A model generated the notes under the pieces. The model ran no database searches. It was not told where the DNA came from and saw only the letters and a list, made by a program, of their open reading frames with translations. A program made the position numbers and the translations under genes. A DNA stretch of 64,000 nt from Thioalkalivibrio sp. ALJT. Its GTDB lineage: Bacteria > Pseudomonadota > Gammaproteobacteria > Ectothiorhodospirales > Ectothiorhodospiraceae. The stretch is taken from assembly GCF_000381825.1 (NCBI RefSeq), contig NZ_KB907121.1, positions 206,001 through 270,000 on the forward strand, in the 5' to 3' direction. Numbering within the stretch: position 1 is the first letter of the stretch; the number at the start of each line of letters is the position of its first letter. This document shows, one piece after another, positions 1-64,000 of the stretch.

Positions 1-137
1 GTGTAGAACGGGTGGCACTGCGAACACACGTCCAGGTGCATCTCCTGATCAGAGAGCGTGGAACGCGTCTGGAACTGCGCGCCGCAGCTGCAGATGACCT
101 TGACTTCGTGATAGTTCGGATGGATGTCGGCTTTCAT
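1..137 (-). CDS. rpmE: 50S ribosomal protein L31 (N-terminal part, cut by window edge)
   Basis: The leftward frame starts with ATG at 137 and runs off the window, giving 45 visible residues beginning [20 protein letters not shown]. This is the N-terminus of ribosomal protein L31. The CSCG pair and the downstream CSQCHPFYT pair form the four-cysteine zinc-binding set of the zinc-containing L31 form. L31 sits at the bridge between the large and small ribosomal subunits. Because the cysteines are kept, this should be the zinc-replete paralogue. The C-terminus lies outside the window. Confidence 0.95.
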
Positions 138-291
138 GATCGGCTCACGCAGGTTCTGGCGAAAAGTCCGATAGCATAGTCCGGCCACACGACCAAACGC
201 AAGGCCCGGTTGCAGACCATTGTGCAGAACCCCTTTCAGGATTGTGCGACAACTGCCTGAATAAGAGCGGGGTTTTACCCACCGCGCAACC

Positions 292-300
292 TGTGGATAA
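292..300 (-). promoter_or_regulatory. DnaA-box match TTATCCACA
   Basis: TGTGGATAA reads TTATCCACA on the reverse strand, an exact match to the strong DnaA box. A second match to TTATNCACA lies at 480-488, and an 8/9 match lies at 378-386. Three sites within 200 bases around an A+T-rich patch could mean DnaA control of the adjacent rpmE promoter or a DnaA-binding cluster. Chance occurrence of single boxes is common. Confidence 0.4.
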
Positions 301-520
301 CTTTGTGGACGAATTGTTGACTTTGCCTCCGAGCCAAGGGAAGAAAGCGCTCCCCACTTGGCCCCAACGCGCCAAAAATATACACACAACACTGACTTTA
401 AAGAAACTTTTATTGCTCGGAAGTCCCGCCCCGAACACCCCGAAGGCCCCGACCGCATCCTCTCCTGCACCAACCTGAGCTGTGCATAAAACCCACGCGG
501 GGAAGCGCCCGGACGGTTCC

Positions 521-715
521 TCCGCCCCCTGCTTCGCCATCCCGGAGACCACGCAGCGGTGATCCGGAATCGCCATGGGCTGAGGTACCCGCACGTTCGG
601 GCCGGACCGGCGTGTGGAGATCCCGGCGCTGCGCTACGGCCGGGATGACGAAGAGGGGGCTGGCCATGCACGCCCCGAACAGACCCCGCCACTGGCGGAC
701 GCTCGTTGCGAATCA
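521..715. repeat. dispersed intergenic repeat, copy 1
   Basis: This segment matches 22845-23065 along most of its length. Shared blocks include the CCCGGA(G/A)ACC(A/G)CGCAGC start region, GTGGAGATCCCGG, and a perfect block of more than 20 bases from the CGCCACTGGCGGACGCTCG stretch to GAATCA at the right end. Copy 1 also contains a CCCGG...CCGGGATGACG inverted arrangement typical of REP-like repeats. No reading frame is conserved between the copies, so this looks like a non-coding repeat or a small non-autonomous element. Confidence 0.7.
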
Positions 716-771
716 GGTCAGGGGTTCCCCGGCCAGGGGGGGGGCAGCCAACGCCGGGGCAGAGGCGTGAG

Positions 772-1674
772 TCAGTCGGCATCTTCTCGCGTGCCGGGGC
801 ATTCCGGGGCAATCGCGGTATACACAGCCGAATAGTCCGCATCGGCCAGCCCCTGGGTAGCCGTCTGCTCCAGCAATCCCGCCAGCAGAGGCAGCCAGGG
901 CGCGGACAGGTCGGCATCCTCGACGGCGCGTTCGGTCAGACGCACATCCTTCAGCAGGTGCTTGACCGGGAAATTGGCCACACCAAAATCGCCGCCAAGC
1001 ATCTTGCCCAGTTTCTTGTCGAAGGTGGGCGCATACAGGGCACTGGCGCGCAGGATCTCCATGAAGGTATCCACCGGCACACCCTCACGCCGCACCAGCC
1101 CCAGGCTCAGGGAAAAGGCCGCCGTAAGACTGGCAATCAGCTGATTGAACGCCAGCTTCAGGGCCGCCCCCTGCCCCACCGCGCCGACATGCCGCGGCTG
1201 TTCCCCCAGGGCCGCCAGCACGGGCTCGGCCCGGGCAAAATCGGCTGCGCTGTCGGCACCCGCCATGATCAGCAGGCGACCGTCGCGCGCCTCCGGGATC
1301 GATCCCAGCACCGGGGCTTCCAGATAGCAGGCCCCGGCCGCACGGATACGCTGCGCCAGCGCGCGACTCTCGGCCGGCAGGATGGTCGCCATCTGAATCA
1401 CGCAGCGCCCGGCCAGCCCTCCGGGGGGAAGTTCGTCCAGCACCGCGTCGATGGCGGCGGCATCGCTCAGCATCAACAGGATGATGTCGGCTGCGGCCAC
1501 GGCCGCGTCGGGCCGGCTGTGCACCACTACGCCTTCCGCCGCCAGATCGGCGGCGCGCGCAGGCGTACGGTTGTAGGCCACCAGCGGGAAGCCGGCCTGC
1601 AAAAGACGCAGGCCCATGGGTTGCCCCATGAGCCCGCAGCCCAGCAGCGCCACTTGCGACGCCGCCATCGTCAC
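772..1674 (-). CDS. NAD(P)-dependent beta-hydroxyacid dehydrogenase (3-hydroxyisobutyrate dehydrogenase/GLYR family)
   Basis: The 300-aa protein begins with a Rossmann dinucleotide-binding motif, [14 protein letters not shown], the G-x-G-x-M-G-x-P-M signature of the 3-hydroxyisobutyrate/tartronate semialdehyde reductase family. [11 protein letters not shown] follows where the NADP-preferring members carry NR. An all-alpha C-terminal domain follows, with the catalytic-lysine region G-x-G-x-x-x-K-L ([13 protein letters not shown]). It reduces or oxidises a short beta-hydroxy carboxylic acid or semialdehyde; the substrate cannot be told from sequence. The start is GTG at 1674 or ATG at 1668, three or nine bases after the BCCT transporter stop, so the two genes are probably co-transcribed. 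A link to compatible-solute metabolism is only inference. Confidence 0.85.
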
Positions 1675-1677
1675 GCC

Positions 1678-3300
1678 CTACCTGATCTTGTCATCAAGAT
1701 CCTCCGAATACCCGAACAGCGTATGCGGAGGCGGCGCCTCCTTCTGGTATTTGGTCGGAGTCACCGCCTCGGTCTCCTGCAGGCTCTTCCAGAGGCCAAT
1801 CATCATGATCAGCATCACGATGGAGAACGGCAGGCCGACACTGATCGCCGCGGCCTGCAGTGCAGCCAGACCACCAGCCAGCAGCAGGATGGATGCGACC
1901 ACGCCCTCGAGGATGGCCCAGTACACGCGCTGGGTCACGGTCGGGTTGCGCACATCCCCCGAGGCCAGGGTGTCAATGACCAGCGAACCGGAGTCCGACG
2001 AAGTCACGAAGAAGGTGACAATCAGCACGGTCGCCGCCGCCATCACGACCACGGCCAGCCAGTCCCAGAGCGGCAGGGCCTCGATGGTCACGAACAGGGC
2101 GGTGGACACGTTCTCGGAGACCGCGCCGGTCAGGTCGACCACGCCCTCCAGCTCGTAGCTCATCGCGGTGCCACCGAACACGGCCAGCCAGACAAAGGCG
2201 GCAGCGGTCGGGGCCAGCAACACACCGGCGACGAACTCGCGGATGGTACGGCCGCGCGAGACTCGGGCGATAAACATGCCGACATACGGGGCCCAGGAGA
2301 TCCACCAGCCCCAGTAGAAGATGGTCCAGGCGGTCGCCCATCCGGTCTCGTCAATGGTGTCGGCCCACAGGCTCATCGCGGGCAGGTTCTGCACATAGAC
2401 ACCGGTCGATTCGACCAGCATGCGCAGGATGAACAGGGTCGGCCCGATGATCAGCAGCAACGCGATCAGGATGACTGCCAGTCCGATATTGAAGTTGGAC
2501 AGGCGCTTGATCCCCTTGTCGATTCCCAGCGCGACGGACCCGACCGCGATCAGAGTGATGATCGCGACCAGGATGATCTGCATGTTGGTGGATTCCTCGA
2601 TCCCGAACACGAAGTTCAGGCCGGCGTTGATCTGCATGACCCCGAGCCCCAGCGAGGTCGCGACCCCGAACATGGTCCCGAACAGGGCCAGCACATCCAC
2701 CAGGTGCCCCCAGGGGCCGTAGATCCGGTCGCCGATGAAGGGATACAGCGAGGACCGGATCAGCAGCGGAAGGTTATGGCGATAAGCGTAGTACGCCAGT
2801 GACAGCGCCACAACGATGTAGATCGCCCAGGCGTGCAGCCCCCAGTGGAAAAAGGTATAGCGCATGGCCTCCGTGGCCCCGGCGCTGGTCTCGCCGGCCG
2901 CATGCGGCGGATCCAGATAGTGATACATCGGCTCGGCGATGCTCCAGAACAGCAGCCCGATCCCCATGCCGGCGGAAAACAGCATCGCGAACCACGCGGT
3001 GTAACTGAAGCGCGGGGTCTCGAACTGATCCCCCAGGCGCACGCTGCCGTACCGGCTGAACATCAGATACAGGGCGAACACCAGGAAGATCGTGACGACC
3101 AGCATGTAGTACCAGCCAAGGTACTCGGAGATGCCGGTCTGCAACTGATTGAAGATGGCCTCGGCCCGTTCCGGGAAGATCGCCCCGAACAGCACGAAGA
3201 GCGCAATCACCGCGGTGGAGGTATAGAACACCGGACTGCAGATCACGCCAAAGCCGCCAAGGCGAGTTTGCGTCAGACCGGGAGTGGACGGATCATCCAT
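1678..3300 (-). CDS. BCCT family betaine/carnitine/choline-type transporter
   Basis: This is a 540-aa polytopic protein with about twelve hydrophobic segments. It carries the BCCT signatures MGIGLLFWSIAEPMYHY in the fourth to fifth segment region and the tryptophan-rich FYWGWWISWAPYVGMFIARV in segment eight, followed by SRGRTIREF. BCCT carriers are ion-coupled symporters (Na+ or H+) for quaternary ammonium solutes such as glycine betaine, or for ectoine. The short C-terminal tail (about 25 residues, ending KIR) argues against the long regulatory tails of osmosensing members. ATG at 3300 follows an AAAAGGGG Shine-Dalgarno. Uptake of compatible solutes fits a halophile; the actual substrate is undetermined. 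Confidence 0.93.
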   Translation of the reverse strand: MDDPSTPGLTQTRLGGFGVICSPVFYTSTAVIALFVLFGAIFPERAEAIFNQLQTGISEYLGWYYMLVVTIFLVFALYLMFSRYGSVRLGDQFETPRFSYTAWFAMLFSAGMGIGLLFWSIAEPMYHYLDPPHAAGETSAGATEAMRYTFFHWGLHAWAIYIVVALSLAYYAYRHNLPLLIRSSLYPFIGDRIYGPWGHLVDVLALFGTMFGVATSLGLGVMQINAGLNFVFGIEESTNMQIILVAIITLIAVGSVALGIDKGIKRLSNFNIGLAVILIALLLIIGPTLFILRMLVESTGVYVQNLPAMSLWADTIDETGWATAWTIFYWGWWISWAPYVGMFIARVSRGRTIREFVAGVLLAPTAAAFVWLAVFGGTAMSYELEGVVDLTGAVSENVSTALFVTIEALPLWDWLAVVVMAAATVLIVTFFVTSSDSGSLVIDTLASGDVRNPTVTQRVYWAILEGVVASILLLAGGLAALQAAAISVGLPFSIVMLIMMIGLWKSLQETEAVTPTKYQKEAPPPHTLFGYSEDLDDKIR

Positions 3301-3497
3301 TCGCTTTCCCCTTTTATTCTTGTGGCAAGCGCAAGACCGGGCGGAATGATTCCGGCTCTAGTGCCGGAAGCCGCACGGGGAAGCGCCCGTTGGGCGTTAT
3401 CGCAATAGGCAGGTCCCCGACACGGTACCCAAAGACGCGCCCCCCTGCAAAAGCAACGGCATGCGGGGTGCCGAGGGGTCGCCGCGGCGCGACGGCA

Positions 3498-4109
3498 TCA
3501 GTCGGCGGTGTCGGACCCGGCCTGCACCAGCAACAGGGCGCGTGCCTGACCGCCCTGACGTTCGCGTTCCACTTGCCAGCCATCTGCAACCAGGCAACCG
3601 AGATCGGCCTCGGCCTCGATCTCGACATACACGCGGCTGTCGGGGTGCAACCAGCCCGATGCCCGCAGAGCCGCCAGCACCGGCATCACCAGACCCTTGT
3701 GAAACGGCGGGTCCACCAGCACCAGATCATACGGGCGGCCCTCCGGTGGCGGGTCCGCCAGCACACCCAGGGCATCGCCCCGGCGCACGCGGACCTGCTC
3801 GGCGCCGAGGGTGTCGCAGTTGGCCCGGAGCTGCGCCACCGCCCGGGCATCGCGCTCGATCAGCAACACCGTATCCGCCCCGCGCGAAGCAGCCTCCAGG
3901 CCCAGCGCCCCGGTACCGGCAAACAGGTCGAGCACCCGCGCCCCCGGCAATCGCGGCTGCAGCCAGTTGAACAAGGTCTCGCGCAGGGCATCGGCGGTGG
4001 GTCGCAGCCCGCCCACCGCCAGCACCGGCAACCAGCGCCGCCGCCAGGCGCCGCCGATGATGCGGATGCGCGCCGGGCGCCCGGCGGGGGCGCGCCTACT
4101 CCTGCCCAC
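3498..4109 (-). CDS. rsmD: 16S rRNA (guanine(966)-N(2))-methyltransferase
   Basis: This 203-aa protein matches RsmD in length and order of motifs. It has RIRIIGGAWRRR at the N-terminus, GLRPTADALRETLFNWL, the SAM-binding motif VLDLFAGTGALGLEAASRGA, and the catalytic N-methyltransferase tetrapeptide in LVLVDPPFHKGL (DPPF). It methylates G966 of 16S rRNA on the 30S assembly intermediate. The start codon is GTG at 4109, lying inside the end of the upstream M16 peptidase-like gene (14-base overlap), so it is translationally coupled to that pair. E. coli rsmD is next to ftsYEX-rpoH, and the same neighbourhood is kept here. Confidence 0.93.
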   Translation of the reverse strand: MGRSRRAPAGRPARIRIIGGAWRRRWLPVLAVGGLRPTADALRETLFNWLQPRLPGARVLDLFAGTGALGLEAASRGADTVLLIERDARAVAQLRANCDTLGAEQVRVRRGDALGVLADPPPEGRPYDLVLVDPPFHKGLVMPVLAALRASGWLHPDSRVYVEIEAEADLGCLVADGWQVERERQGGQARALLLVQAGSDTAD

Positions 4110-5391
4110 CCACGATCACCGTGACCATCGCATCCGGGTGGATGCGCTCGCGCAGGCGCTCGTTCAGGTCATCCAGCTCCACCGCCTCCATGCGCTCGAT
4201 GTAGCGTTCCAGATAGTCCAGCGGCAGGTCGTAGAAGGCCATCATCCCGAGCAGGCTGACGATATCGCTGTTTGAGGCCAGCGACAGCGGGAAGCTGTTG
4301 ACCACGTTCGCGCGCGAGGCCTCCAGTTCCTCGGCAGCAATCCCCGCGGAATGCCAGCGCACCAACTCCTCGCGCAGCGCCACAACCGCCGCGTCCGCCT
4401 GATCCACGGCGGTCTGCATCCCGATCCGGAAGGGCCCCTCCACCGCCATCGGCTGCAGGCGACTGTTGACCGAGTAGGCCAGGCCACGTTCGCTGCGGAT
4501 CTCCTGGAACAGCCGCGAGGTAAATCCGCCGCCCCCGAAGGCGTGATTGGCGAGTGTCAAAGCGTAATGATCCTCGTCGCCACGCCGCAGCGCCGGGGCG
4601 CCCATCAGGATATGGGCCTGCTCGGAGGGAAACTCGATGCGCTCCTCCACCGGCTCGTCACGTGACTCTACGGCCGGCAGCGGCTCCGCCGCCGCGCCCT
4701 GCGGCAGCGCCGCGGAGATCCGGTCGGCCACCGCCTCGGCCTCCTCGCGCGTCAGGCCACCGGTGATCGCGAGGGCACCATTGCCTGAGGTGTAATGGCG
4801 CCGATAGAAGGCGCGCGCATCATCGGGCTGCAGGGCTTCCAGAGTCGCGCGCTCGCCGCCCGGCCAGTTGGCGTAGGGGTGATCACCATACATCAGCTCG
4901 TAGAAGCGGCGACTGGCGACGCTGCCCGGGTCCTGACGCTCGCGCTGCAGGCCCTGCAAGGCCTGACGCCGCGCACGCTCGAAGTCGGCCTCCGGAAAGG
5001 CAGGTTCGGCCAGCACGGCGGTCAGGGTCTCCAGCGCGGTCTCCATCCAGTCCGGCTCGGTCAGGCTGCGCAGGCTGACAATCGCCATGTCGCGCAGTGA
5101 ATTGGTGCTAAACCGGGCACCCACCGATTCGAAGCGCTCGGCCAGTGCGTCCGAATCCATCGTCTCCGTGCCATGGCGCAGGGCACTGCTGGTCAGCGCA
5201 GCGAGGCCATGCTGGTCGCCATCGCGCGCGGCGCCGCCGTCGAACGTAAGACGCAGATCGACCATCGGCAGATCCGGTGCCGCCACATAGAGGACCCGCA
5301 GGCCCGCGTCGGTTGTCCATTCCTCGATCTCGACCGCCTGGGCCGGCAGCGCCAGCAGCCAGACCAGGGCCATCAGCCATCCCGCACGCAT
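4096..5391 (-). CDS. M16 peptidase-like protein without the zinc motif (partner subunit)
   Basis: The protein of about 431 aa has a signal peptide (MRAGWLMALVWLLALPAQA) and two M16 (pitrilysin) repeats. At the place where active M16 enzymes carry HxxEH, this one reads QHGLAALTSSALRHG, so the zinc ligands are missing. The C-terminal substrate-grip motif is kept as SRLFQEIRSERGLAYSV. Families of this kind work as heterodimers with an active partner, here the gene immediately upstream (stop/start overlap at 5409-5412). Upstream in-frame ATGs exist at 5412, 5409 and 5394. I chose 5391 because GGGAGG at 5399-5404 sits 7 bases before it and it gives the cleanest signal peptide. Likely periplasmic. 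Confidence 0.88.
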   Translation of the reverse strand: MRAGWLMALVWLLALPAQAVEIEEWTTDAGLRVLYVAAPDLPMVDLRLTFDGGAARDGDQHGLAALTSSALRHGTETMDSDALAERFESVGARFSTNSLRDMAIVSLRSLTEPDWMETALETLTAVLAEPAFPEADFERARRQALQGLQRERQDPGSVASRRFYELMYGDHPYANWPGGERATLEALQPDDARAFYRRHYTSGNGALAITGGLTREEAEAVADRISAALPQGAAAEPLPAVESRDEPVEERIEFPSEQAHILMGAPALRRGDEDHYALTLANHAFGGGGFTSRLFQEIRSERGLAYSVNSRLQPMAVEGPFRIGMQTAVDQADAAVVALREELVRWHSAGIAAEELEASRANVVNSFPLSLASNSDIVSLLGMMAFYDLPLDYLERYIERMEAVELDDLNERLRERIHPDAMVTVIVGGQE

Positions 5392-5408
5392 CATCTTGCC
5401 TCCCGTCA

Positions 5409-6821
5409 TCACATGCCCCCCGCGGTGTCACCATGGGGTTGCACCGAGGCCGGTTCGGGCGGGGCGTCGCCATCCAGGGGCTGCGGGTCGAGGATGGCAA
5501 CCGTACGCCGCTGCGGCACCAGGTATTCGCCTGCCACGCGCTGCACGTCCTCGGCGGTGACCGCCCGCACGCGTTCCACGAAACGATCGCTCTCACGCCA
5601 GCCAACCCCGACGGTCTCCAGCATCCCCAGTTGAAAGGCCTGCGAGCGCACCGAGTCGCGCTGGTAAATCTCGGACGCGATGACCCGAGCCTGCACCCGT
5701 TCCAGTTCGCTTGCGCTGACCGGTTCGTCCTGCAGGCGCTCCACCTGTTCCAGCAGCGCGGCCTCCAGCGTGTCCATATCGGTATCCGCCGTGGGCACCG
5801 CCGCGATCAGAAACAAATCATCGAGCCGGCTGAAGGCGCTGTAGCGGGCCGAGGTTGCACCGGCCAGCTCTGCACCGCGCACGATCTCGCGGGCGAAACG
5901 CGAGGCCTCACCGGAATCGAGGATCCCGGCAGCCACCAGCAGCGCATAGGCATCCACCGGATCGTCCACGGTGTTCAGCACCGGTGCCTTCCAGCCCATC
6001 ATCAGATAGGGCAATTCCGCCCGTGCCTCCACGGTGATCCGGCGCTCACCCTGCTGCGGGGTTTCGGTACGCGGCTTCGCCACGGGCAGCTCCCCGGCCG
6101 GGATATCTCCGAAGTGCTCGCGAGCCGCGGCGATCACCCGTTCGGCATCGACATCGCCCACCACCACGACGACCGCGTTGTTGGGGTGGTAGTAGCGGTC
6201 GTACCACGCCTGGTTGTCCTCCAGGGTGTAGGCCTCGATGTCACTCATCCAGCCGATCACCGGGTTGCCGTAGGGATGGTTGAAGAAGGCCGTGGCCATC
6301 ATCTGCTCGCGCAGCAGGGCGTTCGGCTGATCCTCGACCCGCAGGCGGCGCTCCTCCTTGACCACGTTCAATTCCGGGCGGAATTCGTCTTCCTGCAGCT
6401 TGAGGTGCTGCATGCGTTCCGCCTCCATCGCCATTACCGTTTCCCAGTGATCGCGCCCGATCACCTGGAAATAGCCGGTGTAGTCACGTCCGGTAAAGGC
6501 ATTCTCGCGGCCGCCCAGGCGCGAGATGACGCGCGAGAACTCACCCGGTTCGTATTGCTCGGAGCCGCGGAACATCATGTGCTCCAGCATGTGCGAAATT
6601 CCGGTGATTCCGCTGTGCTCGTCGGCGGAGCCGACGCGGTACCAGACCATGTTGGCCACGACAGGCGCTCGCCGGTCCTCCAGCACCAGGACCGTCAGGC
6701 CGTTTTCCAGCGTGGCCTCGACCACGTCCGATTCGATCTCCGCCGTCGTCGCCGGCACCACCAGAGGCCAGGCAAACGCGAGCGCCGCGAGCAGCGCTGG
6801 AACCCATTTTCTACCGCGCAT
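5409..6821 (-). CDS. M16 family zinc metallopeptidase (active subunit), periplasmic
   Basis: This 470-aa protein has an N-terminal signal peptide (hydrophobic residues 7-25, ending VPATTA) and the inverted zinc motif H77-M-L-E80-H81 within SHMLEHMMFRGS. The third ligand is expected about 76 residues later and is present as E157 in VVKEERRLRVEDQP. A second, degenerate M16 domain follows. These peptidases degrade small proteins or unfolded peptides in a clam-shell chamber. The gene overlaps the catalytically dead partner downstream and diverges from ftsY, with 55 bases to the ftsY ATG. This pair next to rsmD and ftsY is a recurrent arrangement in gammaproteobacteria. Confidence 0.92.
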   Translation of the reverse strand: MRGRKWVPALLAALAFAWPLVVPATTAEIESDVVEATLENGLTVLVLEDRRAPVVANMVWYRVGSADEHSGITGISHMLEHMMFRGSEQYEPGEFSRVISRLGGRENAFTGRDYTGYFQVIGRDHWETVMAMEAERMQHLKLQEDEFRPELNVVKEERRLRVEDQPNALLREQMMATAFFNHPYGNPVIGWMSDIEAYTLEDNQAWYDRYYHPNNAVVVVVGDVDAERVIAAAREHFGDIPAGELPVAKPRTETPQQGERRITVEARAELPYLMMGWKAPVLNTVDDPVDAYALLVAAGILDSGEASRFAREIVRGAELAGATSARYSAFSRLDDLFLIAAVPTADTDMDTLEAALLEQVERLQDEPVSASELERVQARVIASEIYQRDSVRSQAFQLGMLETVGVGWRESDRFVERVRAVTAEDVQRVAGEYLVPQRRTVAILDPQPLDGDAPPEPASVQPHGDTAGGM

Positions 6822-6876
6822 GATTCATCCATCCTCGTGCTAGCATTGGCGAACTTTCTACTTGACCCCATCGAGC

Positions 6877-7884
6877 ATGTTCGGTTTCCGCAAGAAGTCC
6901 TCCGAAGACCCCGCCCTCCCCGCCACCGAGACCTCCGGCACCGAGTCGGAGCAGCCCGCCCGCGGGGGCTGGTTCCAGCGCCTGCGCAAAGGTCTCGCCA
7001 AGACCGGGCAGGCCCTGGGTGGCGACCTCGGCTCCCTGTTTCGGCGCAAGATCGACGACGAACTGTTCGAGGAGCTGGAAGATCGCCTGCTGCTCGCGGA
7101 CGTAGGCCTGGATGCGACCCAGCAGATCATGGATCGTATCACCCGCGAGGTGAAACGCGGCCAGCTGGACGACGCCGAGGCCCTGATGGATGCCCTCGAG
7201 GCAGCCATGGTGGACGTCCTCGAGCCCGTCTCGCGCCCGCTGGAGATCCCGGCGGGCGAGCGCCCGTTCTCGATCCTGGTGGTGGGCATCAACGGAGCCG
7301 GCAAGACCACCACCATCGGCAAGCTGGCGCATCATCTCCAGACCGACGGCCGCTCCGTCCTGCTGGCCGCCGGCGACACCTTCCGTGCCGCGGCGGTGGA
7401 ACAGCTGCAGACCTGGGGCGAGCGCAACCAGGTCCCGGTGATCGCGCAAGGCACCGGGGCGGACTCCGCATCAGTGGTGTACGACGGCCTGCAGGCGGCC
7501 CAGGCCCGGGAGATCGACGTCATGATCGCCGACACCGCCGGGCGCCTGCACACCCAGACCAACCTGATGGAAGAAGTACGCAAGGTCAAACGGGTCATGG
7601 GACGACTGGACGAACATGCGCCGGACGAGGTCCTGCTGGTGGTGGATGGCGGCACGGGCCAGAACGCATTGAATCAGGCCCGTCAGTTCCACGAGGCGCT
7701 GGGGCTGACCGGGATCGTCGTCACCAAGCTCGATGGCACGGCCAAGGGCGGGGTGCTGTTCGCGCTGGCCGAGCAGCTGGGCGTGCCCGTGCGGTTCATC
7801 GGAGTCGGAGAAAGCGCCGAGGACCTGCAGGTATTCGACGCCCGCGCGTTCGTGCGCGCCCTCCTCGGTCGCGACAGCGACTGA
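6877..7884 (+). CDS. ftsY: signal recognition particle receptor FtsY
   Basis: This is the SRP receptor GTPase that docks ribosome-SRP complexes at the membrane. From ATG at 6877 the protein is 335 aa. It has a short acidic A region (residues 1-50, MFGFRKKSSED), then the N domain, then the G domain with P-loop GINGAGKT (137-144), the DTAGRLHT motif (219-226) and TKLD (283-286). An in-frame TTG lies 15 bases upstream, but MFGFRKK is the usual FtsY start, so ATG was preferred. The A domain is much shorter than in E. coli FtsY. It heads the ftsY-ftsE-ftsX cluster, with 12 bases to ftsE. Confidence 0.96.
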   Translation: MFGFRKKSSEDPALPATETSGTESEQPARGGWFQRLRKGLAKTGQALGGDLGSLFRRKIDDELFEELEDRLLLADVGLDATQQIMDRITREVKRGQLDDAEALMDALEAAMVDVLEPVSRPLEIPAGERPFSILVVGINGAGKTTTIGKLAHHLQTDGRSVLLAAGDTFRAAAVEQLQTWGERNQVPVIAQGTGADSASVVYDGLQAAQAREIDVMIADTAGRLHTQTNLMEEVRKVKRVMGRLDEHAPDEVLLVVDGGTGQNALNQARQFHEALGLTGIVVTKLDGTAKGGVLFALAEQLGVPVRFIGVGESAEDLQVFDARAFVRALLGRDSD

Positions 7885-7896
7885 CGAGCCGACGGC

Positions 7897-8574
7897 ATGA
7901 TCCATCTGCAACGCGTCACCAAGCGGTTCGGCAGCGCGGCAGAGGCGCTCAGCAATGTCAGCCTGCGCGTGGACTCGGGAGCGATGGCCTTCATCACCGG
8001 GCCCTCCGGGGCCGGCAAGAGCACCCTGCTACGCCTGATTGCCGGGCTGGAACGCCCGACGCGGGGGCGCATACGGGTCAACGGGTACGACCTCGAACGG
8101 CTGTCGCCGCGCGCAATCCCGAGTTTTCGTCGCAGTATCGGCCTGGTCTTCCAGGATCATCGCCTGCTGTTCGACCGTCCGGTATTCGACAACGTCGCCC
8201 TGCCGCTGGAGATCCTCGCCTACAGGCGCCCGGAGATGCGCAAACGGGTACGCGCCGCCCTCGACAAGGTTGGCCTGCTGCACAAGGAAGCCGCCAACCC
8301 GCGCACGCTGTCCGCGGGGGAACAGCAGCGCGTGGGCATCGCACGCGCAATCGTGCACCGTCCGGTCCTGCTGCTGGCGGACGAACCGACCGGCAATCTC
8401 GATCCGGCCCTGTCACGCGAGATCCTGCGGCTGTTCGACGACTTCAACGGAGTCGGCATGACCGCGCTCATCGCCAGCCACGACATCGGCCTGGTAGAGC
8501 GCATGGGCAAGCCCATCCTGCATCTTGAAAATGGCCGCGTCGAGGCCCGGGCCCGGCCGGAGCCACGCACATGA
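7897..8574 (+). CDS. ftsE: cell-division ABC transporter ATP-binding protein FtsE
   Basis: The 225-aa protein is a compact ABC ATPase with Walker A GPSGAGKST (residues 35-43), Q-loop FQDHRLL, signature LSAGEQQRVGIARA (138-151) and Walker [13 protein letters not shown] (158-169). With FtsX it forms the septal complex that activates periplasmic peptidoglycan hydrolases through an EnvC-type partner. The length and the LSAGEQQR signature are typical of FtsE rather than of LolD. Its last four bases overlap the FtsX start (ATGA). Confidence 0.95.
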   Translation: MIHLQRVTKRFGSAAEALSNVSLRVDSGAMAFITGPSGAGKSTLLRLIAGLERPTRGRIRVNGYDLERLSPRAIPSFRRSIGLVFQDHRLLFDRPVFDNVALPLEILAYRRPEMRKRVRAALDKVGLLHKEAANPRTLSAGEQQRVGIARAIVHRPVLLLADEPTGNLDPALSREILRLFDDFNGVGMTALIASHDIGLVERMGKPILHLENGRVEARARPEPRT

Positions 8575-9500
8575 GACCCGGCCATCACCTGCTGAATGCC
8601 TTCCCGGCCTGGATGGAGGCCCATCGCGACGCAGCGCGCCGCAGCCTCCAACGCCGGCTGCAGGCACCCATCCTGAGCCTGATCAGCATCGCCGTCCTCG
8701 GCTTCATCCTGGCGCTTCCGGCCTACCTCTGGGTCCTGCTGGACAATGCCCGGTCCCTGTCCGCCCATATCGACCACGACCCGCGGATCGCGCTCTACCT
8801 CGACGCCGTGGAGGCCGCCACCGTCGCCGATCTGGAACGCTACCTGGAGACCGATGCGCGCGTAGAACGCTGGACCTGGATCGACGCCGACACGGCCCTG
8901 GCCCGGTACCGCGAGGGGCTGGCCGACCCGAGCCTGCTGGACTGGATGGAAGAGAACCCGCTGCCGGATGTGATCGATGTCGTACCCGCCACCACCGACC
9001 CGGCCACCCTCGACGCGTTGCGCGACGCACTCGCGGGGATCGCGCCAGGCGCCGGTGTGGTCAGCGACGATGAGTGGGTCCGGCAGCTCAACAGCCTGCA
9101 CCAGCTGGGGCTGCGCATCCTCTCCGTGGTGGGCGTCCTGCTGGGCCTGGGGGCCGTGCTGATCCTGGCCCTGGCTACCGCTTCGGAACTGCGCGAGCGC
9201 CAGGAGGAGATCGCCATTTCACGGATCAGCGGGGCCACCCATCGCTTCCTGCGGCGGCCCTCGCTGTACGGTGGCCTGATCACCGGCCTTGGGGGCGGCG
9301 TCTTCGCCACCATACTGCTGCTGTCCGGGACGGCCCTGAGTCAGGCACCGCTGGCGGACGCCGCCGCCGCCTTCGAACTGGACTTCAGCCTGTCCCTGCC
9401 CGGCGCCGGACCGCTGGCGAACCTGCTGCTGGCCGGGCTCGTACTCGGCTGGCTGGGCGCGCGGCTTGGCAGTGGCCATGCACTGCGGGATGCGCCGTAA
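8571..9500 (+). CDS. ftsX: cell-division ABC transporter permease FtsX
   Basis: This 309-aa protein has an N-terminal cytoplasmic stretch, one membrane segment near residues 35-60, a periplasmic domain of roughly 100 residues, and three C-terminal membrane segments. The conserved ELRERQEEIAISRISGAT loop of the FtsX permease family lies between membrane segments. The start overlaps ftsE by four bases, which implies coupled translation and a fixed stoichiometry. It ends about 40 bases before the CIRCE element of rpoH. Confidence 0.94.
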   Translation: MRPGHHLLNAFPAWMEAHRDAARRSLQRRLQAPILSLISIAVLGFILALPAYLWVLLDNARSLSAHIDHDPRIALYLDAVEAATVADLERYLETDARVERWTWIDADTALARYREGLADPSLLDWMEENPLPDVIDVVPATTDPATLDALRDALAGIAPGAGVVSDDEWVRQLNSLHQLGLRILSVVGVLLGLGAVLILALATASELRERQEEIAISRISGATHRFLRRPSLYGGLITGLGGGVFATILLLSGTALSQAPLADAAAAFELDFSLSLPGAGPLANLLLAGLVLGWLGARLGSGHALRDAP

Positions 9501-9542
9501 CGTCATCTTTTACCCCGGGAAACTCCGAAACTTTTTCAGGGT

Positions 9543-9569
9543 TTAGCACTCTCATCATTAGAGTGCTAA
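9543..9569 (+). promoter_or_regulatory. CIRCE element (HrcA operator) upstream of rpoH
   Basis: TTAGCACTC (9543-9551) and its exact reverse complement GAGTGCTAA (9561-9569) are separated by nine bases. This matches the CIRCE consensus perfectly in both arms and in the spacer. CIRCE is bound by the heat-shock repressor HrcA, classically in front of groESL and dnaK. Here it lies 34 bases before the rpoH start codon and 17 bases before its AGGAGG, so it should overlap the promoter or the start of the transcript. Confidence 0.93.
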
Positions 9570-9602
9570 CCTATTCCCATCAAGCAGGAGGAACCCGAAC
9601 GC

Positions 9603-10469
9603 ATGACCCAAGCCCTGAGCACCCCGCGCGTCGACATCCCCGCCCCGGTGGGCAACCTGGACCACTACATGCAGGCAGTCGGCCGCATTGAGGTCCTGGA
9701 TACGGAACAGGAACGTGAACTGGCCGTGGCGCTGCACGAGCGCCAGGACCTGGACGCCGCGCGTCAGCTGATCCTGCACAATCTGCGTTTCGTGGTCCAC
9801 GTAGCCCGCGGATATCAGGGCTATGGCCTTCCCCTGGGCGACCTGATCCAGGAGGGAAACGTCGGCCTGATGAAGGCGGTGCGTCGCTTCGACCCGAATC
9901 AGGGCGTACGCCTGGTCTCCTTCGCGGTGCACTGGATTCGCGCCGAGATCCACGAATTCATCCTGCGCAACTGGCGCATCGTCAAGGTGGCCACAACCAA
10001 GGCGCAGCGCAAGCTCTTCTTCAACCTGCGCAGCGCAAAACAGCGTCTCGGCTGGCTGTCCAACGACGAGGTCGCCGCCGTCGCGCAGGATCTCGGGGTC
10101 TCCGAGAAGGATGTCTGGGAAATGGAACGCCGCCTGTCGAGCCAGGATGCCAGCTTCGACCCCGGCCCCGAAACGGATGACGATCACGGCTACCAGGCGC
10201 CGGCCGAGCGCCTGAGCCTCGAGGACCTGAGCGACGACCCGGCCCACGTAACCGAAGACGAGGACTGGGACCGGCATTACCAGGAACGCCTGGGCCAGAC
10301 CCTCGCGGAGCTGGACGAACGCGCACGGACCATCCTGATGCGGCGTTACATGGGCGAGCAAAAGGCCACATTGCACGAGCTGGCCGCAGAGTACGGTGTG
10401 TCCGCAGAACGCATCCGGCAGATCGAAAACAACGCGATCAAGCGGATTCGCGCTGCCTTCACCGACTGA
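9603..10469 (+). CDS. rpoH: RNA polymerase heat-shock sigma factor RpoH (sigma-32)
   Basis: This is a 288-aa sigma-70 family factor. Region 2 reads NLRFVVHVARGYQGYGLPLG and GDLIQEGNVGLMKAVRRFDP. The RpoH box QRKLFFNLR at residues 135-143 separates it from other sigma factors. Region 4 ends with EYGVSAERIRQIENNAIKRI. It directs transcription of chaperone and protease genes. A strong AGGAGG lies 11 bases upstream of ATG 9603. The CIRCE operator upstream suggests HrcA control in addition to the usual post-transcriptional control. An intrinsic terminator follows at 10532. Confidence 0.97.
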   Translation: MTQALSTPRVDIPAPVGNLDHYMQAVGRIEVLDTEQERELAVALHERQDLDAARQLILHNLRFVVHVARGYQGYGLPLGDLIQEGNVGLMKAVRRFDPNQGVRLVSFAVHWIRAEIHEFILRNWRIVKVATTKAQRKLFFNLRSAKQRLGWLSNDEVAAVAQDLGVSEKDVWEMERRLSSQDASFDPGPETDDDHGYQAPAERLSLEDLSDDPAHVTEDEDWDRHYQERLGQTLAELDERARTILMRRYMGEQKATLHELAAEYGVSAERIRQIENNAIKRIRAAFTD

Positions 10470-10531
10470 TCGGCGGCGGGCGCTGACAAGGCCGGGATGG
10501 CTTTATTCAGCGCCTCTACGGACGAACAAAG

Positions 10532-10567
10532 AAAGGCCTCGAGCGTGACGATGCCCGAGGCCTTTTT
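10532..10567 (+). terminator. intrinsic terminator after rpoH
   Basis: AAAGGCCTCG (10533-10542) pairs with CGAGGCCTTT (10556-10565) and a run of five T follows (10563-10567). It is placed 62 bases after the rpoH stop. The run of A on its left side means it could also stop transcripts arriving from the ccoS side. Confidence 0.88.
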
Positions 10568-10608
10568 ATTGTGTGTGCAGAACCGGAGCGATCCGGCAGC
10601 ACGCCGCC

Positions 10609-10710
10609 TTAACCGAACAGGATGACCGAGAAAAAGCTGAGCCAGGAGAAGATAATCAGGGCCGCAGTAAAGGTCAGCGGAAAGTTATCGAAGCTAAACC
10701 AGTCACGCAT
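10609..10710 (-). CDS. 33-aa single-span membrane peptide at the end of the cco cluster
   Basis: ATG at 10710 opens a 34-codon frame (33 aa plus TAA). It begins MRDWFSFDNFPLTF and continues with about 18 hydrophobic residues (AALIIFSWLSFFSVILFG). GAGGAT sits about 7 bases before the ATG, a good Shine-Dalgarno. The gene follows ccoS by about 180 bases on the same strand, and the bidirectional rpoH terminator lies just after it. The size and single membrane span recall small accessory subunits of haem-copper oxidases such as CcoM. I see no sequence identity that proves such a role, and the function is unknown. Confidence 0.55.
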   Translation of the reverse strand: MRDWFSFDNFPLTFTAALIIFSWLSFFSVILFG

Positions 10711-10892
10711 GTTGCTATCCTCGGAAACAATTCAAATTCGTGTTATTCAAGAGTACGTCCGGGCGCGCCCCAGCGCAAGGAATACGCCGATAAACGGAGA
10801 CAGTCGTACCGGGGCACGCGGCCACCGAGCCGGAGCGGGTGCGCGCGCAGCGCCCGGAAGCGGGCAAACCGCTGTTTTCCGGGACACACGGT

Positions 10893-11135
10893 TCACTCTT
10901 TGCCGCGTCTCTCGGCGCGCTGCGCGTCGGCATCCCGATCGTCGTCTGCGGCCTCCCCCGTCTCGTTGTCTGACGTTCCCGTCGGAATCCGGGCGTCGTC
11001 ATCATCCATCAGGATACGGTAGGCCGGGCCTTCGAGATCCTCATACTGTCCCGAACGAATGGCCCAGAACAGCACCACGCCCACAACCAGGGCGAACAGC
11101 ATCGCGAGCGGAATCAGCAGATACAGGATAGACAT
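10893..11135 (-). CDS. ccoS: cbb3-type cytochrome oxidase assembly protein CcoS
   Basis: The 80-aa protein has one N-terminal membrane span (MSILYLLIPLAMLFALVVGV) followed by the CcoS signature FWAIRSGQYEDLEGPAYRIL. It then has an acidic, low-complexity tail (DDDD, DRDAD). CcoS is needed to insert haem and copper cofactors into CcoN. It follows ccoI on the same strand, the usual order ccoG-ccoH-ccoI-ccoS. The charged tail is longer than in many homologues. Confidence 0.93.
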   Translation of the reverse strand: MSILYLLIPLAMLFALVVGVVLFWAIRSGQYEDLEGPAYRILMDDDDARIPTGTSDNETGEAADDDRDADAQRAERRGKE

Positions 11136-11302
11136 GATAATAGTCTAACCGCTCACGAGCAGCGTCTCATCAACCTGTATGTTGCGACGATCACGCAGGG
11201 TATTGGCCGCACAGGCGGACAGGGGAATGCCATCGGCACCATACAGCCGACGGCCCCTCCCTGTGCGGACAGGAGACCGGCACAACGCATGCAACGTGCG
11301 GG

Positions 11303-13846
11303 TTAAGCCGCCCTGTCTTCCCGTACGGCCAGGGCCGCACCGGTCCGCGCGGCCTCGCGGTCGCGCCCGGGGCGCAACCGCAGCGCGTTACCAACCACCA
11401 GCAACGAACTGAGTGACATCCCCAACGCCGCCAGCCATGGCGTCAGCAGCCCGGCTGCCGCCACCGGCAGCGCGACGGCGTTGTAGCCTATGGCCCAGGT
11501 AATATTCTGACGGATGATGCGCTCCGTACGCCGTGCCTGCTGCAGCGCCTCCAGCATATGCTCCAGACGGTCCGACATCAGCACCAGGTCGGCCTGGGTC
11601 TGCGCCAGCTGCGTGCCACCGCCCAGTGCCAGCGACACATCCGCTCCGGCCAGGACCGGGGCATCGTTCACCCCGTCCCCGACCATCAGCACACGGTGCC
11701 CGGCCTGCTGCAGACGGCGGACTTCGGCGAGCTTGCCTTCGGGACTCAGACCGCCCAGGGCCCGACCGATCGCCAGGCGGTCGGCGAAGGCCCGGGCCGC
11801 CTCCGGGCGATCACCGGTCAGCAGGACCACCTCAAGACCGCGCGCCCGCAAGCCGCCGAGCAGTGCATCCACATCCGTCCTCGGGGTGTCGGCCAGCCAG
11901 AAACAGCTGACCACACGACCATCCACCTGCAACCAGACGGGCGAAGCAAGCGAGTGCTCGGCCGGCGGTGTAGCGGGCGGCGGCTCGTCCGCGAGCATGG
12001 CGGGCCCGCCGATCGCGACTTCCAGACCGCGAATCCGACCACTCAGGCCGTGGCCGGGCACGTTGATAACCCCATCGGCCTGCAGCTGGGCCTCGCGTTC
12101 GCCCACAAAGGCGCGGGCGAGCGGGTGCTCCGAGTACGCCTCCAGCGCGCCGGCCCAGTCCACCCAGTCCTCGCCGTCCGGCGGCGGCACCAGATCCGTG
12201 CGCGCCACCAGCCGGGGCTGCCCTTCGGTGAGGGTGCCGGTCTTGTCCAGGCACACCGTATCCACGCGCGTCAGGGCCTCCAGGGCCCGCCCGCGGGTCA
12301 CCAGCAGACCAAGACGTGACAGCGTACCGGTGGTCGCCGTGAGCGCGACCGGCGTGGCGAGCGCCAGCGCGCAGGGGCAGGTCGCCACCAGCATCGCCAC
12401 CATGACCCAGAGGGCGCGCTCCGGATCGATCCAGGCGTACCAGACGAGGCCGGCCAGTGCAGTCAGCAGGAGCACGGCCCCGACAAACCACCCTGTTCCC
12501 TTTTCGGCCAGACGGGCGATGCGGGGCTTTTCGCTCTGAGCGCGGTCGAGCAGACGCTGGATCTCGGCCAGCGTCGTCTCCGCGCCCACACGGCGAATCT
12601 CCACTGTCAGCGGGCTGTCTACGTTGACCGTGCCACCCACAACATCACTGCCCGGGGTGGTGAGCTGCGGTTCCGGCTCCCCAGTCAGCAGCGCCTGATT
12701 GACGGCGGAGCGGCCCTCGACCACCACGCCATCGGCCGGGATGGATTCGCCCGGCCGCACCTGGACATGATCGCCCGGCGCCAGTTCGGCAACCGGCACC
12801 GACTCGAAGCCTCCGTCCGTCCCGCGGCGATGGGCAATCGCCGGTACCAGGCGATCCAGCCGATCAATCGCCTGCCCGGCATGGCGTCGGGCGATCAGCT
12901 CAAGGTAGCGGCTGACCAGCAGGAAAAACACGAACATCACCACCGACTCGAAATAGACATGTTCGCCGGTGCCGATGATGACTGCGTACAGACTGGCGGC
13001 ATAGGTCGCGACAATGGCCAGACTGACCGGGACATCCATGCCCAGCCGTCGTTGCCGGAGATCGCGCCACGCGCTCTGATAGAACGGAATGGCCGAATAC
13101 AGCACCACGGGGGTGGTGAGTATCGCGGCCACCCAGCGCATGAACTGCATCAGGTCTTCATGTTCGACGTCGTCCGCGCCCAGCCACAGGGCAACCGCGA
13201 GCATCATGACCTGCATCATGCCGAGGGCCGCCACCGCGATGCGGCGCAGGGCCAGCCCGCGTTCTCGCGCCAGCGCCTGTTCTCGGGTTCCGGGATCATA
13301 GGGATGGGCGTGATAGCCGATATCACGGATCGCGCGCAGGACATCCGACAGGCGGATATGCTCCGGATCCCAGACCAGCCGAGCGCGGTGGGTGGAATAG
13401 TTCACCGAAAACTCGAGTACGCCGGGCAGATTCTGGACATGGCGTTCGTTCAACCAGACGCAAGCGGCACAGGTAATGCCCTCGAGCATCAGCGCCGCCT
13501 CGCGACGCGGGGCGTCACTGGCGGGGGCATCGGTCACGAACTGCTGCTGGACTGCGGGATTATCGAACAGCTCCAGTTCCCGCAGCTCTTCCGGAATCAG
13601 GGGGGCGCCGGCGACGCCGGGTGCCACTGGCCGATGGTGGTAATAGCTCCCCAGGCCGTGCTCAATGATCGCGGTCGCCACCGCCTGGCAGCCCGCGCAG
13701 CAAGTCGCCCGCTCACGCCCCTCGAAGGCAACGGGATAATGGGCCGACGGGGGTACGGGAAGCCCGCAGTGGAAACAGGCGCCGGTGGCGGGCTCGGGGT
13801 CTTGCCGCGGCTCCTGCACCTGCCCGGAGTCGCTCCTGGATGACAT
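11303..13846 (-). CDS. ccoI: copper-translocating P1B-type ATPase CcoI (cbb3 oxidase maturation)
   Basis: The 847-aa protein starts with a cysteine-rich zinc-ribbon-like segment (C24-F-H-C27 and C49-C50-x-x-C53) typical of the CcoI/FixI branch. A heavy-metal-associated domain follows with ITCAACVWLN (C126, C129). The P-type ATPase core has the metal-transport motif TCPCALALATP, the phosphorylation site DKTGTLTEG and the hinge GDGVNDAPVL. CcoI exports Cu(I) for assembly of the CuB site of cbb3 oxidase and does not confer copper resistance. It is in line with fixH-like and ccoS genes. The 146-base gap to the fixH-like gene upstream holds no feature I can support. Confidence 0.95.
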   Translation of the reverse strand: MSSRSDSGQVQEPRQDPEPATGACFHCGLPVPPSAHYPVAFEGRERATCCAGCQAVATAIIEHGLGSYYHHRPVAPGVAGAPLIPEELRELELFDNPAVQQQFVTDAPASDAPRREAALMLEGITCAACVWLNERHVQNLPGVLEFSVNYSTHRARLVWDPEHIRLSDVLRAIRDIGYHAHPYDPGTREQALARERGLALRRIAVAALGMMQVMMLAVALWLGADDVEHEDLMQFMRWVAAILTTPVVLYSAIPFYQSAWRDLRQRRLGMDVPVSLAIVATYAASLYAVIIGTGEHVYFESVVMFVFFLLVSRYLELIARRHAGQAIDRLDRLVPAIAHRRGTDGGFESVPVAELAPGDHVQVRPGESIPADGVVVEGRSAVNQALLTGEPEPQLTTPGSDVVGGTVNVDSPLTVEIRRVGAETTLAEIQRLLDRAQSEKPRIARLAEKGTGWFVGAVLLLTALAGLVWYAWIDPERALWVMVAMLVATCPCALALATPVALTATTGTLSRLGLLVTRGRALEALTRVDTVCLDKTGTLTEGQPRLVARTDLVPPPDGEDWVDWAGALEAYSEHPLARAFVGEREAQLQADGVINVPGHGLSGRIRGLEVAIGGPAMLADEPPPATPPAEHSLASPVWLQVDGRVVSCFWLADTPRTDVDALLGGLRARGLEVVLLTGDRPEAARAFADRLAIGRALGGLSPEGKLAEVRRLQQAGHRVLMVGDGVNDAPVLAGADVSLALGGGTQLAQTQADLVLMSDRLEHMLEALQQARRTERIIRQNITWAIGYNAVALPVAAAGLLTPWLAALGMSLSSLLVVGNALRLRPGRDREAARTGAALAVREDRAA

Positions 13847-13992
13847 GGCTCAGCAGGAAGAGTGGCTTTTGCGCAGCGACGGCACCAGCGCGGTGTGCGT
13901 GCTAGCCATCACACTGCCGCGGGCATCGCGACCCATGGCGGATAGGCGCCATCTCGGCGCTATCACCCACATCAGCACAGATCCTTGCGCGC

Positions 13993-14823
13993 CTAGCTGG
14001 ACACACCGCGCACACGGGTACGCGCCTGCTGCTCCAGGCGGTGACCGTCGTGCTCGACAAAGTAGCGGACCTCCCAGCGCCCCGGTGACGGCAGCTGGAC
14101 CTCGACCTGATACAGGCCGTCGCCCACGGGCTGCATGTCGAACGTCTGGTCCTGGCGCGCGTCGGCCACCCAGAGAAAGGCGCCCGAAATCGCGGCATCC
14201 GAGATCGCGCGTCCCTCCGCGTCCCTCACCTCTACCAGCAGCCGGGCGGTCTCGCCCTGGACGGGATCCTCGTCCCAGCCCTGGCGTACCTGCCAGCCCA
14301 GCTCACGCTGCTCCTGCAACTCACTGATGCGATGAACAGCCAGCGCCTGGTCGCGCTCCTGGATGCCACTGACCGTTCCCGGGAAACCGGAGGTGACCTT
14401 CTCGGCCGGATTGTCCGGCGTGGGCAGGAGGGTCCCGATGAACTGCTGGGGCATGCCATTGTGCGCCAGCGTGATCAGGACGGCCTGGACCGACGCGATG
14501 ATGGTGAAGAACCCGACCAGCACCATCGGGGCCCAGTGCAAGCGCCCGAGCTTGGCCTTCCCGCCATCGGTGGCCTCGGCCTCCTTCTGGGTGAAGATGA
14601 TCCCGAGCCCGTAGGGCACGATGATGTAGAGCGCCAGATGGATCGCGAAGACATCCGCACCCTGCCAGGTCAGGATCGACGCAGGGATGAACACGAACAG
14701 CATGATCGCGACCACCAGCGCGGAGGTGTTGTAGGCCTTCAGCCCGGTAAACTTGTAGATCAAGCCAAACAGCAGCGCGAGCGCCATGCTGCCGAGACCG
14801 AGGGAAATGACGAGGTTGCTCAT
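13993..14823 (-). CDS. FixH-like protein with an added four-span N-terminal membrane domain
   Basis: This 276-aa protein sits between ccoG and ccoI, the usual place of fixH/ccoH. Residues 1-120 contain four hydrophobic segments (about 4-24, 35-55, 60-78, 97-118). Residues 125-276 form a soluble domain resembling FixH/YtkA: it contains GETARLLVEVRDAEGRAIS, then FDMQPVGDGLYQVEVQLPSP and RWEVRYFVEHDGH. Ordinary FixH has one membrane span and about 160 aa, so this is longer and looks like a fusion. FixH helps cbb3 oxidase assembly. The soluble half supports that assignment; the role of the four-span half is unknown. Confidence 0.75.
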   Translation of the reverse strand: MSNLVISLGLGSMALALLFGLIYKFTGLKAYNTSALVVAIMLFVFIPASILTWQGADVFAIHLALYIIVPYGLGIIFTQKEAEATDGGKAKLGRLHWAPMVLVGFFTIIASVQAVLITLAHNGMPQQFIGTLLPTPDNPAEKVTSGFPGTVSGIQERDQALAVHRISELQEQRELGWQVRQGWDEDPVQGETARLLVEVRDAEGRAISDAAISGAFLWVADARQDQTFDMQPVGDGLYQVEVQLPSPGRWEVRYFVEHDGHRLEQQARTRVRGVSS

Positions 14824-15127
14824 GGTCGGATCTTCACATTCTGGGGTTTGGATGTCGGGGTTGCGTCAGTGACGCGGTGTCGGGGCATCCTGGCCCCAAG
14901 GACGGGGTTCCCGCCACAGCCTCCCGGGCCTGCGCCGGCGAGCGCCCAATCCTCGACGGGTAACCAGCGCCCTCGTGCACGCAACGGCAACGTTGACAGA
15001 CGCGGTACCCGACATCCTTGGGTAGAACCATCGACGGTTGCGTTGTACGACCGCGCGGTGGATAAAGCGCCCGGGCGCCGGAAACCAGGGAATACCGGCG
15101 CGAGGGCGCACACAGCTCCAGTTTGCC
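14824..15127. other. 304-base intergenic gap inside the cco accessory genes
   Basis: This lies between the fixH-like gene and ccoG, both leftward. I found no reading frame with a ribosome-binding site, no clear hairpin with a T-run, and no FNR-type box. The fixH-like gene may have its own promoter here, but I cannot point to one. Confidence 0.5.
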
Positions 15128-16528
15128 TCAACGATGACTGAACTGGGAGCCCGTCTCGAATGGCTCGATCCGACCCTGCCGATCCGAAATCACGAAGCTG
15201 AACTGCTTGGGCGAGTCGGAGCCGGGGGCGGGATCATGGCGTACACGAGCCAGGACCGTCAGGCGCTGGCCAGGGTCCAGGCGAATCTCTTCCACCTGAC
15301 CAAGGTCGAGCTCAGCCCCCTCCAGGCCCGCAATACCGATTTCAAACTCGAGCGGCTGGTCTGTCACGTTGTTCAGACCGATCTCGTAGCGATTCTGGAT
15401 CCAGCCATCGGACATCTGCACGAACAGCGGCTGGCGCACCTGGTTGACGTGAACATCTGCAGGGGGCCGTTGCAGAATGCTGAACGCAAGCGCGCCGATA
15501 ATGACCAGGATGGCGACACCGTAGCCGATGCTCTTCCCCTTGAGGAAACGCGTCTTCCCGCCTTCGAGTTCGCGCTCGGAGGAGTAGCGGATCAGCCCGC
15601 GCGGCCACCCCTGCTTGTCCATGATGGTATCACAGGCATCGACACACAAGGCGCAGTGAATACACTGGTATTGCAGCCCGTCGCGGATATCAATGCCGGT
15701 CGGACAGACCTGTACGCAGTAGCCACAGTCGATGCAGTCACCAACCCCGGCGGCCTGACGGTCCTCCCGCTGCTGCAGGTTCTTGAGCGGCTTCGCCCGG
15801 CCGGCATTGCCCTCGCCCCGCTCCTGATCGTAAGAGACGATCAGCGTATCCTGATCAAACATCACGCTCTGGAAGCGGGCATAAGGGCAAATGAAGGTAC
15901 ACACCTGTTCACGTGCCAGACCGGCCGCGATGTAGGTGGTGGCCGTGAGGATACCGGCGGTGATGTACGCCGCCGCGACGGCCTCGCCGGTGAAGAATTG
16001 CGCCGTAATAGTCGGCGCGTTGCCCCAGTAAAGAACAAATGTAAACGCCGTCGCAAACGCCACGAGCAGCCAGAGCGCGTGAGTAGTACCGAGCTTCAGC
16101 ACCTTCTCGGCATTCCAGGGCTGCTTCGACAGGCGCACCCGCGCAGGCCGCTCACCCTGGATCTTGCGTTCCACGAACTGGAAGACATCAGTCCACAGGG
16201 TCTGGAAACAGAAGTATCCGCAGAAGACGCGCCCCAGCACACCCGTGACAAAGAACAGCAACAGCGCCGCGAGCATCAGCAGCCCCGCAAGCCAGAAGAT
16301 ATCCTGCGGATACACCACCAGGTCAAAGATATGGAACTGGCGCCCCGGTATATCGAACAGAACGGCCTGGTTCGGGCCGTATTCGCGATCCCACCGCATC
16401 CAGGGCAGCACAAAGTACACCGCATACGCCAGCAGCAGGATGCCGGTCTTCAGATTGCGGAACCGCCCCTTCACCGACCGGGGATGGATCGGGATACGGG
16501 CCTGATAGAGTGGTTGCGGTTCTGACAT
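15128..16528 (-). CDS. ccoG: cytochrome c oxidase accessory protein CcoG
   Basis: The 466-aa membrane iron-sulfur protein has five hydrophobic segments in the N-terminal half, including the FCGYFCFQTLWTDVF motif with conserved cysteines. Two 4Fe-4S clusters follow: CIDCGYCVQVCPTGIDI and CIHCALCVDACD. An immunoglobulin-like C-terminal domain occupies the last 110 residues. CcoG reduces Cu(II) to Cu(I) to feed copper to cbb3 oxidase. It follows ccoP by 251 bases on the same strand; that gap shows nothing I can support. Confidence 0.95.
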   Translation of the reverse strand: MSEPQPLYQARIPIHPRSVKGRFRNLKTGILLLAYAVYFVLPWMRWDREYGPNQAVLFDIPGRQFHIFDLVVYPQDIFWLAGLLMLAALLLFFVTGVLGRVFCGYFCFQTLWTDVFQFVERKIQGERPARVRLSKQPWNAEKVLKLGTTHALWLLVAFATAFTFVLYWGNAPTITAQFFTGEAVAAAYITAGILTATTYIAAGLAREQVCTFICPYARFQSVMFDQDTLIVSYDQERGEGNAGRAKPLKNLQQREDRQAAGVGDCIDCGYCVQVCPTGIDIRDGLQYQCIHCALCVDACDTIMDKQGWPRGLIRYSSERELEGGKTRFLKGKSIGYGVAILVIIGALAFSILQRPPADVHVNQVRQPLFVQMSDGWIQNRYEIGLNNVTDQPLEFEIGIAGLEGAELDLGQVEEIRLDPGQRLTVLARVRHDPAPGSDSPKQFSFVISDRQGRIEPFETGSQFSHR

Positions 16529-16779
16529 GAATCCTGCCTTCCGGGGGCGCCCCGGCGCTTGGCACGCCTGAGCGTGCGCTACTTCTGGGGTTGCACAAGA
16601 CGGGTGCGGTCAGGGCCCCGACCCGGTCAAAGTCGGAGGCCCCATCCAGGAAACCCCTCACCACATCAACGACAACGGCCTTTCCAAACAATACAGGGGC
16701 CCGGACCCAAGTCAACAGACCTGGTCGGAACCCCCGTGTGAGCCACCGGGCACCCCTCCCGGGCGCCTGGTTCAGCCGC

Positions 16780-17709
16780 TTACTGCCCGCCCCCGAGCGA
16801 GTGGACGTAGGCGGTCAGCATCCGGATCTCGTCATCCGACAGGCGGTCGGAGAAACCCGGCATCTCCCGCTGCACACCGTCGTGCACAAGATCCGCGACC
16901 ATACGCAGGCGCGCCTCGTCGCTTTCCGCACCGCGAATGTCAATCAGACCCCACAGGTTGTTGGTCAGGTTCGGGGCGCCCTGAGAGGCAAGACCACCGC
17001 CATCGGCACCGTGGCACTGGAAACAGCCACCATCCATACCCTGGTAAATCCGCTGACCCGCATCGACCATGTCGGCGTCCATCTCGTAGTCGTTCAGCGA
17101 GAGAACATACGCGGCAACCGCGTCAAGCTGGTCCCCTGTGAGGGTATTGCGGTAATCCGGCATGTAACCGAGACGGCCCTCGCGGATGGTGTGCTCGATC
17201 TGGTCGACACTACCGCCCCACTTCCAGTGGTCATTGGTCAGGTTCGGGTAAAGACCGACCACACCGGCGCCCCCGACCTGGTGACAGGCAGCGCACCAGG
17301 TACCAAACGAACCCTGGGCGTAGGCATTCACGAAGCTCATGGAGTCGGCGTCCGCAAGGATCGTTTCATAATCCTGCGCACTGACCTGCTCCAGCATCTC
17401 GCGCTGGCGCACGGCGTGGTCACCGAACTGCATGTCCCGGGCCAGCAGTGCACGGGTGTTCCAGTGTGTCGTGCGCTCTTCCCCATCGACTTCGTAGGTA
17501 ACGCTGGCGATACCCTTGGTGAAGCTGTCGCCAATCGGCCAGGCCGGATAAAGCAGCCAGTAGACCAGCGCGAACACTATCGTGGCGTAGAACCCCCACA
17601 GCCACCAGCGCGGGAGCGGGTTGTTTAACTCGGCAAGATCACTGTCCCAGAGGTGCCCGGTGGTCTCGACTTGGCCCTGACCCGGTTTGCGTTTGTCCTG
17701 TGTGCTCAT
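16780..17709 (-). CDS. ccoP: cbb3 cytochrome oxidase dihaem subunit CcoP
   Basis: The 309-aa protein has an N-terminal cytoplasmic tail, a membrane span at about residues 37-56 (RWWLWGFYATIVFALVYWL) and two c-type haem sites, C139-A-A-C142-H and C229-F-Q-C232-H. It passes electrons from soluble cytochromes c to CcoO. The first bases overlap ccoQ (ATGA, 17706-17709). The KPGQGQVETTGHLWDSDL start is the usual CcoP N-terminal motif. It ends the ccoNOQP structural operon. Confidence 0.96.
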   Translation of the reverse strand: MSTQDKRKPGQGQVETTGHLWDSDLAELNNPLPRWWLWGFYATIVFALVYWLLYPAWPIGDSFTKGIASVTYEVDGEERTTHWNTRALLARDMQFGDHAVRQREMLEQVSAQDYETILADADSMSFVNAYAQGSFGTWCAACHQVGGAGVVGLYPNLTNDHWKWGGSVDQIEHTIREGRLGYMPDYRNTLTGDQLDAVAAYVLSLNDYEMDADMVDAGQRIYQGMDGGCFQCHGADGGGLASQGAPNLTNNLWGLIDIRGAESDEARLRMVADLVHDGVQREMPGFSDRLSDDEIRMLTAYVHSLGGGQ

Positions 17710-17924
17710 TGCTTTTCACTCTCGGTTTGGTCGCGCCGAGCCGTCGGCTCCCGGTGCGAATCATCTTCGTCCAGAGGAATATAGCGATACGTCTCGAACT
17801 TCTTGGCCCGGCTGGGCTTGGCGAAGAGATAGATCACGATCCCTATGAAGGTGCTCATGAACAAGATCAGCGCCAGCATCTTGCTGTTGCCCAGGTCCGT
17901 GATCCATACCCAGAGTTCTGCCAT
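17706..17924 (-). CDS. ccoQ: cbb3 cytochrome oxidase subunit CcoQ (FixQ)
   Basis: From ATG at 17924 the protein is 72 aa. It begins MAELWVWITDLGNSKMLAL, has one membrane span (about 15-34), a KKFETYRYIPLDED motif typical of CcoQ, and a charged tail. The reading frame is open further upstream into the ccoO-ccoQ gap, but this start gives the family length. CcoQ stabilises the CcoN-O-P complex. It overlaps ccoP by four bases. Confidence 0.93.
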   Translation of the reverse strand: MAELWVWITDLGNSKMLALILFMSTFIGIVIYLFAKPSRAKKFETYRYIPLDEDDSHREPTARRDQTESEKQ

Positions 17925-17955
17925 CAATCCTGTACCCCGGCCGGGCCGAAATTCC

Positions 17956-18690
17956 CTAGCGGAATTCGGCGAAGTGTCCGTAATCGTATTCGCTAAAGTC
18001 CACCATGGTGCCGAGCACCTGCAGGTAGGCCACCATGGCATCCATTTCCGAGATAAATGACGGATCGCCGTCGAAGTTCTCGGCCTGGGCCTGCTCCATC
18101 AGCATGTCCTGCGCGTCCGGGATATGGAACATGCGGGCATGCTCCTCACCAAAGCGCTCGACGTTTTCCTGGTATTCCTCTTCGGTGAGCGAATACGGGA
18201 CGCCCACACGCCTCAGCGCGATCATTCGACGCTCAATGTCGGAGTAATTGAGCGCGTTAGTCGCCAGCCAGGGATAGGCCGGCATGATCGACTGCGGCAG
18301 CAGAGACTGCGGGTGGATCAGATGCTGCACGTGCCACTCGTTCGAGTATTTGCCCCCCACGCGGGCCAGATCCGGTCCGGTACGTTTGGAGCCCCACTGG
18401 AACGGATGGTCGTACTTGGACTCCGCCGCCAGGGAGTAGTGGCCGTAGCGCAGCATCTCGTCCCGGAACGGCCGCACCATCTGGGAATGACAGGCGTAAC
18501 AGCCCTCCTGCACATAGATATCGCGACCACGCTGCTCGAGCGGGGTATACGGACGCACCCCGTCGACTTCTTCGATGGTGTCGTCGATGTAGAACAGCGG
18601 CACGATCTCGACCAGGCCACCGACGCTGATCACCGCAAGGGTCAGGATGATCAGCAGGCCGGCATTGGTTTCAACGCTTTCATGCTTCAT
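17956..18690 (-). CDS. ccoO: cbb3 cytochrome oxidase monohaem subunit CcoO
   Basis: The 244-aa membrane-anchored cytochrome c has one N-terminal span (about 11-32, LLIILTLAVISVGGLVEIVP) and one haem site at C64-Y-A-C67-H68 in the CcoO motif EGCYACHSQMVRPFRDE. A methionine ligand is expected in the C-terminal half. It relays electrons from CcoP to the CcoN haem b. It begins 19 bases after the ccoN stop. Confidence 0.97.
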   Translation of the reverse strand: MKHESVETNAGLLIILTLAVISVGGLVEIVPLFYIDDTIEEVDGVRPYTPLEQRGRDIYVQEGCYACHSQMVRPFRDEMLRYGHYSLAAESKYDHPFQWGSKRTGPDLARVGGKYSNEWHVQHLIHPQSLLPQSIMPAYPWLATNALNYSDIERRMIALRRVGVPYSLTEEEYQENVERFGEEHARMFHIPDAQDMLMEQAQAENFDGDPSFISEMDAMVAYLQVLGTMVDFSEYDYGHFAEFR

Positions 18691-18709
18691 GGATCTAATC
18701 TCTCCCTAA

Positions 18710-20194
18710 TCAAGCCGTGCGCGGTGCGGCGGACTCGGCCTGGGCCTCGCGGGCCTCGGCCTTGATGCCCGAGCGAATGGTCATCGCAATGTTGAACGCC
18801 ATGATCAGCATGCCGATCAGGAAGAACCCGCCGCCGACGGCACGCACGACGTACGGCATATGCAGGAACGCCACGGTTTCGCTGAAGGTGTAGGCCAGGT
18901 TGCCGTACTGGTCGAAGGCGCGGAGCATCAGGCCCTGCCCGATACCGGCCACCCACATGGCGGTGATGTACAGCACGATGCCGATAGTGGCGAGGAAGAA
19001 GTGCGCATACACCAGCTTCACGCTGTACAGGTTCACGTTCCACAGCCGCGGGATCAGGTGATACAGCGAGCCGAAGGAGATCATCGCCACCCAGCCCAGG
19101 GCGCCGGAGTGCACGTGACCGACGGTCCAGTCGGTGTAGTGCGACAGCGCGTTCACGCTCTTCAGCGACATCATCGGACCTTCAAAGGTCGACATGCCGT
19201 AGAACGCCAGCGCGGTGATCAGGAACAGCATGATCGGGTCGGTACGCAGTTTGTCCCAGGCACCGGACAGGGTCATGATCCCGTTGATCATGCCGCCCCA
19301 GGACGGCAGCAGCAGCAGGATGGAGAAGGTTGCCGCCAGGGTGGAAACCCAGTCCGGCAGGGCCGTCCAGTGCAGGTGGTGCGCACCCACCCACATGTAC
19401 AGGAAGACCAGCGCCCAGAAGTGGATGATGGAAAGCTTGTACGAGTAGATCGGACGACCGGCCTGCTTCGGCACGAAGTAGTACATCATCCCGAGGAAAG
19501 CCGCGGTCAGGAAGAAGCCCACCGCGTTATGGCCATACCACCACTGGCGCATCGCATCCTGCACGCCGGAGAACAGCGGGTAGGAGTGCGGGTGGAACAG
19601 GCCGACCGGCACCTCGAGGTTGTTGAAGATGTGCAGGAGCGCGGTCGCCAGAATAAAGGCCATGAAGAACCAGTTCGCCACGTAGATGTGCGGCTGATTC
19701 CGGCGCAGCAGGGTCATCAGGTAGACCATGAAATAGGCCACCCAGACCACCAGGATGATGAGGTCGATCTGCCAGTTGAACTCGGCGTATTCGCGACCCT
19801 GGGTAATCCCCATCATGTAGGTGATTACGCCAAGGATCAGCGCCAGGTTCCACCCGTAGAAGGTGAAGCTCGCCATGGAGTCACTCCACAGCCGTGCCTG
19901 ACAGGTCCGCTGGACCACGTAGTAGGAGGTCGCGAAGAGTGCGTTACCCCCGAAACCGAAGATCACGGCCGTGGTATGGACCGGACGGAAGCGCCCGAAG
20001 GTGATCTGCGCGATATCGAAATTCAGGAACGGAAACGCCAGCTGCGAGGCAATCCAGACGCCCGCAGCCATCCCGAACACGCCCCAGAGGACGGCGGCAA
20101 CGGCAAACCGTTTGATAATCGCGTAGTTGTACTGCTCGGAAGTCGCGACTGACGCTGCGGGCGCGGCGCCCGCCGTAGTGGCTGCTTGTGACAT
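18710..20194 (-). CDS. ccoN: cbb3-type cytochrome c oxidase catalytic subunit CcoN
   Basis: The 494-aa haem-copper oxidase subunit I has about twelve membrane spans. H73 in [17 protein letters not shown] is the low-spin haem ligand region. The CuB and high-spin haem histidines are visible in [25 protein letters not shown] and [18 protein letters not shown]-type segments. It reduces oxygen to water at very low oxygen and pumps protons. The gene leads the ccoNOQP operon. An ANR/FNR box lies 194 bases upstream at 20388-20401. Confidence 0.97.
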
Positions 20195-20387
20195 GACTTT
20201 TCCACCTTGCTGCGGGGAACACGGATGTCCCGATGGTTCGGGGGCGTGAACTCTACCCCATTCCGGACCTACAAAAAACCAAGACCGCCTGGATCACTCG
20301 GATATTAGACGCCACCAGCGGAACTTTCCTGCGTTGCGAGAATACATTTTTACCTACGGCCGGGCGAGCACTCTCCAGACGGAAACG

Positions 20388-20401
20388 TTGATCTGGATCA
20401 A
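20388..20401. promoter_or_regulatory. ANR/FNR box upstream of ccoN, overlapping the bioC stop
   Basis: TTGATCTGGATCAA is a perfect match to the FNR-family consensus TTGAT-N4-ATCAA. If it acts as a class II activator site, transcription of ccoNOQP would start near 20353, giving an untranslated leader of about 160 bases. Induction of cbb3 oxidase by ANR/FNR under low oxygen is well established in related bacteria. The box overlaps the last codon of bioC (stop at 20398-20400). Confidence 0.88.
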
Positions 20402-21267
20402 CGAACCGGCTGGACCGGGATCACGGGCCCCGGGGGCCGCGACGGCGGCGGCGCGTCCGGCACCCAGGCATGACCGTACACCACTTCCCAGCTCGCCGGC
20501 AGGCGTCCGTTGCAGCCAAACTCACGCGCATAGGCCTCGGCCACCGCGATCAGGCGCCGCGGCCCGAACAGACCCGGCGGACGCCCGGCGAGGGCGTTGC
20601 GCACACCGATGCCGCGCAGGTCACGCATCAAACCGGTGAGGTCCGGATAGGTCAGGGTCACGGTTTCCTGGTCCATCACCGGATCGGCAAAACCGGCGCG
20701 CACCAGGGCATCACCAATGTCGTGCATATCGATGAAGGCATTCACATGCACACCGCCACCATCCACCGCGGCAAAGGCCGCCCGGAGCTCGCGCAGCGTG
20801 TCCGGGCCGAAGGTGGTAAACATCCACAAGCCGCCCGGGCGCAGGATTCGCCGGACCTCGGCGAAGGCCTGGTCGAGATCGCTGCACCACTGCAGGGCCG
20901 AGCTGGAGACAGCGAGATCGAACGCCGCGTCCGCCAGCGGCAACGCCTCAAGGTCGCCACAGACCGCCTGTGGCCGACGCAACCAGCGGCCCCGGCGCCG
21001 CGCCCGCGCGACCATCTCCGGAGCAAAGTCCACGCCGGCCAGACGCGCGCCGCGATAGCGTCGGCCCAGGTGATCCAGGGCCTCACCGGTGCCGCAGCCC
21101 AGATCAACGATGTGCTGTGGTTGCAGACGAATCCAGTCGAGACGGCCGAGCATGCGCTCCTGCACCTCGCGCTGCAGGACGGCGTGCTCCTCGTAGGTGG
21201 CGGCCGCGCCGGCGAAGGCCGCGCGTACCCTGGCCTTGTCGAGCTTGAAGCTGTCCGGTCGGCTCAT
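20398..21267 (-). CDS. bioC: malonyl-ACP O-methyltransferase BioC
   Basis: From ATG at 21267 the protein is 289 aa. It has the class I methyltransferase motif VDLGCGTGEALD (around residues 54-65), the VSSSALQWCSDL motif typical of BioC, and the C-terminal YGHAWVPD motif. BioC methylates the free carboxyl of malonyl-ACP so that fatty acid synthase can build the pimeloyl chain of biotin. An upstream GTG-type extension of seven codons is possible, but ATG 21267 overlaps the bioH stop by four bases (ATGA), the usual coupling. The stop codon lies inside the ANR box of ccoN. Confidence 0.92.
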   Translation of the reverse strand: MSRPDSFKLDKARVRAAFAGAAATYEEHAVLQREVQERMLGRLDWIRLQPQHIVDLGCGTGEALDHLGRRYRGARLAGVDFAPEMVARARRRGRWLRRPQAVCGDLEALPLADAAFDLAVSSSALQWCSDLDQAFAEVRRILRPGGLWMFTTFGPDTLRELRAAFAAVDGGGVHVNAFIDMHDIGDALVRAGFADPVMDQETVTLTYPDLTGLMRDLRGIGVRNALAGRPPGLFGPRRLIAVAEAYAREFGCNGRLPASWEVVYGHAWVPDAPPPSRPPGPVIPVQPVR

Positions 21268-22043
21268 GCCTGCTCCCCTGCGCTGCACTGATTAAGAAAT
21301 GGCCCGGCAAAGTCGGCCAGCGCCTGCGGACGTGCAATCCAGTCGGCGTGACCACCCGGCCCGCCGCCGATGTGGCTGTCGGGCCGTAATGCCCGCAGCT
21401 CCCTCGCGACAGCCGCCGGCACCAGCGCGTCATCGGCTGCCAGCCAGGCAGCCACAGGGGCCGGCAGCCCCTGCCAGGCACCGCGCAGATCGGCCGTCGC
21501 CAGCAGATCCAGACCGGCCTGCAATCCCCGCGGCGTAGCGGGCGCCGCCTGCAACCGATTTGCCAGGTCGCGGGCGAGCGAGGCGGCATCGACGCTGCCA
21601 CGCGCACAGAGCATCGCGAGCCGCCGCTCCAGACGCCGGCGGTCGCCGGCCAGCGCCTGGCGGAAGTCATCCAGCTCGGCTACGGGCAGCGCCGCCGGCC
21701 AGGCGTCTGCCCGCACAAAGCGCGGGCTGGCGCCGACGAGCAGCAGCCCCTGAGGGCCCGTCCACTGGCGCGCGGCCGCCAGAGCCACCAGCCCCCCGAG
21801 GGACCAGCCGGCCCAGACCGGACAATCCACATCCTGTGGCAGCCCGGCGATCACCGCCGCAGCGGCCGCCTCCGGGTCCGCAAGGCGCCCGCCGTCGCCC
21901 GCGGCACCGTGCCCGGGCAGATCCGGAGCAAGCACCCGGACCGTTGCTGGCAACGCGGCGCGCAAGGGCGCCCAGACCGCACCGGAAAACCCCCAGCCAT
22001 GCAGCAGTACCAATGTCGGCGCGCGCGGACCTGCGCGGGTCAT
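21264..22043 (-). CDS. bioH: pimeloyl-ACP methyl ester esterase BioH
   Basis: The 259-aa alpha/beta hydrolase has the oxyanion-hole motif LLHGWGFSGAVW, the nucleophile elbow GWSLGG (Ser81), an acid residue in AADDALVP and a late histidine in GGHADWIARP. It removes the methyl group added by BioC, ending pimeloyl synthesis. Placement directly upstream of bioC with a four-base overlap fixes the assignment among many similar hydrolases. Confidence 0.92.
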   Translation of the reverse strand: MTRAGPRAPTLVLLHGWGFSGAVWAPLRAALPATVRVLAPDLPGHGAAGDGGRLADPEAAAAAVIAGLPQDVDCPVWAGWSLGGLVALAAARQWTGPQGLLLVGASPRFVRADAWPAALPVAELDDFRQALAGDRRRLERRLAMLCARGSVDAASLARDLANRLQAAPATPRGLQAGLDLLATADLRGAWQGLPAPVAAWLAADDALVPAAVARELRALRPDSHIGGGPGGHADWIARPQALADFAGPFLNQCSAGEQA

Positions 22044-22129
22044 GTCAGCACCCTGACCGGCCGGTGGCGGCTTGCGTATTATGTGCGGCCGAATCCTTTC
22101 GCCAATCCACGCAGGCAGGCTGACCGTCC

Positions 22130-22771
22130 ATGGGCATTACAATCGGCATCATCATCGCGTATCTGCTGGGATCGCTCTCTACCGCCATTCTGGTCAGCAA
22201 GCTGCTGCGCCTGCCGGACCCGCGCACGACCGGCTCCGGGAACCCCGGCGCCACCAACGTGTTGCGCGCGGGAGGCAAGAAGGCCGCCATCATCACGCTG
22301 ATCGGGGATGTCGGCAAGGGCTGGCTGCCCGTATTCGTCGCCCTGCAACTGGACCTGTTTCCCGGCTGGGTCATCGGCCTGATCGGGCTTGCCGCCTTCC
22401 TCGGACATGTCTTCCCGCTCTACTACCGCCTGCGCGGCGGCAAGGGCGTGGCCACCGCGCTCGGGGTCCTTCTGGCCCTCAACCCGCTGGTCGGCGGACT
22501 GGTCCTGCTCACCTGGCTGCTGGTGGCCGCGATCTGGCGGTACTCATCGCTGGCGGCACTGGTCGCCGCCGGCATGGCCCCGGTGTATATGGTGCTGCTG
22601 GGGGCGGATCACTGGATCAGCGCCATCGTCGCCCTGATGAGCGTGATCCTGTTCATCCGTCATGACAGCAACATCCGCCGCCTGATGCGTGGCGAGGAGT
22701 CCCGCATCGGGCAAAAGGACAAGCCATCCGGGGCCGCATCCGCTGACGAGGGGCCTGCCGGGCGCAGGTAA
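22130..22771 (+). CDS. plsY: glycerol-3-phosphate acyltransferase PlsY
   Basis: The 213-aa membrane protein has five hydrophobic segments and the three PlsY signature loops: YLLGSLSTAILVSK, TGSGNPGATNVLRAGGKK and RLRGGKGVATALG. It transfers an acyl group from acyl-phosphate to glycerol-3-phosphate at the start of phospholipid synthesis. The tail after the last span (KDKPSGAASADEG) is hydrophilic and longer than usual. It diverges from bioH, with 86 bases between. Confidence 0.94.
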   Translation: MGITIGIIIAYLLGSLSTAILVSKLLRLPDPRTTGSGNPGATNVLRAGGKKAAIITLIGDVGKGWLPVFVALQLDLFPGWVIGLIGLAAFLGHVFPLYYRLRGGKGVATALGVLLALNPLVGGLVLLTWLLVAAIWRYSSLAALVAAGMAPVYMVLLGADHWISAIVALMSVILFIRHDSNIRRLMRGEESRIGQKDKPSGAASADEGPAGRR

Positions 22772-22844
22772 GGTCACGCCCGGGGCCGCATCCCTCGTCC
22801 TGCTTCGCAACAAGCGGCAGCCAGACTCAAGGCCGTGCGGGCCC

Positions 22845-23065
22845 GGGTCCCCCCCTGCTGCATCATCCCGGAAACCGCGCAGCAGTGATCCGGGATCGGC
22901 ACGGGTTGGGGCAGCCGTACGCCGGGGCCGTACCGACATGTGGAGATCCCGGATCTGTGCCGCGCTCTGGCCAGAATGCCGAGGAGGGGGCACTACGGCC
23001 TGGATCAACGCAATCCGGGGCGGGCCAGGCACGCCCCGCCACTGGCGGACGCTCGTTGCGAATCA
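22845..23065. repeat. dispersed intergenic repeat, copy 2
   Basis: This segment matches 521-715. Both copies start with a CCCCCTGCT region and CATCCCGGA(A/G)ACC, continue with GTGATCCGG(G/A)ATCG and TGTGGAGATCCCGG, and end with an identical block running from CACGCCCC-type sequence through ACTGGCGGACGCTCGTTGCG to AATCA at 23065. Copy 2 is about 26 bases longer through internal insertions. The orientation is the same in both copies. Confidence 0.7.
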
Positions 23066-23118
23066 AACTCCACCGCGCACCCCGAAAATCCGCCCCGGAT
23101 TCGACAGACGACCCGGCT

Positions 23119-23147
23119 GGCAGGTGTACAAAATGGGTACACCTGCC
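23119..23147 (-). terminator. hairpin just downstream of tsaD, possible terminator without T-run
   Basis: GGCAGGTGTAC (23119-23129) and GTACACCTGCC (23137-23147) form a perfect 11-bp stem with a seven-base loop, three bases beyond the tsaD stop. Neither side has a T-run, so a strict intrinsic terminator is doubtful. It could be a Rho-linked or RNA-stability hairpin between two convergent genes. Confidence 0.45.
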
Positions 23148-23149
23148 GG

Positions 23150-24175
23150 CTAAGCCGCTCGGACCGGCGCATCCAGTTCCGCCAGCGGCCAGCGCGCACG
23201 CGCCGCCACCACCGGAGCCCCGCCGGCCACAGGGGCGCCGGCCTGCAGCCGCCGCAAACCGGCCAGCGCGATCATCGCGCCATTGTCCGTACAGAATTCC
23301 GGGCGCGGGAAGTAGACCGGCACCCCCTGACGCCGCCCCATGGCCTGCAGCCCGGCGCGCAGGGTTCGATTGGCGGCGACGCCACCGGCCACCACCAGTG
23401 TGGGCGCACCGGTCTGCTCCAGCCCGCGTCGGGTCTTCTCCACCAGGGTATCGGTCACCGCCTCCTCGAAGGCACGGGCGACATCCTGCGGCCGATAGGT
23501 CTGCTTCTTCAGCGCGGTGAGCACCGCCGTCTTGAGGCCGGAAAAACTCATGTCCAGACCGGGACGATCCAGCATCGGCCGCGGCAGGCGCAGCACGCCG
23601 GACGCACCCTGCTCGGCCAGACGCGCCAGCGCGGGGCCGCCCGGATACCCGAGCCCCAGCAGCTTCGCGGTCTTGTCGAAGGCCTCGCCCGCGGCGTCGT
23701 CGATGCTCTCACCGACCAGTTCGTAGTCACCCAGCGCCCGCGCGTGGATCAACTGCGTATGCCCGCCGGAGACCTGCAGCACCAGGAAGGGGAACTCCAG
23801 GCCGGTGTCCTCCAGAAACGGCGCCAGCAGATGCCCCTCCAGATGGTGGACTGCCAGCGCCGGCACCCCCCAGCCCCAGGCGAGCGCGCGCGCGACCGAG
23901 GCGCCGGTCAGCAGCGCCCCCAGCAGGCCCGGCCCGCCGGTGTAGGCCACCGCATCCAGCTCGCGCCCGTCCACACCGGCGGCATCGAGTACCGCGCGCA
24001 CCAGCGGCAACAGGCGGCGGATGTGGTCGCGCGAAGCCAGCTCCGGCACCACCCCGCCATAGACCGCATGCAGATCGGTCTGGCTGTACAGGCGGTGCGC
24101 CAGCAGGCCCTGCTCGGAATCGATCAGGGCCACGCCGGTCTCGTCGCAGGAGGTCTCGATACCCAGTACCTTCAT
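23150..24175 (-). CDS. tsaD: tRNA N6-adenosine threonylcarbamoyltransferase TsaD
   Basis: From ATG at 24175 the protein is 341 aa, the family length. It begins [17 protein letters not shown] and has the metal-binding H111-L-E-G-H115 motif in [11 protein letters not shown]. It continues with [10 protein letters not shown] and [12 protein letters not shown], and ends with [13 protein letters not shown] and [10 protein letters not shown]. TsaD transfers the threonylcarbamoyl group to A37 of tRNAs reading ANN codons. The frame is open upstream for 42 more codons, but those show no family similarity. Confidence 0.96.
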
Positions 24176-24245
24176 GACGCCAGCATGCCCCCGGATTCGA
24201 TCACGAGAAAGGATCCCGCGACCGTGCACGGGGTATGCACCGGCC

Positions 24246-25445
24246 TCACAGGCGCCCCCGCCGGTCGGGGATACCGGCCAGTGGCAGATGGCTGCAGTCA
24301 CGCCCCAGGGCCATCGCCTGGAAACGCTCCCCCATCTCGCCCGGCAGCGTCAGCATGCGCACGGCCTGCGCCGCCTGCAGGGTCCGACGCGCATCCTCGC
24401 CACTGCCCACCCGCGCCTCGAAACGCTGCGGCAGCCCGGCCCCCAGCAGGAACTCGCCCTGGCCGGCGTAGGCCAGCACCTCGAGCCCTACGGCGTTCGC
24501 GGCCTCGGCCACACCGGTAAAATCCACGCTCGCGGTCAGATCCATCAAGCCGGGGTGCGCCAGCGGATCCTGGATCATCTGCTGGCGATAGTAGCCTACC
24601 AGGGTGCCCTCGCGGCGTTCCGGGTCATAATAGGCGCTACGCGGGAACCCGTAGTCAACGATCAGCGCCACGCCCTGGCGGAGGCAATCGGAGACCCCCC
24701 TGACCCAGGCTGCCTGGGCCGGACGCCATTCGGAGAGGTACCCCTCGGGCCAGGGGCCATGGGCCTCCTGCAGCCGGGCCACCGGCTCCGCCAGCGCCGC
24801 CGGGGCCGGGCGCTCGGCCAGTGTCAGCGCCCCATCCGGCGCAACGCGGACCCCGACCTGCCACACGCGCCCCTCGCGCCAGCGAAACAGCTCGACCGGC
24901 AACGCATCCAGCACCTCGTTGGCCAGCACCACACCGCGCAGAGGCGTGGATGGCAGACGCTCCAGCCACGCGATGCGCGCGTACTCGTCCGCGGTGAGGG
25001 CTGCCTCCAGGTGAGCCTGCTGCCGCGCGCGCAGGTCCGGGCTGACCTCGACAATCCAGTAAGCCTCCCAGGGCACGCGCAATTCACGCAGCATGGCGAT
25101 CAGGTCGCCTGCCAGACGCCCGCTGCCGGCCCCGAATTCCAGCAGCGTCCCGCCCCCGTCCAGGTCATCGCGCAGCACCGGCGCCAGCCAGGTCGCGAGG
25201 GTCTCGCCGAACATCGGGGTCAGCTCCGGCGCCGTGACGAAATCGCCCCCCTGACCCAGCTTGTGCGTGCCGTTTACGTAATACCCCAGCCCCGGGGCAT
25301 ACAACACCGCCTGCATGTACTCGACAAACGGGAGGAACCCGCCCGCACCTGCGACACTCTGTTGCAGGGAGGCGTGCAGGCGTTCGGCAACCCCAGCGGC
25401 GGCCGGATCGCGGGGGACGTTTGTGCTAGGTTTCGGCGGCATCAT
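24246..25445 (-). CDS. SAM-dependent methyltransferase, MidA/NDUFAF7 (DUF185) family
   Basis: The 399-aa protein matches the class I SAM methyltransferase family of mitochondrial NDUFAF7/MidA. Visible motifs are [17 protein letters not shown], the [18 protein letters not shown] segment, the SAM motif [30 protein letters not shown] and [13 protein letters not shown]. The eukaryotic relative methylates an arginine of a complex I subunit. The bacterial substrate is not known to me. It diverges from the SDR gene with a 32-base gap and precedes tsaD by 70 bases. ATG codons at 25445 and 25442 are both possible. Confidence 0.88.
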
Positions 25446-25477
25446 GACGCTGCAATGGTATCAACCCGGAGGCAAGC

Positions 25478-26263
25478 GTGGCGCAGGCAACCCCCGATGA
25501 GGCAAACGACAACGCAGACCGTGACCGCACGGCCGCGCCGGTGGCGCTGATCACCGGCGCCGCCCGGCGCATCGGTGCCGCGATCGCCCGCGACCTGCAC
25601 GCGGCGGGCCTGCGAGTTGTAATCCACTACCGTGGCTCGGAGGCGGAGGCGGCCGCACTGGCGGCAGCCCTCGAGCGGCAATGTCCCGACAGTGCGCGCA
25701 CGCTCCAGGCCGACCTGCTGAACCCGGAAGCCAGCGGTCGCCTGGCGCAGGAGGCGGAGGCCGCCTGGGGGCGGCTGGATTTCCTGGTCAACAATGCCTC
25801 TACGTTCTACGCCACCCCGGTCGGCGAGATCGACGCCGCCGCCTGGGATGACCTGATCGGCTCCAACCTCAAGGCCCCGGCCTTCCTCACCCAGGCCTGC
25901 GCCCCGGCCCTGCAACGTGCCCACGGTGCGGTCGTGAACATCGTCGACATACATGCCCTGCGTCCACTGAAGGGCTATCCGGTCTATTCCGCGGCCAAGG
26001 CCGGACTCTGGGCGCTGACCCAGGCCTACGCGCGTGAACTCGGGCCCGGGGTCCGGGTTAACGGTGTCGCACCCGGGGCCGTCCTCTCGCCGGAGGACCC
26101 GGCCAACGCGGGGACACACGCCGCCATGGTCGAACGCACCGCGCTCAAGCGCCAGGGCAACCCGCAGGACATCGCGCGCACCGTGCGCTTTCTGCTGCTG
26201 GACGCACCCTACATCACCGGCCAGGTCATCCCGGTGGATGGCGGGCGTTCGGCCTCGCAGTAG
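25478..26263 (+). CDS. pteridine reductase-like short-chain dehydrogenase
   Basis: The 261-aa SDR has TGAARRIG (residues 26-33), in which the RR pair is typical of pteridine reductases. It has NNAS (105-108), an aspartate at about 157 in place of the usual catalytic serine (VNIVDIHALRP), and Y170-x-x-x-K174. The Asp-Tyr-Lys arrangement is that of PTR1/FolM-type pteridine reductases, which reduce dihydro- to tetrahydro-pterins. The start is GTG at 25478, chosen because GGAGG lies five bases upstream (25468-25472). The ubiK gene follows after 46 bases. The exact pterin substrate is inference. Confidence 0.88.
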   Translation: MAQATPDEANDNADRDRTAAPVALITGAARRIGAAIARDLHAAGLRVVIHYRGSEAEAAALAAALERQCPDSARTLQADLLNPEASGRLAQEAEAAWGRLDFLVNNASTFYATPVGEIDAAAWDDLIGSNLKAPAFLTQACAPALQRAHGAVVNIVDIHALRPLKGYPVYSAAKAGLWALTQAYARELGPGVRVNGVAPGAVLSPEDPANAGTHAAMVERTALKRQGNPQDIARTVRFLLLDAPYITGQVIPVDGGRSASQ

Positions 26264-26309
26264 AACACGCTACACTGGAGTCAAAACCCACGCGCCAGGA
26301 GACCACCGC

Positions 26310-26570
26310 ATGATCGATTCCAAACGCCTTGACGACATCGCTCGCCGGATCAGCGACAGCCTCCCGGAGTCGGTCCGGCACCTGCAGGAGGATGTCCAGC
26401 GTCAGGTACGCTCATCGCTCCAGAGCGGATTCGAACGCATGGACCTGGTCACCCGCGAGGACTTCGACATCCAGGTCGCACTCCTGGAACGCACCCGCGA
26501 ACGGCTCGCCGAACTCGAGGCACGCATCGCTGCGCTGGAAGGCCAGGCCAGCCCGGCCGAAGACCGCTAA
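26310..26570 (+). CDS. ubiK: ubiquinone biosynthesis accessory factor UbiK (BMFP/YqiC family)
   Basis: The 86-aa protein begins MIDSKRLDDIARRISDSLP and continues with an amphipathic helix (LQEDVQRQVRSSLQSGFERM). It ends in a heptad coiled coil, LLERTRERLAELEARIAALE, the hallmark of the trimeric BMFP/UbiK family. UbiK helps late hydroxylation steps of ubiquinone in a lipid-bound complex with UbiJ. CAGGAG lies 9 bases before ATG 26310. It precedes comM, a neighbourhood seen in other gammaproteobacteria. Confidence 0.92.
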   Translation: MIDSKRLDDIARRISDSLPESVRHLQEDVQRQVRSSLQSGFERMDLVTREDFDIQVALLERTRERLAELEARIAALEGQASPAEDR

Positions 26571-26622
26571 CCACAACCACCCGCCCGACACGGATGCCGG
26601 GCGGCTGCACGGAGGGGCACGG

Positions 26623-28128
26623 ATGCCTGTTACCATTGCCTACGCACGCGCCATTGATGGCATCCAGGCCCCGCTGGTCACCATCGAGACCCACCTCGCC
26701 AACGGCTTGCCGGCATTCCAGATCGTCGGCCTGCCCGAAGCCGCGGTACGCGAAAGCCGCGACCGTGTACGCGCCGCAATCCAGACCAGCGGCTTCGAAT
26801 TCCCCCGCCGTCGTATTACGGTCAACCTGGCGCCGGCAGACCTGCCCAAGGGCGGCGGCCGCTTCGATCTCGGCATCGCCCTGGGCATCCTCGCAGCCAG
26901 CCAGCAGATCCCGGCGGCCCGCCTGGCGCAGCACGAATTCCTGGGCGAACTGGGGCTGGATGGCCAGATACGACCCGTGGGCGGAACCCTCACCGCCGGC
27001 CTTGCCGCGGCCGACGCCAAACGCATCCTGGTCGTCAGCCCGGAGGACGGCACCGAGGCGGCGCTCGCCAGCCGCGCGCAAGTCCGCATCGCAGACCACC
27101 TCGGCACGGTATGCGCCGCCCTGGCCGGACGCGAACCCCTGGGCGTGGCCACACCACCCCGACCCGCGCCACCGACCACCCCGGACCTGGCCGACGTGCG
27201 CGGCCAGCACCAGGCGCGAAGAGCGCTGGAGATCGCGGCGGCCGGGGGCCACCACCTGCTGATGGTCGGCCCGCCGGGCAGCGGGAAATCCATGCTGGCC
27301 GCCCGCATCCCCGGCATCCTCCCGCCGATGGACGAAGACGAGGCCCTGGCCACCGCTGCCATTCACAGTCTGCGCGGCAGCCAGCATCTACGAGGCGACT
27401 GGCGTGCACGACCCTTCCGATCGCCCCACCACACCGCCTCCGGGGTCGCCCTGGTGGGCGGCGGCAGCACCCCGCAACCGGGCGAGATCTCCCTGGCGCA
27501 TCAAGGCGTGCTGTTTCTCGACGAACTCACGGAATTCGACCGCTCGGTGCTGGACGTGCTGCGCGAACCACTGGAGACCGGTGTGATCCACATTTCACGC
27601 GCCGCCCGACAGGCCGAATTCCCCGCGTCCTTCCAGCTCGTGGGCGCCATGAACCCCTGCCCGCAGGGGTTCGACTGTGATCTCGCGGAACGCTGCGAAT
27701 GCACCCCGGAACAGCGCGCCCGGCATCGCAAACGCCTCTCGGCCCCCCTGCTCGATCGCATCGACCTGGCGATCGAGGTGCCCCGCATCCCGCCCGCCGA
27801 TCTCGCCGCGGATGCCGCACCCACAGAGGACTCGGCAACCGTTGCGACACGGGTCGCACGCGCTCGCAAGGTGCAACACGACCGCCAGGGGACACTGAAC
27901 CGCAGCCTGCAGGGCAAAGGACTTGAGCACCATGCGGCGCTGAGCCGTCCCGACCGCGAACTGCTGGACCGTGCCGCCGAGCGCTTCCGGCTTTCGGCGC
28001 GGTCCTACCACCGCGTACTGCGAGTCGCGCGCTCCATCGCGGACCTCAATGAGGCGGAGACGATCGCCACCCAGCACCTGACCGAGGCGCTGAGCTACCG
28101 CGCCCTGGACCATTGGCGCACCCAGTAA
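26623..28128 (+). CDS. comM: ComM/YifB family Mg-chelatase-like AAA+ ATPase
   Basis: From ATG 26623, with GGAGG seven bases upstream, the protein is 501 aa. It has an N-terminal LonC-like domain (HLANGLPAFQIVGLPEAAV, RRITVNLAPADLPKGGGRFD), Walker A GPPGSGKS at 216-223, and an RPFRSPHHTASGVALVGGG segment. The sensor/arginine motifs follow, with a ChlI-type C-terminal domain containing a CDCNPRC-like cysteine set (NPCPQGFDCDLAERCECTP). ComM is a hexameric branch-migration helicase that speeds integration of DNA during natural transformation. Its presence does not by itself prove competence. Confidence 0.94.
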   Translation: MPVTIAYARAIDGIQAPLVTIETHLANGLPAFQIVGLPEAAVRESRDRVRAAIQTSGFEFPRRRITVNLAPADLPKGGGRFDLGIALGILAASQQIPAARLAQHEFLGELGLDGQIRPVGGTLTAGLAAADAKRILVVSPEDGTEAALASRAQVRIADHLGTVCAALAGREPLGVATPPRPAPPTTPDLADVRGQHQARRALEIAAAGGHHLLMVGPPGSGKSMLAARIPGILPPMDEDEALATAAIHSLRGSQHLRGDWRARPFRSPHHTASGVALVGGGSTPQPGEISLAHQGVLFLDELTEFDRSVLDVLREPLETGVIHISRAARQAEFPASFQLVGAMNPCPQGFDCDLAERCECTPEQRARHRKRLSAPLLDRIDLAIEVPRIPPADLAADAAPTEDSATVATRVARARKVQHDRQGTLNRSLQGKGLEHHAALSRPDRELLDRAAERFRLSARSYHRVLRVARSIADLNEAETIATQHLTEALSYRALDHWRTQ

Positions 28129-28157
28129 CGCAACTTGTCGCGGCTTATGTGCGCACA

Positions 28158-28191
28158 CAAAAAACCCCGCCCGGGCGCCCCGGGCGGGGTT
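28158..28191 (-). terminator. intrinsic terminator for the dihaem cytochrome gene
   Basis: ACCCCGCCCG (28164-28173) pairs with CGGGCGGGGT (28181-28190). On the reverse strand the hairpin is followed by six or more T (the A-run at 28159-28164). It therefore terminates leftward transcripts of the cytochrome gene, about 50 bases after its stop. It lies between convergent comM and the cytochrome gene. Confidence 0.88.
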
Positions 28192-28240
28192 CTGGAGCCT
28201 CCGCGGTGCAGACACCCCGGGAGCCTGTCGAAGCAGGCCC

Positions 28241-29047
28241 CTAGTTGTCGAAGGTCGCCACGTAGACGGCCAGATCGGCAATATCCTGATCCGACAGGTT
28301 GGCCGCATTCGGTGCCATCAGGGCCGTCTGGTCACCCACCGTCTCGCCGGCACGGTAACGCACCAGCTTGTCAGCGATGTATTCGGCATCACGACCGGTC
28401 AGTGCCGGGAATACCGGAGTACCCTGGCCTTGCGCACCGTGGCAGGCAATGCAGGTGCCGTAGCCGGACTGACCACGCGCGACGTCCCCCGCGTCAAGCG
28501 CGATCGCAGCCGTACCCTCTTCTTCGGCCGCCTCGCCGTTACCGTTTGCACTGCCTTCATGATCGTGCTCGACGCCCGCCTGGTCGAGCATGTAGGCCAC
28601 AACGTCCTGCACCTGCTCGTCGGTCAGGCTCGGGTCGCCCCCGCGCGCGGGCATCGCACCAATGCCATTGATGGAATTGTCGAACAGCCCCTCCAGGCCC
28701 TTGTCGTTCAGGCGATTGCTCCACTCACCGGTGTCGTCCTTGAGCGGGGCACCGGAAGCACCCGTGTCATGACAGGCCGCGCAAACATTGGAGTAGATAT
28801 CGCCGGGGCTCAGGTCTGCGACCTCTTCGGCTGCGTCGACCGGACCCGATGCGACCTGACCAATCGGCGCGATGCGTTCTGCGATCCGCTCGTCGCCGAC
28901 CGGATCGGGCTGGGACACTTGCAGATTATTGGTGGCCCAACTGACCAGCTGCGCCACCAGGTAAAGAACCGTGGCCAGCAGGGCCAGGGACGAGATAAAC
29001 AGCAACACCTTGTTCCCGGTGTCCATCTTGATCGGTTGATTTCCCAT
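28241..29047 (-). CDS. membrane-anchored dihaem cytochrome c (c5/c4-like)
   Basis: From ATG 29047, after GGAGGGAGAGAA, the protein is 268 aa. It has a membrane anchor at about residues 13-34 (KVLLFISSLALLATVLYLVA) and two cytochrome domains. The first has C89-A-A-C92-H93 with a methionine in GIGAMPARGG (M132). The second has C199-I-A-C202-H203 with a methionine near TALMAPNAANL. An acidic, Gly/Asn/Glu-rich linker (about 160-180) joins them. Such proteins carry electrons in the periplasm, often to cbb3 oxidase, but no partner is shown by the context. It is a stand-alone transcription unit with its own terminator. Confidence 0.9.
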   Translation of the reverse strand: MGNQPIKMDTGNKVLLFISSLALLATVLYLVAQLVSWATNNLQVSQPDPVGDERIAERIAPIGQVASGPVDAAEEVADLSPGDIYSNVCAACHDTGASGAPLKDDTGEWSNRLNDKGLEGLFDNSINGIGAMPARGGDPSLTDEQVQDVVAYMLDQAGVEHDHEGSANGNGEAAEEEGTAAIALDAGDVARGQSGYGTCIACHGAQGQGTPVFPALTGRDAEYIADKLVRYRAGETVGDQTALMAPNAANLSDQDIADLAVYVATFDN

Positions 29048-29191
29048 TTCTCTCCCTCCGAGATCCTGGCCTTGCATGGCCTTGAGGTGTGCCTAGCCAA
29101 ACGCACTCGCGCAACAAACGCAAAGCGGGCGCCGAGTATAGGGCATCATGCCAGGCACGACCACAAACCGAGTGCTGCGGTCAAATATGGC

Positions 29192-29221
29192 TGGACGCGC
29201 CGGCACAAGGGCCCGTATCAT
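29192..29221 (+). promoter_or_regulatory. candidate sigma-70 promoter of tRNA-Arg
   Basis: TGGACG (29192-29197) and TATCAT (29216-29221) are separated by 18 bases and match four and five positions of the -35 and -10 consensus. The predicted start would be about 29228, a few bases before the mature tRNA. Confidence 0.4.
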
Positions 29222-29231
29222 TGCAGCGCTT

Positions 29232-29308
<77 letters not shown>

Positions 29309-29348
29309 ATACGCAGAAAGGGGCCCTCGCGGCCCCTTTCTGCGTATT
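29309..29348 (+). terminator. long perfect hairpin right after tRNA-Arg (terminator)
   Basis: The 18 bases starting AATACGCAGAAAGG (29309-29326) pair without mismatch with the 18 bases ending TTTCTGCGTATT (to about 29349), around a CTCGC loop. The right arm contains CCCCTTTC and the end is TATT rather than a long T-run. It begins one base after CCA, so it probably ends the tRNA transcript and shapes 3' processing. Confidence 0.7.
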
Positions 29349-29550
29349 GGGGAGTCTGAGAGCCCAACCCGAACCTTCGTTGCGAGCCGAACCCCGCAAA
29401 ACGGGCCGGCGCGCCCGGACGGAAGAGCCGAACCGCACCACTGCACCCCACTCCGGTGTGAATAACACGAACGTACACACGGATGCGCGTTTCCCTCGTG
29501 CGTACCACCTTGGCATACTTGCGATCATACTAAGAAGAGGAGTCCTGCCG

Positions 29551-30324
29551 ATGTCGGTCACCACGTCCGAGGTTTCCGCGGTTCGCATTCTGGTCGTCGA
29601 CGACGAACCCGACATCGTCGAAGAAATCCAGGAAAGCTTGGAGGCCGATGGCTACTCATGCGAACCCGCCTTTAGCGCGCAAGAGGCCCGAGCCCAGTTC
29701 ATTAAAGATCCGTCAATCGGGATTGTCCTGACGGATATCAAGATGCCGGCCGAGGACGGGCTGCAATTCATCGAGTGGCTGTTGAGTCAGTACGAAGGTG
29801 ACCGGATATTCGAGACAGCCGTGATTACCGGCCACGGATCGCAGGACACCGCGATCCGCGCCTTGCGCGATGGAGTGCGTGACTATTTCCAGAAACCGCT
29901 GGATCTCTCGGCTTTGTTCGCGTCCGTTCAGAAACTTGAAGAGAGGGTCCGGAAACGCCGCGAGGAGGCGCGATCGACCCAGATCGCCCCTCAGCTGGAT
30001 TCCCTCAACCAGGCCATTGCCAGCGTCTCCGGCGAACTTACAACACTGAGAAACCAGCTGGGGCTGCCCGCTCAAGCCCCGGAAATCGGGTCCGGGACCA
30101 CGTCCAGCGTAAACCTCGACCGACCCGAATTCGAAAAACTGACCGCTCGCCAACGGGAGGTGGTGGCGCTGGTTGCCAACGCCTACAGCAATTATCAAAT
30201 TGCCTACGAGCTGGGCATTACGGAAAACACCGTGAAGTTGTACGTCTCACAGATCCTGCACACCCTGGGGCTCTCCAACCGGACGCAACTGGCACTTGCC
30301 GCCACCCGCCACGCGCTGTCCTGA
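29551..30324 (+). CDS. two-domain response regulator, receiver plus LuxR/NarL-type helix-turn-helix
   Basis: From ATG 29551, with AGAGGAG about nine bases before, the protein is 257 aa. The receiver domain has D17/D18 in VVDDEP, the phosphoacceptor D62 in VLTDIKMPAEDG and the lysine in FQKPLD. A helical linker of about 60 residues (EERVRKRREEARS and a leucine-rich stretch) leads to a C-terminal LuxR/FixJ-type domain, LTARQREVVALVANAYSNYQ and ENTVKLYVSQILHTLGL. It points toward the histidine kinase gene that closes the Tad operon and is the likely DNA-binding output of that kinase. AYSNYQIAYELGI differs from the usual G-x-S-N-K-E-I-A, so DNA contacts may be unusual. Confidence 0.9.
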   Translation: MSVTTSEVSAVRILVVDDEPDIVEEIQESLEADGYSCEPAFSAQEARAQFIKDPSIGIVLTDIKMPAEDGLQFIEWLLSQYEGDRIFETAVITGHGSQDTAIRALRDGVRDYFQKPLDLSALFASVQKLEERVRKRREEARSTQIAPQLDSLNQAIASVSGELTTLRNQLGLPAQAPEIGSGTTSSVNLDRPEFEKLTARQREVVALVANAYSNYQIAYELGITENTVKLYVSQILHTLGLSNRTQLALAATRHALS

Positions 30325-30339
30325 CCCGCCACCGCGCGG

Positions 30340-32739
30340 CTACCCCGCGGGCAATTCGATCCGGAAACAGGCCCCGGTCCCCTGATTGGTGACCTCAATA
30401 CGACCCCCCATTTCCTGGATAATCCCAAAACTGATGGACAGCCCCAGGCCGGTGCCCTTGCCCACCTCCTTGGTGGTAAAGAACGGCTCAAACACCCGCT
30501 CCCGGAGACCCTCGTCAATACCGCCACCCGTATCCGAGACCTCCAGCACGATGGTTCCGCCCGCATCCGCTCCTGTGAGTCGAACGCGAATGGAGTGCCC
30601 GGATTCGGACTCGGAAGCCGCAATCGCATCACGCGCATTGACCATTAGATTCATCAACACCTGTTCGAGTTGATCTCGGTGGCCCAGGACCTGGTCCGAC
30701 CCGCCCGCTTCGGTTTCCACCCAGAGCGCAATACCGTTTTTCCCGAACTGCTCCCCGACCAGAACCAGTGCGCTTTCGATGGCCTCCCGTACCGAGAACC
30801 ACTGCGGCGTCCGGTCACTGCGGCGCCCGAACATCCGCATCTGGTCGATGATATTGGCAGCCCTGGACACCTGCCCCTCGATGCGGTCGATCTTCGCCAG
30901 CACCCGATCCTGCGCCCCTTCGCCATCGGTCAGGAGGCGGCGGGCATTATGTGCCGCCATGCGGATTACGTTGAGCGGCTGGTTGATCTCATGTGCGGCC
31001 CCCGTGGCCATCTCTCCCACCGTCGCCATCTTGGCGGCATGAATCAGTCTCTCCCGGGCATCCCGAATCTCGGTGTTGTCGCGCCCGACAGCCTGAACCT
31101 CGACGAGATCGCCCCGTTCATCGAAAAACCCCCGCTCCGACCACACCACGGACCGAACCCCGCGCTCGGGCAAGGTCATCTCCATTTCATGATCGACCAT
31201 GGGGTTTGACGGGGTCAGGCCCGCCAGACGCGAACCCAGCTGCTGCGTCTCCTCCTCGCTGAGAAACTCCGGCCAGGAACGATGTTCCGAGGCGATTGGA
31301 CCTTCCAGCCCGAAGGCCTCCAGGAAAGCGGCATTGGCGAAACTCAACTCAAGGTCTGCCCCGAACCGGACGATGAAAACCGGCGCATCCTCCACGATCG
31401 CGCGGTAGCGGCGTTCGCTGGCATAGACACTGGCCTCGAACGACTTGCGTTCGGTGATATCCATGAGGATGCCGACGAGACGGCCGTCCGCCCCGCCCTC
31501 CGTGCGGCGTATCTCCTCATAGACCCAGGAATAGCCCCCGTCTGCGTTCCGCAGTCGGTAGGTCCCCTCGAATACATCATCCGCTTCCAGGCGGTGCCAC
31601 CGCGCGCGCACCACCGGAAGATCGTTCGGATGCGTCCTTGAGGCCAGGCTCTCCGTTTCCAGACAGGTCGGATCCTGACTCCCGGTGATGCCCTGCAAGG
31701 ACGCACTCGCATGCGTGACCCGCAGGCCCTCGGGCTCCATAGACCCAAGAAACACCACGATCGGAGATGATTCCAGCAACGCCGCAAACAGCTCACTGGT
31801 CTCACGGTGGCGCCGGTCCCCGGCGTCACGCAGGCTGATATCCGCGACCGTGCCGCGGCAAAAACGGCCCGTGCCATCCGCCGATAGACATTCGCCACGG
31901 AAACGCAGATAAAGAGGGGGCTCGCGTGCGCCACTGCCTGCCCGTACCGTCAGTTCGTGTGGTACCGAGCCCGTAGACTCGATCAACGACTCGATCCAGG
32001 CTTCGAGCCGACCCCGGTCCTCGTGGACAATACCGAAGGCTACGGCCAGGGCTTGCGCCCGGGGCTCGGCCGCCAGCCGCCGCGCCGCCGCCGACAGCGA
32101 CAACCGCCCCGTGTCGGGGTCGAAGCCCCACGAACCGACCGCCTCGACCCTTTCGAGTGCGTCCACCTGTGTCTCTGCGGCCAGGCTGCGCGCCGACTCC
32201 TGGCGGGCGGCAAGCACCCCCCCGAGCATGCCGGCAACGGGCGTCAAATGTGGCGTCCAGACATTCCAGTCCGACCGCTCAGCAAGCGACTCGACCAGCA
32301 CGCCCCCCCATTCCCGCCCCCCGGCCAGCAAGGGCAGCACCACCAGCGAACGCAGGCCACAACGGACAAGGACCCTGCCAGCACAGCCCCCACGCGAACC
32401 TTCCAGGCACACCACACGGCCACGTTCGAGCTCGCCACGAACCTCGGCGCACTCCAGAATTCGACGCGGGTCATCAGACCCTGCCGGTGCAATCAGGCCT
32501 TCATGGAGGGTCCAGCTACGTTCAATCCGCGCCCCTCCGAGGGCCTTTTCCTCACGGACCACCAGCAGCACCCGATCCGCGGCCATCGCACGCCCCAGGT
32601 CCCCCAGGACCCGGTCCAGATAGCGCCCTTCCGCATGCCGCACCAGCGGTGTCAGCATCATGGACCGAACCAGCGCTTCCAGCGCACTGCGCACCTCTTC
32701 GGTGTGGTCCCGTACACCCTCAACAGGCTTCGCGTCCAT
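30340..32739 (-). CDS. soluble GAF/PAS sensor histidine kinase at the end of the Tad operon
   Basis: From ATG 32739 the protein is 799 aa with no membrane span. It has an N-terminal GAF-like domain (about 30-200), then two or three PAS/PAC modules (RLRNADGGYSWVYEEIRR, GILMDITERKSFEASVYASE). HisKA follows with the phosphoacceptor H583 in GAAHEINQPLNVI, then HATPase_c with N-box NLMVNARDAI, G1 SDTGGGID and G2 GKGTGLGLS. It follows the single-domain receiver gene by 37 bases. The frame is open upstream of 32739 into the receiver gene, but no family domain starts there. It probably senses a cytoplasmic signal and controls pilus or biofilm genes. The signal is unknown. Confidence 0.9.
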   Translation of the reverse strand: MDAKPVEGVRDHTEEVRSALEALVRSMMLTPLVRHAEGRYLDRVLGDLGRAMAADRVLLVVREEKALGGARIERSWTLHEGLIAPAGSDDPRRILECAEVRGELERGRVVCLEGSRGGCAGRVLVRCGLRSLVVLPLLAGGREWGGVLVESLAERSDWNVWTPHLTPVAGMLGGVLAARQESARSLAAETQVDALERVEAVGSWGFDPDTGRLSLSAAARRLAAEPRAQALAVAFGIVHEDRGRLEAWIESLIESTGSVPHELTVRAGSGAREPPLYLRFRGECLSADGTGRFCRGTVADISLRDAGDRRHRETSELFAALLESSPIVVFLGSMEPEGLRVTHASASLQGITGSQDPTCLETESLASRTHPNDLPVVRARWHRLEADDVFEGTYRLRNADGGYSWVYEEIRRTEGGADGRLVGILMDITERKSFEASVYASERRYRAIVEDAPVFIVRFGADLELSFANAAFLEAFGLEGPIASEHRSWPEFLSEEETQQLGSRLAGLTPSNPMVDHEMEMTLPERGVRSVVWSERGFFDERGDLVEVQAVGRDNTEIRDARERLIHAAKMATVGEMATGAAHEINQPLNVIRMAAHNARRLLTDGEGAQDRVLAKIDRIEGQVSRAANIIDQMRMFGRRSDRTPQWFSVREAIESALVLVGEQFGKNGIALWVETEAGGSDQVLGHRDQLEQVLMNLMVNARDAIAASESESGHSIRVRLTGADAGGTIVLEVSDTGGGIDEGLRERVFEPFFTTKEVGKGTGLGLSISFGIIQEMGGRIEVTNQGTGACFRIELPAG

Positions 32740-32776
32740 TAGAATACGGCCCCCTTGCCCGGTGGTTACTGGCCGT

Positions 32777-33223
32777 TCACGTCCCGCTCCCCGGTTCGCA
32801 AGGCCCGGGCGCAACGCCCATCGCATGCGCGCGCTCGTCTCTTTCCTGTAACTGTTGTTGCGCGCGTTGCAGCGCGGCAAACAGCAGCGCGGGATCCAAC
32901 GGTTTCTCCAGGAAGGCCGTCACCCCCTGACTCAATGCGGCACTCGCCGTTTCCTGAGTACCATATCCGGTCACCATGATCACCGCACGGGCATCACCGA
33001 AATCGCGCCGAATTGCGTTCATGATCACCATGCCGTCCTCGCCCGGCAGCCCCAGATCGAGGAGGACAACGCGAATCTCCGGATGCCGCCCCAGAACATC
33101 CAGCGCGCCTTCGCCATTCGCCTCATGCCAGACCTGATACCCGACAGACTCCAGCGCCTCCTGCAACTCTTCGTGGATATCCGCATCATCATCCACCAGG
33201 AGCACGTTTCCGAGGTCGCTCAT
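32777..33223 (-). CDS. single-domain response regulator (receiver only)
   Basis: The 148-aa protein is a CheY-like receiver with DD/D at residues 11-13 (VLLVDDDADIHEEL), phosphoacceptor D56 in VLLDLGLPGEDG, T/S in IMVTGYGTQETA and K in FLEKPLDPALL. It has a short helical tail and no output domain. ATG 33223 was chosen over an upstream GTG (33241) because AGGA lies seven bases before it. It sits between the TadE-like pilus gene and the histidine kinase on the same strand, so it is probably a phospho-relay or protein-interaction output of that kinase. Confidence 0.88.
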   Translation of the reverse strand: MSDLGNVLLVDDDADIHEELQEALESVGYQVWHEANGEGALDVLGRHPEIRVVLLDLGLPGEDGMVIMNAIRRDFGDARAVIMVTGYGTQETASAALSQGVTAFLEKPLDPALLFAALQRAQQQLQERDERAHAMGVAPGPCEPGSGT

Positions 33224-33237
33224 CGCCGCTTCCTGGG

Positions 33238-33705
33238 TCACAAGTCAATCGACGCCTGTGCACGAAGCACATCCGGCAGCCGGGGAACAGGCCCGATCAA
33301 CGGGAGCTGGAGCGGCACCAGCAAGGGTGTAGCGGTGTAGTCGTAGCTGATCTCCAGCTCGAGCAGGCTGCCGACCATATTGGCGTTAATGTCGAAAGCT
33401 CCGGGGAAAAGCGCGATCATGCGGCTGTCTTGCAGGACACGTTCGGCATTCTCGGCCGCCAGCTCTTCCATCCGCTGCCCCGCATTCTCGGCCGCCGGAT
33501 CCACCTGAATGGCGATCCGGACACCTTCCGCAGCCGCCGTGTTCATGTTCTGCACCAGCAGCAACGGGAAGGCATAGGACACGATCGCATAAAACACCGC
33601 GAAGAAGATCACGAAGGTCAACGCGAACTCGATCGCCACCGCACCGCCCTGACGTGCGCGCCGCGGTCCGTTCTTCATCCTCACAAACCTCTTGTTCGTA
33701 CCCAT
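33238..33705 (-). CDS. TadE-like minor pilin/pseudopilin
   Basis: From ATG 33705, after GAGGAGCAGGC, the protein is about 155 aa. After a basic N-terminus (MGTNKRFVRMKNGPRRARQ) comes GGAVAIEFALTFVIFFAVFY, the TadE motif with the conserved E after the hydrophobic start. TadE-like pseudopilins are processed by TadV and prime Tad (Flp) pilus assembly. It follows the TadG-like gene by 25 bases. Confidence 0.85.
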   Translation of the reverse strand: MGTNKRFVRMKNGPRRARQGGAVAIEFALTFVIFFAVFYAIVSYAFPLLLVQNMNTAAAEGVRIAIQVDPAAENAGQRMEELAAENAERVLQDSRMIALFPGAFDINANMVGSLLELEISYDYTATPLLVPLQLPLIGPVPRLPDVLRAQASIDL

Positions 33706-33730
33706 GCCTGCTCCTCGGTCACCGCACTGG

Positions 33731-35596
33731 TCAGCGAACCAGATCCACTCCACCTTCACGCAGCTCTATCAACTGGACATCCATACCGCCCACCTTCACG
33801 CCGAGAAGATCCAGGAGGGGATCCAGCAGGGCTTCGCCTACCGTCTCGAGCAGGGGCGCCACGACGTCCGCCAGCAGGGCAGTCAGAATCGGGGTGACCA
33901 CCACGGAAAGGACGCTGTTGACCAGATCCGCCACGCCGCACAACAATCCCCCGAGGAGCCCACCACATGAGCCCCCCTCAAATCCCGGGAGGACACGAAC
34001 CTCGAGAATCAGATCCTCCCCGAGGGTTTCCACCGCGTGCCCCAGGGAATCCCCCACGCCCGTCGACGCAGACAAGGGTTCTGTGGGCAGTTCGGAGCGA
34101 TCCATCACAATGAATTCCAGCGTCTCGGAACCACTGGATGCCACCGGGACCGTCGCCTGGAGGTCCACCTCGGCCAGGCCGAGGATCTTCAAGTGAGATG
34201 GCTCGAGCGTGTCCGAATCGAGGCTGGCAAAGCGGCCGACATGCACGCTGGCAATGCCGGGCTGAACCCCGATATCCACACGGGTCCCCGCACCGTTCGC
34301 ACCGGGGCAGGAGACGTCTTCCAGCCACGCATCGCCTTGCGCGGCCTGTACCGCCAGGCCGAGATCCAGTTCAATCGCGTGACTCTGGCCTTCGTCGTCC
34401 TGAAATGTTTCCTCCAGAACGCCCAGGATCAGATCGACCTGAATCCGCGCCTGAGCCGTTTGCAAGTGCGTCCGCCAGCGGTCCGCCGGCGGGTCGCCGG
34501 GCACACTTCCCGGCAGGACCCCCGGCGGTCCGATTGCGATCTGCGGCGGCTCAGTCAACTGAACGGACACATTGGCGCCGACGGTGGCCAGTCCGGGAAG
34601 GTCCACCGGCAACGCGAGATCCAGATCAATCGCATTGTCGCCGGTGGCCGTCAGGGCCGACATCAGGATCAGTTCCAGCACATTGAGCTCGGCATCCAGA
34701 GCCGCCTCCGGATCGGAAGGCGCCTGCACCTTCAGCAGGTCTCCAAGCTGCAACTGCAACTCGTCGACTTTCAGGCCCAGCAACATCTGATCCAGTGCCG
34801 CGAGGGTGATATCCGCAACGTCCTGGCGGTCCACGGCGGCGACGGTGGCCTCGATCACCTCCAGCACCGTCACATTCGCGGCCAGCAGCTCATTCACCGT
34901 ACCCACGGCGAGATCAACCCCCAGCACGCGCAGATCGTCGGCCAGTTCCAGGAGCGTAATCGAAGTATCCGCCAGGCCCCGGAACGAGACGGCCTGCAGA
35001 TCCAGGTCGGTACCCAGCAACTCATTCAGAAGCAGATTCAGCAGCACCGAGTCTTGAGCGGAGATATCGGCAGCCCAGGACCCGGCCGAGAAGCCGGCCA
35101 TATTCTGGCGCCGCGCCACGGCCTCGGCCGACAAGGTCGTGGTGCCACCCAGCAGGCCGCCCAGCACAAGGCTGGAAGGCACATCCTCAGTCACCACCAC
35201 GCGCACGGCCTCCGGCACCTCGTCGGGGTCGCCGCTACCGAGCGTGAACACGCGCAGGTCGTCGATAATGTCGAGGGTCCCGAGCTGGACCACGCCATCG
35301 CCCGCCAACAGGTCCCCGGAAAAACCGTTGCGCGCCGCGCTTTGTTGCGCACGCTCCGCAGCACCCGACTGGGCGGCATGGCAACCCGTATGGTGGCGGG
35401 CGGTCTCCAGGGCCGCTACGTCGGCGATCCGCTGCAGGCTGCGCTGTTCCATATACAGCCGCCCGGCATCGATCGCGAGCGCCATGGTCAACAGAACGAG
35501 CAGGAGCAGCAGGGCCGCCATCAGCCCAATGGCACCACCCTGACTCCGTGGCATTTGTCGCCGGCCCATGCCGGGACCCAACCGCAACTCGAACAT
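33731..35596 (-). CDS. tadG: TadG-like Flp pilus-associated protein with long periplasmic domain
   Basis: The 621-aa protein has one N-terminal span after a short cytoplasmic tail (SQGGAIGLMAALLLLLVLLT), then ALAIDAGRLYMEQRSLQRIADVAALETAR, the TadG/DUF2134 region that follows the membrane anchor. The rest is a long periplasmic domain rich in Leu, Asp and Val. It ends with unusually hydrophobic segments (CGGLLGGLLCGVADLVNSVL and DPLLDLLGVKVGG). TadG is needed for Tad pilus function, probably as an envelope anchor. A TadF homologue is not visible in this locus. Confidence 0.83.
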   Translation of the reverse strand: MFELRLGPGMGRRQMPRSQGGAIGLMAALLLLLVLLTMALAIDAGRLYMEQRSLQRIADVAALETARHHTGCHAAQSGAAERAQQSAARNGFSGDLLAGDGVVQLGTLDIIDDLRVFTLGSGDPDEVPEAVRVVVTEDVPSSLVLGGLLGGTTTLSAEAVARRQNMAGFSAGSWAADISAQDSVLLNLLLNELLGTDLDLQAVSFRGLADTSITLLELADDLRVLGVDLAVGTVNELLAANVTVLEVIEATVAAVDRQDVADITLAALDQMLLGLKVDELQLQLGDLLKVQAPSDPEAALDAELNVLELILMSALTATGDNAIDLDLALPVDLPGLATVGANVSVQLTEPPQIAIGPPGVLPGSVPGDPPADRWRTHLQTAQARIQVDLILGVLEETFQDDEGQSHAIELDLGLAVQAAQGDAWLEDVSCPGANGAGTRVDIGVQPGIASVHVGRFASLDSDTLEPSHLKILGLAEVDLQATVPVASSGSETLEFIVMDRSELPTEPLSASTGVGDSLGHAVETLGEDLILEVRVLPGFEGGSCGGLLGGLLCGVADLVNSVLSVVVTPILTALLADVVAPLLETVGEALLDPLLDLLGVKVGGMDVQLIELREGGVDLVR

Positions 35597-35617
35597 AGCG
35601 ACCCCCCGGGCCGTTCG

Positions 35618-36019
35618 TTAATCGACGCTGAAAGAACCGCGATCGATATAATGCTCCGGAATCGGGTGAGTAAAGCTGTCCAGATAGCGCCCCAGGGCGC
35701 GGGTCCGGGCGGCTTCGGACAGTCCCTGCACGTGCTCGGAAGCCTGGGCACCGTCGCGCTGCATCGCTAGCCAGTCGCGAGTCCCGACAGACTCCGAGCG
35801 GTCCACTCCCGCTCTGGCCACCGGCGCCGATTCAGCGCTCTCGGCGACGGGGTGGGCCCCGGGCATCTCCTCAGCCTTCTCGGCGGCTTCGGGAGCCGTC
35901 CAGCCCTTGTCCGCCACCGGTCCCGTCCAGGAGTCGTCGGCGAATGTCACGGGCCCGACCAGACCCAACACGATGAACAGCGTCCCGCTCACCATCGAGA
36001 ACTTTTTCAGTGCCTTCAT
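35618..36019 (-). CDS. DUF3613 domain protein of the Tad locus, secreted
   Basis: The 133-aa protein has a signal peptide (KFSMVSGTLFIVLGLVGPVTFA), a Pro/Ala/Glu-rich middle and the DUF3613 motif at the C-terminus: VGTRDWLAMQRDGAQASEH followed by RYLDSFTHPIPEHY. The family is often found in Tad loci of gamma- and betaproteobacteria; its function is unknown. ATG 36019 overlaps the stop of the TPR gene by four bases. Confidence 0.8.
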   Translation of the reverse strand: MKALKKFSMVSGTLFIVLGLVGPVTFADDSWTGPVADKGWTAPEAAEKAEEMPGAHPVAESAESAPVARAGVDRSESVGTRDWLAMQRDGAQASEHVQGLSEAARTRALGRYLDSFTHPIPEHYIDRGSFSVD

Positions 36020-36804
36020 CTTCTTTCTCCTTCGTTCGGGATTCCGAGTTCAAACGCCTGCGCCGTGCCGTCCAGCGGCTGCCCGAGGATGACTCGGCCC
36101 TGCGCCTCGAGACGAGTGGCCTCCAGGCGCTCAACGCGTTCGTTCAGGCGAGCCACCATCTCCGCGTTTGCCCCGTATTCGCGGACCAGTTCGTCCATGG
36201 ACCGCGTTTCACCCCGGCTCAGGTACAGCAGCATCAGGTTCTCCAGTGCCTGCGAGCGCCCGGCATCCAGTTCCAGCGCCGTGCGGAATTCGAACTCCGC
36301 ATCCTCGTCCTTTTCCAGGAGCATCAATACGAATCCGTAATCATTCCGCACGACCGACATATTCGGCATCGCCACCCGGGCCTGGTGCAGGTGCTCTTCA
36401 GCAAGGGCATAATTCGCCTCGCGCAACGCGAGGATGCCGAGGCCATGATGGGCCGGCCCCCGATGGCAAGGTTCATCCTTCACCTGGCGAAAGGCGTCAC
36501 GCGCATCCGCGTGGCCAATGCGGCTGAGGATCTGGCCACGCGCCAGCACCACCTCGTCGTGCTCCACACCCAAGGCGTCCAGTTCGGCCAGTGCCGCGAA
36601 CCAGCGACCCTCGCGGGCCTGTTCTTCGGCCACCTGCAGCGCCAGCCGCTCTTCGGTCCCCAGATCCGAGGCGCAATTCGCCGGTGCCGCGCGCTGGGTC
36701 TCGCCATTGCCACCGATTGGCAGGCCGGCACAGCCGTGCAACAGGAACGACGCCACAACAACGGCCCATGCGCCTGCAGTCCGCTGTAACCTGCTACCCG
36801 CCAC
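36016..36804 (-). CDS. tadD: TPR lipoprotein TadD-like
   Basis: The start is GTG 36804, with GGGAGG five bases upstream (the frame is open a few codons further). The protein is 262 aa. A lipoprotein-type signal ends LLHGC25AGLPIGG. Tetratricopeptide-like helices follow: LALQVAEEQAREGRWFAALA, AHHGLGILALREANYALAEE and VRNDYGFVLMLLEKDEDAEF. TadD lipoproteins help the RcpA secretin assemble. The last base pairs overlap DUF3613. Histidine at -2 of the lipobox is unusual, so lipidation is probable but not certain. Confidence 0.83.
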   Translation of the reverse strand: MAGSRLQRTAGAWAVVVASFLLHGCAGLPIGGNGETQRAAPANCASDLGTEERLALQVAEEQAREGRWFAALAELDALGVEHDEVVLARGQILSRIGHADARDAFRQVKDEPCHRGPAHHGLGILALREANYALAEEHLHQARVAMPNMSVVRNDYGFVLMLLEKDEDAEFEFRTALELDAGRSQALENLMLLYLSRGETRSMDELVREYGANAEMVARLNERVERLEATRLEAQGRVILGQPLDGTAQAFELGIPNEGERR

Positions 36805-37738
36805 GGACGCCTCCCAGTGCACCAATCAAGCCAATGAAGCCCGGGGCGGCCAGCACCGCCAGCAATGCCGGAAACAGAAACACCATCATCACCACGCTCA
36901 TGCGCGCGGACATCTTGTTCACCTTTTCCTGAACCCGCGTGCGCTGGCGATCCTCGATCAGCTGCGACAGCCGCTGCAGCGGGGCCTTCACGTCCCCGCC
37001 CTGTTCCACCAGCTGCTTCAGGATCAGGACCGCATCATCCAGCTCGGCAACCTCCAGCGCTTCCGCCATATCCCGCAACGCCTGGGCCAGGGACACGCCA
37101 CTGCCCACACGTTGCAGCACCACATCCAGCTCCACGGCCAGGTCCGGGATCAGGGCGCGGCTATCCGTTGCCACCACGCGCAGGGCCCCTTCGGTGGAAC
37201 GCCCGGAATCGAACAGCATCCGCATGAGCTGCACCATCACGTTGACCTGGTCGCCGATCCGCCGACCGCGCTCATTCGCCACTGCGGCCACCACTCGCCG
37301 CGGGAGCATCAGCGCGGCCAGGCCGCCAGCAGCCAGAACCAGGAGGTCACCGCCCTCGAGGCCATCGCCGGTTACGGTCAGGACAAAAAAGAGCAGGGCA
37401 ACGAACCCGATCGGGGCGAACTGAATCAGAAACGCGGCGGTCTGCCGCTTCGAGGATCGGATCACGCCCGCCCGCCGCAGAAGCTGCGCCAGTTCCGGGT
37501 CCGACCCCCGCAGCCGGGCCGCCCAGCCCGCCCCCGGCGTTTGCGTACGGGAACGATCCTGACCCTCGTCACCAACAGCCGGCCCGTAGCTCAAGGGCGC
37601 CGCGCCCTCCGCCGCTTCCAGGCGCGCCGTAACTGCATCGCGTTCGCCGCTGGTACGCCACCAGAGCCAGGCCATCGCGAGCCCGCCCGCCAGCAGCAGC
37701 AAGACCGCCATCAGTAGCAAGAAAACGCCAAGCGCCAT
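36794..37738 (-). CDS. tadC: Tad pilus inner-membrane platform protein TadC (GspF-like)
   Basis: The protein is about 314 aa with an N-terminal span, then two central spans and one C-terminal span. The type II secretion F domain reads VNVMVQLMRMLFDSGRSTEG, then GVSLAQALRDMAEALEVAEL, then LVEQGGDVKAPLQRLSQLI. With TadB it forms the platform on which TadA drives pilus extrusion. ATG 37738 has AAGGAG six bases before. It follows tadB by ten bases and overlaps the tadD start by 11. Confidence 0.9.
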   Translation of the reverse strand: MALGVFLLLMAVLLLLAGGLAMAWLWWRTSGERDAVTARLEAAEGAAPLSYGPAVGDEGQDRSRTQTPGAGWAARLRGSDPELAQLLRRAGVIRSSKRQTAAFLIQFAPIGFVALLFFVLTVTGDGLEGGDLLVLAAGGLAALMLPRRVVAAVANERGRRIGDQVNVMVQLMRMLFDSGRSTEGALRVVATDSRALIPDLAVELDVVLQRVGSGVSLAQALRDMAEALEVAELDDAVLILKQLVEQGGDVKAPLQRLSQLIEDRQRTRVQEKVNKMSARMSVVMMVFLFPALLAVLAAPGFIGLIGALGGVRGG

Positions 37739-37748
37739 CACATACTCC

Positions 37749-38639
37749 TTAAAGGCTGCGCAGCATGCGCCACAGGATCAGGATCCCCAGCGCCTGCCAG
37801 ACAATCGCCCCGACCAGCACCGCGATACCGGCCGTCGTCTCCAGCATGGCGGCGTAGTACGCGGGGTTCATCGACACCGTATACCCCGCCAGACCAACCG
37901 GCAGCACCGCCAGTACCAGGGCACTCACCCGCGTCTCGCCCGTCAGCGCACGCAACTCGCGGCGCGCCTGATCCTGCTGGCGCAGCATCCGCACCACCTG
38001 CTCCATGAGTTCGACGGCACTCCCGCCGTAGCGCATATTGAACTGGACCCCCAGGGCCAGCAGCCGCAACGCATGCAGGTCAAAATCCTCCGCGACGTTC
38101 TCCAGAGCCTCTCCCAGGCTCACGCCGAGATCCACCTCGCGGACGACGCGCGCAAGGACATCGCCCAGTGGCGCACGCATCTCCTCCGCGGCAGCCGTCA
38201 CCGCCGCGGGCAGGGTTCGGCCGGCCCTCAGGCCGCGGACCACATGCTCGGCAAAGGCCGGCAGCTGTTGCTGCAGCATCTCGCGGCGCCGCCGGGCCGA
38301 CCACGCGACAACCGTGTAATTCAGGATCAGGCCCAGGACCACACCCGCGAGCAATCCCCACCCGCCCGCCAGCACGGTGCCTGCCAGGATCAGCACCAGC
38401 CACACACCCGCGAGCGCCGCCGCGGTCAGACGGTTCTCGCCCAGTCCGGCGCGTATCCACAGCCGCTCGAGGCCGGAGTGGCGCCGCTTCGACTCGCCGC
38501 TGGCCAGACTCCCCGCCGAGCGCAGGCGCTCGTCGATCAGCGCGCTGTCCCCCCGGCTCCAGCCGGCGCGCAGCATCAGTGCGCCTGCGGCGAACAGGGC
38601 CACGGCCACACCCAAAAACAGATACCCCTGTGGTTCCAT
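37749..38639 (-). CDS. tadB: Tad pilus inner-membrane platform protein TadB (GspF-like)
   Basis: The 296-aa protein has two N-terminal spans (about 5-22 and 73-108), a cytoplasmic type II secretion F domain (FAEHVVRGLRAGRTLPAAVT, GVSLGEALENVAEDFDLHAL) and C-terminal spans ending WQALGILILWRMLRSL. It is the partner of TadC. It lies 43 bases after tadA in the leftward operon. Confidence 0.9.
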   Translation of the reverse strand: MEPQGYLFLGVAVALFAAGALMLRAGWSRGDSALIDERLRSAGSLASGESKRRHSGLERLWIRAGLGENRLTAAALAGVWLVLILAGTVLAGGWGLLAGVVLGLILNYTVVAWSARRRREMLQQQLPAFAEHVVRGLRAGRTLPAAVTAAAEEMRAPLGDVLARVVREVDLGVSLGEALENVAEDFDLHALRLLALGVQFNMRYGGSAVELMEQVVRMLRQQDQARRELRALTGETRVSALVLAVLPVGLAGYTVSMNPAYYAAMLETTAGIAVLVGAIVWQALGILILWRMLRSL

Positions 38640-38682
38640 GATCGTTCCCTTTTATCCCACCGGCGTTGCCGGGAACACGGCG

Positions 38683-39930
38683 TCAGCCCCCGCGCAGCTT
38701 GCTGGAGGCCGGGGCACCGTCCCGGCGAACAATACGGTCCTGGGCGCGGTCGAGCTCGAAGAGCATGTTCGTGACGTAATTGCCGTCCCGCACCGAGATC
38801 ACCTCAACGACCTGGCTGATGCAGCGACGCCCGTTCGGCAAGCGCACGAGCTGCACAATCAGATCGACCGCCGCCCCGATCATCTGGCGCACGGTCGCCT
38901 CCTGGATCTGGCGGCCCGCCATGCCGAACAGGGCCTCCATGCGCAGCAGGGCATCACTGGCACTGTTCGCGTGAATCGTGGACATGGAACCATCATGCCC
39001 GGTATTCATCGCCTGCATCATGTCCATGACCTCGTCCCCGCGGACCTCGCCAAGCACGATGCGATCGGGGCGCATACGCAGGGCATTCTTCACGAGATCT
39101 CGCGCGGTCACCTCCCCGTACCCCTCGACATTCGGGGGCCGGGTTTCAAGGCGAACCACATGTCGATGGCTCAGCTGAAGCTCGCCGGTGTCCTCGATGG
39201 TCACGACACGCTCGGCAGGGCCGATGTATCCGCTGAGTACGTTCAGGAGGGTCGTCTTGCCGGTACTGGTCCCGCCGCTTACGACAATATTGGCTCGCCG
39301 TTCGACAGCATCGCGCAGGAAGGCGAGGAGCTCCTCGGTCAGGGAGCCATAGACGACAAGATCCCTGCCCCTGAGGGCGTCTGTCTGAAACTTGCGGATG
39401 GAGATGGAGGGCCCGTCCATTGCGACCGGGGGAATCACCGCATTTACCCGGCTACCATCCGGCAGACGCCCATCCACCATCGGGCTGGATTCATCCAGGC
39501 GCCGGCCCAGCGGGGCCAGAATCCGCTCGATCACCCGGCGTACATGGGCATCATCAATGAATCGGCGGTCCGTCTCCTCCAGCTTGCCTTCGCGTTCCAC
39601 CACGATGTGCTGGGCGCCATTCACCAGGATCTCCGACACCGAAGCGTCCGCGAGCAGCGCCTGCAACGGGCCGAGTCCGGTCAGCTCATCCACCAGATCC
39701 TCGGCCAGTCGATCGAGGTCCATCTGGGTCAGCGGCAACTGATGGCCCGCGACGTACTGTGCAACTTTTTCGCGGACGTATTCCAGTACGGACACCCGTA
39801 CCCAGGAACTGAGCTCGACCTCGTCCTCCTCGATGGATTCGACCAGGTACCGATGCAGGTTCAGCTTCAGGTCCTGCTCGTCCGCCTGGTCACGGACCGC
39901 CACACCGCCACGGGTCCCTCCGATCTTCAT
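38683..39930 (-). CDS. tadA: Tad pilus assembly ATPase TadA (CpaF)
   Basis: From ATG 39930, after GGAGG and overlapping the tadZ stop by one base (TGATG), the protein is about 415 aa. An N-terminal helical part leads to the secretion ATPase core: [19 protein letters not shown], Walker [11 protein letters not shown] at about 219-227, the Asp box [30 protein letters not shown], Walker [16 protein letters not shown] and the His box [12 protein letters not shown]. It powers Flp pilin polymerisation. A start ten codons upstream is possible but lacks a Shine-Dalgarno. Confidence 0.94.
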
Positions 39931-41141
39931 CAGGTCCTCCGGGCCGCGCCACGCAGCCATCCGCGGATGCCACCCGGACGGCTGTCCGGGTTCTCATCCA
40001 GCCGCCGGATCAATGTTCGGATGGCGGCCACCAGACTGTCCCGGGGGGCCATTTCAAACAGGCTCTTGCCCAGATTGACCGCACGCATGCGCTGCAGACC
40101 ATTCCCGGGAAGCGCCGCCACCAGGGGCGCACCAATACGTTCGGCAACCGTGTCGGGATCAGGGGCAAGCCGCGGCTGAGCGCGGTCGACCACCACGCGC
40201 AGCGAGCGGATCTGCGTCCCGGCCGTACGCATCTGCTCCAGCCGCTTCACGTTCTGGCGGAAAGAGGGCACGCTCTGATCGACCAGCTGCAGCACCTCAT
40301 CGGCATTGTTCAGCATCACATGCAGGAAGGCGCCCTGCGGGAGCCCGCCCAGATTCACGATCACATGCGTGTAATGGCGTTTGAGGGTACCCAGGAGGAG
40401 ATAGAGCTCGGCGGTGGAGACCTCGTCTTCACCGTCCCCGTCATCCGGGATCGACAGCACCTGAACCCCGGAACGGTCGGCGGGCAACGCGCTGTCCAGC
40501 AACGTCTGGTCGAGGCGCCGGAGATTGCGCATGGCGTCAAAGAAGGTGAACGACGACTCCAGCCCCAACAGCGCCAGGCAATCGCCGGAGGGTATACCCA
40601 GATCCAGGAGCAGCACCCGCGAGGACGGCTTCTCGTGTTTCAGGCCAATCGCCAGATGGGATGCAATAAAGGCGTTGGAGAGCTCCGGACGCGCGTTCAT
40701 CACCGCCCACACCACGCCGCGGTCGTCGCGGGCAGCATGCTGCACCGGCACGCGGTCGAGCGCCCGGCGCACCAGGGCGCGCACCTCGCTGGAACGCGTT
40801 CCCACCGCAAGGAAGTCGCGCGCCCCGGCCCGCATGGCGGCCAGGAGTGCATCGCGGGCATTACCATCGCCCACCGCAATCACCGTCAGCATCGGACGCG
40901 CGGCCGTGACCCCTTCGATCAAGGAGGAGGCGCGATTCAGGTCATCCGCCGCCACCCCCACGAACATCACCCGGGCATCTCCGAGGTCCAGTAACCCCAG
41001 CACCTCGTCCAGCTGATCGGATTCGGCCGGAACCACGGCACCAAGGTCACCGAGACTCATCTTCAGCCATTCCAGTTCGCGACCCGCCATCAGGCTGGTC
41101 ACAAACCGCGAAGGGGCATCCAGTCGTGGGTCTTCCGTCAT
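39930..41141 (-). CDS. tadZ: Tad pilus localisation protein TadZ (CpaE-like ParA family)
   Basis: The 403-aa protein has an atypical receiver-like N-terminal domain (about 20-130, VMFVGVAADDLNRASSLIEG) followed by a ParA/MinD-like ATPase fold (VVWAVMNARPELSNAFIASH, LLDLGIPSGDCLALLGLES). The deviant Walker A (NARPELSN instead of GGVGKT) suggests weak or lost ATP hydrolysis, as in several TadZ proteins. TadZ places the Tad machine at the pole. It overlaps rcpA by four bases (ATGA). Confidence 0.85.
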   Translation of the reverse strand: MTEDPRLDAPSRFVTSLMAGRELEWLKMSLGDLGAVVPAESDQLDEVLGLLDLGDARVMFVGVAADDLNRASSLIEGVTAARPMLTVIAVGDGNARDALLAAMRAGARDFLAVGTRSSEVRALVRRALDRVPVQHAARDDRGVVWAVMNARPELSNAFIASHLAIGLKHEKPSSRVLLLDLGIPSGDCLALLGLESSFTFFDAMRNLRRLDQTLLDSALPADRSGVQVLSIPDDGDGEDEVSTAELYLLLGTLKRHYTHVIVNLGGLPQGAFLHVMLNNADEVLQLVDQSVPSFRQNVKRLEQMRTAGTQIRSLRVVVDRAQPRLAPDPDTVAERIGAPLVAALPGNGLQRMRAVNLGKSLFEMAPRDSLVAAIRTLIRRLDENPDSRPGGIRGWLRGAARRT

Positions 41142-42418
41142 CGCCGGGTGTCTCCGATGCTACGGGGGAAGGGCTCAAAGCTCCCGTCCTCCAGGAAGAA
41201 CTGCTCGGCGGCGGACGGCGAGTAGTCCCGATATTGTTCTCCCGGGAGGGCCGGCAACGCGGCGTCACGCGACATCGGCTGGACCAGATGCGGTGTCACG
41301 ATCATCAGCAGCTCACGGTCGCCCTCTTCCAGCATGGAATTGCGGAAGAAGGCCCCGAGCACCGGGATCTCGCCCAGCCCCGGCAGGCGGTTCACCTGCG
41401 AGGCCGTGCTGGAGCTCACCAGCCCGGAGATCACGAAGCTCTCCCCGTCGCCCAGAGAGACCGTGGTGTCCGTGCGTCGCACCCGGATACCCGGCACCGT
41501 GGTCCCCGCGACCTGAACGCCGGCAGACTCATCCAGCTCGCTGACTTCCGGGGCGACCTTGAGGACCACCTGGTTTTCGTTGATCACCGTCGGCGTCAGC
41601 GACACCCGAACCCCGAACTCCTTGAACTGGATATTCACCGAGTCCGAGCCCGTCGACGGCACCGGCACCGGGAACTCGCCCCCGGCGTGGAAGGTTGCGC
41701 TCTGGCCACTCAGCGCGACCAGGCTCGGCTCCGCCAGGGTGAAGGCGAAGTCGCTGGACTCCAGGGCATTGATCAGCGACAGGAAGCGATCGCCCCCGCC
41801 ACCGTAGAAGATATTGAAGCCGCTCTCCGAACCGGGGATGCCGGACGAGGCACCGGCGATCCCGCCGGGAACGCCGCGACCATCCACGACCCCCGGGGTA
41901 CCGAACAGGAAATTCGAAGACCCTCGACGCCCCAGGAAGGAAGTCCCCAGTTCCCTCAGCTTGGAACGACTGACCTCCACCAGGCGGATATCCGCCTGCA
42001 CCTGCATGGGCAGGTCCGCCACCAGGTCGCGGCTTTGCTCCTGTTCGTGAACCTCCAGCGCCTCGCGCGCCGAAACCGTCACCAGCGAGCGCTCCGCATC
42101 CGGATTGCAGGCGGTCCAGACATAGAGCGACGTCAGGCCGCCGCCGGTACCGGTCAACAGGACTTCGTTATCGTTGACGACTGCCACGTCGGCAATGCCG
42201 TCGTCGCCCACCGCGACGCGTTCGATCCGCGTGGGGAACTCGAGACGTTTCTGTGTGCCCTCATCCAGATGCGCCAGGCGCGGCATTACCTGATTCACGC
42301 GGTCACACCCGGCGTATGCCGGGGCCACAGCGGCTCCCACCAGCGCCGCGATCGCGGCCAGCGTCACCAGCCCCCCGGGGCCGCGCGCTCCGGCCAGCAC
42401 CCCTATCTGTTTCTGCAT
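41138..42418 (-). CDS. rcpA: Tad pilus outer-membrane secretin RcpA (CpaC)
   Basis: From ATG 42418 the protein is 426 aa. A signal peptide ends PAYAG, then an N-terminal domain has TRIERVAVGDDGIADVAVVN and a BON-like region. The secretin domain has VQADIRLVEVSRSKLRELG, SATFHAGGEFPVPVPS, KEFGVRVSLTPTVINENQV and VSSSTASQVNRLPGLGEIPV. It forms the outer-membrane pore for the pilus. It is ten bases downstream of rcpC. A longer open frame upstream overlaps rcpC and lacks family similarity. Confidence 0.93.
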   Translation of the reverse strand: MQKQIGVLAGARGPGGLVTLAAIAALVGAAVAPAYAGCDRVNQVMPRLAHLDEGTQKRLEFPTRIERVAVGDDGIADVAVVNDNEVLLTGTGGGLTSLYVWTACNPDAERSLVTVSAREALEVHEQEQSRDLVADLPMQVQADIRLVEVSRSKLRELGTSFLGRRGSSNFLFGTPGVVDGRGVPGGIAGASSGIPGSESGFNIFYGGGGDRFLSLINALESSDFAFTLAEPSLVALSGQSATFHAGGEFPVPVPSTGSDSVNIQFKEFGVRVSLTPTVINENQVVLKVAPEVSELDESAGVQVAGTTVPGIRVRRTDTTVSLGDGESFVISGLVSSSTASQVNRLPGLGEIPVLGAFFRNSMLEEGDRELLMIVTPHLVQPMSRDAALPALPGEQYRDYSPSAAEQFFLEDGSFEPFPRSIGDTRR

Positions 42419-42428
42419 CACTTTCCCC

Positions 42429-43442
42429 TCACTGGTCGGATCGTTCAATCTCTTCGACACTATCGCCCCGGTGCAGGAACACCGGCGGCGGCCGCGGCGC
42501 GTCCGGTGCCGCCACCTCTTCGCGGAGCGGGGCCGGCCGCAGGTCATCCAGCGACAGCAACCCGCGTCCTTCGGCCTCGTCATCCGCATCCCCTTCGGTG
42601 TCCGCGTCTTCGGGATCTCTCAGCACACCCAGGGTCAGCGGCTCCTGGCGTTCCCCCTCGTCGTGTTCGGCGAAGGCCTCGGGATCGAAGTCGGGACGGC
42701 GCTCCACTGCAGGGCGCGCGGCCAGACGCAGTGTACCGGCGTGATCCGCGAGCATCAGGCGGGTCGCCTCGGCGTCCGGAACGGCCAGTACCGCGGTGCT
42801 CGCCCCGCGGCGACGCGCCCCGTTGTCGTCTTCCTCGTCGCGATCGACCACGCCGTCGGCCGGCACCGCCAGGTCGCGGCCATAGGCCAGAACGCGGAGA
42901 TTGCGGTGGGCATATTGCGCGGATTCGTCGATTGCATCGCGACGCTCGCTCGGCAAATGCAGGAGGACATCGACTCGATCACCGGGCTGCAGGAAACCGC
43001 CGACGCCGGTTTCATCATTCACGCTGATCGCGACGGCGCGTTCCCCCGGGCCCAGGGTGCGCGTGAGCTGACTGGCGCGGGCGAAGCGCGCCGCGGTCAA
43101 CGGCTCGTGAGCCCGTACGCGGCTCTCCAGCATCCGCCCGACGACGGCCTCCGGATCGCCAAAGGCCTGGGGCGGTACCGCGCGCAGACGCTCCACGTGC
43201 AGATCTTCCGCCCGGATGATCTCGCCCGCGGCCAGATCGCGACTGGCAAAGACCACATCGACTCGGTCCTGATCGGCCGGGTCTGCGGCATCATCACGCG
43301 GCTCCGGTGCGACGCGTTCGCGGACCTCGACTTCCGTATCCGCCACGTCGGACGTACCGGACAGATGAATCCCCAGCGCGCCCAGCACCAGCGCCGCGAC
43401 AAAAAACACCGCGGCCAGCCCCATCAGCAATCGGCTGCTCAT
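42429..43442 (-). CDS. rcpC: Tad pilus assembly protein RcpC (CpaB, SAF domain)
   Basis: The 337-aa protein has an N-terminal span (LLMGLAAVFFVAALVLGALG), then an SAF domain, VVFASRDLAAGEIIRAEDLH and VGRMLESRVRAHEPLTAARF. The RcpC/CpaB core follows with VSVNDETGVGGFLQPGDRVD-type residues. The C-terminal tail is acidic. SAF domains bind peptidoglycan or carbohydrate. It is the first gene of the leftward operon, with AAAAGGAGAAGAATTA before ATG 43442, and shares the promoter region with the flp pilin. Confidence 0.92.
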   Translation of the reverse strand: MSSRLLMGLAAVFFVAALVLGALGIHLSGTSDVADTEVEVRERVAPEPRDDAADPADQDRVDVVFASRDLAAGEIIRAEDLHVERLRAVPPQAFGDPEAVVGRMLESRVRAHEPLTAARFARASQLTRTLGPGERAVAISVNDETGVGGFLQPGDRVDVLLHLPSERRDAIDESAQYAHRNLRVLAYGRDLAVPADGVVDRDEEDDNGARRRGASTAVLAVPDAEATRLMLADHAGTLRLAARPAVERRPDFDPEAFAEHDEGERQEPLTLGVLRDPEDADTEGDADDEAEGRGLLSLDDLRPAPLREEVAAPDAPRPPPVFLHRGDSVEEIERSDQ

Positions 43443-43744
43443 TAATTCTTCTCCTTTTGCCTGATCCCGGCGTCATGCCCCATGCGCGCCCCCTTGCCGG
43501 GTCATCATAATACCGGGTACCCCGATCGCGCATGAGGCTGATACCATCACGAATGGCTACCACGATGGTTTCCCCGCCCAGCATGCAGCAATACCTCTTG
43601 CGGACTAGTCGTTATTTAAGGATCCCCTTATGCACACCCGTCATTTTAGACTAAATTGGGTGATTATTGACGCACGTTGACCTTTCGACTCGCGATGGCA
43701 CAGAATAACCCACTAACGGAACACGGGAAACCCGGGAGCACATT
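43443..43744. promoter_or_regulatory. 302-base divergent promoter region between rcpC operon and flp pilin
   Basis: This region separates the leftward Tad operon from the rightward flp pilin. A TAAGG-ATCC-CCTTA inverted repeat lies at 43617-43630. A possible pilin promoter has TTGACC (43677-43682) and CAGAAT about 18 bases later. CACCC and GGGTG arms surround 43635-43667. No gene is visible here. Confidence 0.45.
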
Positions 43745-43921
43745 ATGAAGGACTGGATTCGGAATCTCTGGAACGACGAAGAAGGGGCCTCGGCCATCGA
43801 GTACGCACTGATCGCCGCACTCATCGCAGTGGCCATTGTCACTGTTGCGGGGCTAGTTGGCGATGACCTTGTAGAGGTTTTCGAAGACATCCGTGACGGC
43901 TTGGCCGGTGGCGGCGAATAG
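43745..43921 (+). CDS. flp: Flp-type pilin (major Tad pilus subunit)
   Basis: ATG 43745 is preceded by GGGAG. The protein is 58 aa. A short leader (MKDWIRNLWNDEEGASAIEY) contains the Flp processing motif G-A-S-A-I-E-Y, with cleavage after G and conserved E and Y. A hydrophobic helix (ALIAALIAVAIVTVAGLVG) and an acidic tail ending DGLAGGGE follow. It is the pilus subunit processed by TadV just downstream. The opposite strand of this stretch also carries an open frame, which is only its shadow. Confidence 0.94.
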   Translation: MKDWIRNLWNDEEGASAIEYALIAALIAVAIVTVAGLVGDDLVEVFEDIRDGLAGGGE

Positions 43922-43971
43922 AATGCGATGACCGGTCAGTTCTTCGTAAATCACAGACCGTTTAGCTGTCT

Positions 43972-44475
43972 TTGCTGACCACTACCGGCATTACACTGTG
44001 GTCCGCCGCTTGCGGCGTATTCGACTGGCGCAAACGGAGGATCCCGAATGTGCTGACCGCCCCCGCCATGCTGGCGGGGGTTTTTTATGTGCTGGCGTTC
44101 CAGGCCACGCTGCTGGGCCAGGGCCCCTGGGCCCAGGTGCTCGCCGGTACCGGCCTGGCGCTGGCGCTCGCCCTGCCGGGCTACCTGATGAGCAAGCTGG
44201 GCGGCGGCGACCTCAAGATGCTGCTGGCCATCGCCCTGCTGGGCGGCACGCCGGCGGTACTGGCCGCCGTCCTCGGTGCGGGGGGGCTGGCGCTGCTGTT
44301 ACTGGGCGCCACCCTGGTCGGACGCTCGGTCGCGGTGATGCATCACCCCCTCCCCGCCCCGATCCAGCGAACGGCCCGCGCGATCGGAAGCTTCGACCTG
44401 CAGCGTATCCCGCTGGGGAGCGGCTTCGCTGCCGGGCTGATCGTCTACACGCTGAGCCTGACCTGGCCGGCCTGA
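43972..44475 (+). CDS. tadV: prepilin peptidase TadV (CpaA, A24 family)
   Basis: The 167-aa membrane aspartyl peptidase has catalytic D18 in GVFDWRKRRIPNVL and D80 in SKLGGGDLKML, the two aspartates of the A24 family, with about five spans. It cleaves the leaders of Flp and of TadE/TadG-like pseudopilins. The start appears to be TTG 43972 (a stop codon lies three codons upstream in frame) and no clear Shine-Dalgarno is seen, so expression is probably low. A perfect intrinsic terminator is embedded at codons about 30-38 (44060-44086). Confidence 0.9.
   Translation: MLTTTGITLWSAACGVFDWRKRRIPNVLTAPAMLAGVFYVLAFQATLLGQGPWAQVLAGTGLALALALPGYLMSKLGGGDLKMLLAIALLGGTPAVLAAVLGAGGLALLLLGATLVGRSVAVMHHPLPAPIQRTARAIGSFDLQRIPLGSGFAAGLIVYTLSLTWPA
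44060..44086 (+). terminator. intrinsic terminator inside the tadV coding sequence
   Basis: CCCCCGCC (44060-44067) pairs with GGCGGGGG (44073-44080) around a five-base loop, followed at once by TTTTTT (44081-44086). It encodes the stretch TAPAMLAGVFY of TadV. It could end most flp transcripts and leave only readthrough for the peptidase. Confidence 0.75.
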
Positions 44476-44519
44476 CCCGATTCGCAACCCGCATCCGCCT
44501 GGCGCAAGGGCACGACCGA

Positions 44520-45047
44520 TCACCCCGTGGTTTCCGGGCGGGGCGGAAACCAGTCCAGCGGCGAGGCCTCCGCAGGGCGCCCCGGGAGGGCATCCGGGTC
44601 CGTTAGGGGCAACCAGTCGGAGGCCTTTTGATCCACGTACAGAACACGCCCCTCCGCGCTACCGGCATTCCAGAGGGCCGCGAAGGCCTCGCGCGACTCG
44701 TGACGGTCGCCACGGGCGGGGTCGGCGAGGCGCACGGTCTCTGCGTCCATACCGCGCAGCACCACGTAGTGCCCCACCTCGCGCGACCCCGGCAGGTGCA
44801 GGATGCCGGGGCGACCAACCGCCTCCAGAGTCGCCACATCCAGTGCGTAACCATGCGCCCGCAGCCCGAAACCCTCGGCGCCGCGGCGCAGGCGCTCCAT
44901 ATCCACGGCCTTCCGGGTGCCCAGCTTACGCAGGACCCGGGCCTCGGTCATGGATTGCCCCAGAACCTCGCGCAGGAGCGTCGCCAGGGCGGCCGCGCCG
45001 CAGCTTCGCGGGTGCGTCTGTCGCACCACCCGCTCAGCGCCACTCAT
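44520..45047 (-). CDS. stand-alone C39-type (double-glycine) cysteine peptidase
   Basis: The 175-aa protein has the C39 bacteriocin-peptidase layout: Q10 and C16 in RQTHPRSCGAAALATLL, H93 in REVGHYVVLRGMD and D109 in VRLADPARG. C39 peptidases cut leaders after GG or GA, normally as the N-terminal domain of a peptide-exporting ABC transporter. Here the domain is alone, with no membrane span or signal, so it should be cytoplasmic. It closes a six-gene operon with an ABC exporter, overlaps the preceding gene by four bases (ATGA), and a double-glycine peptide is encoded divergently at 50292. Processing of that peptide is the simplest role (inference). An alternative is a FapD-like protease. Confidence 0.87.
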   Translation of the reverse strand: MSGAERVVRQTHPRSCGAAALATLLREVLGQSMTEARVLRKLGTRKAVDMERLRRGAEGFGLRAHGYALDVATLEAVGRPGILHLPGSREVGHYVVLRGMDAETVRLADPARGDRHESREAFAALWNAGSAEGRVLYVDQKASDWLPLTDPDALPGRPAEASPLDWFPPRPETTG

Positions 45048-45526
45048 GCCAGCAACCGGCCGTACACCATCGCGATCACGGCGATGATCGCCCAGACCAG
45101 CAACATCAGGCTCACGGCCATGCGCGCACTCAGGCCGCTGGTCTGACGGAACAACACATACACAAGGCCGAAGGTCGCGATCACCGCGAGTACACCCATC
45201 ACCGGAATCGGGCCCAGGATCAGGGGCAGCATGATAATGATACTGGCCACATGGAACTTCAGCGGCGACTCAATCCGGCCCAGCACAAGGGCCAGAACCA
45301 GCCATACACTCACGGCCAGAAGCAGCGAGAACAACAGCGCCGCCTGCAGGCCCGACAGGAATTCGGCTACAACGTCCCGTTCACCGGCCAGCAGGCCGAG
45401 CAGCGTGTTCAGCACAACGATCAGGAGCAGGAGCCCCAGCCCCTGCAACCATTCCGCTACCCCGCCTTCCAGCTCCTCCAGGACCTGTAGCGGACGACGC
45501 ACGAGTTTGCTGTAGAGCGATGCCAT
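45044..45526 (-). CDS. 160-aa multi-span membrane protein between ABC permease and C39 peptidase
   Basis: From ATG 45526 the protein has a short cytoplasmic N-terminus (MASLYSKLVRRPLQVLEELE) and then five hydrophobic segments (about 28-46, 58-78, 88-105, 112-135, 140-158). The pattern is like the Yip1/YIP1 membrane family, but the match is weak. It is translationally coupled to the C39 peptidase (ATGA overlap) and follows the MacB-like gene by 23 bases. Candidate roles by position are an exporter accessory, a membrane anchor for the peptidase, or self-protection against the exported peptide. None is proven. Confidence 0.6.
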   Translation of the reverse strand: MASLYSKLVRRPLQVLEELEGGVAEWLQGLGLLLLIVVLNTLLGLLAGERDVVAEFLSGLQAALLFSLLLAVSVWLVLALVLGRIESPLKFHVASIIIMLPLILGPIPVMGVLAVIATFGLVYVLFRQTSGLSARMAVSLMLLVWAIIAVIAMVYGRLLA

Positions 45527-45549
45527 GTTCTTCCCTTTTCCTGATTCGA

Positions 45550-46782
45550 TTAGTCGTAGCGCAATGCTTCCATCGGCGAGAGATTCGACGCCTTCTGTGC
45601 GGGGTAGTAACCGAAAAAACCACCGATGGAGGCCGAGAACAGCACGACCGCAAGCACAATCATCAGGTCGAGCTCGGGCCTCCACGGCAGGAACTGCGCC
45701 ACCACCAGAAGCGACAGGCCGGCCAGGGCCAGCCCGATCAGGCCCCCGACCATGGTTAGCAGCGCCGCCTCACCGAGGAACTGCATGCGGATACGCCCGG
45801 CCGTCGCGCCCACGGCGCGCCGAATGCCGATCTCGCTGACCCGTTCGGTCACCGATGCCAGCATTACGTTCATTACGCCGATCCCGCCCACAATCAGGCT
45901 GACCCCGGCGATGCTGACCAGAATCCAGGTCATTGCATCCACGATACGCCCCGCAAGGCTCGCGATCTCGCCGAAATCAGTCACGCTGTGCGCCGCACCA
46001 TTCTGGACGATATTCCGTTTGGCCGACATCAGGTACAGCTCGATCGAGCGCGTTACCGCTTCCTTGTGCTCACGGTCGGCCTCGACCAGGATGTGCTGCA
46101 CATGCTGGACGCCGGCAATCTGACGCTGGAGGAAGGTGACCGGGACCAGGATCTCCGTATCCTGGCCATCCCCCAGGGCGGCATCCTCGCGTTCCGCCAG
46201 CACCCCGACGACTTCGACCGAACGCCCCTGGAAATACACCACCCGCCCCAGGGCCGGCCGGTTGCCGAACAGGCGTTGCGCGAGCTCGGCCCCCAGCACG
46301 CCCACCGAGGCCCCGCGGTTCACATCGCTCTCGGTGAGACCACGGCCGAGCGCAATCTCCATTTCGCGCATGCCAAAGTAGCCGGGCGTCGTGCCCACCA
46401 TCGAGCCCACGGCCCGCCGTTCGCCGCGCCGCAGCTCGCCGCGGGCCTGGAAGACGGGCGCCGCATGCCGGACATGGGCGATCCCCGAGGCAATCTCCTG
46501 CGCATCCCGCACATGCAGGCTTTCCACAATACGGGGGTCAAAGAATGAGGTCGGGTCCTCGGGATTTCCGGGGGTCACCACCAGCAAATCGGAACCCAGC
46601 ACCTGCACCTGGTTTTCGATGTAGGTCTTGGCACCCAGGCCGATGCCAATCAGGGTCACCACCGACCAGATCCCGACTGCGATACCCAGGATGGTCAGCG
46701 CAGACCGCGCCTTGTGCTCGCGCAGCAGCGCGAACGCATCCCCGAGAACCGTCAGAAACTCGGACAGCCGGCCCCGGATCAT
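45550..46782 (-). CDS. MacB-type ABC transporter permease
   Basis: The 410-aa protein has the MacB permease design: one N-terminal span, a periplasmic MacB_PCD domain of about 220 residues (GSMVGTTPGYFGMREMEIAL, GRVVYFQGRSVEVVGVLAE), then the FtsX domain with three spans. The conserved GIGVMNVMLASVTERVSEIG and IRRAVGATAGRIRMQFLGEA loops are present. Unlike E. coli MacB, the ATPase is a separate protein (next gene upstream, four-base overlap). Such permeases act as mechanotransmitters that push periplasmic peptides, toxins or lipids through a TolC-type channel. Confidence 0.92.
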   Translation of the reverse strand: MIRGRLSEFLTVLGDAFALLREHKARSALTILGIAVGIWSVVTLIGIGLGAKTYIENQVQVLGSDLLVVTPGNPEDPTSFFDPRIVESLHVRDAQEIASGIAHVRHAAPVFQARGELRRGERRAVGSMVGTTPGYFGMREMEIALGRGLTESDVNRGASVGVLGAELAQRLFGNRPALGRVVYFQGRSVEVVGVLAEREDAALGDGQDTEILVPVTFLQRQIAGVQHVQHILVEADREHKEAVTRSIELYLMSAKRNIVQNGAAHSVTDFGEIASLAGRIVDAMTWILVSIAGVSLIVGGIGVMNVMLASVTERVSEIGIRRAVGATAGRIRMQFLGEAALLTMVGGLIGLALAGLSLLVVAQFLPWRPELDLMIVLAVVLFSASIGGFFGYYPAQKASNLSPMEALRYD

Positions 46783-47486
46783 CGGACAGCTTCCGGCACG
46801 GCCGGGGTCCGGTGCAGCCCACCGTCTTCCAGGCGATAACAGGAGGCTGCGCGCGCAGCCAGGTCCATGTCATGGGTCACGAGAATGACGGCAAGATCGG
46901 GGTTCTCACGCTGCAACGCTTCGATGATCTGCATCACGGAGGCCCCTGTTTCCGGGTCGAGGTTGCCGGTGGGCTCGTCCAGCAGAAGAATCCGCGGGCG
47001 CACCGCCAGCGCCCGGGCGATGGCCACACGTTGCTGCTGCCCGCCCGAGAGCTGGCGCGGGCGATGCTCGGCATGGGACTCCAGCCCGACCTGGGTAAGG
47101 GCATGGAGCGCACGCTCACGCTTTTCCCCGGGCGTCAGGTCCTCGCGATAATCCAGCGGCATCGCGACGTTACGCAATGCGCTCATCCGATCCACCAGAT
47201 GGAAACGCTGGAACACAAACCCCAATACGCTGCCACGGAAGGCAGACAATGCCTCGTCGGAGAGTGACGAGATCTCGGTGCCCTCGACGCGAACCACCCC
47301 CCGATCCGGACGCTCCAGACAACCGAGCACATGCAGCAACGTGGATTTTCCGGAGCCGGACGGGCCTACAATCGAGACGTAATCCCCCTGCAGCACGGAG
47401 AGGCTGGCCCCACGCAGGGGCTCGACCCGGTGGCCGCCCACCGAGAACCCCTTCTCCACCTTGTCCAGCGACAAGACCTCGGACAC
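46779..47486 (-). CDS. ABC transporter ATP-binding protein (MacB/LolD-type)
   Basis: From GTG 47486 the protein is 235 aa. It has Walker [16 protein letters not shown], a Q-loop [10 protein letters not shown], signature [15 protein letters not shown], Walker [13 protein letters not shown] and the H-switch VTHDMD. It is the nucleotide-binding partner of the MacB-like permease downstream. The start was placed at GTG because it follows the MacA-like stop by seven bases with GAAGG before it. The frame also opens 26 codons further up, inside the MacA-like gene. Confidence 0.92.
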
Positions 47487-47493
47487 GGGCCCT

Positions 47494-48669
47494 TCACTCG
47501 TCCAGCAGGACCCGGGCACTGGCCAGGTCCGGATCGGCGCCCTCAAGGGCTGCGTATTCATCATCCTGGAATTCGATTCGCACGCCTGCGGGCTCTACCC
47601 GCCCGGAATCGCCAACCACCCAGATGACCGTAAGGTCGTCCGCCCTGAAGGCCGCCAGCTTCTCGGCGTGTTCTTCCAGCGTCTTCGACGGCGGCTGATA
47701 CACGAGCGCCTCGACCGGCACGGCCAGGCGCTCACTCTGATCGCCGACGTCGATCCGCGCCCGCGCGCTCATGCCAGGGAAAAAGACGCCGTTGTCATTC
47801 GCCGCGCGCGCGATCACCCGATACAACCGCACCCCATCACTGTTGCGTGCGCCACGTTCGACCTCCTCCACGACGGCCTCGTGCTCGCTGCCGGGCCGCG
47901 CCTCGATCGCGAAGCGTACGGTCTGCCCGGATTGCACCTGCCCCACATCCGCCTCATGCACATCCAGCATGACTCGAATCTCGTCGAGGGAGGGCGCAAT
48001 CTCAGCCAGCGGCGTCGTGGTCGTGGACGAGACGGGCTGGCCCGGCTCTGCATGCACGGACAACAGCACGCCCTTGAACGGGCTCTTCACGCGGGTGTTT
48101 TCGAGGTCCTCGCTCGCTCGCTGCAAATGCACTTGAGCGCGTTCGACTTCGGCCTCGGCCCGCTCCTGCGCCGCCCGGGCATCCAGGTATTCAGCACGGG
48201 CCTGTTCGAATTCTTCGCGCGGGATCAGATCCTGGTCCGCCAGCCGGCGCACCCGCTCCTTGCGGTTGTGCGCCTGCTCGTAACGGCTGTTCGCCGTGGC
48301 CTGCTCGGCCTTGGCGCTCCAGATCGCAACCTCTGCCTCGCGGTGCTCGTGCCGGATCTGGCGGTCATCCAGCTCGACCAGCACGTCGCCTTCATCGACC
48401 GCACCGCGCCCTTCGGCGACCGTCACCACCACGCCCGGAACCTGGGCAAACAAGGCCCGCTGGCCGCTGGCGCGTAACTCCCCGTCGGCCCGCACTTCGG
48501 CCCGCACGACGCGTTCTTCGATCGGCACCGCGACCGCACCCTCCGGCAGCCGCTCCCCGCTCGGGAGGAGCATGAGGAGCACGAGCAACACGACCACGAC
48601 GGCGGCCGCCAACCCGAGCCGCACACGCACACCCGGCTGGCTACCAAGACCCTGCAAGATACGGCGCAT
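47494..48669 (-). CDS. MacA/HlyD-type periplasmic adaptor
   Basis: The protein is about 391 aa with an N-terminal span (VRLGLAAAVVVVLLVLLMLL), a lipoyl half (VVTVAEGRGAVDEGDVLVEL), a long coiled-coil hairpin (about 95-185: AEAEVERAQVHLQRASEDLE), the second lipoyl half (VKSPFKGVLLSVHAEPGQPV) and beta-barrel domains. It bridges the MacB-like permease and the TolC-like channel. ATG 48669 is preceded directly by a GTG. It starts ten bases after the TolC-like stop. Confidence 0.9.
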   Translation of the reverse strand: MRRILQGLGSQPGVRVRLGLAAAVVVVLLVLLMLLPSGERLPEGAVAVPIEERVVRAEVRADGELRASGQRALFAQVPGVVVTVAEGRGAVDEGDVLVELDDRQIRHEHREAEVAIWSAKAEQATANSRYEQAHNRKERVRRLADQDLIPREEFEQARAEYLDARAAQERAEAEVERAQVHLQRASEDLENTRVKSPFKGVLLSVHAEPGQPVSSTTTTPLAEIAPSLDEIRVMLDVHEADVGQVQSGQTVRFAIEARPGSEHEAVVEEVERGARNSDGVRLYRVIARAANDNGVFFPGMSARARIDVGDQSERLAVPVEALVYQPPSKTLEEHAEKLAAFRADDLTVIWVVGDSGRVEPAGVRIEFQDDEYAALEGADPDLASARVLLDE

Positions 48670-48681
48670 CACTAAAAGCCC

Positions 48682-50070
48682 CTAGCGCAACGTGTCGGTG
48701 GGAATCGACCCCAGCGCCCAGTACAGGCGCGCCAGGGCCTTCTGACGATCGAAGCGAGCCCCTTCCAGCCGGGCCTGAGCCTCCGCCACATCCACCTGTG
48801 CCTGCGAGAGGTCGGAGAAACTGCGTACACCCTCGCGGTAGCCGCCCCGGGCATTGCGCAGGTCCTCCTCCGAGGCGGCCAGCGCACGTTGTGCCAACTG
48901 GATCCGCTCTTCCGCTTCTGCCAGGTCGTTTTCCGCCTCCCGGGCCTGCGTAACCACTTCGTTATAGCGGTGCTCGCGCGCCGCAGCTGCCGACATTTGC
49001 TGGGCGCGCGCTTCAGCGACCCGCGACCCGCGGTCGCCGCCATCGAAGATATCCCAGCGCAGCTCGACACCGACCGTGTAATTGGGCGCAGTACCGCCTT
49101 CGGCAAACCGGTCTACCCGGTAGTTCGCGCCGGCCTGCAGGGTCGGCCGGAAACTCCGCCGATGGCGTTCGAGCTCCGCACGCCGTGCCTCCACGGCCTC
49201 GATCTGCGCGACCACACTGGGATGCTCCTCAGCCCAGTCCTTGTCCTCAAGCGCCTGCCTCCAGTCACCCGGGGCGCGAATGCGGCTGCGGGTATCCACC
49301 TCGAATTGCGCATTGTGGGGATGCACTCCCATCGCCCGCAGCAGACGCAACCGATGACGCTCGACTGTGTTGCGGGTTTCGGTGACATCCACTTCGGCTC
49401 GCGCCACATCCGCATCGGCCCGCGCCACGTCACCTCCCGTCACGCGACCGGCCCGATGCAGCCTCCGCGCCAGTTCCGCCGATTCTTCCTGCCGCGCCAG
49501 CGCTTCCTCCTGCACCGCGAGCAAAGCCTGGGCGTGCAACAGGTCAAAATACCCTTCTGCAACTTCCAGCACGGTATCCGCTTCGGCGACATTGGTCCGG
49601 GCCTGAGCCGCGGCACGATCCCCTATGGCGGCATCCCGCTGACTCCTGCGCTGACCAAAGTCCCACAGGATGTATTCGGCAGTAACGTGAGCGCTGTAAC
49701 GGGTAAACCCGGACAGGTCGCGAACGGGCTCATCGACCGTTACCGGATCGGTATCCGGGAAGATCTCGCTGAAATCCAGCTCCGCCCGCCCCGCCGCCGG
49801 CGATGCGCTGTTGAGCGTCAGGTGATCCACGCCAGCCCCGACGCTCACGCGCGGCCGGAAAGCGGCATCAGCGCGATCCACTCCGGCCTGCGCGACATCG
49901 CGTTCGGCGCGGCTGCGATGGACTTCAGGATTATTTTCCAGGGCCGTTTGAATCGCGTGTTCGAGTGTCAGGGTCTCGGCCGCTGCGGAGTGAACCCCGA
50001 CCGCCATGAGACTGATGCCCAAGCCGACCAGGGCCCTGCGGGTGGCTTTACTCAACCGTTGCTGAAACAA
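48682..50070 (-). CDS. TolC-family outer-membrane channel of the peptide-export operon
   Basis: The 462-aa protein has a signal peptide (RRALVGLGISLMAVGVHSAAA) and the repeated OEP domains of TolC-family proteins, LEHAIQTALENNPEVHRSRA and LRNARGGYREGVRSFSDLSQ, with long helical stretches. The start is TTG 50070 with AGGAGG seven bases before, the first gene of the leftward export operon. It diverges from the double-glycine peptide at 50292 across a 221-base region with inverted repeats. Confidence 0.9.
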   Translation of the reverse strand: MFQQRLSKATRRALVGLGISLMAVGVHSAAAETLTLEHAIQTALENNPEVHRSRAERDVAQAGVDRADAAFRPRVSVGAGVDHLTLNSASPAAGRAELDFSEIFPDTDPVTVDEPVRDLSGFTRYSAHVTAEYILWDFGQRRSQRDAAIGDRAAAQARTNVAEADTVLEVAEGYFDLLHAQALLAVQEEALARQEESAELARRLHRAGRVTGGDVARADADVARAEVDVTETRNTVERHRLRLLRAMGVHPHNAQFEVDTRSRIRAPGDWRQALEDKDWAEEHPSVVAQIEAVEARRAELERHRRSFRPTLQAGANYRVDRFAEGGTAPNYTVGVELRWDIFDGGDRGSRVAEARAQQMSAAAAREHRYNEVVTQAREAENDLAEAEERIQLAQRALAASEEDLRNARGGYREGVRSFSDLSQAQVDVAEAQARLEGARFDRQKALARLYWALGSIPTDTLR

Positions 50071-50291
50071 GGCGAGGCCTCCTGAAGTATGAGAAGTGAT
50101 TATGCAAAAAGACAGCCTACAACCGAAGCAGGTATCCCTACTAGGGCTTTCGGGGGGCCTGAGGCAATACTTTATACCCTGTAGGAATTCTCTACCCCTT
50201 TGACGTTGACGCTGACCTTGAGCTCGTTATTCACTAGCACACGTCGGCACTAGTCGACCCAACACGTGAAGAACCATCAAAGGAGAACACC
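50071..50291. promoter_or_regulatory. 221-base divergent promoter region with TAGGG/CCCTA repeats
   Basis: This lies between the export operon (leftward) and the GG-peptide gene (rightward). CCCTACTAGGG (50136-50146) is a palindrome with a one-base centre. GTAG and CTAC arms lie at 50181-50184 and 50192-50195, and tandem TTGACG-like units lie near 50200-50215. A related palindrome, GGTAGGCCCTACC, lies upstream of the adhesin operon (60078-60090). These could be binding sites for one shared regulator. Confidence 0.5.
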
Positions 50292-50474
50292 ATGATCCGT
50301 GAAATGAACAGCGTTGAAATGGAAACTGTCGTCGGCGGCGCCGACGTCACCGCCAACCTGGGCGCCCTCGGCAGCATCACCATCGACGCCGCCATGCCGG
50401 CCCTGGCCGCCCTGGCCGATGCCGTGAACAGCCTGCTGATCGGCCTGGCCGGCGTTCTGGGCGGCGTTCTCTAA
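50292..50474 (+). CDS. 60-aa peptide with double-glycine leader (exported peptide, bacteriocin-like)
   Basis: ATG 50292 is preceded by AAAGGAGA. The 60-aa product starts with MIREMNSVEMETVVGG, which fits double-glycine leaders (acidic/hydrophobic spacing E9-M10, V13-V14, G15-G16). Cleavage after G16 would release a 44-aa peptide starting ADVTANLG. It contains about 12 Ala, few charges and no Cys, and ends VNSLLIGLAGVLGGVL. The exporter operon with a C39 peptidase lies directly divergent, and a strong terminator follows at 50587. It could be a bacteriocin, a signalling peptide or a biofilm matrix subunit. The sequence does not decide which. Confidence 0.82.
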   Translation: MIREMNSVEMETVVGGADVTANLGALGSITIDAAMPALAALADAVNSLLIGLAGVLGGVL

Positions 50475-50586
50475 GGAACGCGACGCTCTACTCTCTTCGT
50501 AGTATTGACGAGAGAGACATAAAGCTGCCCGCAAGCACCCCCCTGTCTTGCAGGCAGTGGTTGCCCTCCATCGAGAGCAACCTTCA

Positions 50587-50620
50587 GAGGAAGGAGACAT
50601 CGTCTCCTTCCTCTTTTTTT
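50587..50620 (+). terminator. strong intrinsic terminator after the GG-peptide gene
   Basis: GAGGAAGGAGAC (50587-50598) pairs perfectly with GTCTCCTTCCTC (50602-50613) around a three-base loop, followed by seven T. It lies 113 bases after the peptide stop, so the peptide mRNA carries a long 3' tail. Confidence 0.93.
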
Positions 50621-51181
50621 CGATCCAATTGCACTGCCGGACCCGATACGCAATCGAACCAAGGAGGCGCTGATTGAATCGCGCGTCCTCGCCCAAGTCG
50701 CTTGCGCGTGCGTTTAATGCGCGGTGACGGCCGTGCAATCATTCTGCTACAGGTGAACCGCAACGCCGTTCCCGCGCCCGTTTTGATCAACAACGGGCGG
50801 CCGAGCCCCTTCTTTCAATGACTTGTGGGGTTGGTGCCCCCCCCGATTCTGAATATATACGGCCCGATCCTGCGTTGCGCCCCGAATCCATCAGAAACGG
50901 GCGGGCAGAACCACTAATCGCTGTTTGAGGCGCCTTGTCTCGGAACGCTTGTCTCCAAAAACTGGGGGCACCCACGCGGACGTGCGATTCAATCAGCGTC
51001 TCCCAAGGCGGGAGCTTCCTGATACGCGGCCCATAGACCCGAGATCCGACAAGCGCCCGGTGAAACACTGGTTTATTTAGCCGGGCCCATGCACTCGTTC
51101 GCGCTTCCAGCCCGGTTTTCAGGGACCTTGCTCGTCCATGCAACCGCGCCCCAGGCCCACTGCGTCATAAATGCCGGACAC

Positions 51182-51213
51182 AAAAAAGGCGACATGCCAG
51201 CGGCATGTCGCCT
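51182..51213 (-). terminator. strong intrinsic terminator after the 35-aa peptide gene
   Basis: GGCGACATGCC (51188-51198) pairs with GGCATGTCGCC (51202-51212) around a three-base loop. Read leftward it is followed by a run of six T (the A-run at 51182-51187). It lies about 25 bases after the stop of the leftward 35-aa gene. Confidence 0.92.
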
Positions 51214-51236
51214 TGCACTTCGGCTTGCCTCGAGCC

Positions 51237-51344
51237 TTACAGCAGGCCGCCGAGCAGGCCGCCGCCCAGCAGGTTGTTCACCAGACCCAGGACCGGGTCG
51301 AGCAGGCCAAAGACAGTTCCAAGCAGTCCACCAAGAAGATCCAT
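51237..51344 (-). CDS. 35-aa hydrophobic Gly/Leu-rich peptide, C-terminus like the GG-peptide
   Basis: ATG 51344 opens a 36-codon frame with GAGG about ten bases before, and a strong terminator follows the stop. The product begins MDLLGGLLGTVFGLL and ends VNNLLGGGLLGGLL. It has a single charged pair region (two Asp) and otherwise Leu, Gly and Val, enough for one membrane helix. Its last residues align with the VNSLLIGLAGVLGGVL end of the 60-aa peptide at 50292. It has no double-glycine leader of normal length. It follows the type I secretion operon on the same strand after 135 bases that contain a palindromic operator-like site. Function unknown. Confidence 0.6.
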   Translation of the reverse strand: MDLLGGLLGTVFGLLDPVLGLVNNLLGGGLLGGLL

Positions 51345-51400
51345 GTTTTTTTCCTCTACCTTTAGTTGCTTTCTTGAATACCGCCCCGGCTATAACCGGG

Positions 51401-51416
51401 AAGGTGAATTCACCTT
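51401..51416. promoter_or_regulatory. perfect 16-bp palindrome upstream of the 35-aa peptide gene
   Basis: AAGGTGAATTCACCTT is its own reverse complement. A second inverted repeat, CCCGG-CTATAA-CCGGG, adjoins it at 51385-51400, and its centre read leftward gives TTATAG, a plausible -10. A dimeric regulator could bind here. Similar AGGTGA and TCACCT half-sites, spaced by six, occur at 60295-60312. Confidence 0.5.
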
Positions 51417-51479
51417 AGCCAGCGACCACACCCGCGTCACCTCTACTTTATGACTGGACCAAAAGGCGGGACCGGGACA

Positions 51480-52736
51480 TCAGCGCTCGGTCAACGCATC
51501 GCTGGCACGATTCAGCGGCGTCAGGAGGTATTCCAGAATCGTGCGCTCCCCCGTTTTGATATCGACGCGGGCGATCATGCCCGTTGCAATCTCGACCACC
51601 CGGCCGGTCGCCGTCTCGAGCGACGCCCCTTCGAGCTCCAGGGTCACGAGATAGTAGACCTCTTCCGGGTTGACCTCGTCCCGAACCGTGTCCGGCGAGA
51701 TATCGGTCACGATGCCCTGGAGCTTGCCGTAGCGGGAGGCATCATAAGCAGTGATCTCCACCTGCGCCGGCTGTCCCGGGTGCACATGCGCAATGTCTCG
51801 AGGCGAGATCCGCGCCTCCACCACAAGCTCCTCGTCCTGGGGCACAATCTCCATGATCTTGCCGTTGGGTGAGACCACCCCTCCGAGCGTCTGCAATTCG
51901 ATACTTTGCACCCGCCCCTGAACCGGAGAGCGCAGGACCAAACGCTCCAGGGCATCCTGATGCCCCCTCAGGGCAGACCGCAGAGCCGCTACTTCAGTAC
52001 GGGTTTCGGCAAGCTCCTCGCGAGCCCGGACCAGGAAGCCGTCTTCCAGCTCATCCTGCTCCTGCTGCAACTCGGCCATGGTGCGGCGCTGACGCAGCAG
52101 CTCCACGCGCGAGGCGGCGCCGGCCTCCACCAGTTCCGCCGTAATCGCGCGCTCCTGCTCGACCAGGTCGAACGCGGCCTGTATGTTCTTCCGGCTACGT
52201 TCGAATGCCTCCCGGCGGCTGCGAAACAACGCGCGCTCGGGCGCCGTCACCTGCGGGGTCGCGTCCAGCTCGGACGGAAAGGTGATCGCTTCGGCACCCG
52301 CGACCTCGGCCTCCAGCCGGCTTTTACGGGCGAGCGCCCCCAGGTAGCGCGCCTCCACCTCTTCTTTTTCCGCCCTTGTCTGGACGGGGTCGAGAACCGC
52401 CAGGCGCTGTCCCGCCGTAACCGAATCCCCGCGCCGCACATACAGTTCGCGCAGGATGCCGCCTTCCATCGACTGGATCACCTGCGACCCCGAACGCGGT
52501 ACCACCGTCCCTTGTCCGGTGGAGACCTGACTGACCTCGGCGAAAAAGGCCCAGATCACGAACGCCGCCAGGAGCAAGGTCACCAACAGCACCAGGCGCC
52601 CGGCCGCCGGCGCGCGCCCGGCTTCACCAGGGAAATGGCCAAACGGACCGCGCTCGGGACCAGGCTGGGTAGCAGGGCCGACCCACCAGCGGCGCAGCGC
52701 CTCCCGGAAACGGTCCACCTGCCCGTCCGTGTTCAT
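51480..52736 (-). CDS. type I secretion periplasmic adaptor (HlyD/LapC family)
   Basis: The 418-aa membrane fusion protein has a cytoplasmic N-terminus, one span (about 44-66, LVLLVTLLLAAFVIWAFFAE), lipoyl motif VIQSMEGGILRELYVRRGDS, a coiled coil (EAFERSRKNIQAAFDLVEQE to about 270) and the C-terminal lipoyl/beta-barrel part. RSPVQGRVQSIELQTLGGVV is the HlyD-family motif. It connects the ABC exporter to the TolC-like channel. It overlaps the ABC gene by four bases. Confidence 0.92.
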   Translation of the reverse strand: MNTDGQVDRFREALRRWWVGPATQPGPERGPFGHFPGEAGRAPAAGRLVLLVTLLLAAFVIWAFFAEVSQVSTGQGTVVPRSGSQVIQSMEGGILRELYVRRGDSVTAGQRLAVLDPVQTRAEKEEVEARYLGALARKSRLEAEVAGAEAITFPSELDATPQVTAPERALFRSRREAFERSRKNIQAAFDLVEQERAITAELVEAGAASRVELLRQRRTMAELQQEQDELEDGFLVRAREELAETRTEVAALRSALRGHQDALERLVLRSPVQGRVQSIELQTLGGVVSPNGKIMEIVPQDEELVVEARISPRDIAHVHPGQPAQVEITAYDASRYGKLQGIVTDISPDTVRDEVNPEEVYYLVTLELEGASLETATGRVVEIATGMIARVDIKTGERTILEYLLTPLNRASDALTER

Positions 52737-54919
52737 CCCTGGGCCCCGCCGCGGGCATCGCCTTCGTTCAGCTGCGCCAGCTTCGCAAGAACACGGTCCC
52801 GGGTGTCATCCATGACGACTCGTCCCGCATCAATGACAATGACGCGATCCACCAGCTTGAGGACGTTGCGCCGATGGCTGGCGACGATCAGGGTGTTGCC
52901 CGCGGGCAGGCGCGCGAGATCGGCGATCACGGCGGCCTCCGCACGATCGTCCATTCCGGTGGTGGGCTCATCCAGCAGCAGAACGGTCGGGTGGCGCAGG
53001 AGGACACGTGCCAGCAATACCGCCTGGCGCTGCCCGCCGGACAGCCCCGTTCCACCTTCATTCACCATGTAGTCCAGGCCATCCGGGACCCGCTTCAGGA
53101 GATCAAGGGCCCCGATCCGCTTCAGCACGCGCAGGATCTCGTCATCGCTGGCCCCGGGTGCGCCCAGTGTCAGGTTCTCGCGCAAGGATCCATGAAAAAG
53201 CCGGCCACTCTGAGCGACCAGGCCGACGTCCCGACGCACATCGGCCGGATCCAGATGCCCCAGATGAATGCCATCCAGGAGCACTTCCCCCTCGGCAGCG
53301 TCCAGCAGGCCGGCAAGCCCCTGCAGCAGGGTGGATTTGCCTGCGCCACTGCGGCCGATAACGGCGATGCGCTCACCCGGCTTGATTTCCATGCGGCCGA
53401 TGGTGAGCGCCGGGCGCGGATCGTCGCGCGAATAGATGAGCTTCGCCCGCTCGATCTGGTAATGGCCGCTCAGCTGGGCCCGATGGACCCGGCGCTCGCC
53501 ATCGGGGTAATCCAGCGGCCGCTGCATGACGCCATCGAGCCCCTGCAGTGCAACCCGCGCCTGCTGCCAGCGGTTGAGCACCTGGTTGATCTGCGCCATG
53601 GGCACCAGCATGCGCGAGGCCAGGATCGAGGCCGCTACCAGCGCCCCGGTCGTCAGATCGCCGGTCATGACCATCGGCGCCCCGAACAGGATCACGACGG
53701 CGAAGGAGCCGGTCTGCACCGTCTGTCCCCAGGTGGTCAGGGAATTGGTCAGCAGGCGCTGACGCAGATTCACTTCGGTGGTGACAGCGTTGTAGTGGTT
53801 CCACTGGTTCTGGAAACGGGGCTCCGCCTGCAGCAGTTTCAGATCATCGCCCCCCTGGATCGACTCGACCAGCATGCCATTGCGCCGCGAAGCCTCGCGC
53901 ATGGCCTCGTTCGCCAGACGGCGCAGACGCCCCTGCAACAGCAGCCCGGGCAGGACGAGCACCACCAGCGCCAGGGCCGGCACCAGGACCAGGCTACCGG
54001 CGATGTACCAGAACACGACCAGAAACAGAATGAAGAACGGCATGTCCGCCAACACGGACACCGTCGTCGAGGTCATGAAATCACGCACACGCTCCAGCTC
54101 CCGCAACTGCGCGATGAAACTTCCGGTCGAGCGCGGGCGCTCCGAGTTGCGGATGCGGACAGCGTGCCCGAACACGCGATCGGAGATACGTATGTCGGCA
54201 TCCTTCCCCAGCACATCAATGATGCGCAGCCGCGCGACGCGCATGACGAACTCGAACAGAAGCGCCAGCACGACCCCGGTGAACAATACATAGAGGGTCG
54301 GGAACGACTCCGCAGGGATGACCCGGTCATACACCTGCATCGCGAAGACGAGACCGGCCAGAGCCAGCACGTTCGCCAGCAGCGAAGCCAGGAAAACGGA
54401 ACCGTACGGCCGCAGATCTTGAAAGACGATGCCACGAAACCAGTGCTGACGATAAGGCTGGATGTATTCATCAATGCGCGGGTCCGCCTGATTGCGCAGC
54501 GGCCGTACCACGAAGACGCGCTGCACCCTCGCCTGAAGATCGGCCGTCACCAGGGCGCTGCGTACATCGCCCTCACCGGACCAGGCCACCTGCCACGCAT
54601 CACCGTCATGGGTTACGCCATCGACGACCCCGACATGACCGCCTTCCAGCTCCACCAGCAACGGCAACTGCCAGGCATCAAGCCGGTCCAGCACGCGCCG
54701 GCCCGGCGATTCCGCCAGTTCCAGGCCAAGCTTCCGCGCAAGCGCGGTCAACTGATCGGCATCGGGCTCGGCATCGCCCACCCAGGCGACCAGCGACCTG
54801 GCATGTTCCTCGGAAAACGGGCACTCGTAGTAACGCGCGACACGTAACAGGGCCTCCAGCCAGTCTTCCAGCCCCTGCGCTGTGGTGGACGCCCCGGCGC
54901 CGGGCGTCCCCGCGCTCAT
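52733..54919 (-). CDS. type I secretion ABC exporter, LapB/LssB type
   Basis: The 728-aa protein has an N-terminal C39-like domain (about 15-150) in which the catalytic cysteine region reads LLRVARYYECPFSEEH, so it is a non-proteolytic substrate-docking domain. Six membrane spans follow (FLASLLANVLALAGLVFAMQ onwards), then the ATPase with Walker A GRSGAGKS (522-529), signature LSGGQ (626-630) and Walker B LLLDEPTTGMD. It is the motor that exports large repeat adhesins of the LapA/BapA kind. Neighbours are the TolC-like and HlyD-like partners, with four-base overlaps on both sides. Confidence 0.94.
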   Translation of the reverse strand: MSAGTPGAGASTTAQGLEDWLEALLRVARYYECPFSEEHARSLVAWVGDAEPDADQLTALARKLGLELAESPGRRVLDRLDAWQLPLLVELEGGHVGVVDGVTHDGDAWQVAWSGEGDVRSALVTADLQARVQRVFVVRPLRNQADPRIDEYIQPYRQHWFRGIVFQDLRPYGSVFLASLLANVLALAGLVFAMQVYDRVIPAESFPTLYVLFTGVVLALLFEFVMRVARLRIIDVLGKDADIRISDRVFGHAVRIRNSERPRSTGSFIAQLRELERVRDFMTSTTVSVLADMPFFILFLVVFWYIAGSLVLVPALALVVLVLPGLLLQGRLRRLANEAMREASRRNGMLVESIQGGDDLKLLQAEPRFQNQWNHYNAVTTEVNLRQRLLTNSLTTWGQTVQTGSFAVVILFGAPMVMTGDLTTGALVAASILASRMLVPMAQINQVLNRWQQARVALQGLDGVMQRPLDYPDGERRVHRAQLSGHYQIERAKLIYSRDDPRPALTIGRMEIKPGERIAVIGRSGAGKSTLLQGLAGLLDAAEGEVLLDGIHLGHLDPADVRRDVGLVAQSGRLFHGSLRENLTLGAPGASDDEILRVLKRIGALDLLKRVPDGLDYMVNEGGTGLSGGQRQAVLLARVLLRHPTVLLLDEPTTGMDDRAEAAVIADLARLPAGNTLIVASHRRNVLKLVDRVIVIDAGRVVMDDTRDRVLAKLAQLNEGDARGGAQG

Positions 54920-56262
54920 TCGTGTTCCTCCAGTTCCAGCAGCGCGCTCAGTTGCCCGCCCTGCTCGAGGCAGCGAACCGTGTGCATGCGCCAGTCATGG
55001 CGTGCGTCCGCCAGATCAAAGCGTGCCTGGAAATACTCCTGCTCGGCGGTCAGTACATCCAGCAATGTCCGTGTCCCCGCACCGACATACTGCGTCTCAT
55101 ACAGCCCGCGTAGATCATCGAGTGACGCCACCCGCTGTTCGAGCCCGTCAATCCGGTCATCCAGGTCATCCAGCCGTGTCGCGGCCTCACCCACGGCACG
55201 TGCCGCCGCGGCCCGGATGGCCTCCCGACGCGCAGCGGCGGAGCCGGTATCAAGCTCGGCGGCCCGTTCGCGGGCCCGGTTGCGCCCACCACGAAACAGA
55301 TCGGCCTGAACATTCAACAAGACGGTGGATTCGGTCTGGTTGGGGAGGTCGCTGTCGAAAAAGTAATCGCTTTGAAAATCCACGGAGACCGTCGGCCAGC
55401 GGGATGCACGTTCGCGGGCGCGTACCGCCCGTGCCTCCGACTGCCGCGCAGCCGCCGACCGCACACCCGGGGCACTGTCCAGCATATCGTGATCGATCGC
55501 CCGGCAAGTGGCGGCCCAGTCGTCCGGAAAGGCCTCGCCAGCCCGTGCCCCCGGAGCGACGTCAAGGAATTCAGTGAGCTGACGCCGCGCACTCTCGCGG
55601 TCCGCCCGCACATCGGCCAGCACCAGCCGTGCCTGCTGCGTGCGCGACTCTACCGCTCGCGTATCCGCGCGGGCCGCCGCCCCAAGCTCCGAACGCCGTT
55701 GGGCAAGGGCACCAATGCGCTCCATGGATTCGATTTGTTCTTCGGCGATCGCCTCCATGGCCTGGTGCCGCTGCATCCGGATGGCCGCCTGCAGGGCATC
55801 CCCACCAACGTCCTCCCGCGTCGCGTGCAAATCGGCCTCGACACGCGATACCGACGCACGGGCCCGCTCGATCTCGCTGCTGACTTCGCCGAAGTCATAC
55901 AGCCGCTGCGAGGCATTCACGCTGGCCACATCGACATTGCGACCGAGCCGGCTCTGGAATTCGGACCGGGTACTGGCCGTTACCTGAGGCAGACGCAACG
56001 AACGCGCCTCCGTAATGCCCTCGCGTTCGCGTTCGACCTCGAGCCGCGCACGCCGTACATCGGGATGGCCGATGACGGCCTCGCGCGCCAGATCAGCGAG
56101 GTCGGGTAACTGCCGCATTGCACCCGCGCGATTTTCTCCCGCGCTGGAGGCTGCCGTACCCGGAGCCGCCACTGCACCGGGGCCCGATGCCCCGGCTATC
56201 TGTGCCATCAGCATCGACGCCGGCACCAGAAGCAGTGCCGCAGCAAGCGCGGTCCGTTTCAA
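54916..56262 (-). CDS. TolC-family outer-membrane channel of the adhesin secretion system
   Basis: The 448-aa protein has a signal peptide (KRTALAAALLLVPASMLMAQ), a disordered Ala/Gly stretch, then the OEP domains (DLAREAVIGHPDVRRARLEV, RTLLDVLTAEQEYFQARFDL). TolC-like helices are seen throughout. The start is TTG 56262 with GGGGG six bases before. It sits between the adhesin and the ABC exporter, as LapE/AggA-type channels do. Confidence 0.9.
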   Translation of the reverse strand: MKRTALAAALLLVPASMLMAQIAGASGPGAVAAPGTAASSAGENRAGAMRQLPDLADLAREAVIGHPDVRRARLEVEREREGITEARSLRLPQVTASTRSEFQSRLGRNVDVASVNASQRLYDFGEVSSEIERARASVSRVEADLHATREDVGGDALQAAIRMQRHQAMEAIAEEQIESMERIGALAQRRSELGAAARADTRAVESRTQQARLVLADVRADRESARRQLTEFLDVAPGARAGEAFPDDWAATCRAIDHDMLDSAPGVRSAAARQSEARAVRARERASRWPTVSVDFQSDYFFDSDLPNQTESTVLLNVQADLFRGGRNRARERAAELDTGSAAARREAIRAAAARAVGEAATRLDDLDDRIDGLEQRVASLDDLRGLYETQYVGAGTRTLLDVLTAEQEYFQARFDLADARHDWRMHTVRCLEQGGQLSALLELEEHE

Positions 56263-56322
56263 TCCATCCCCCTTTCAGCCTCCAACCGGTTCGTGTCGCC
56301 AGAAACCGGAGGGTGCGACAAC

Positions 56323-59139
56323 CTATGTGACGAAAAATCCGACTTCCATGTCGATCTGACCATGGTCGATGTCACCACTGACGGGATCCTCGACCTTGTA
56401 CTCGAAACGGTCGGTCTCGCCAATGTTGCCAGCATCCGGATCTGCCTCGTACCGGAGACTGCCGTCATCATCTACGGTCAGGGTACCGAAGTCGCCATCC
56501 AGCTCGATGGAGCCATCATTGTCGAACTCGATGAAATCCCCGTCACTCCCGTGGCGGACCCCCACCAGCACGTCCTCGAAATCGGGGTCGCCGCTTACGG
56601 CAATCGAATCGGCCAGATTCCCTTCAAACGCCTGAACATCTTCGACGGTACCGGCAGACGGATCCAGCGAGTCCGGGTCAGCGGTCAACAGCTCGACGTT
56701 CTCCAGGGCTACATCGCCGCTGAGCAGCTCCACGCCCCCGCTGCGGCGCAGTTCCAGTTCGTATTCTCCGGGCTGCAGTCCAGCTTCACTCACGTCCTCG
56801 TCCGTTCCCGCCAATCCGAGCAGATCGAGTCCCAGCAGGCCGGGATCCTGCTCCAGGGTACCGAGACTTTCGAACTCGGCATCCGAGTCCTCACGATAGA
56901 ACAGTTCGATCTCGAAGCCCTGATCCAGAAGGGTCAGGACCGAGCCCGAAGACGCATCGAACCGAAGAGCCCCGACTTCGCCGTCATCAACCTCGAACAT
57001 CAACGAGTCGGTATCCTGGACGCCGATCCCCAACAGCCCCCCCTGCAGGACCAGGTCGTCCAGCGGTTCAACATCGAACTGATCCTCAATACCGGAGATG
57101 CTGAGTTCGGAGACCCCCCCGAAGTTCTCAGCAAAGATCGAGTTTACAGCGACATCAACAGGCTCAGAGGTGAAGCCATCTTCGGACAGCGCCCGAACCG
57201 AACCCTCATATCCCAGGATTTCCGTACCTTCCGCATCCAGGTCATCGGCACTGAATGACCAGGCACCGTCTTCGACCTCAGTGCTCAGCAACACCTGATC
57301 ATCGTCATCCAGCAGTTCGACTTCCGAGGCATCTGCGCCCGCCTCGCCGGCGATGGCGATGTTGTCCTGCTGAGTGACCAGCGGCTCGTCAGGTTGGTCG
57401 GAAAATTCAACGCCTGCCGGCTCGGATTCGTTGCCCGCATCGTCCGTGGCCGTGACCTGGCCGCTGAAACCAGCCGGATTCTGATCGGGGAAGTCCGCAG
57501 CCGGGATCGACCAGTTGCCCTCGGCATCGGTCTCGGCAGTCGCGACCTCTTCGCCCTCGTCGTCCTTCAGGGTGATCGTCGTACCCGCTTCGGCCGTGCC
57601 GGAGACACCCGCGGCATTCTCTTCCTCAACCACCGGCGCATCCGGAATCTGACCGTCGATCGGACCCACCGAAGCCGGGGCGGACTCATTGCCCGCGTCG
57701 TCCGTCGCCGTTACTTCACCTTCGAAGCCGTCCGGGTCACCACCCGGGAAATCCTCGGCCGGAACCGACCAGTTGCCCTCGGCATCGGTCTCGGTCGTCG
57801 CGACCTCTTCGCCCTCGTCGTCCTTCAGCGTGATCGTCGTACCCGCTTCGGCCGTGCCGGAGACACCCGCGGCATTCTCTTCCTCAACCACCGGCGCATC
57901 CGGGATCTGACCATCGATCGGGCCTACGGGGGTGGCGTCGGACTCATTACCCTCGTCATCCGTCGCCGTCACCTCGCCCTCGAAGCCGTCCGGGTCACCA
58001 CCCGGGAAATCCTCGGCCGGAACCGACCAGTTACCCTCGGCATCGGTCTCGGTCGTCGCGACCTCTTCGCCCTCGTCGTCCTTCAGCGTGATCGTCGTGC
58101 CCGCTTCGGCCGTGCCGGAGACACCCGCGGCATTCTCTTCCTCAACCACCGGCGCATCCGGGATCTGACCGTCGATCGGACCCACCGCAGCCGGGGCGGA
58201 CTCATTGCCCGCGTCATCCGTCGCCGTCACTTCACCTTCGAAGCCGTCCGGGTCACCACCCGGGAAATCCTCGGCCGGAACCGACCAGTTGCCCTCGGCA
58301 TCGGTCTCGGTCGTCGCAACCACCTCACCATCACCGTCGGTCAGCGTGATCGTCGTGCCCGCTTCGGCTGTGCCGGAGATACCGGCAGCGTTCTCTTCCT
58401 CAACCACCGGCGCATCCGGGATCTGACCATCGATCGGGCCTACGGGGGTGGCGTCGGACTCATTACCCTCGTCATCCGTCGCCGTCACCTCGCCCTCGAA
58501 GCCGTCCGGGTCACCGTCCGGAAAATCTTCGGCCGGGATCGACCAGTTGCCGTCGCCATCGGTCTCGGCAGTCGCGACCTCTTCGCCCTCGTCGTCCTTC
58601 AGGGTGATGGTAGTGTCCGGATCGGCCGTACCCGAAAGCCCACCGGCATTCGCCTCATCGATCACGGGCGCGGCCGGCGCATCACCCGAATCGTCTGCAG
58701 GGGCCGAAGAACTGGACGAAGACCCTCCGGCCGCCGCTGCCAGTCCACCCACGGCGACGGCACCGGCGATAAGCCCGAGGGCGCTGACGCCCGAGCCGCC
58801 TTCGTCCACCAGTTGCCCCACCTCGGAGATCTCTGCGAGGGCGAACGACTCCCAGGGCTGTTCGTACTGTCCCCACCACAGGACGCCGCTGGAATCCTCC
58901 AGCACCAGTTCGTTGCGAAGCTCGTCGCTGGCGGTAAAGAAGCCCTCAACAACGAATGTCTCGCCCGATCGCAGGGTGACCACAAGATCCATCCCCTGTT
59001 GATCGAACGCGGCAACGGTCTCCGGGCCAATCGGCAGCTGGACGACCTGGTTTTCGCCTACGGACAGTTGATCCAGCGCCACCTCGCGGGTCGCGCCAGA
59101 GCTCTTGTCCACCAGTTGTGCCTGCATGTTCACCGCCAT
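56323..59139 (-). CDS. BapA-like secreted repeat adhesin
   Basis: The 938-aa protein starts with a BapA-type prefix domain (residues 1-110, LSVGENQVVQLPIGPETVAA). A hydrophobic Ala/Gly linker follows (114-139, GLIAGAVAVGGLAAAAGG) that contains an A-A-A-G site resembling LapG-type cleavage motifs, then a Ser run. Five Ig-like repeats of 86 residues cover about 156-585, with core DAPVVEEENAAGVSGTAEAG and EGNWSVPAEDFPGGDPDGFE. The last 350 residues form unique and VCBS-like acidic domains ending VGFFVT. I see no RTX nonapeptides. It should be exported by the adjacent type I system and held at the surface. At under 1,000 aa it is short for this class. Confidence 0.85.
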   Translation of the reverse strand: MAVNMQAQLVDKSSGATREVALDQLSVGENQVVQLPIGPETVAAFDQQGMDLVVTLRSGETFVVEGFFTASDELRNELVLEDSSGVLWWGQYEQPWESFALAEISEVGQLVDEGGSGVSALGLIAGAVAVGGLAAAAGGSSSSSSAPADDSGDAPAAPVIDEANAGGLSGTADPDTTITLKDDEGEEVATAETDGDGNWSIPAEDFPDGDPDGFEGEVTATDDEGNESDATPVGPIDGQIPDAPVVEEENAAGISGTAEAGTTITLTDGDGEVVATTETDAEGNWSVPAEDFPGGDPDGFEGEVTATDDAGNESAPAAVGPIDGQIPDAPVVEEENAAGVSGTAEAGTTITLKDDEGEEVATTETDAEGNWSVPAEDFPGGDPDGFEGEVTATDDEGNESDATPVGPIDGQIPDAPVVEEENAAGVSGTAEAGTTITLKDDEGEEVATTETDAEGNWSVPAEDFPGGDPDGFEGEVTATDDAGNESAPASVGPIDGQIPDAPVVEEENAAGVSGTAEAGTTITLKDDEGEEVATAETDAEGNWSIPAADFPDQNPAGFSGQVTATDDAGNESEPAGVEFSDQPDEPLVTQQDNIAIAGEAGADASEVELLDDDDQVLLSTEVEDGAWSFSADDLDAEGTEILGYEGSVRALSEDGFTSEPVDVAVNSIFAENFGGVSELSISGIEDQFDVEPLDDLVLQGGLLGIGVQDTDSLMFEVDDGEVGALRFDASSGSVLTLLDQGFEIELFYREDSDAEFESLGTLEQDPGLLGLDLLGLAGTDEDVSEAGLQPGEYELELRRSGGVELLSGDVALENVELLTADPDSLDPSAGTVEDVQAFEGNLADSIAVSGDPDFEDVLVGVRHGSDGDFIEFDNDGSIELDGDFGTLTVDDDGSLRYEADPDAGNIGETDRFEYKVEDPVSGDIDHGQIDMEVGFFVT
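57385..58674 (-). repeat. five tandem 258-bp repeats encoding Ig-like domains of the adhesin
   Basis: The repeats cover about residues 156-585. The three central units are almost identical at DNA level, differing mainly in two cassettes: KDDEGEE versus TDGDGEV, and DDAGNESAPA versus DDEGNESDAT. The outer units have diverged. Such arrays expand and contract by recombination, and short-read assemblies may miscount them. Confidence 0.9.
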
Positions 59140-59154
59140 CGTTCTTGACCCCTC

Positions 59155-59997
59155 TTAATTCCGGTTGCCCCGGTCGATAATCTCGATCTCCACCCGCCGA
59201 TTCGGCTCGAGGCAGGCACGAGTTTCAGCCGCGCGTTCAGGACCTCGGCAAAAGACCAGCGGCTGACTCTGCCCGCGCCCTTCCGCCACCATGATGTCCG
59301 GGTTGACACCGTTCTCGATCAATGTCGCCCGGACGCTTTCAGCCCGCCGCTGCGACAGGTCCAGATTATATTGAGGGTCGCCGATGCGGTCTGCGTGCCC
59401 CACTAACGTAATTCGAGGATTGTCGTATTCAGCCTGAATTTCCGCAGCAACCTCGGCGATTCGCGCACGCCCTTCCGACGTCAGGCTATCTTCGGCGAAG
59501 CCGAACACGACATCTGCGGAAAGAGTGAGGATTTGCAACTCGGGCATCTCCGGGGTGGTGGAAAGCCCGTCATAGAGACGCTCGCACAAGAAGCGCCGCC
59601 ATTCGGCCGTTTCCACTCGGTCCCAACCATCGAAACTGATTCGGTACTGGCATACCAGGACATCGCTCCCCATCGCGAAGGGCACATCGAAGTTGTAGAA
59701 CCAATGGGCCTGGCCCCGATGGCGCCTGAATTCGTCTGGCGTGCCCAGGGTCTCCAGCACATCGGGTTGTTCCATCCCGGCGACCACGGACTCCAGGGTG
59801 TCCTTGTCAACCGGACGTCCCATTCGGGCAAAGCCCTCGTCCAGTTCGATCAATGGCGTCTCGACATTCGGGAACCCCGCGTCATTCGCCGACAGCGGCC
59901 CCGTAACCAATGCCATCGTGGTGGCCGCCAGGAAAGCCAGTCCTCGGACGGGAGTGCGCGTGCGCGCGCGGGCGCTTACAGGTCTGGGTTCGTTCAT
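59155..59997 (-). CDS. OmpA-family protein with N-terminal BamE/SmpA-like domain
   Basis: From ATG 59997 the protein is 280 aa. It has a signal peptide (GLAFLAATTMALVTGPLSA). The domain at about 60-130 resembles the BamE/SmpA fold (VVAGMEQPDVLETLGTPDEF, then HWFYNFDVPF). The C-terminal OmpA peptidoglycan-binding domain has LVGHADRIGDPQYNLDLSQR and PNRRVEIEIIDRG. It leads the adhesin/type I secretion operon, 15 bases before the adhesin. It may fasten the secretion apparatus or adhesin to the cell wall (inference). A GTG start at 60021 is possible. Confidence 0.85.
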   Translation of the reverse strand: MNEPRPVSARARTRTPVRGLAFLAATTMALVTGPLSANDAGFPNVETPLIELDEGFARMGRPVDKDTLESVVAGMEQPDVLETLGTPDEFRRHRGQAHWFYNFDVPFAMGSDVLVCQYRISFDGWDRVETAEWRRFLCERLYDGLSTTPEMPELQILTLSADVVFGFAEDSLTSEGRARIAEVAAEIQAEYDNPRITLVGHADRIGDPQYNLDLSQRRAESVRATLIENGVNPDIMVAEGRGQSQPLVFCRGPERAAETRACLEPNRRVEIEIIDRGNRN

Positions 59998-60077
59998 GCA
60001 GGCATACTCTTTGAGAATCACCGGTGGCGTTTGACACTACCATCCTCCATAACCTAAAGGGCCAGTCTTTTCGATAG

Positions 60078-60090
60078 GGTAGGCCCTACC
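60078..60090. promoter_or_regulatory. palindrome GGTAGGCCCTACC upstream of the adhesin operon
   Basis: This is a perfect 13-bp palindrome with a one-base centre, 81 bases before the OmpA-like start codon, preceded by GATAGGG that extends the repeat. GGTATCCCTAC, with an overlapping CCCTACTAGGG, occurs in the promoter region of the GG-peptide (50131-50146). A common regulator is possible. Confidence 0.45.
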
Positions 60091-60359
60091 AATTAGTTGG
60101 GAAGGAAGGCCTACGGGGCGGGACAACAAAAGCTACAGCAAGAAGATACTCCCGGATCATTGGAAAGCCGGATACAACCTTAGAAATCCAGTCGTTAATC
60201 GGTGAACGGGGGGGGGCAGAGCCCGGCGCCGGAACGCGTCTGGTGGCACGCAGGCGTTCGTCCGACGAGTTCACTCCGGGGGACAGACGGGGTCAGGTGA
60301 GTGAGCTCACCTTGAACCTGCGCACGAAGAGCAGCAAAAGTGGCAGCTGCGCTGCGGAT

Positions 60360-60373
60360 TTGATACAGATCAA
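60360..60373. promoter_or_regulatory. ANR/FNR box upstream of the DUF3149 gene
   Basis: TTGATACAGATCAA matches TTGAT-N4-ATCAA exactly. Its centre is about 68 bases before ATG 60435. A class II start would fall near 60408, with TACGCT as a weak -10 at 60395-60400. This predicts induction at low oxygen. Confidence 0.85.
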
Positions 60374-60434
60374 GATGCTTGAAGAATCATGGACTACGCT
60401 TGAAGCATGACACCCAGACAAGGAGGAGCTTGTC

Positions 60435-60572
60435 ATGCTTACCGAGATCATGTTCCAGAGCCCGATCGGCATCCTGACCATCGTGACCCTGCTGGGGATC
60501 GTGGCCTTCTTTGCATACGTGGGATATTTCATTGTCCACGGGATGCGCGAACAACGCGAAAACGAGCAATAA
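60435..60572 (+). CDS. DUF3149-type small membrane protein (45 aa)
   Basis: ATG 60435 has AAGGAGGAG about six bases before, a very strong Shine-Dalgarno. The 45-aa product reads MLTEIMFQSPIGILTIVTLL at the start, has one membrane helix (about 11-35) and a charged tail GMREQRENEQ. This layout is that of DUF3149 proteins, whose function is unknown. A perfect ANR/FNR box lies upstream and a bidirectional terminator follows the stop at once. Control by oxygen suggests a respiratory or envelope role (inference). Confidence 0.85.
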   Translation: MLTEIMFQSPIGILTIVTLLGIVAFFAYVGYFIVHGMREQRENEQ

Positions 60573-60604
60573 AAAAAACGCCCGCGCAATGCGGGCGTTT
60601 TTTT
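60571..60604. terminator. bidirectional intrinsic terminator
   Basis: AACGCCCGC (60577-60585) pairs with GCGGGCGTT (60591-60599) around GCAAT, with an A-run before and a T-run (60598-60604) after. It serves both the DUF3149 gene (rightward) and the soeABC-like genes (leftward), whose last stop is at 60633. Confidence 0.95.
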
Positions 60605-60632
60605 GTACCGTAACGGGAAACTCCCGCGGGGC

Positions 60633-61571
60633 TCAGGTGTGCTGGGCCCCGTGGTACAGGCGTACGACGTGCTTCGCTTCAGCGAAGAACAGCCAGCGCT
60701 CCATCACGACCCCCGCCAGCGCGGCCACCAGCCCCAGCCAGGCCACAATGGCCGGAACCCCGGAGAGGATGGCCGCAAACACCAGGATCGGTGTTCCGAA
60801 TGCAAGCAGGAATACCCCCATCTTCAGGGTATCGGTAGTGTTCTTGCTCGGGTCGTAACCGAACTCGTCGGTCAGGAAGGTACCGGCGGTATGGCCGGTA
60901 TCGAGCAGGCGCACGGTCGCACGGTTGAAAGTCGTCGCAGTGTTGATGGTCGGACCGGTCACGCGCGAGATCCAGAAGTAGTAGATTCCCTTCAGCACCC
61001 CCGCAATCAGCAGCAGCACGATCGCCGCCCCTGCGTGCAGCGCAGTCGCGTTATCGAACAGGCTGGCAATCGCGGCAAAGGCGACCGAGCCAGTCGCAAT
61101 ACCCAGCAGGATGTAGTTGGCCGGCGTGAGCGCCGTATTCCACTGACGGATCGTCTTCAGGCAGCCGTAGATCATACCGGTCGAGAACAGGGTGATCACG
61201 GCGAGGACGGCTGCGATGGCCCCCGCGACCGCGGCCAACGGGCCGATCTCGCTGCCCTGCAACAGCACGCCCAGGCCGTAGACGGCGGCAAACGGATAAA
61301 ACAGGACGGCGAACACGGCCTCACGCGAAAGCCAGGACGTCTTGAAACGCATGAACGAACGCCAGGCGTTCTTCTTGTTGGCCAGGTGCCCCGTGGACAG
61401 CATCAGCCCGACAGTGATCAGGCCAAGGGCCGCGACGCCATGAGCGATCAGCTCGCCATGGCTCATGGCCGGGCCGATGCCCGCGAGATGGAAGGTCGCC
61501 AGCAGGATGAACAGGCCATAGCCTGCACCCGAGATGACAGTAAACAGAATGACGGAAAACGCCGGATGCAT
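60633..61571 (-). CDS. soeC: membrane anchor subunit of DmsABC-type molybdoenzyme (SoeC-like)
   Basis: The 312-aa protein has about eight membrane spans and the DmsC-family features: FSVILFTVISGAGYGLFILL at the N-terminus, GLMLSTGHLANKKNAWRSFM and FKTSWLSREAVFAVLFYPFA. It exchanges electrons between the iron-sulfur subunit and the quinone pool. With the two genes upstream it makes the A-B-C set of a DMSO-reductase-family enzyme. Sulfite oxidation to sulfate (SoeABC) is the best fit in a sulfur oxidiser, but polysulfide or DMSO reduction cannot be excluded by sequence alone. Confidence 0.87.
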   Translation of the reverse strand: MHPAFSVILFTVISGAGYGLFILLATFHLAGIGPAMSHGELIAHGVAALGLITVGLMLSTGHLANKKNAWRSFMRFKTSWLSREAVFAVLFYPFAAVYGLGVLLQGSEIGPLAAVAGAIAAVLAVITLFSTGMIYGCLKTIRQWNTALTPANYILLGIATGSVAFAAIASLFDNATALHAGAAIVLLLIAGVLKGIYYFWISRVTGPTINTATTFNRATVRLLDTGHTAGTFLTDEFGYDPSKNTTDTLKMGVFLLAFGTPILVFAAILSGVPAIVAWLGLVAALAGVVMERWLFFAEAKHVVRLYHGAQHT

Positions 61572-61597
61572 GGTTCTCTCTCCCCGATCGGGCGCGC

Positions 61598-62293
61598 TTA
61601 GCGCGCCACCATCTTGTTGACCCAGTCCTTCACCGAGCTGATCAGCGTGTTGGCACGCACATCGTCAGTGGGGATGGGGCGGGTGACCCGCGGCGGCAGG
61701 TAGGTGTTAACCGGCTTGTAGCCCAGCTCGGGCATCTGCTTCACCCCGCCGCGTTCGCGTACCAGGCGGCTGACTTCAGAGCGGGTATCGTCGAAGTCAC
61801 CGAAAAAGCGCGCATGGGCCGGACAGGTGATCACGCAGGCCGGCTGACGCTCCTCCGGCGGCAGCGTCTCGTCGTAGATTCGGTCCACGCACAGGGTGCA
61901 TTTCTTCATCACGCCGTCCTCGCGATCCAGCTCGCGGGCACCGTAGGGGCAGGCCCAGGCGCAGTAGTTGCAACCCATGCACTTGTCCTGGTCGACCAGC
62001 ACGATGCCGTCTTCCGGACGCTTGTAAGAGGCGCCGGTGGGGCAGACATTCACGCAGTCGGCATGCTCGCAGTGCATGCAGGACATCGGGATGTTGACGG
62101 TCTTGTTATCCGGATAGTCGCCGACCTCGTAGTGGCGGATGCGGTTGAACCACACGCCGCTCGGGTCTTCGCCATAGGGACGGTAGTCGCTCAACGGACC
62201 GGTGGTACCGCTGGTATTCCACTGCTTGCAGGCCACCGCGCAGGCATGACAGCCCACGCAGGTGTCCATGTCGATTACGAGTCCAAGTCGCAT
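61598..62293 (-). CDS. soeB: 4Fe-4S electron-transfer subunit of molybdoenzyme (SoeB-like)
   Basis: The 231-aa protein has four 4Fe-4S cysteine sets: CVGCHACAVAC (C12-C22), CMHCEHADCVNVCP, CMGCNYCAWACP, and CTLC plus CVITCPAHA. It has no signal peptide, so it should face the cytoplasm as SoeB does, unlike exported DmsB partners. The C-terminal KPVNTYLPPR tail is typical of the sulfite-dehydrogenase branch. It lies 26 bases before soeC and 72 bases after soeA. Confidence 0.9.
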   Translation of the reverse strand: MRLGLVIDMDTCVGCHACAVACKQWNTSGTTGPLSDYRPYGEDPSGVWFNRIRHYEVGDYPDNKTVNIPMSCMHCEHADCVNVCPTGASYKRPEDGIVLVDQDKCMGCNYCAWACPYGARELDREDGVMKKCTLCVDRIYDETLPPEERQPACVITCPAHARFFGDFDDTRSEVSRLVRERGGVKQMPELGYKPVNTYLPPRVTRPIPTDDVRANTLISSVKDWVNKMVAR

Positions 62294-62365
62294 GGTTGGT
62301 ACTCCCTCAAAGCGTTCGTACGGGCGCCCCCTTGCCGGCCTTCGGCCGACACGGGGCGGGCCGGA

Positions 62366-64000
62366 TCAGTTCTTGTCGTCGTCCAGCGAGCCGCGGGTCA
62401 GCACGTCACGGATGTCGCGGTTCAGGTGCACCGGCTGGTGCGCGGCGTAGCGCCCGATGTCCGGCGACGCCGACATACCCGGGGTGGCCTTGACCTCGTC
62501 GAACTGCGGCCAGGAACCCTCTTCGTCCGCAGCGGCCGGAGTAATCTTGACCTTCAGGTCGTACCAGGCCGCCTGCCCGGTCACCGGGTCGGAGTTGGTG
62601 ATGTTGTCGATCGGGTCACCCTTCTTCGGCAGCAGCTCGCTGATGAGGTGATTCATCAGGAAGCCTTTCTGCGACTCGTTCGCCTCCGGCTTCAGGCCCC
62701 AGGCACCCTTCTGCTTGCCGATGGCGTTCCAGGTCCAGACGGTATTCGGCTCGCAGCCCTCGATCAGCTTGACCTGTACGCGGATCTTGCCGTTGTGGGA
62801 TTCCACCCACACCCAGGACAGGTCCTCGATGCCCATGGATTCGGCCTTGCCCCGGTTCATGTACAGGTAGTTCTGGGCGCAGATCTGGCGCAGCCAGGCG
62901 TTCTGCGAGTCCCAGGAGTGGTACATGAACATCGGGCGCTGGTTGACCGCGTAGAACGGATATTCGTCTTCGTCGATGCGGGTCTGCTCCAGCGGCTTGT
63001 GCCAGATCGGCAGCGGATCGAAGTACTGGGTCAGGCGATCCTTGTGCTCCTGCCTGGTCGGCTGCGGGCCGTCGTACAGCCCCTGGCCGGCCAGTTTGAA
63101 ACGCTGCTGGGTCTCGGAGTAGAGCTCGATCGTGATCGGATCGGTCTTGCCCACCCAGCCGGCGTGCTTGGCCAGTTCCAGGTAGTCCTTGTTGGCATAG
63201 CGATAGAATTGCTCGTTCGGCGCCAGGTGGTACATGAAGAACCCCTGGTTCTCGATGTAGGCCTCCCACTGCTTCGGGTTCGGCTCGCCGCGCAGATGGC
63301 TCTGGCCATCCTTACCGCGATAGCCGGACAGGAAGCCGATGCCCGGCTCCTTCTCGAAGTTGACGATGAAGTCCTTGTAGTCCGCGAACTTGCGGCTGCC
63401 GTCGTCCTTGGTGAACGCCGGGAACTTCAGACGGCTGGCCAGCTCGACCATCACCTCCTGCCACGGCCGCACGTCGCGGTCCGCCTCCAGGATCGGGTGG
63501 CGGATGGAGTCCGCCGCCGCGGCCGGCTCGGAGATCGGACGGTCCAGCATGGAGATGGTGTCGTAGCGCTCCAGATAGGTGGTATCCGGCAGCACCAGAT
63601 CGGCGAAGCTGACCATCTCGGAGTTGAACGCGTCCGAGACCACCAGGAACGGGATCTTGTACTCGCCGTTCTCGTCCTTCGCCCGCAGCATGTCCATGAC
63701 TTCGGCGGTGTTCATCGTGGAGTTCCACGACATGTTCGCCATGAAGAAGATCAGCGTGTCGATCGGGTACGGGTCGGCATTGACCGCATTGGTCACCACC
63801 ATGTGCATCAGGCCATGGTTGGAGACCGGCGCATCCCAGGAGAAGGCCTTGTCGATACGCAGCGGGTTGCCGTCGTCATCGATGACCAGGTCCTCCGGCG
63901 CGGTCGGGAACCCGAGCGGCGGGCTCTTCAGCGGGGTGTTCGGCGCGCATTCCTTCGCCGGCTTGATGCCCGGCGGGACATGCTTGGGGTACGGCGGCTT
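62366..64000 (-). CDS. soeA: molybdopterin oxidoreductase catalytic subunit (SoeA-like), C-terminal 544 residues
   Basis: The frame is open from the window edge (64000) to TAA at 62366, so the N-terminus with the 4Fe-4S motif is outside. Visible parts are DMSO-reductase-family domains: LIFFMANMSWNSTMNTAEV, FLVVSDAFNSEMVSFADLVL and LPDTTYLERYD. The C-terminal molydopterin dinucleotide-binding domain contains PMFMYHSWDSQNAWLRQICA and TVWTWNAIGKQKGAWGL. With SoeB- and SoeC-like genes downstream it probably oxidises sulfite in the cytoplasm. Related enzymes reduce tetrathionate, polysulfide or DMSO, and the substrate is inference from the organism type. Confidence 0.88.
   Translation of the reverse strand, partial: KPPYPKHVPPGIKPAKECAPNTPLKSPPLGFPTAPEDLVIDDDGNPLRIDKAFSWDAPVSNHGLMHMVVTNAVNADPYPIDTLIFFMANMSWNSTMNTAEVMDMLRAKDENGEYKIPFLVVSDAFNSEMVSFADLVLPDTTYLERYDTISMLDRPISEPAAAADSIRHPILEADRDVRPWQEVMVELASRLKFPAFTKDDGSRKFADYKDFIVNFEKEPGIGFLSGYRGKDGQSHLRGEPNPKQWEAYIENQGFFMYHLAPNEQFYRYANKDYLELAKHAGWVGKTDPITIELYSETQQRFKLAGQGLYDGPQPTRQEHKDRLTQYFDPLPIWHKPLEQTRIDEDEYPFYAVNQRPMFMYHSWDSQNAWLRQICAQNYLYMNRGKAESMGIEDLSWVWVESHNGKIRVQVKLIEGCEPNTVWTWNAIGKQKGAWGLKPEANESQKGFLMNHLISELLPKKGDPIDNITNSDPVTGQAAWYDLKVKITPAAADEEGSWPQFDEVKATPGMSASPDIGRYAAHQPVHLNRDIRDVLTRGSLDDDKN

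What the first reader, a model, noticed from the sequence alone, without database searches (positions are those of the whole stretch)
44520..50620. Split double-glycine peptide export system: stand-alone C39 peptidase, MacAB/TolC-like exporter and divergent 60-aa substrate
Seen: a 60-aa gene with leader MIREMNSVEMETVVGG, strong Shine-Dalgarno and terminator; divergent to it a six-gene operon (TolC-like, MacA-like, ATPase, MacB-like permease, small membrane protein, C39 peptidase with C16/H93/D109). Known: C39 peptidases cut such leaders but are normally fused to a PCAT-type ABC exporter. Here protease, ATPase and permease are separate proteins and the permease is of the MacB type, which takes substrates from the periplasm. 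Inference: a Gram-negative peptide maturation and export pathway of unusual design. How a cytosol-cleaved peptide reaches a MacB-type permease is not explained.
Basis: partly seen in the sequence, partly recalled or inferred. Interest (0 to 1): 0.87.

Follow-up and report, generated by a model that had tools for sequence, protein, structure and literature searches.

The report
Peptide exporter with separate leader protease
A salt- and alkali-loving sulfur bacterium carries a gene set that seems to make two small water-repelling peptides, trim one of them inside the cell with a free-standing protease, and push both out through a MacAB/TolC-type pump, a combination of known parts that I did not find described.

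Summary
The 60-aa double-glycine (GG) leader gene (here PepA) and the tight operon TolC–MacA-like–ATPase–MacB-like–small membrane protein–C39 are real. The permease and PepA occur in the same 3 of 47 genomes of the family (genus Thioalkalivibrio).

Three additions. (1) A second, leaderless 35-aa hydrophobic peptide (PepB, 51237-51344, minus strand) lies convergent to PepA and occurs in the same 3 of 47 genomes. (2) A related exporter operon in another gammaproteobacterial family has PepB-type leaderless peptides but no detected PepA or C39. The exporter core therefore goes with leaderless peptides, and the GG leader goes with C39. (3) The three C39 proteins of this operon lack a signal-like N-terminus. 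All 43 other unfused C39 loci sampled in Gammaproteobacteria have one; a gonococcal one does not. Cleavage should be cytosolic.

Best reading: C39 trims PepA in the cytosol, and the MacB-type pump expels mature PepA and PepB from the membrane or periplasmic side. This resembles the MacB-type transporters of leaderless Gram-positive bacteriocins (EntDD14, AS-48), with TolC added. Cleavage, export, activity and immunity are inferred; nothing was tested in cells. New variant of a known kind.

The parts
50292..50474 (+). PepA: 60-aa precursor, 16-aa GG leader + 44-aa hydrophobic core starting ADVTANLG (calculated monoisotopic mass of the core 4072.25)
51237..51344 (-).
50586..50614 (+). intrinsic terminator after PepA (13-bp stem, T run)
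   Evidence: z -5.8
51186..51214 (-). intrinsic terminator after PepB (13-bp stem, T run)
   Evidence: z -2.8
48682..50070 (-). TolC-like outer membrane factor (462 aa, TTG start)
   Evidence: PF02321 1.2e-58
47494..48672 (-). MacA-like periplasmic adaptor (392 aa, GTG start)
46779..47486 (-). ABC ATPase, LolD/MacB/DarD type (235 aa from the GTG chosen here; the open frame allows 261)
45550..46782 (-). MacB-like permease without fused ATPase (410 aa)
45044..45526 (-). small membrane protein (160 aa from the ATG chosen here), mostly long predicted helices; function unknown, candidate assembly factor or immunity protein
   Evidence: model of low confidence; no family above cut-off, not Yip1
44520..45047 (-). 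stand-alone C39 peptidase (175 aa), Q10/C16/H93/D109, no signal-like N-terminus; ATGA overlap with the preceding gene

Best explanation
This is a Gram-negative export cassette for two small amphipathic hydrophobic peptides. PepA is made with a GG leader that keeps it inactive or soluble. The free C39 peptidase in the cytosol removes the leader after Gly16. PepB is made without a leader. Both mature peptides enter the inner membrane, and the MacB-type pump (MacB-like permease + ATPase + MacA-like adaptor + TolC-like channel, helped by the small membrane protein) takes them from the membrane or periplasmic side and expels them. Leader removal is thus uncoupled from transport, unlike in PCATs. 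The likeliest role is antagonism of neighbours (two-peptide-bacteriocin-like), with the pump also protecting the producer. Shown: genes, conservation, co-occurrence, catalytic residues, absence of a signal-like segment on C39. Inferred: cleavage, membrane entry, export of both peptides, antagonism, immunity.
For: PepA, PepB and the MacB-like permease occur in the same 3 of 47 family genomes. C39 relatives above 50% identity occur in the same 3 among the 37 of those genomes tested with C39, and in all three C39 closes the operon. The leader fits C39 recognition: hydrophobic residues at -4, -7 and -12 and GG at -2/-1 (rule seen in passages of PMC10885120). The 3 C39 proteins of this operon have no signal-like segment; all 43 other unfused loci examined in the sampled genomes have one. 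In G130 the same exporter order is kept with leaderless PepB-type peptides, and no C39 or PepA was found. In EntDD14 two leaderless peptides are exported partly by DdGHIJ (DdG plus adaptor, ATPase and MacB-type permease), which also gives resistance (PMC9865063, passages).
Against: No experiment. MacB is held to take substrates from the periplasm and to lack a sufficient trans-membrane channel (PMC5985334, passages), so the step across the inner membrane is unexplained. PepA and PepB are anionic (net -1 to -4), which I recall as unusual for bacteriocins. No immunity gene is recognised. In window and G013 a type I exporter lies next to PepB and could serve instead. The system is known from 3 species of one genus plus 2 genomes of one other genus, so co-occurrence counts few independent events. 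The second G130 peptide is PepB-like and not shown to be a PepA. In G253 the permease ortholog was not found; its contig ends in the operon after the ATPase.
Confidence: 0.52

Rival explanations
1. The MacB-type pump is chiefly a self-protection pump (as NisEFG, AS-48EFGH, YknWXYZ); the peptides leave the cytosol by another route, and the pump clears them from the membrane and periplasm.
For: DdGHIJ loss only partly reduces EntDD14 export and lowers resistance (PMC9865063, passages); YknWXYZ protects against the SDP toxin (PMC4887032, passages); MacB acts from the periplasm (PMC5985334, passages).
Against: The pump has its own TolC-like and MacA-like partners and the leader protease in one operon, which suggests a production role. 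I did not search systematically for another peptide exporter in these genomes.
Confidence: 0.25
2. The neighbouring LssB-type type I system (51480-54919) exports the trimmed PepA and/or PepB; the MacB operon does something else.
For: It lies beside PepB in window and G013 and is a typical T1SS transporter (TIGR03375, 786 bits, cut-off 693).
Against: No HlyD or LssB ortholog was found within the 19.5 kb of the G010 locus, where PepA, PepB, C39 and the MacB operon are all kept; none beside the G130 operon beyond cross-hits to its adaptor and ATPase. The rest of the G010 genome was not searched for it.
Confidence: 0.1
3. PepA and PepB are not antagonists but structural or surface-active peptides, or signals, secreted by the same cassette.
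For: Strongly hydrophobic, amphipathic, acidic sequences with Gly-Leu repeats; no recognised immunity gene; GG peptides serve biofilm in a cyanobacterium (PMC4997328, abstract in listing).
Against: The two-peptide layout and [GA]xxx[GA] repeats resemble two-peptide bacteriocins (resemblance recalled). No regulator or receptor gene was noticed beside the locus, but none was searched for.
Confidence: 0.3
4. PepB is not a substrate but a small membrane subunit or modulator of the pump (AcrZ-like), or a small hydrophobic toxin unrelated to the pump.
For: 35 aa, hydrophobic, leaderless, found with the pump in the three Thioalkalivibrio genomes and G130; AcrZ precedent (PMC4338810, passages).
Against: Own SD and terminator, opposite or separate from the pump genes in Thioalkalivibrio; G130 has three PepB-family genes, one about 490 kb from the exporter on the same contig.
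Confidence: 0.15
5. C39 acts on something other than PepA, or is inactive.
For: No direct test.
Against: All four catalytic residues are invariant over sequences only 51-78% identical; this C39 clade and PepA were found together or both missed in the genomes where both were looked for.
Confidence: 0.08

Closest known systems
EntDD14 DdGHIJ / enterocin AS-48EFGH transporters of leaderless and circular bacteriocins (Enterococcus)
   Same: Extra protein + MFP-like + ATPase + MacB-type permease handling small bacteriocins; EntDD14 is a two-peptide leaderless system (PMC9865063, passages)
   Different: Gram-positive, no TolC, PH-domain proteins DdEF; no C39 appears in the passages read; compared by type only, not by sequence
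YknWXYZ of Bacillus (SDP peptide efflux)
   Same: Four components: small membrane protein, MFP, separate ATPase, MacB-type permease; handles a 42-aa peptide toxin (PMC4887032, passages)
   Different: The small membrane protein here does not match Yip1, the family of YknW; TolC and C39 added
Class II microcins with PCAT exporters (CvaB/MchF)
   Same: GG-leader peptide, C39 catalytic residues, TolC (PMC10233263, passages)
   Different: Protease not fused; MacB-type permease instead of a PCAT exporter; second leaderless peptide
Neisseria nap island, Pseudomonas Fap, haemocin plasmid p250 (stand-alone C39 + GG peptides)
   Same: Stand-alone C39 with GG peptides in Gram-negatives (PMC11798529, passages); the gonococcal C39 frame in L067 also shows no signal-like segment
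   Different: Partner is a FapF-type or other beta-barrel outer-membrane protein rather than a MacB pump; the haemocin precursor starts with a signal-like segment before GG and its C39 frame has one too
Darobactin DarBCD
   Same: Ribosomal peptide cluster with ABC transporter subunits and a membrane fusion protein; the window ATPase hits DarD at 1.4e-54, below its cut-off
   Different: rSAM-modified; proteolysis by host enzymes; DarBCD not essential for production (PMC9055067, passages)
LitOPAI of Legionella
   Same: TolC-like, MFP, ATPase and MacB-type permease as four separate neighbouring genes (PMC11559062, passages)
   Different: Substrate unknown; the term C39 does not occur in the text

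Membership tests
Class II microcin / PCAT system | GG leader with conserved -12, -7, -4 positions | tested here: met
   rule from passages, (G010 has Ala at -4)
Class II microcin / PCAT system | C39 fused to an ABC exporter (PCAT) | tested here: not met
   C39 is a separate 175-aa protein
Class II microcin / PCAT system | antibacterial activity and immunity protein | not testable with these tools
   needs an assay; no immunity family match among the proteins scanned
MacAB-TolC type tripartite exporter | MacB periplasmic core + FtsX permease, MacA-like adaptor, TolC-like channel | tested here: met
MacAB-TolC type tripartite exporter | ATPase fused to the permease as in E. coli MacB | tested here: not met
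   separate genes
C39 peptidase | Gln, Cys, His, Asp catalytic residues | tested here: met
FapD-type stand-alone C39 | NCBIfam C39_FapD equivalog score | tested here: not met
   54 bits against cut-off 330
FapD-type stand-alone C39 | signal-like N-terminal segment, as in the 43 other unfused loci examined | tested here: not met
   (hydropathy test; FapD itself not examined)
YknWXYZ-type four-component transporter | small membrane protein of the Yip1 family | tested here: not met
   0 of 9 PF04893 matches in four genomes lies at the operon; hhalign probability 1.9% against a two-row Yip1 alignment
Leaderless two-peptide bacteriocin (EntDD14-like) | both peptides leaderless | tested here: not met
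   PepA has a GG leader; the two G130 peptides upstream of its operon are both leaderless
Leaderless two-peptide bacteriocin (EntDD14-like) | killing activity | not testable with these tools
   needs an assay

The most novel reading that the evidence does not exclude
A peptide secretion route in which GG-leader removal is done by a free cytosolic C39 and is uncoupled from transport, and a MacB-type pump exports a mixed pair of one trimmed and one leaderless hydrophobic peptide; that is, a MacB relative that accepts ribosomal peptides from the cytosolic side or inner leaflet, with the leader/protease pair as an add-on to an older leaderless-peptide exporter.
Probability: 0.33. Interest if true: 0.82.

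Novelty: new variant of a known kind. Interest (0 to 1): 0.6.

Why it matters
MacB-type pumps are thought to lift substrates from the periplasm, and C39 cleavage is described as concurrent with export in PCATs. This locus separates the two functions and offers a natural comparison: the same kind of pump with GG leader + C39 (Thioalkalivibrio) and with leaderless peptides only (G130). It makes two questions testable: what a GG leader is for, and how cytosol-made peptides reach MacB-type pumps. It also points to a small hydrophobic peptide family (PepB) that matched no Pfam-A or NCBIfam model above cut-off.

Tried and rejected
A scan of genome contigs with C39 alone found nothing; a scan with the MacB alignment found Thioalkalivibrio sp. 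ALJ24, which names G013, and one weak match not followed. Plasmids held no PepA match. AlphaFold models were too weak to use: small membrane protein pLDDT 65, no PDB match at E 0.001 or better; permease pLDDT 42. Rejected: small membrane protein = Yip1/YknW. Rejected: G130's 41-aa peptide = leaderless PepA; against the three PepA cores z was 1.2, 0.2 and 3.6, against the G130 PepB 8.5. Weak matches dropped: four PepA matches at E 0.003-0.009 in other genomes. One (G184) is another GG-leader peptide beside a HlyD-type adaptor, so an ordinary microcin-like gene by its look; the other three are not short peptide genes, or give no such frame. Two weak PepB matches in G125 and G354 lie in long frames. 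Phylum-wide (317 genomes) and class-wide (369) searches for the permease at 1e-90 gave only the window, and the window plus G130 (only the first 4-5 candidates per genome were scored). An IMG/VR scan gave three distant MacB relatives, not followed. The gonococcal C39 frame (L067) lacks one too by the same test, while the haemocin C39 has one. Literature: the pairing C39 + MacB-type exporter was not found in searches (open-access PMC only; papers seen as listings or passages, none whole).
Full report
What is there. On the minus strand of 50070-44520 lie six tightly packed genes: TolC-like (462 aa), MacA-like adaptor (392), ATPase (235), MacB-like permease (410), small membrane protein (160) and C39 peptidase (175) (starts of ATPase and membrane protein chosen by me). 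The ATPase/permease and membrane-protein/C39 junctions are 4-nt ATGA overlaps (read). Divergent to them is PepA (50292-50474, +): leader MIREMNSVEMETVVGG and a 44-residue core. The leader has hydrophobic residues at -4, -7 and -12 and GG at -2/-1, as the C39 enzyme LahT150 requires (passages of PMC10885120). Among 182 window start codons with an SD that give 40-120 aa, only PepA has this motif; 20 shuffles gave one hit in all. PepA ends in a strong terminator.

A missed part. A scan for short hydrophobic frames with an SD found, besides PepA and other frames that look like fragments of larger genes, PepB at 51237-51344 (-): 35 aa, leaderless, with its own terminator. It is convergent to PepA in the window, in G013 and in G010.

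Conservation and co-occurrence. Permease orthologs (E at or below 1e-95), PepA and PepB (E at or below 0.01) each occur in 3 of 47 genomes of the family, and they are the same three. C39 relatives above 50% identity occur in the same three among the 37 family genomes tested with C39; 10 of the 47 were not tested. Identities to the window (G013, G010): PepA 78, 67%; PepB 74, 83%; C39 78, 51%; permease 89, 63%; small membrane protein 74, 34%. dN/dS is 0.19, 0.59 and 0.27 for the three PepA pairs and 0.16-0.30 for PepB (short genes, rough values). The three are kin, so these are few independent events.

The natural comparison. In a class-wide sample of 369 genomes, one more genome, G130 of another family, has the same order, TolC-MFP-ATPase-permease-small membrane protein, at 40-64% identity and 21% for the last protein. 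It has no C39 in the 20 kb around, is not among the 45 genomes with a C39 match at 1e-12, and has no PepA match. Upstream of its operon lie two leaderless peptides of 39 and 41 aa. The 39-aa one is a PepB relative: z 9.4 against the window's PepB, 0 of 2000 shuffles as good; a profile from the three Thioalkalivibrio sequences alone finds it at E 6e-7 among the frames of three loci. The 41-aa one is a relative of that PepB (z 8.5), not demonstrably of PepA (z 1.2, 0.2, 3.6). Its congener G253 has both peptides with identical protein sequences and the operon up to the ATPase, where the contig ends; a permease ortholog was not found there (87% complete). G130 has a third PepB-like gene about 490 kb away. 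So in the two lineages known, the exporter goes with leaderless PepB-type peptides, and the GG leader goes with C39.

Where cleavage happens. Stand-alone C39 genes are common: 57 matches in 45 of 369 gammaproteobacterial genomes (window included), only 2 in frames over 500 aa (profile and threshold favour unfused relatives). Loci were returned for 30 of these 57 and for 22 of 22 matches; 48 are distinct: 2 fused, 46 not. Of the 46, all 43 outside this operon have a hydrophobic segment (12-residue mean of at least 1.6) in the open frame 25-75 residues before the catalytic Cys; the 3 of this operon do not: 0.49, 0.52 and, for G010, 1.42 in a stretch mostly before its start codon. This is a hydropathy test with a threshold I set. 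With a start chosen by SD, 5 of the others showed no segment; the count failed on a too narrow motif. Two named records checked last disagree with uniqueness: the haemocin C39 frame has a segment (2.48), the gonococcal one does not (1.11). The three of this operon form one clade (100/100) apart from fused and other unfused forms (long branch, deep placement weak). So this C39 should work in the cytosol, on a precursor that also lacks a Sec signal.

How it may work. [quoted passage not shown] Mature PepA and PepB are strongly hydrophobic and amphipathic (nine peptides: GRAVY 1.2-1.6; the maximum helical moment exceeds shuffles by 1.0-3.5 sd). They could insert into the inner membrane themselves after leader removal and be lifted out by the pump. 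This is inference. The nearest working parallel is EntDD14, a leaderless two-peptide bacteriocin whose MacB-type DdGHIJ carries up to 75% of export and gives resistance (PMC9865063, passages). The parallel with YknWXYZ fails on the Yip1 test.

Limits. No protein-level evidence. Structures could not be modelled well. G130 and G253 are unnamed. The acidic peptides are unusual for bacteriocins but may fit a haloalkaliphile (recalled). Role (antagonism, signal or surface) is open.

Noticed in passing
window 51480-54919 (-): HlyD-type adaptor and LssB-type type I secretion ABC transporter (TIGR03375 786 bits) beside PepB; kept in G013, not found at the G010 locus.
   Followed up: partly
window 41138-44475: Genes that look like a Tad pilus locus (Flp-type prepilin 43745-43921, prepilin peptidase 43972-44475, secretin-like frame 41138-42589; labels by eye and recalled) lie beside C39; prepilin-peptidase-like frames also lie next to C39 in L023 and L024.
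   Followed up: no
G092 (L031, L072, L073): One genome carries seven C39 genes related to the window's; the one examined for it (L031) has a signal-like segment; substrates unknown.
   Followed up: no
L089 7779-7886 (+): A third PepB-like 35-aa leaderless peptide in G130; no exporter relative in the 17 kb fetched beyond a weak adaptor-like match.
   Followed up: partly
L071 5405-5721 and L088 3859-4174: Two tandem PepB-family peptides upstream of the exporter; protein sequences identical in two genomes while the aligned DNA is 86-92% identical.
   Followed up: yes
L062 about 1501-1755: Another GG-leader peptide (MRELNVNEIKQVNGG...) beside a HlyD-type adaptor in G184, found by the PepA profile at E 0.003.
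   Followed up: partly
L066 3626-3928: Haemocin precursor shows a hydrophobic signal-like start followed by a GG motif, and its C39 frame has a signal-like segment too, suggesting periplasmic processing.
   Followed up: partly
L067 5842-6510: The gonococcal stand-alone C39 frame shows no clear signal-like segment by the same test.
   Followed up: no
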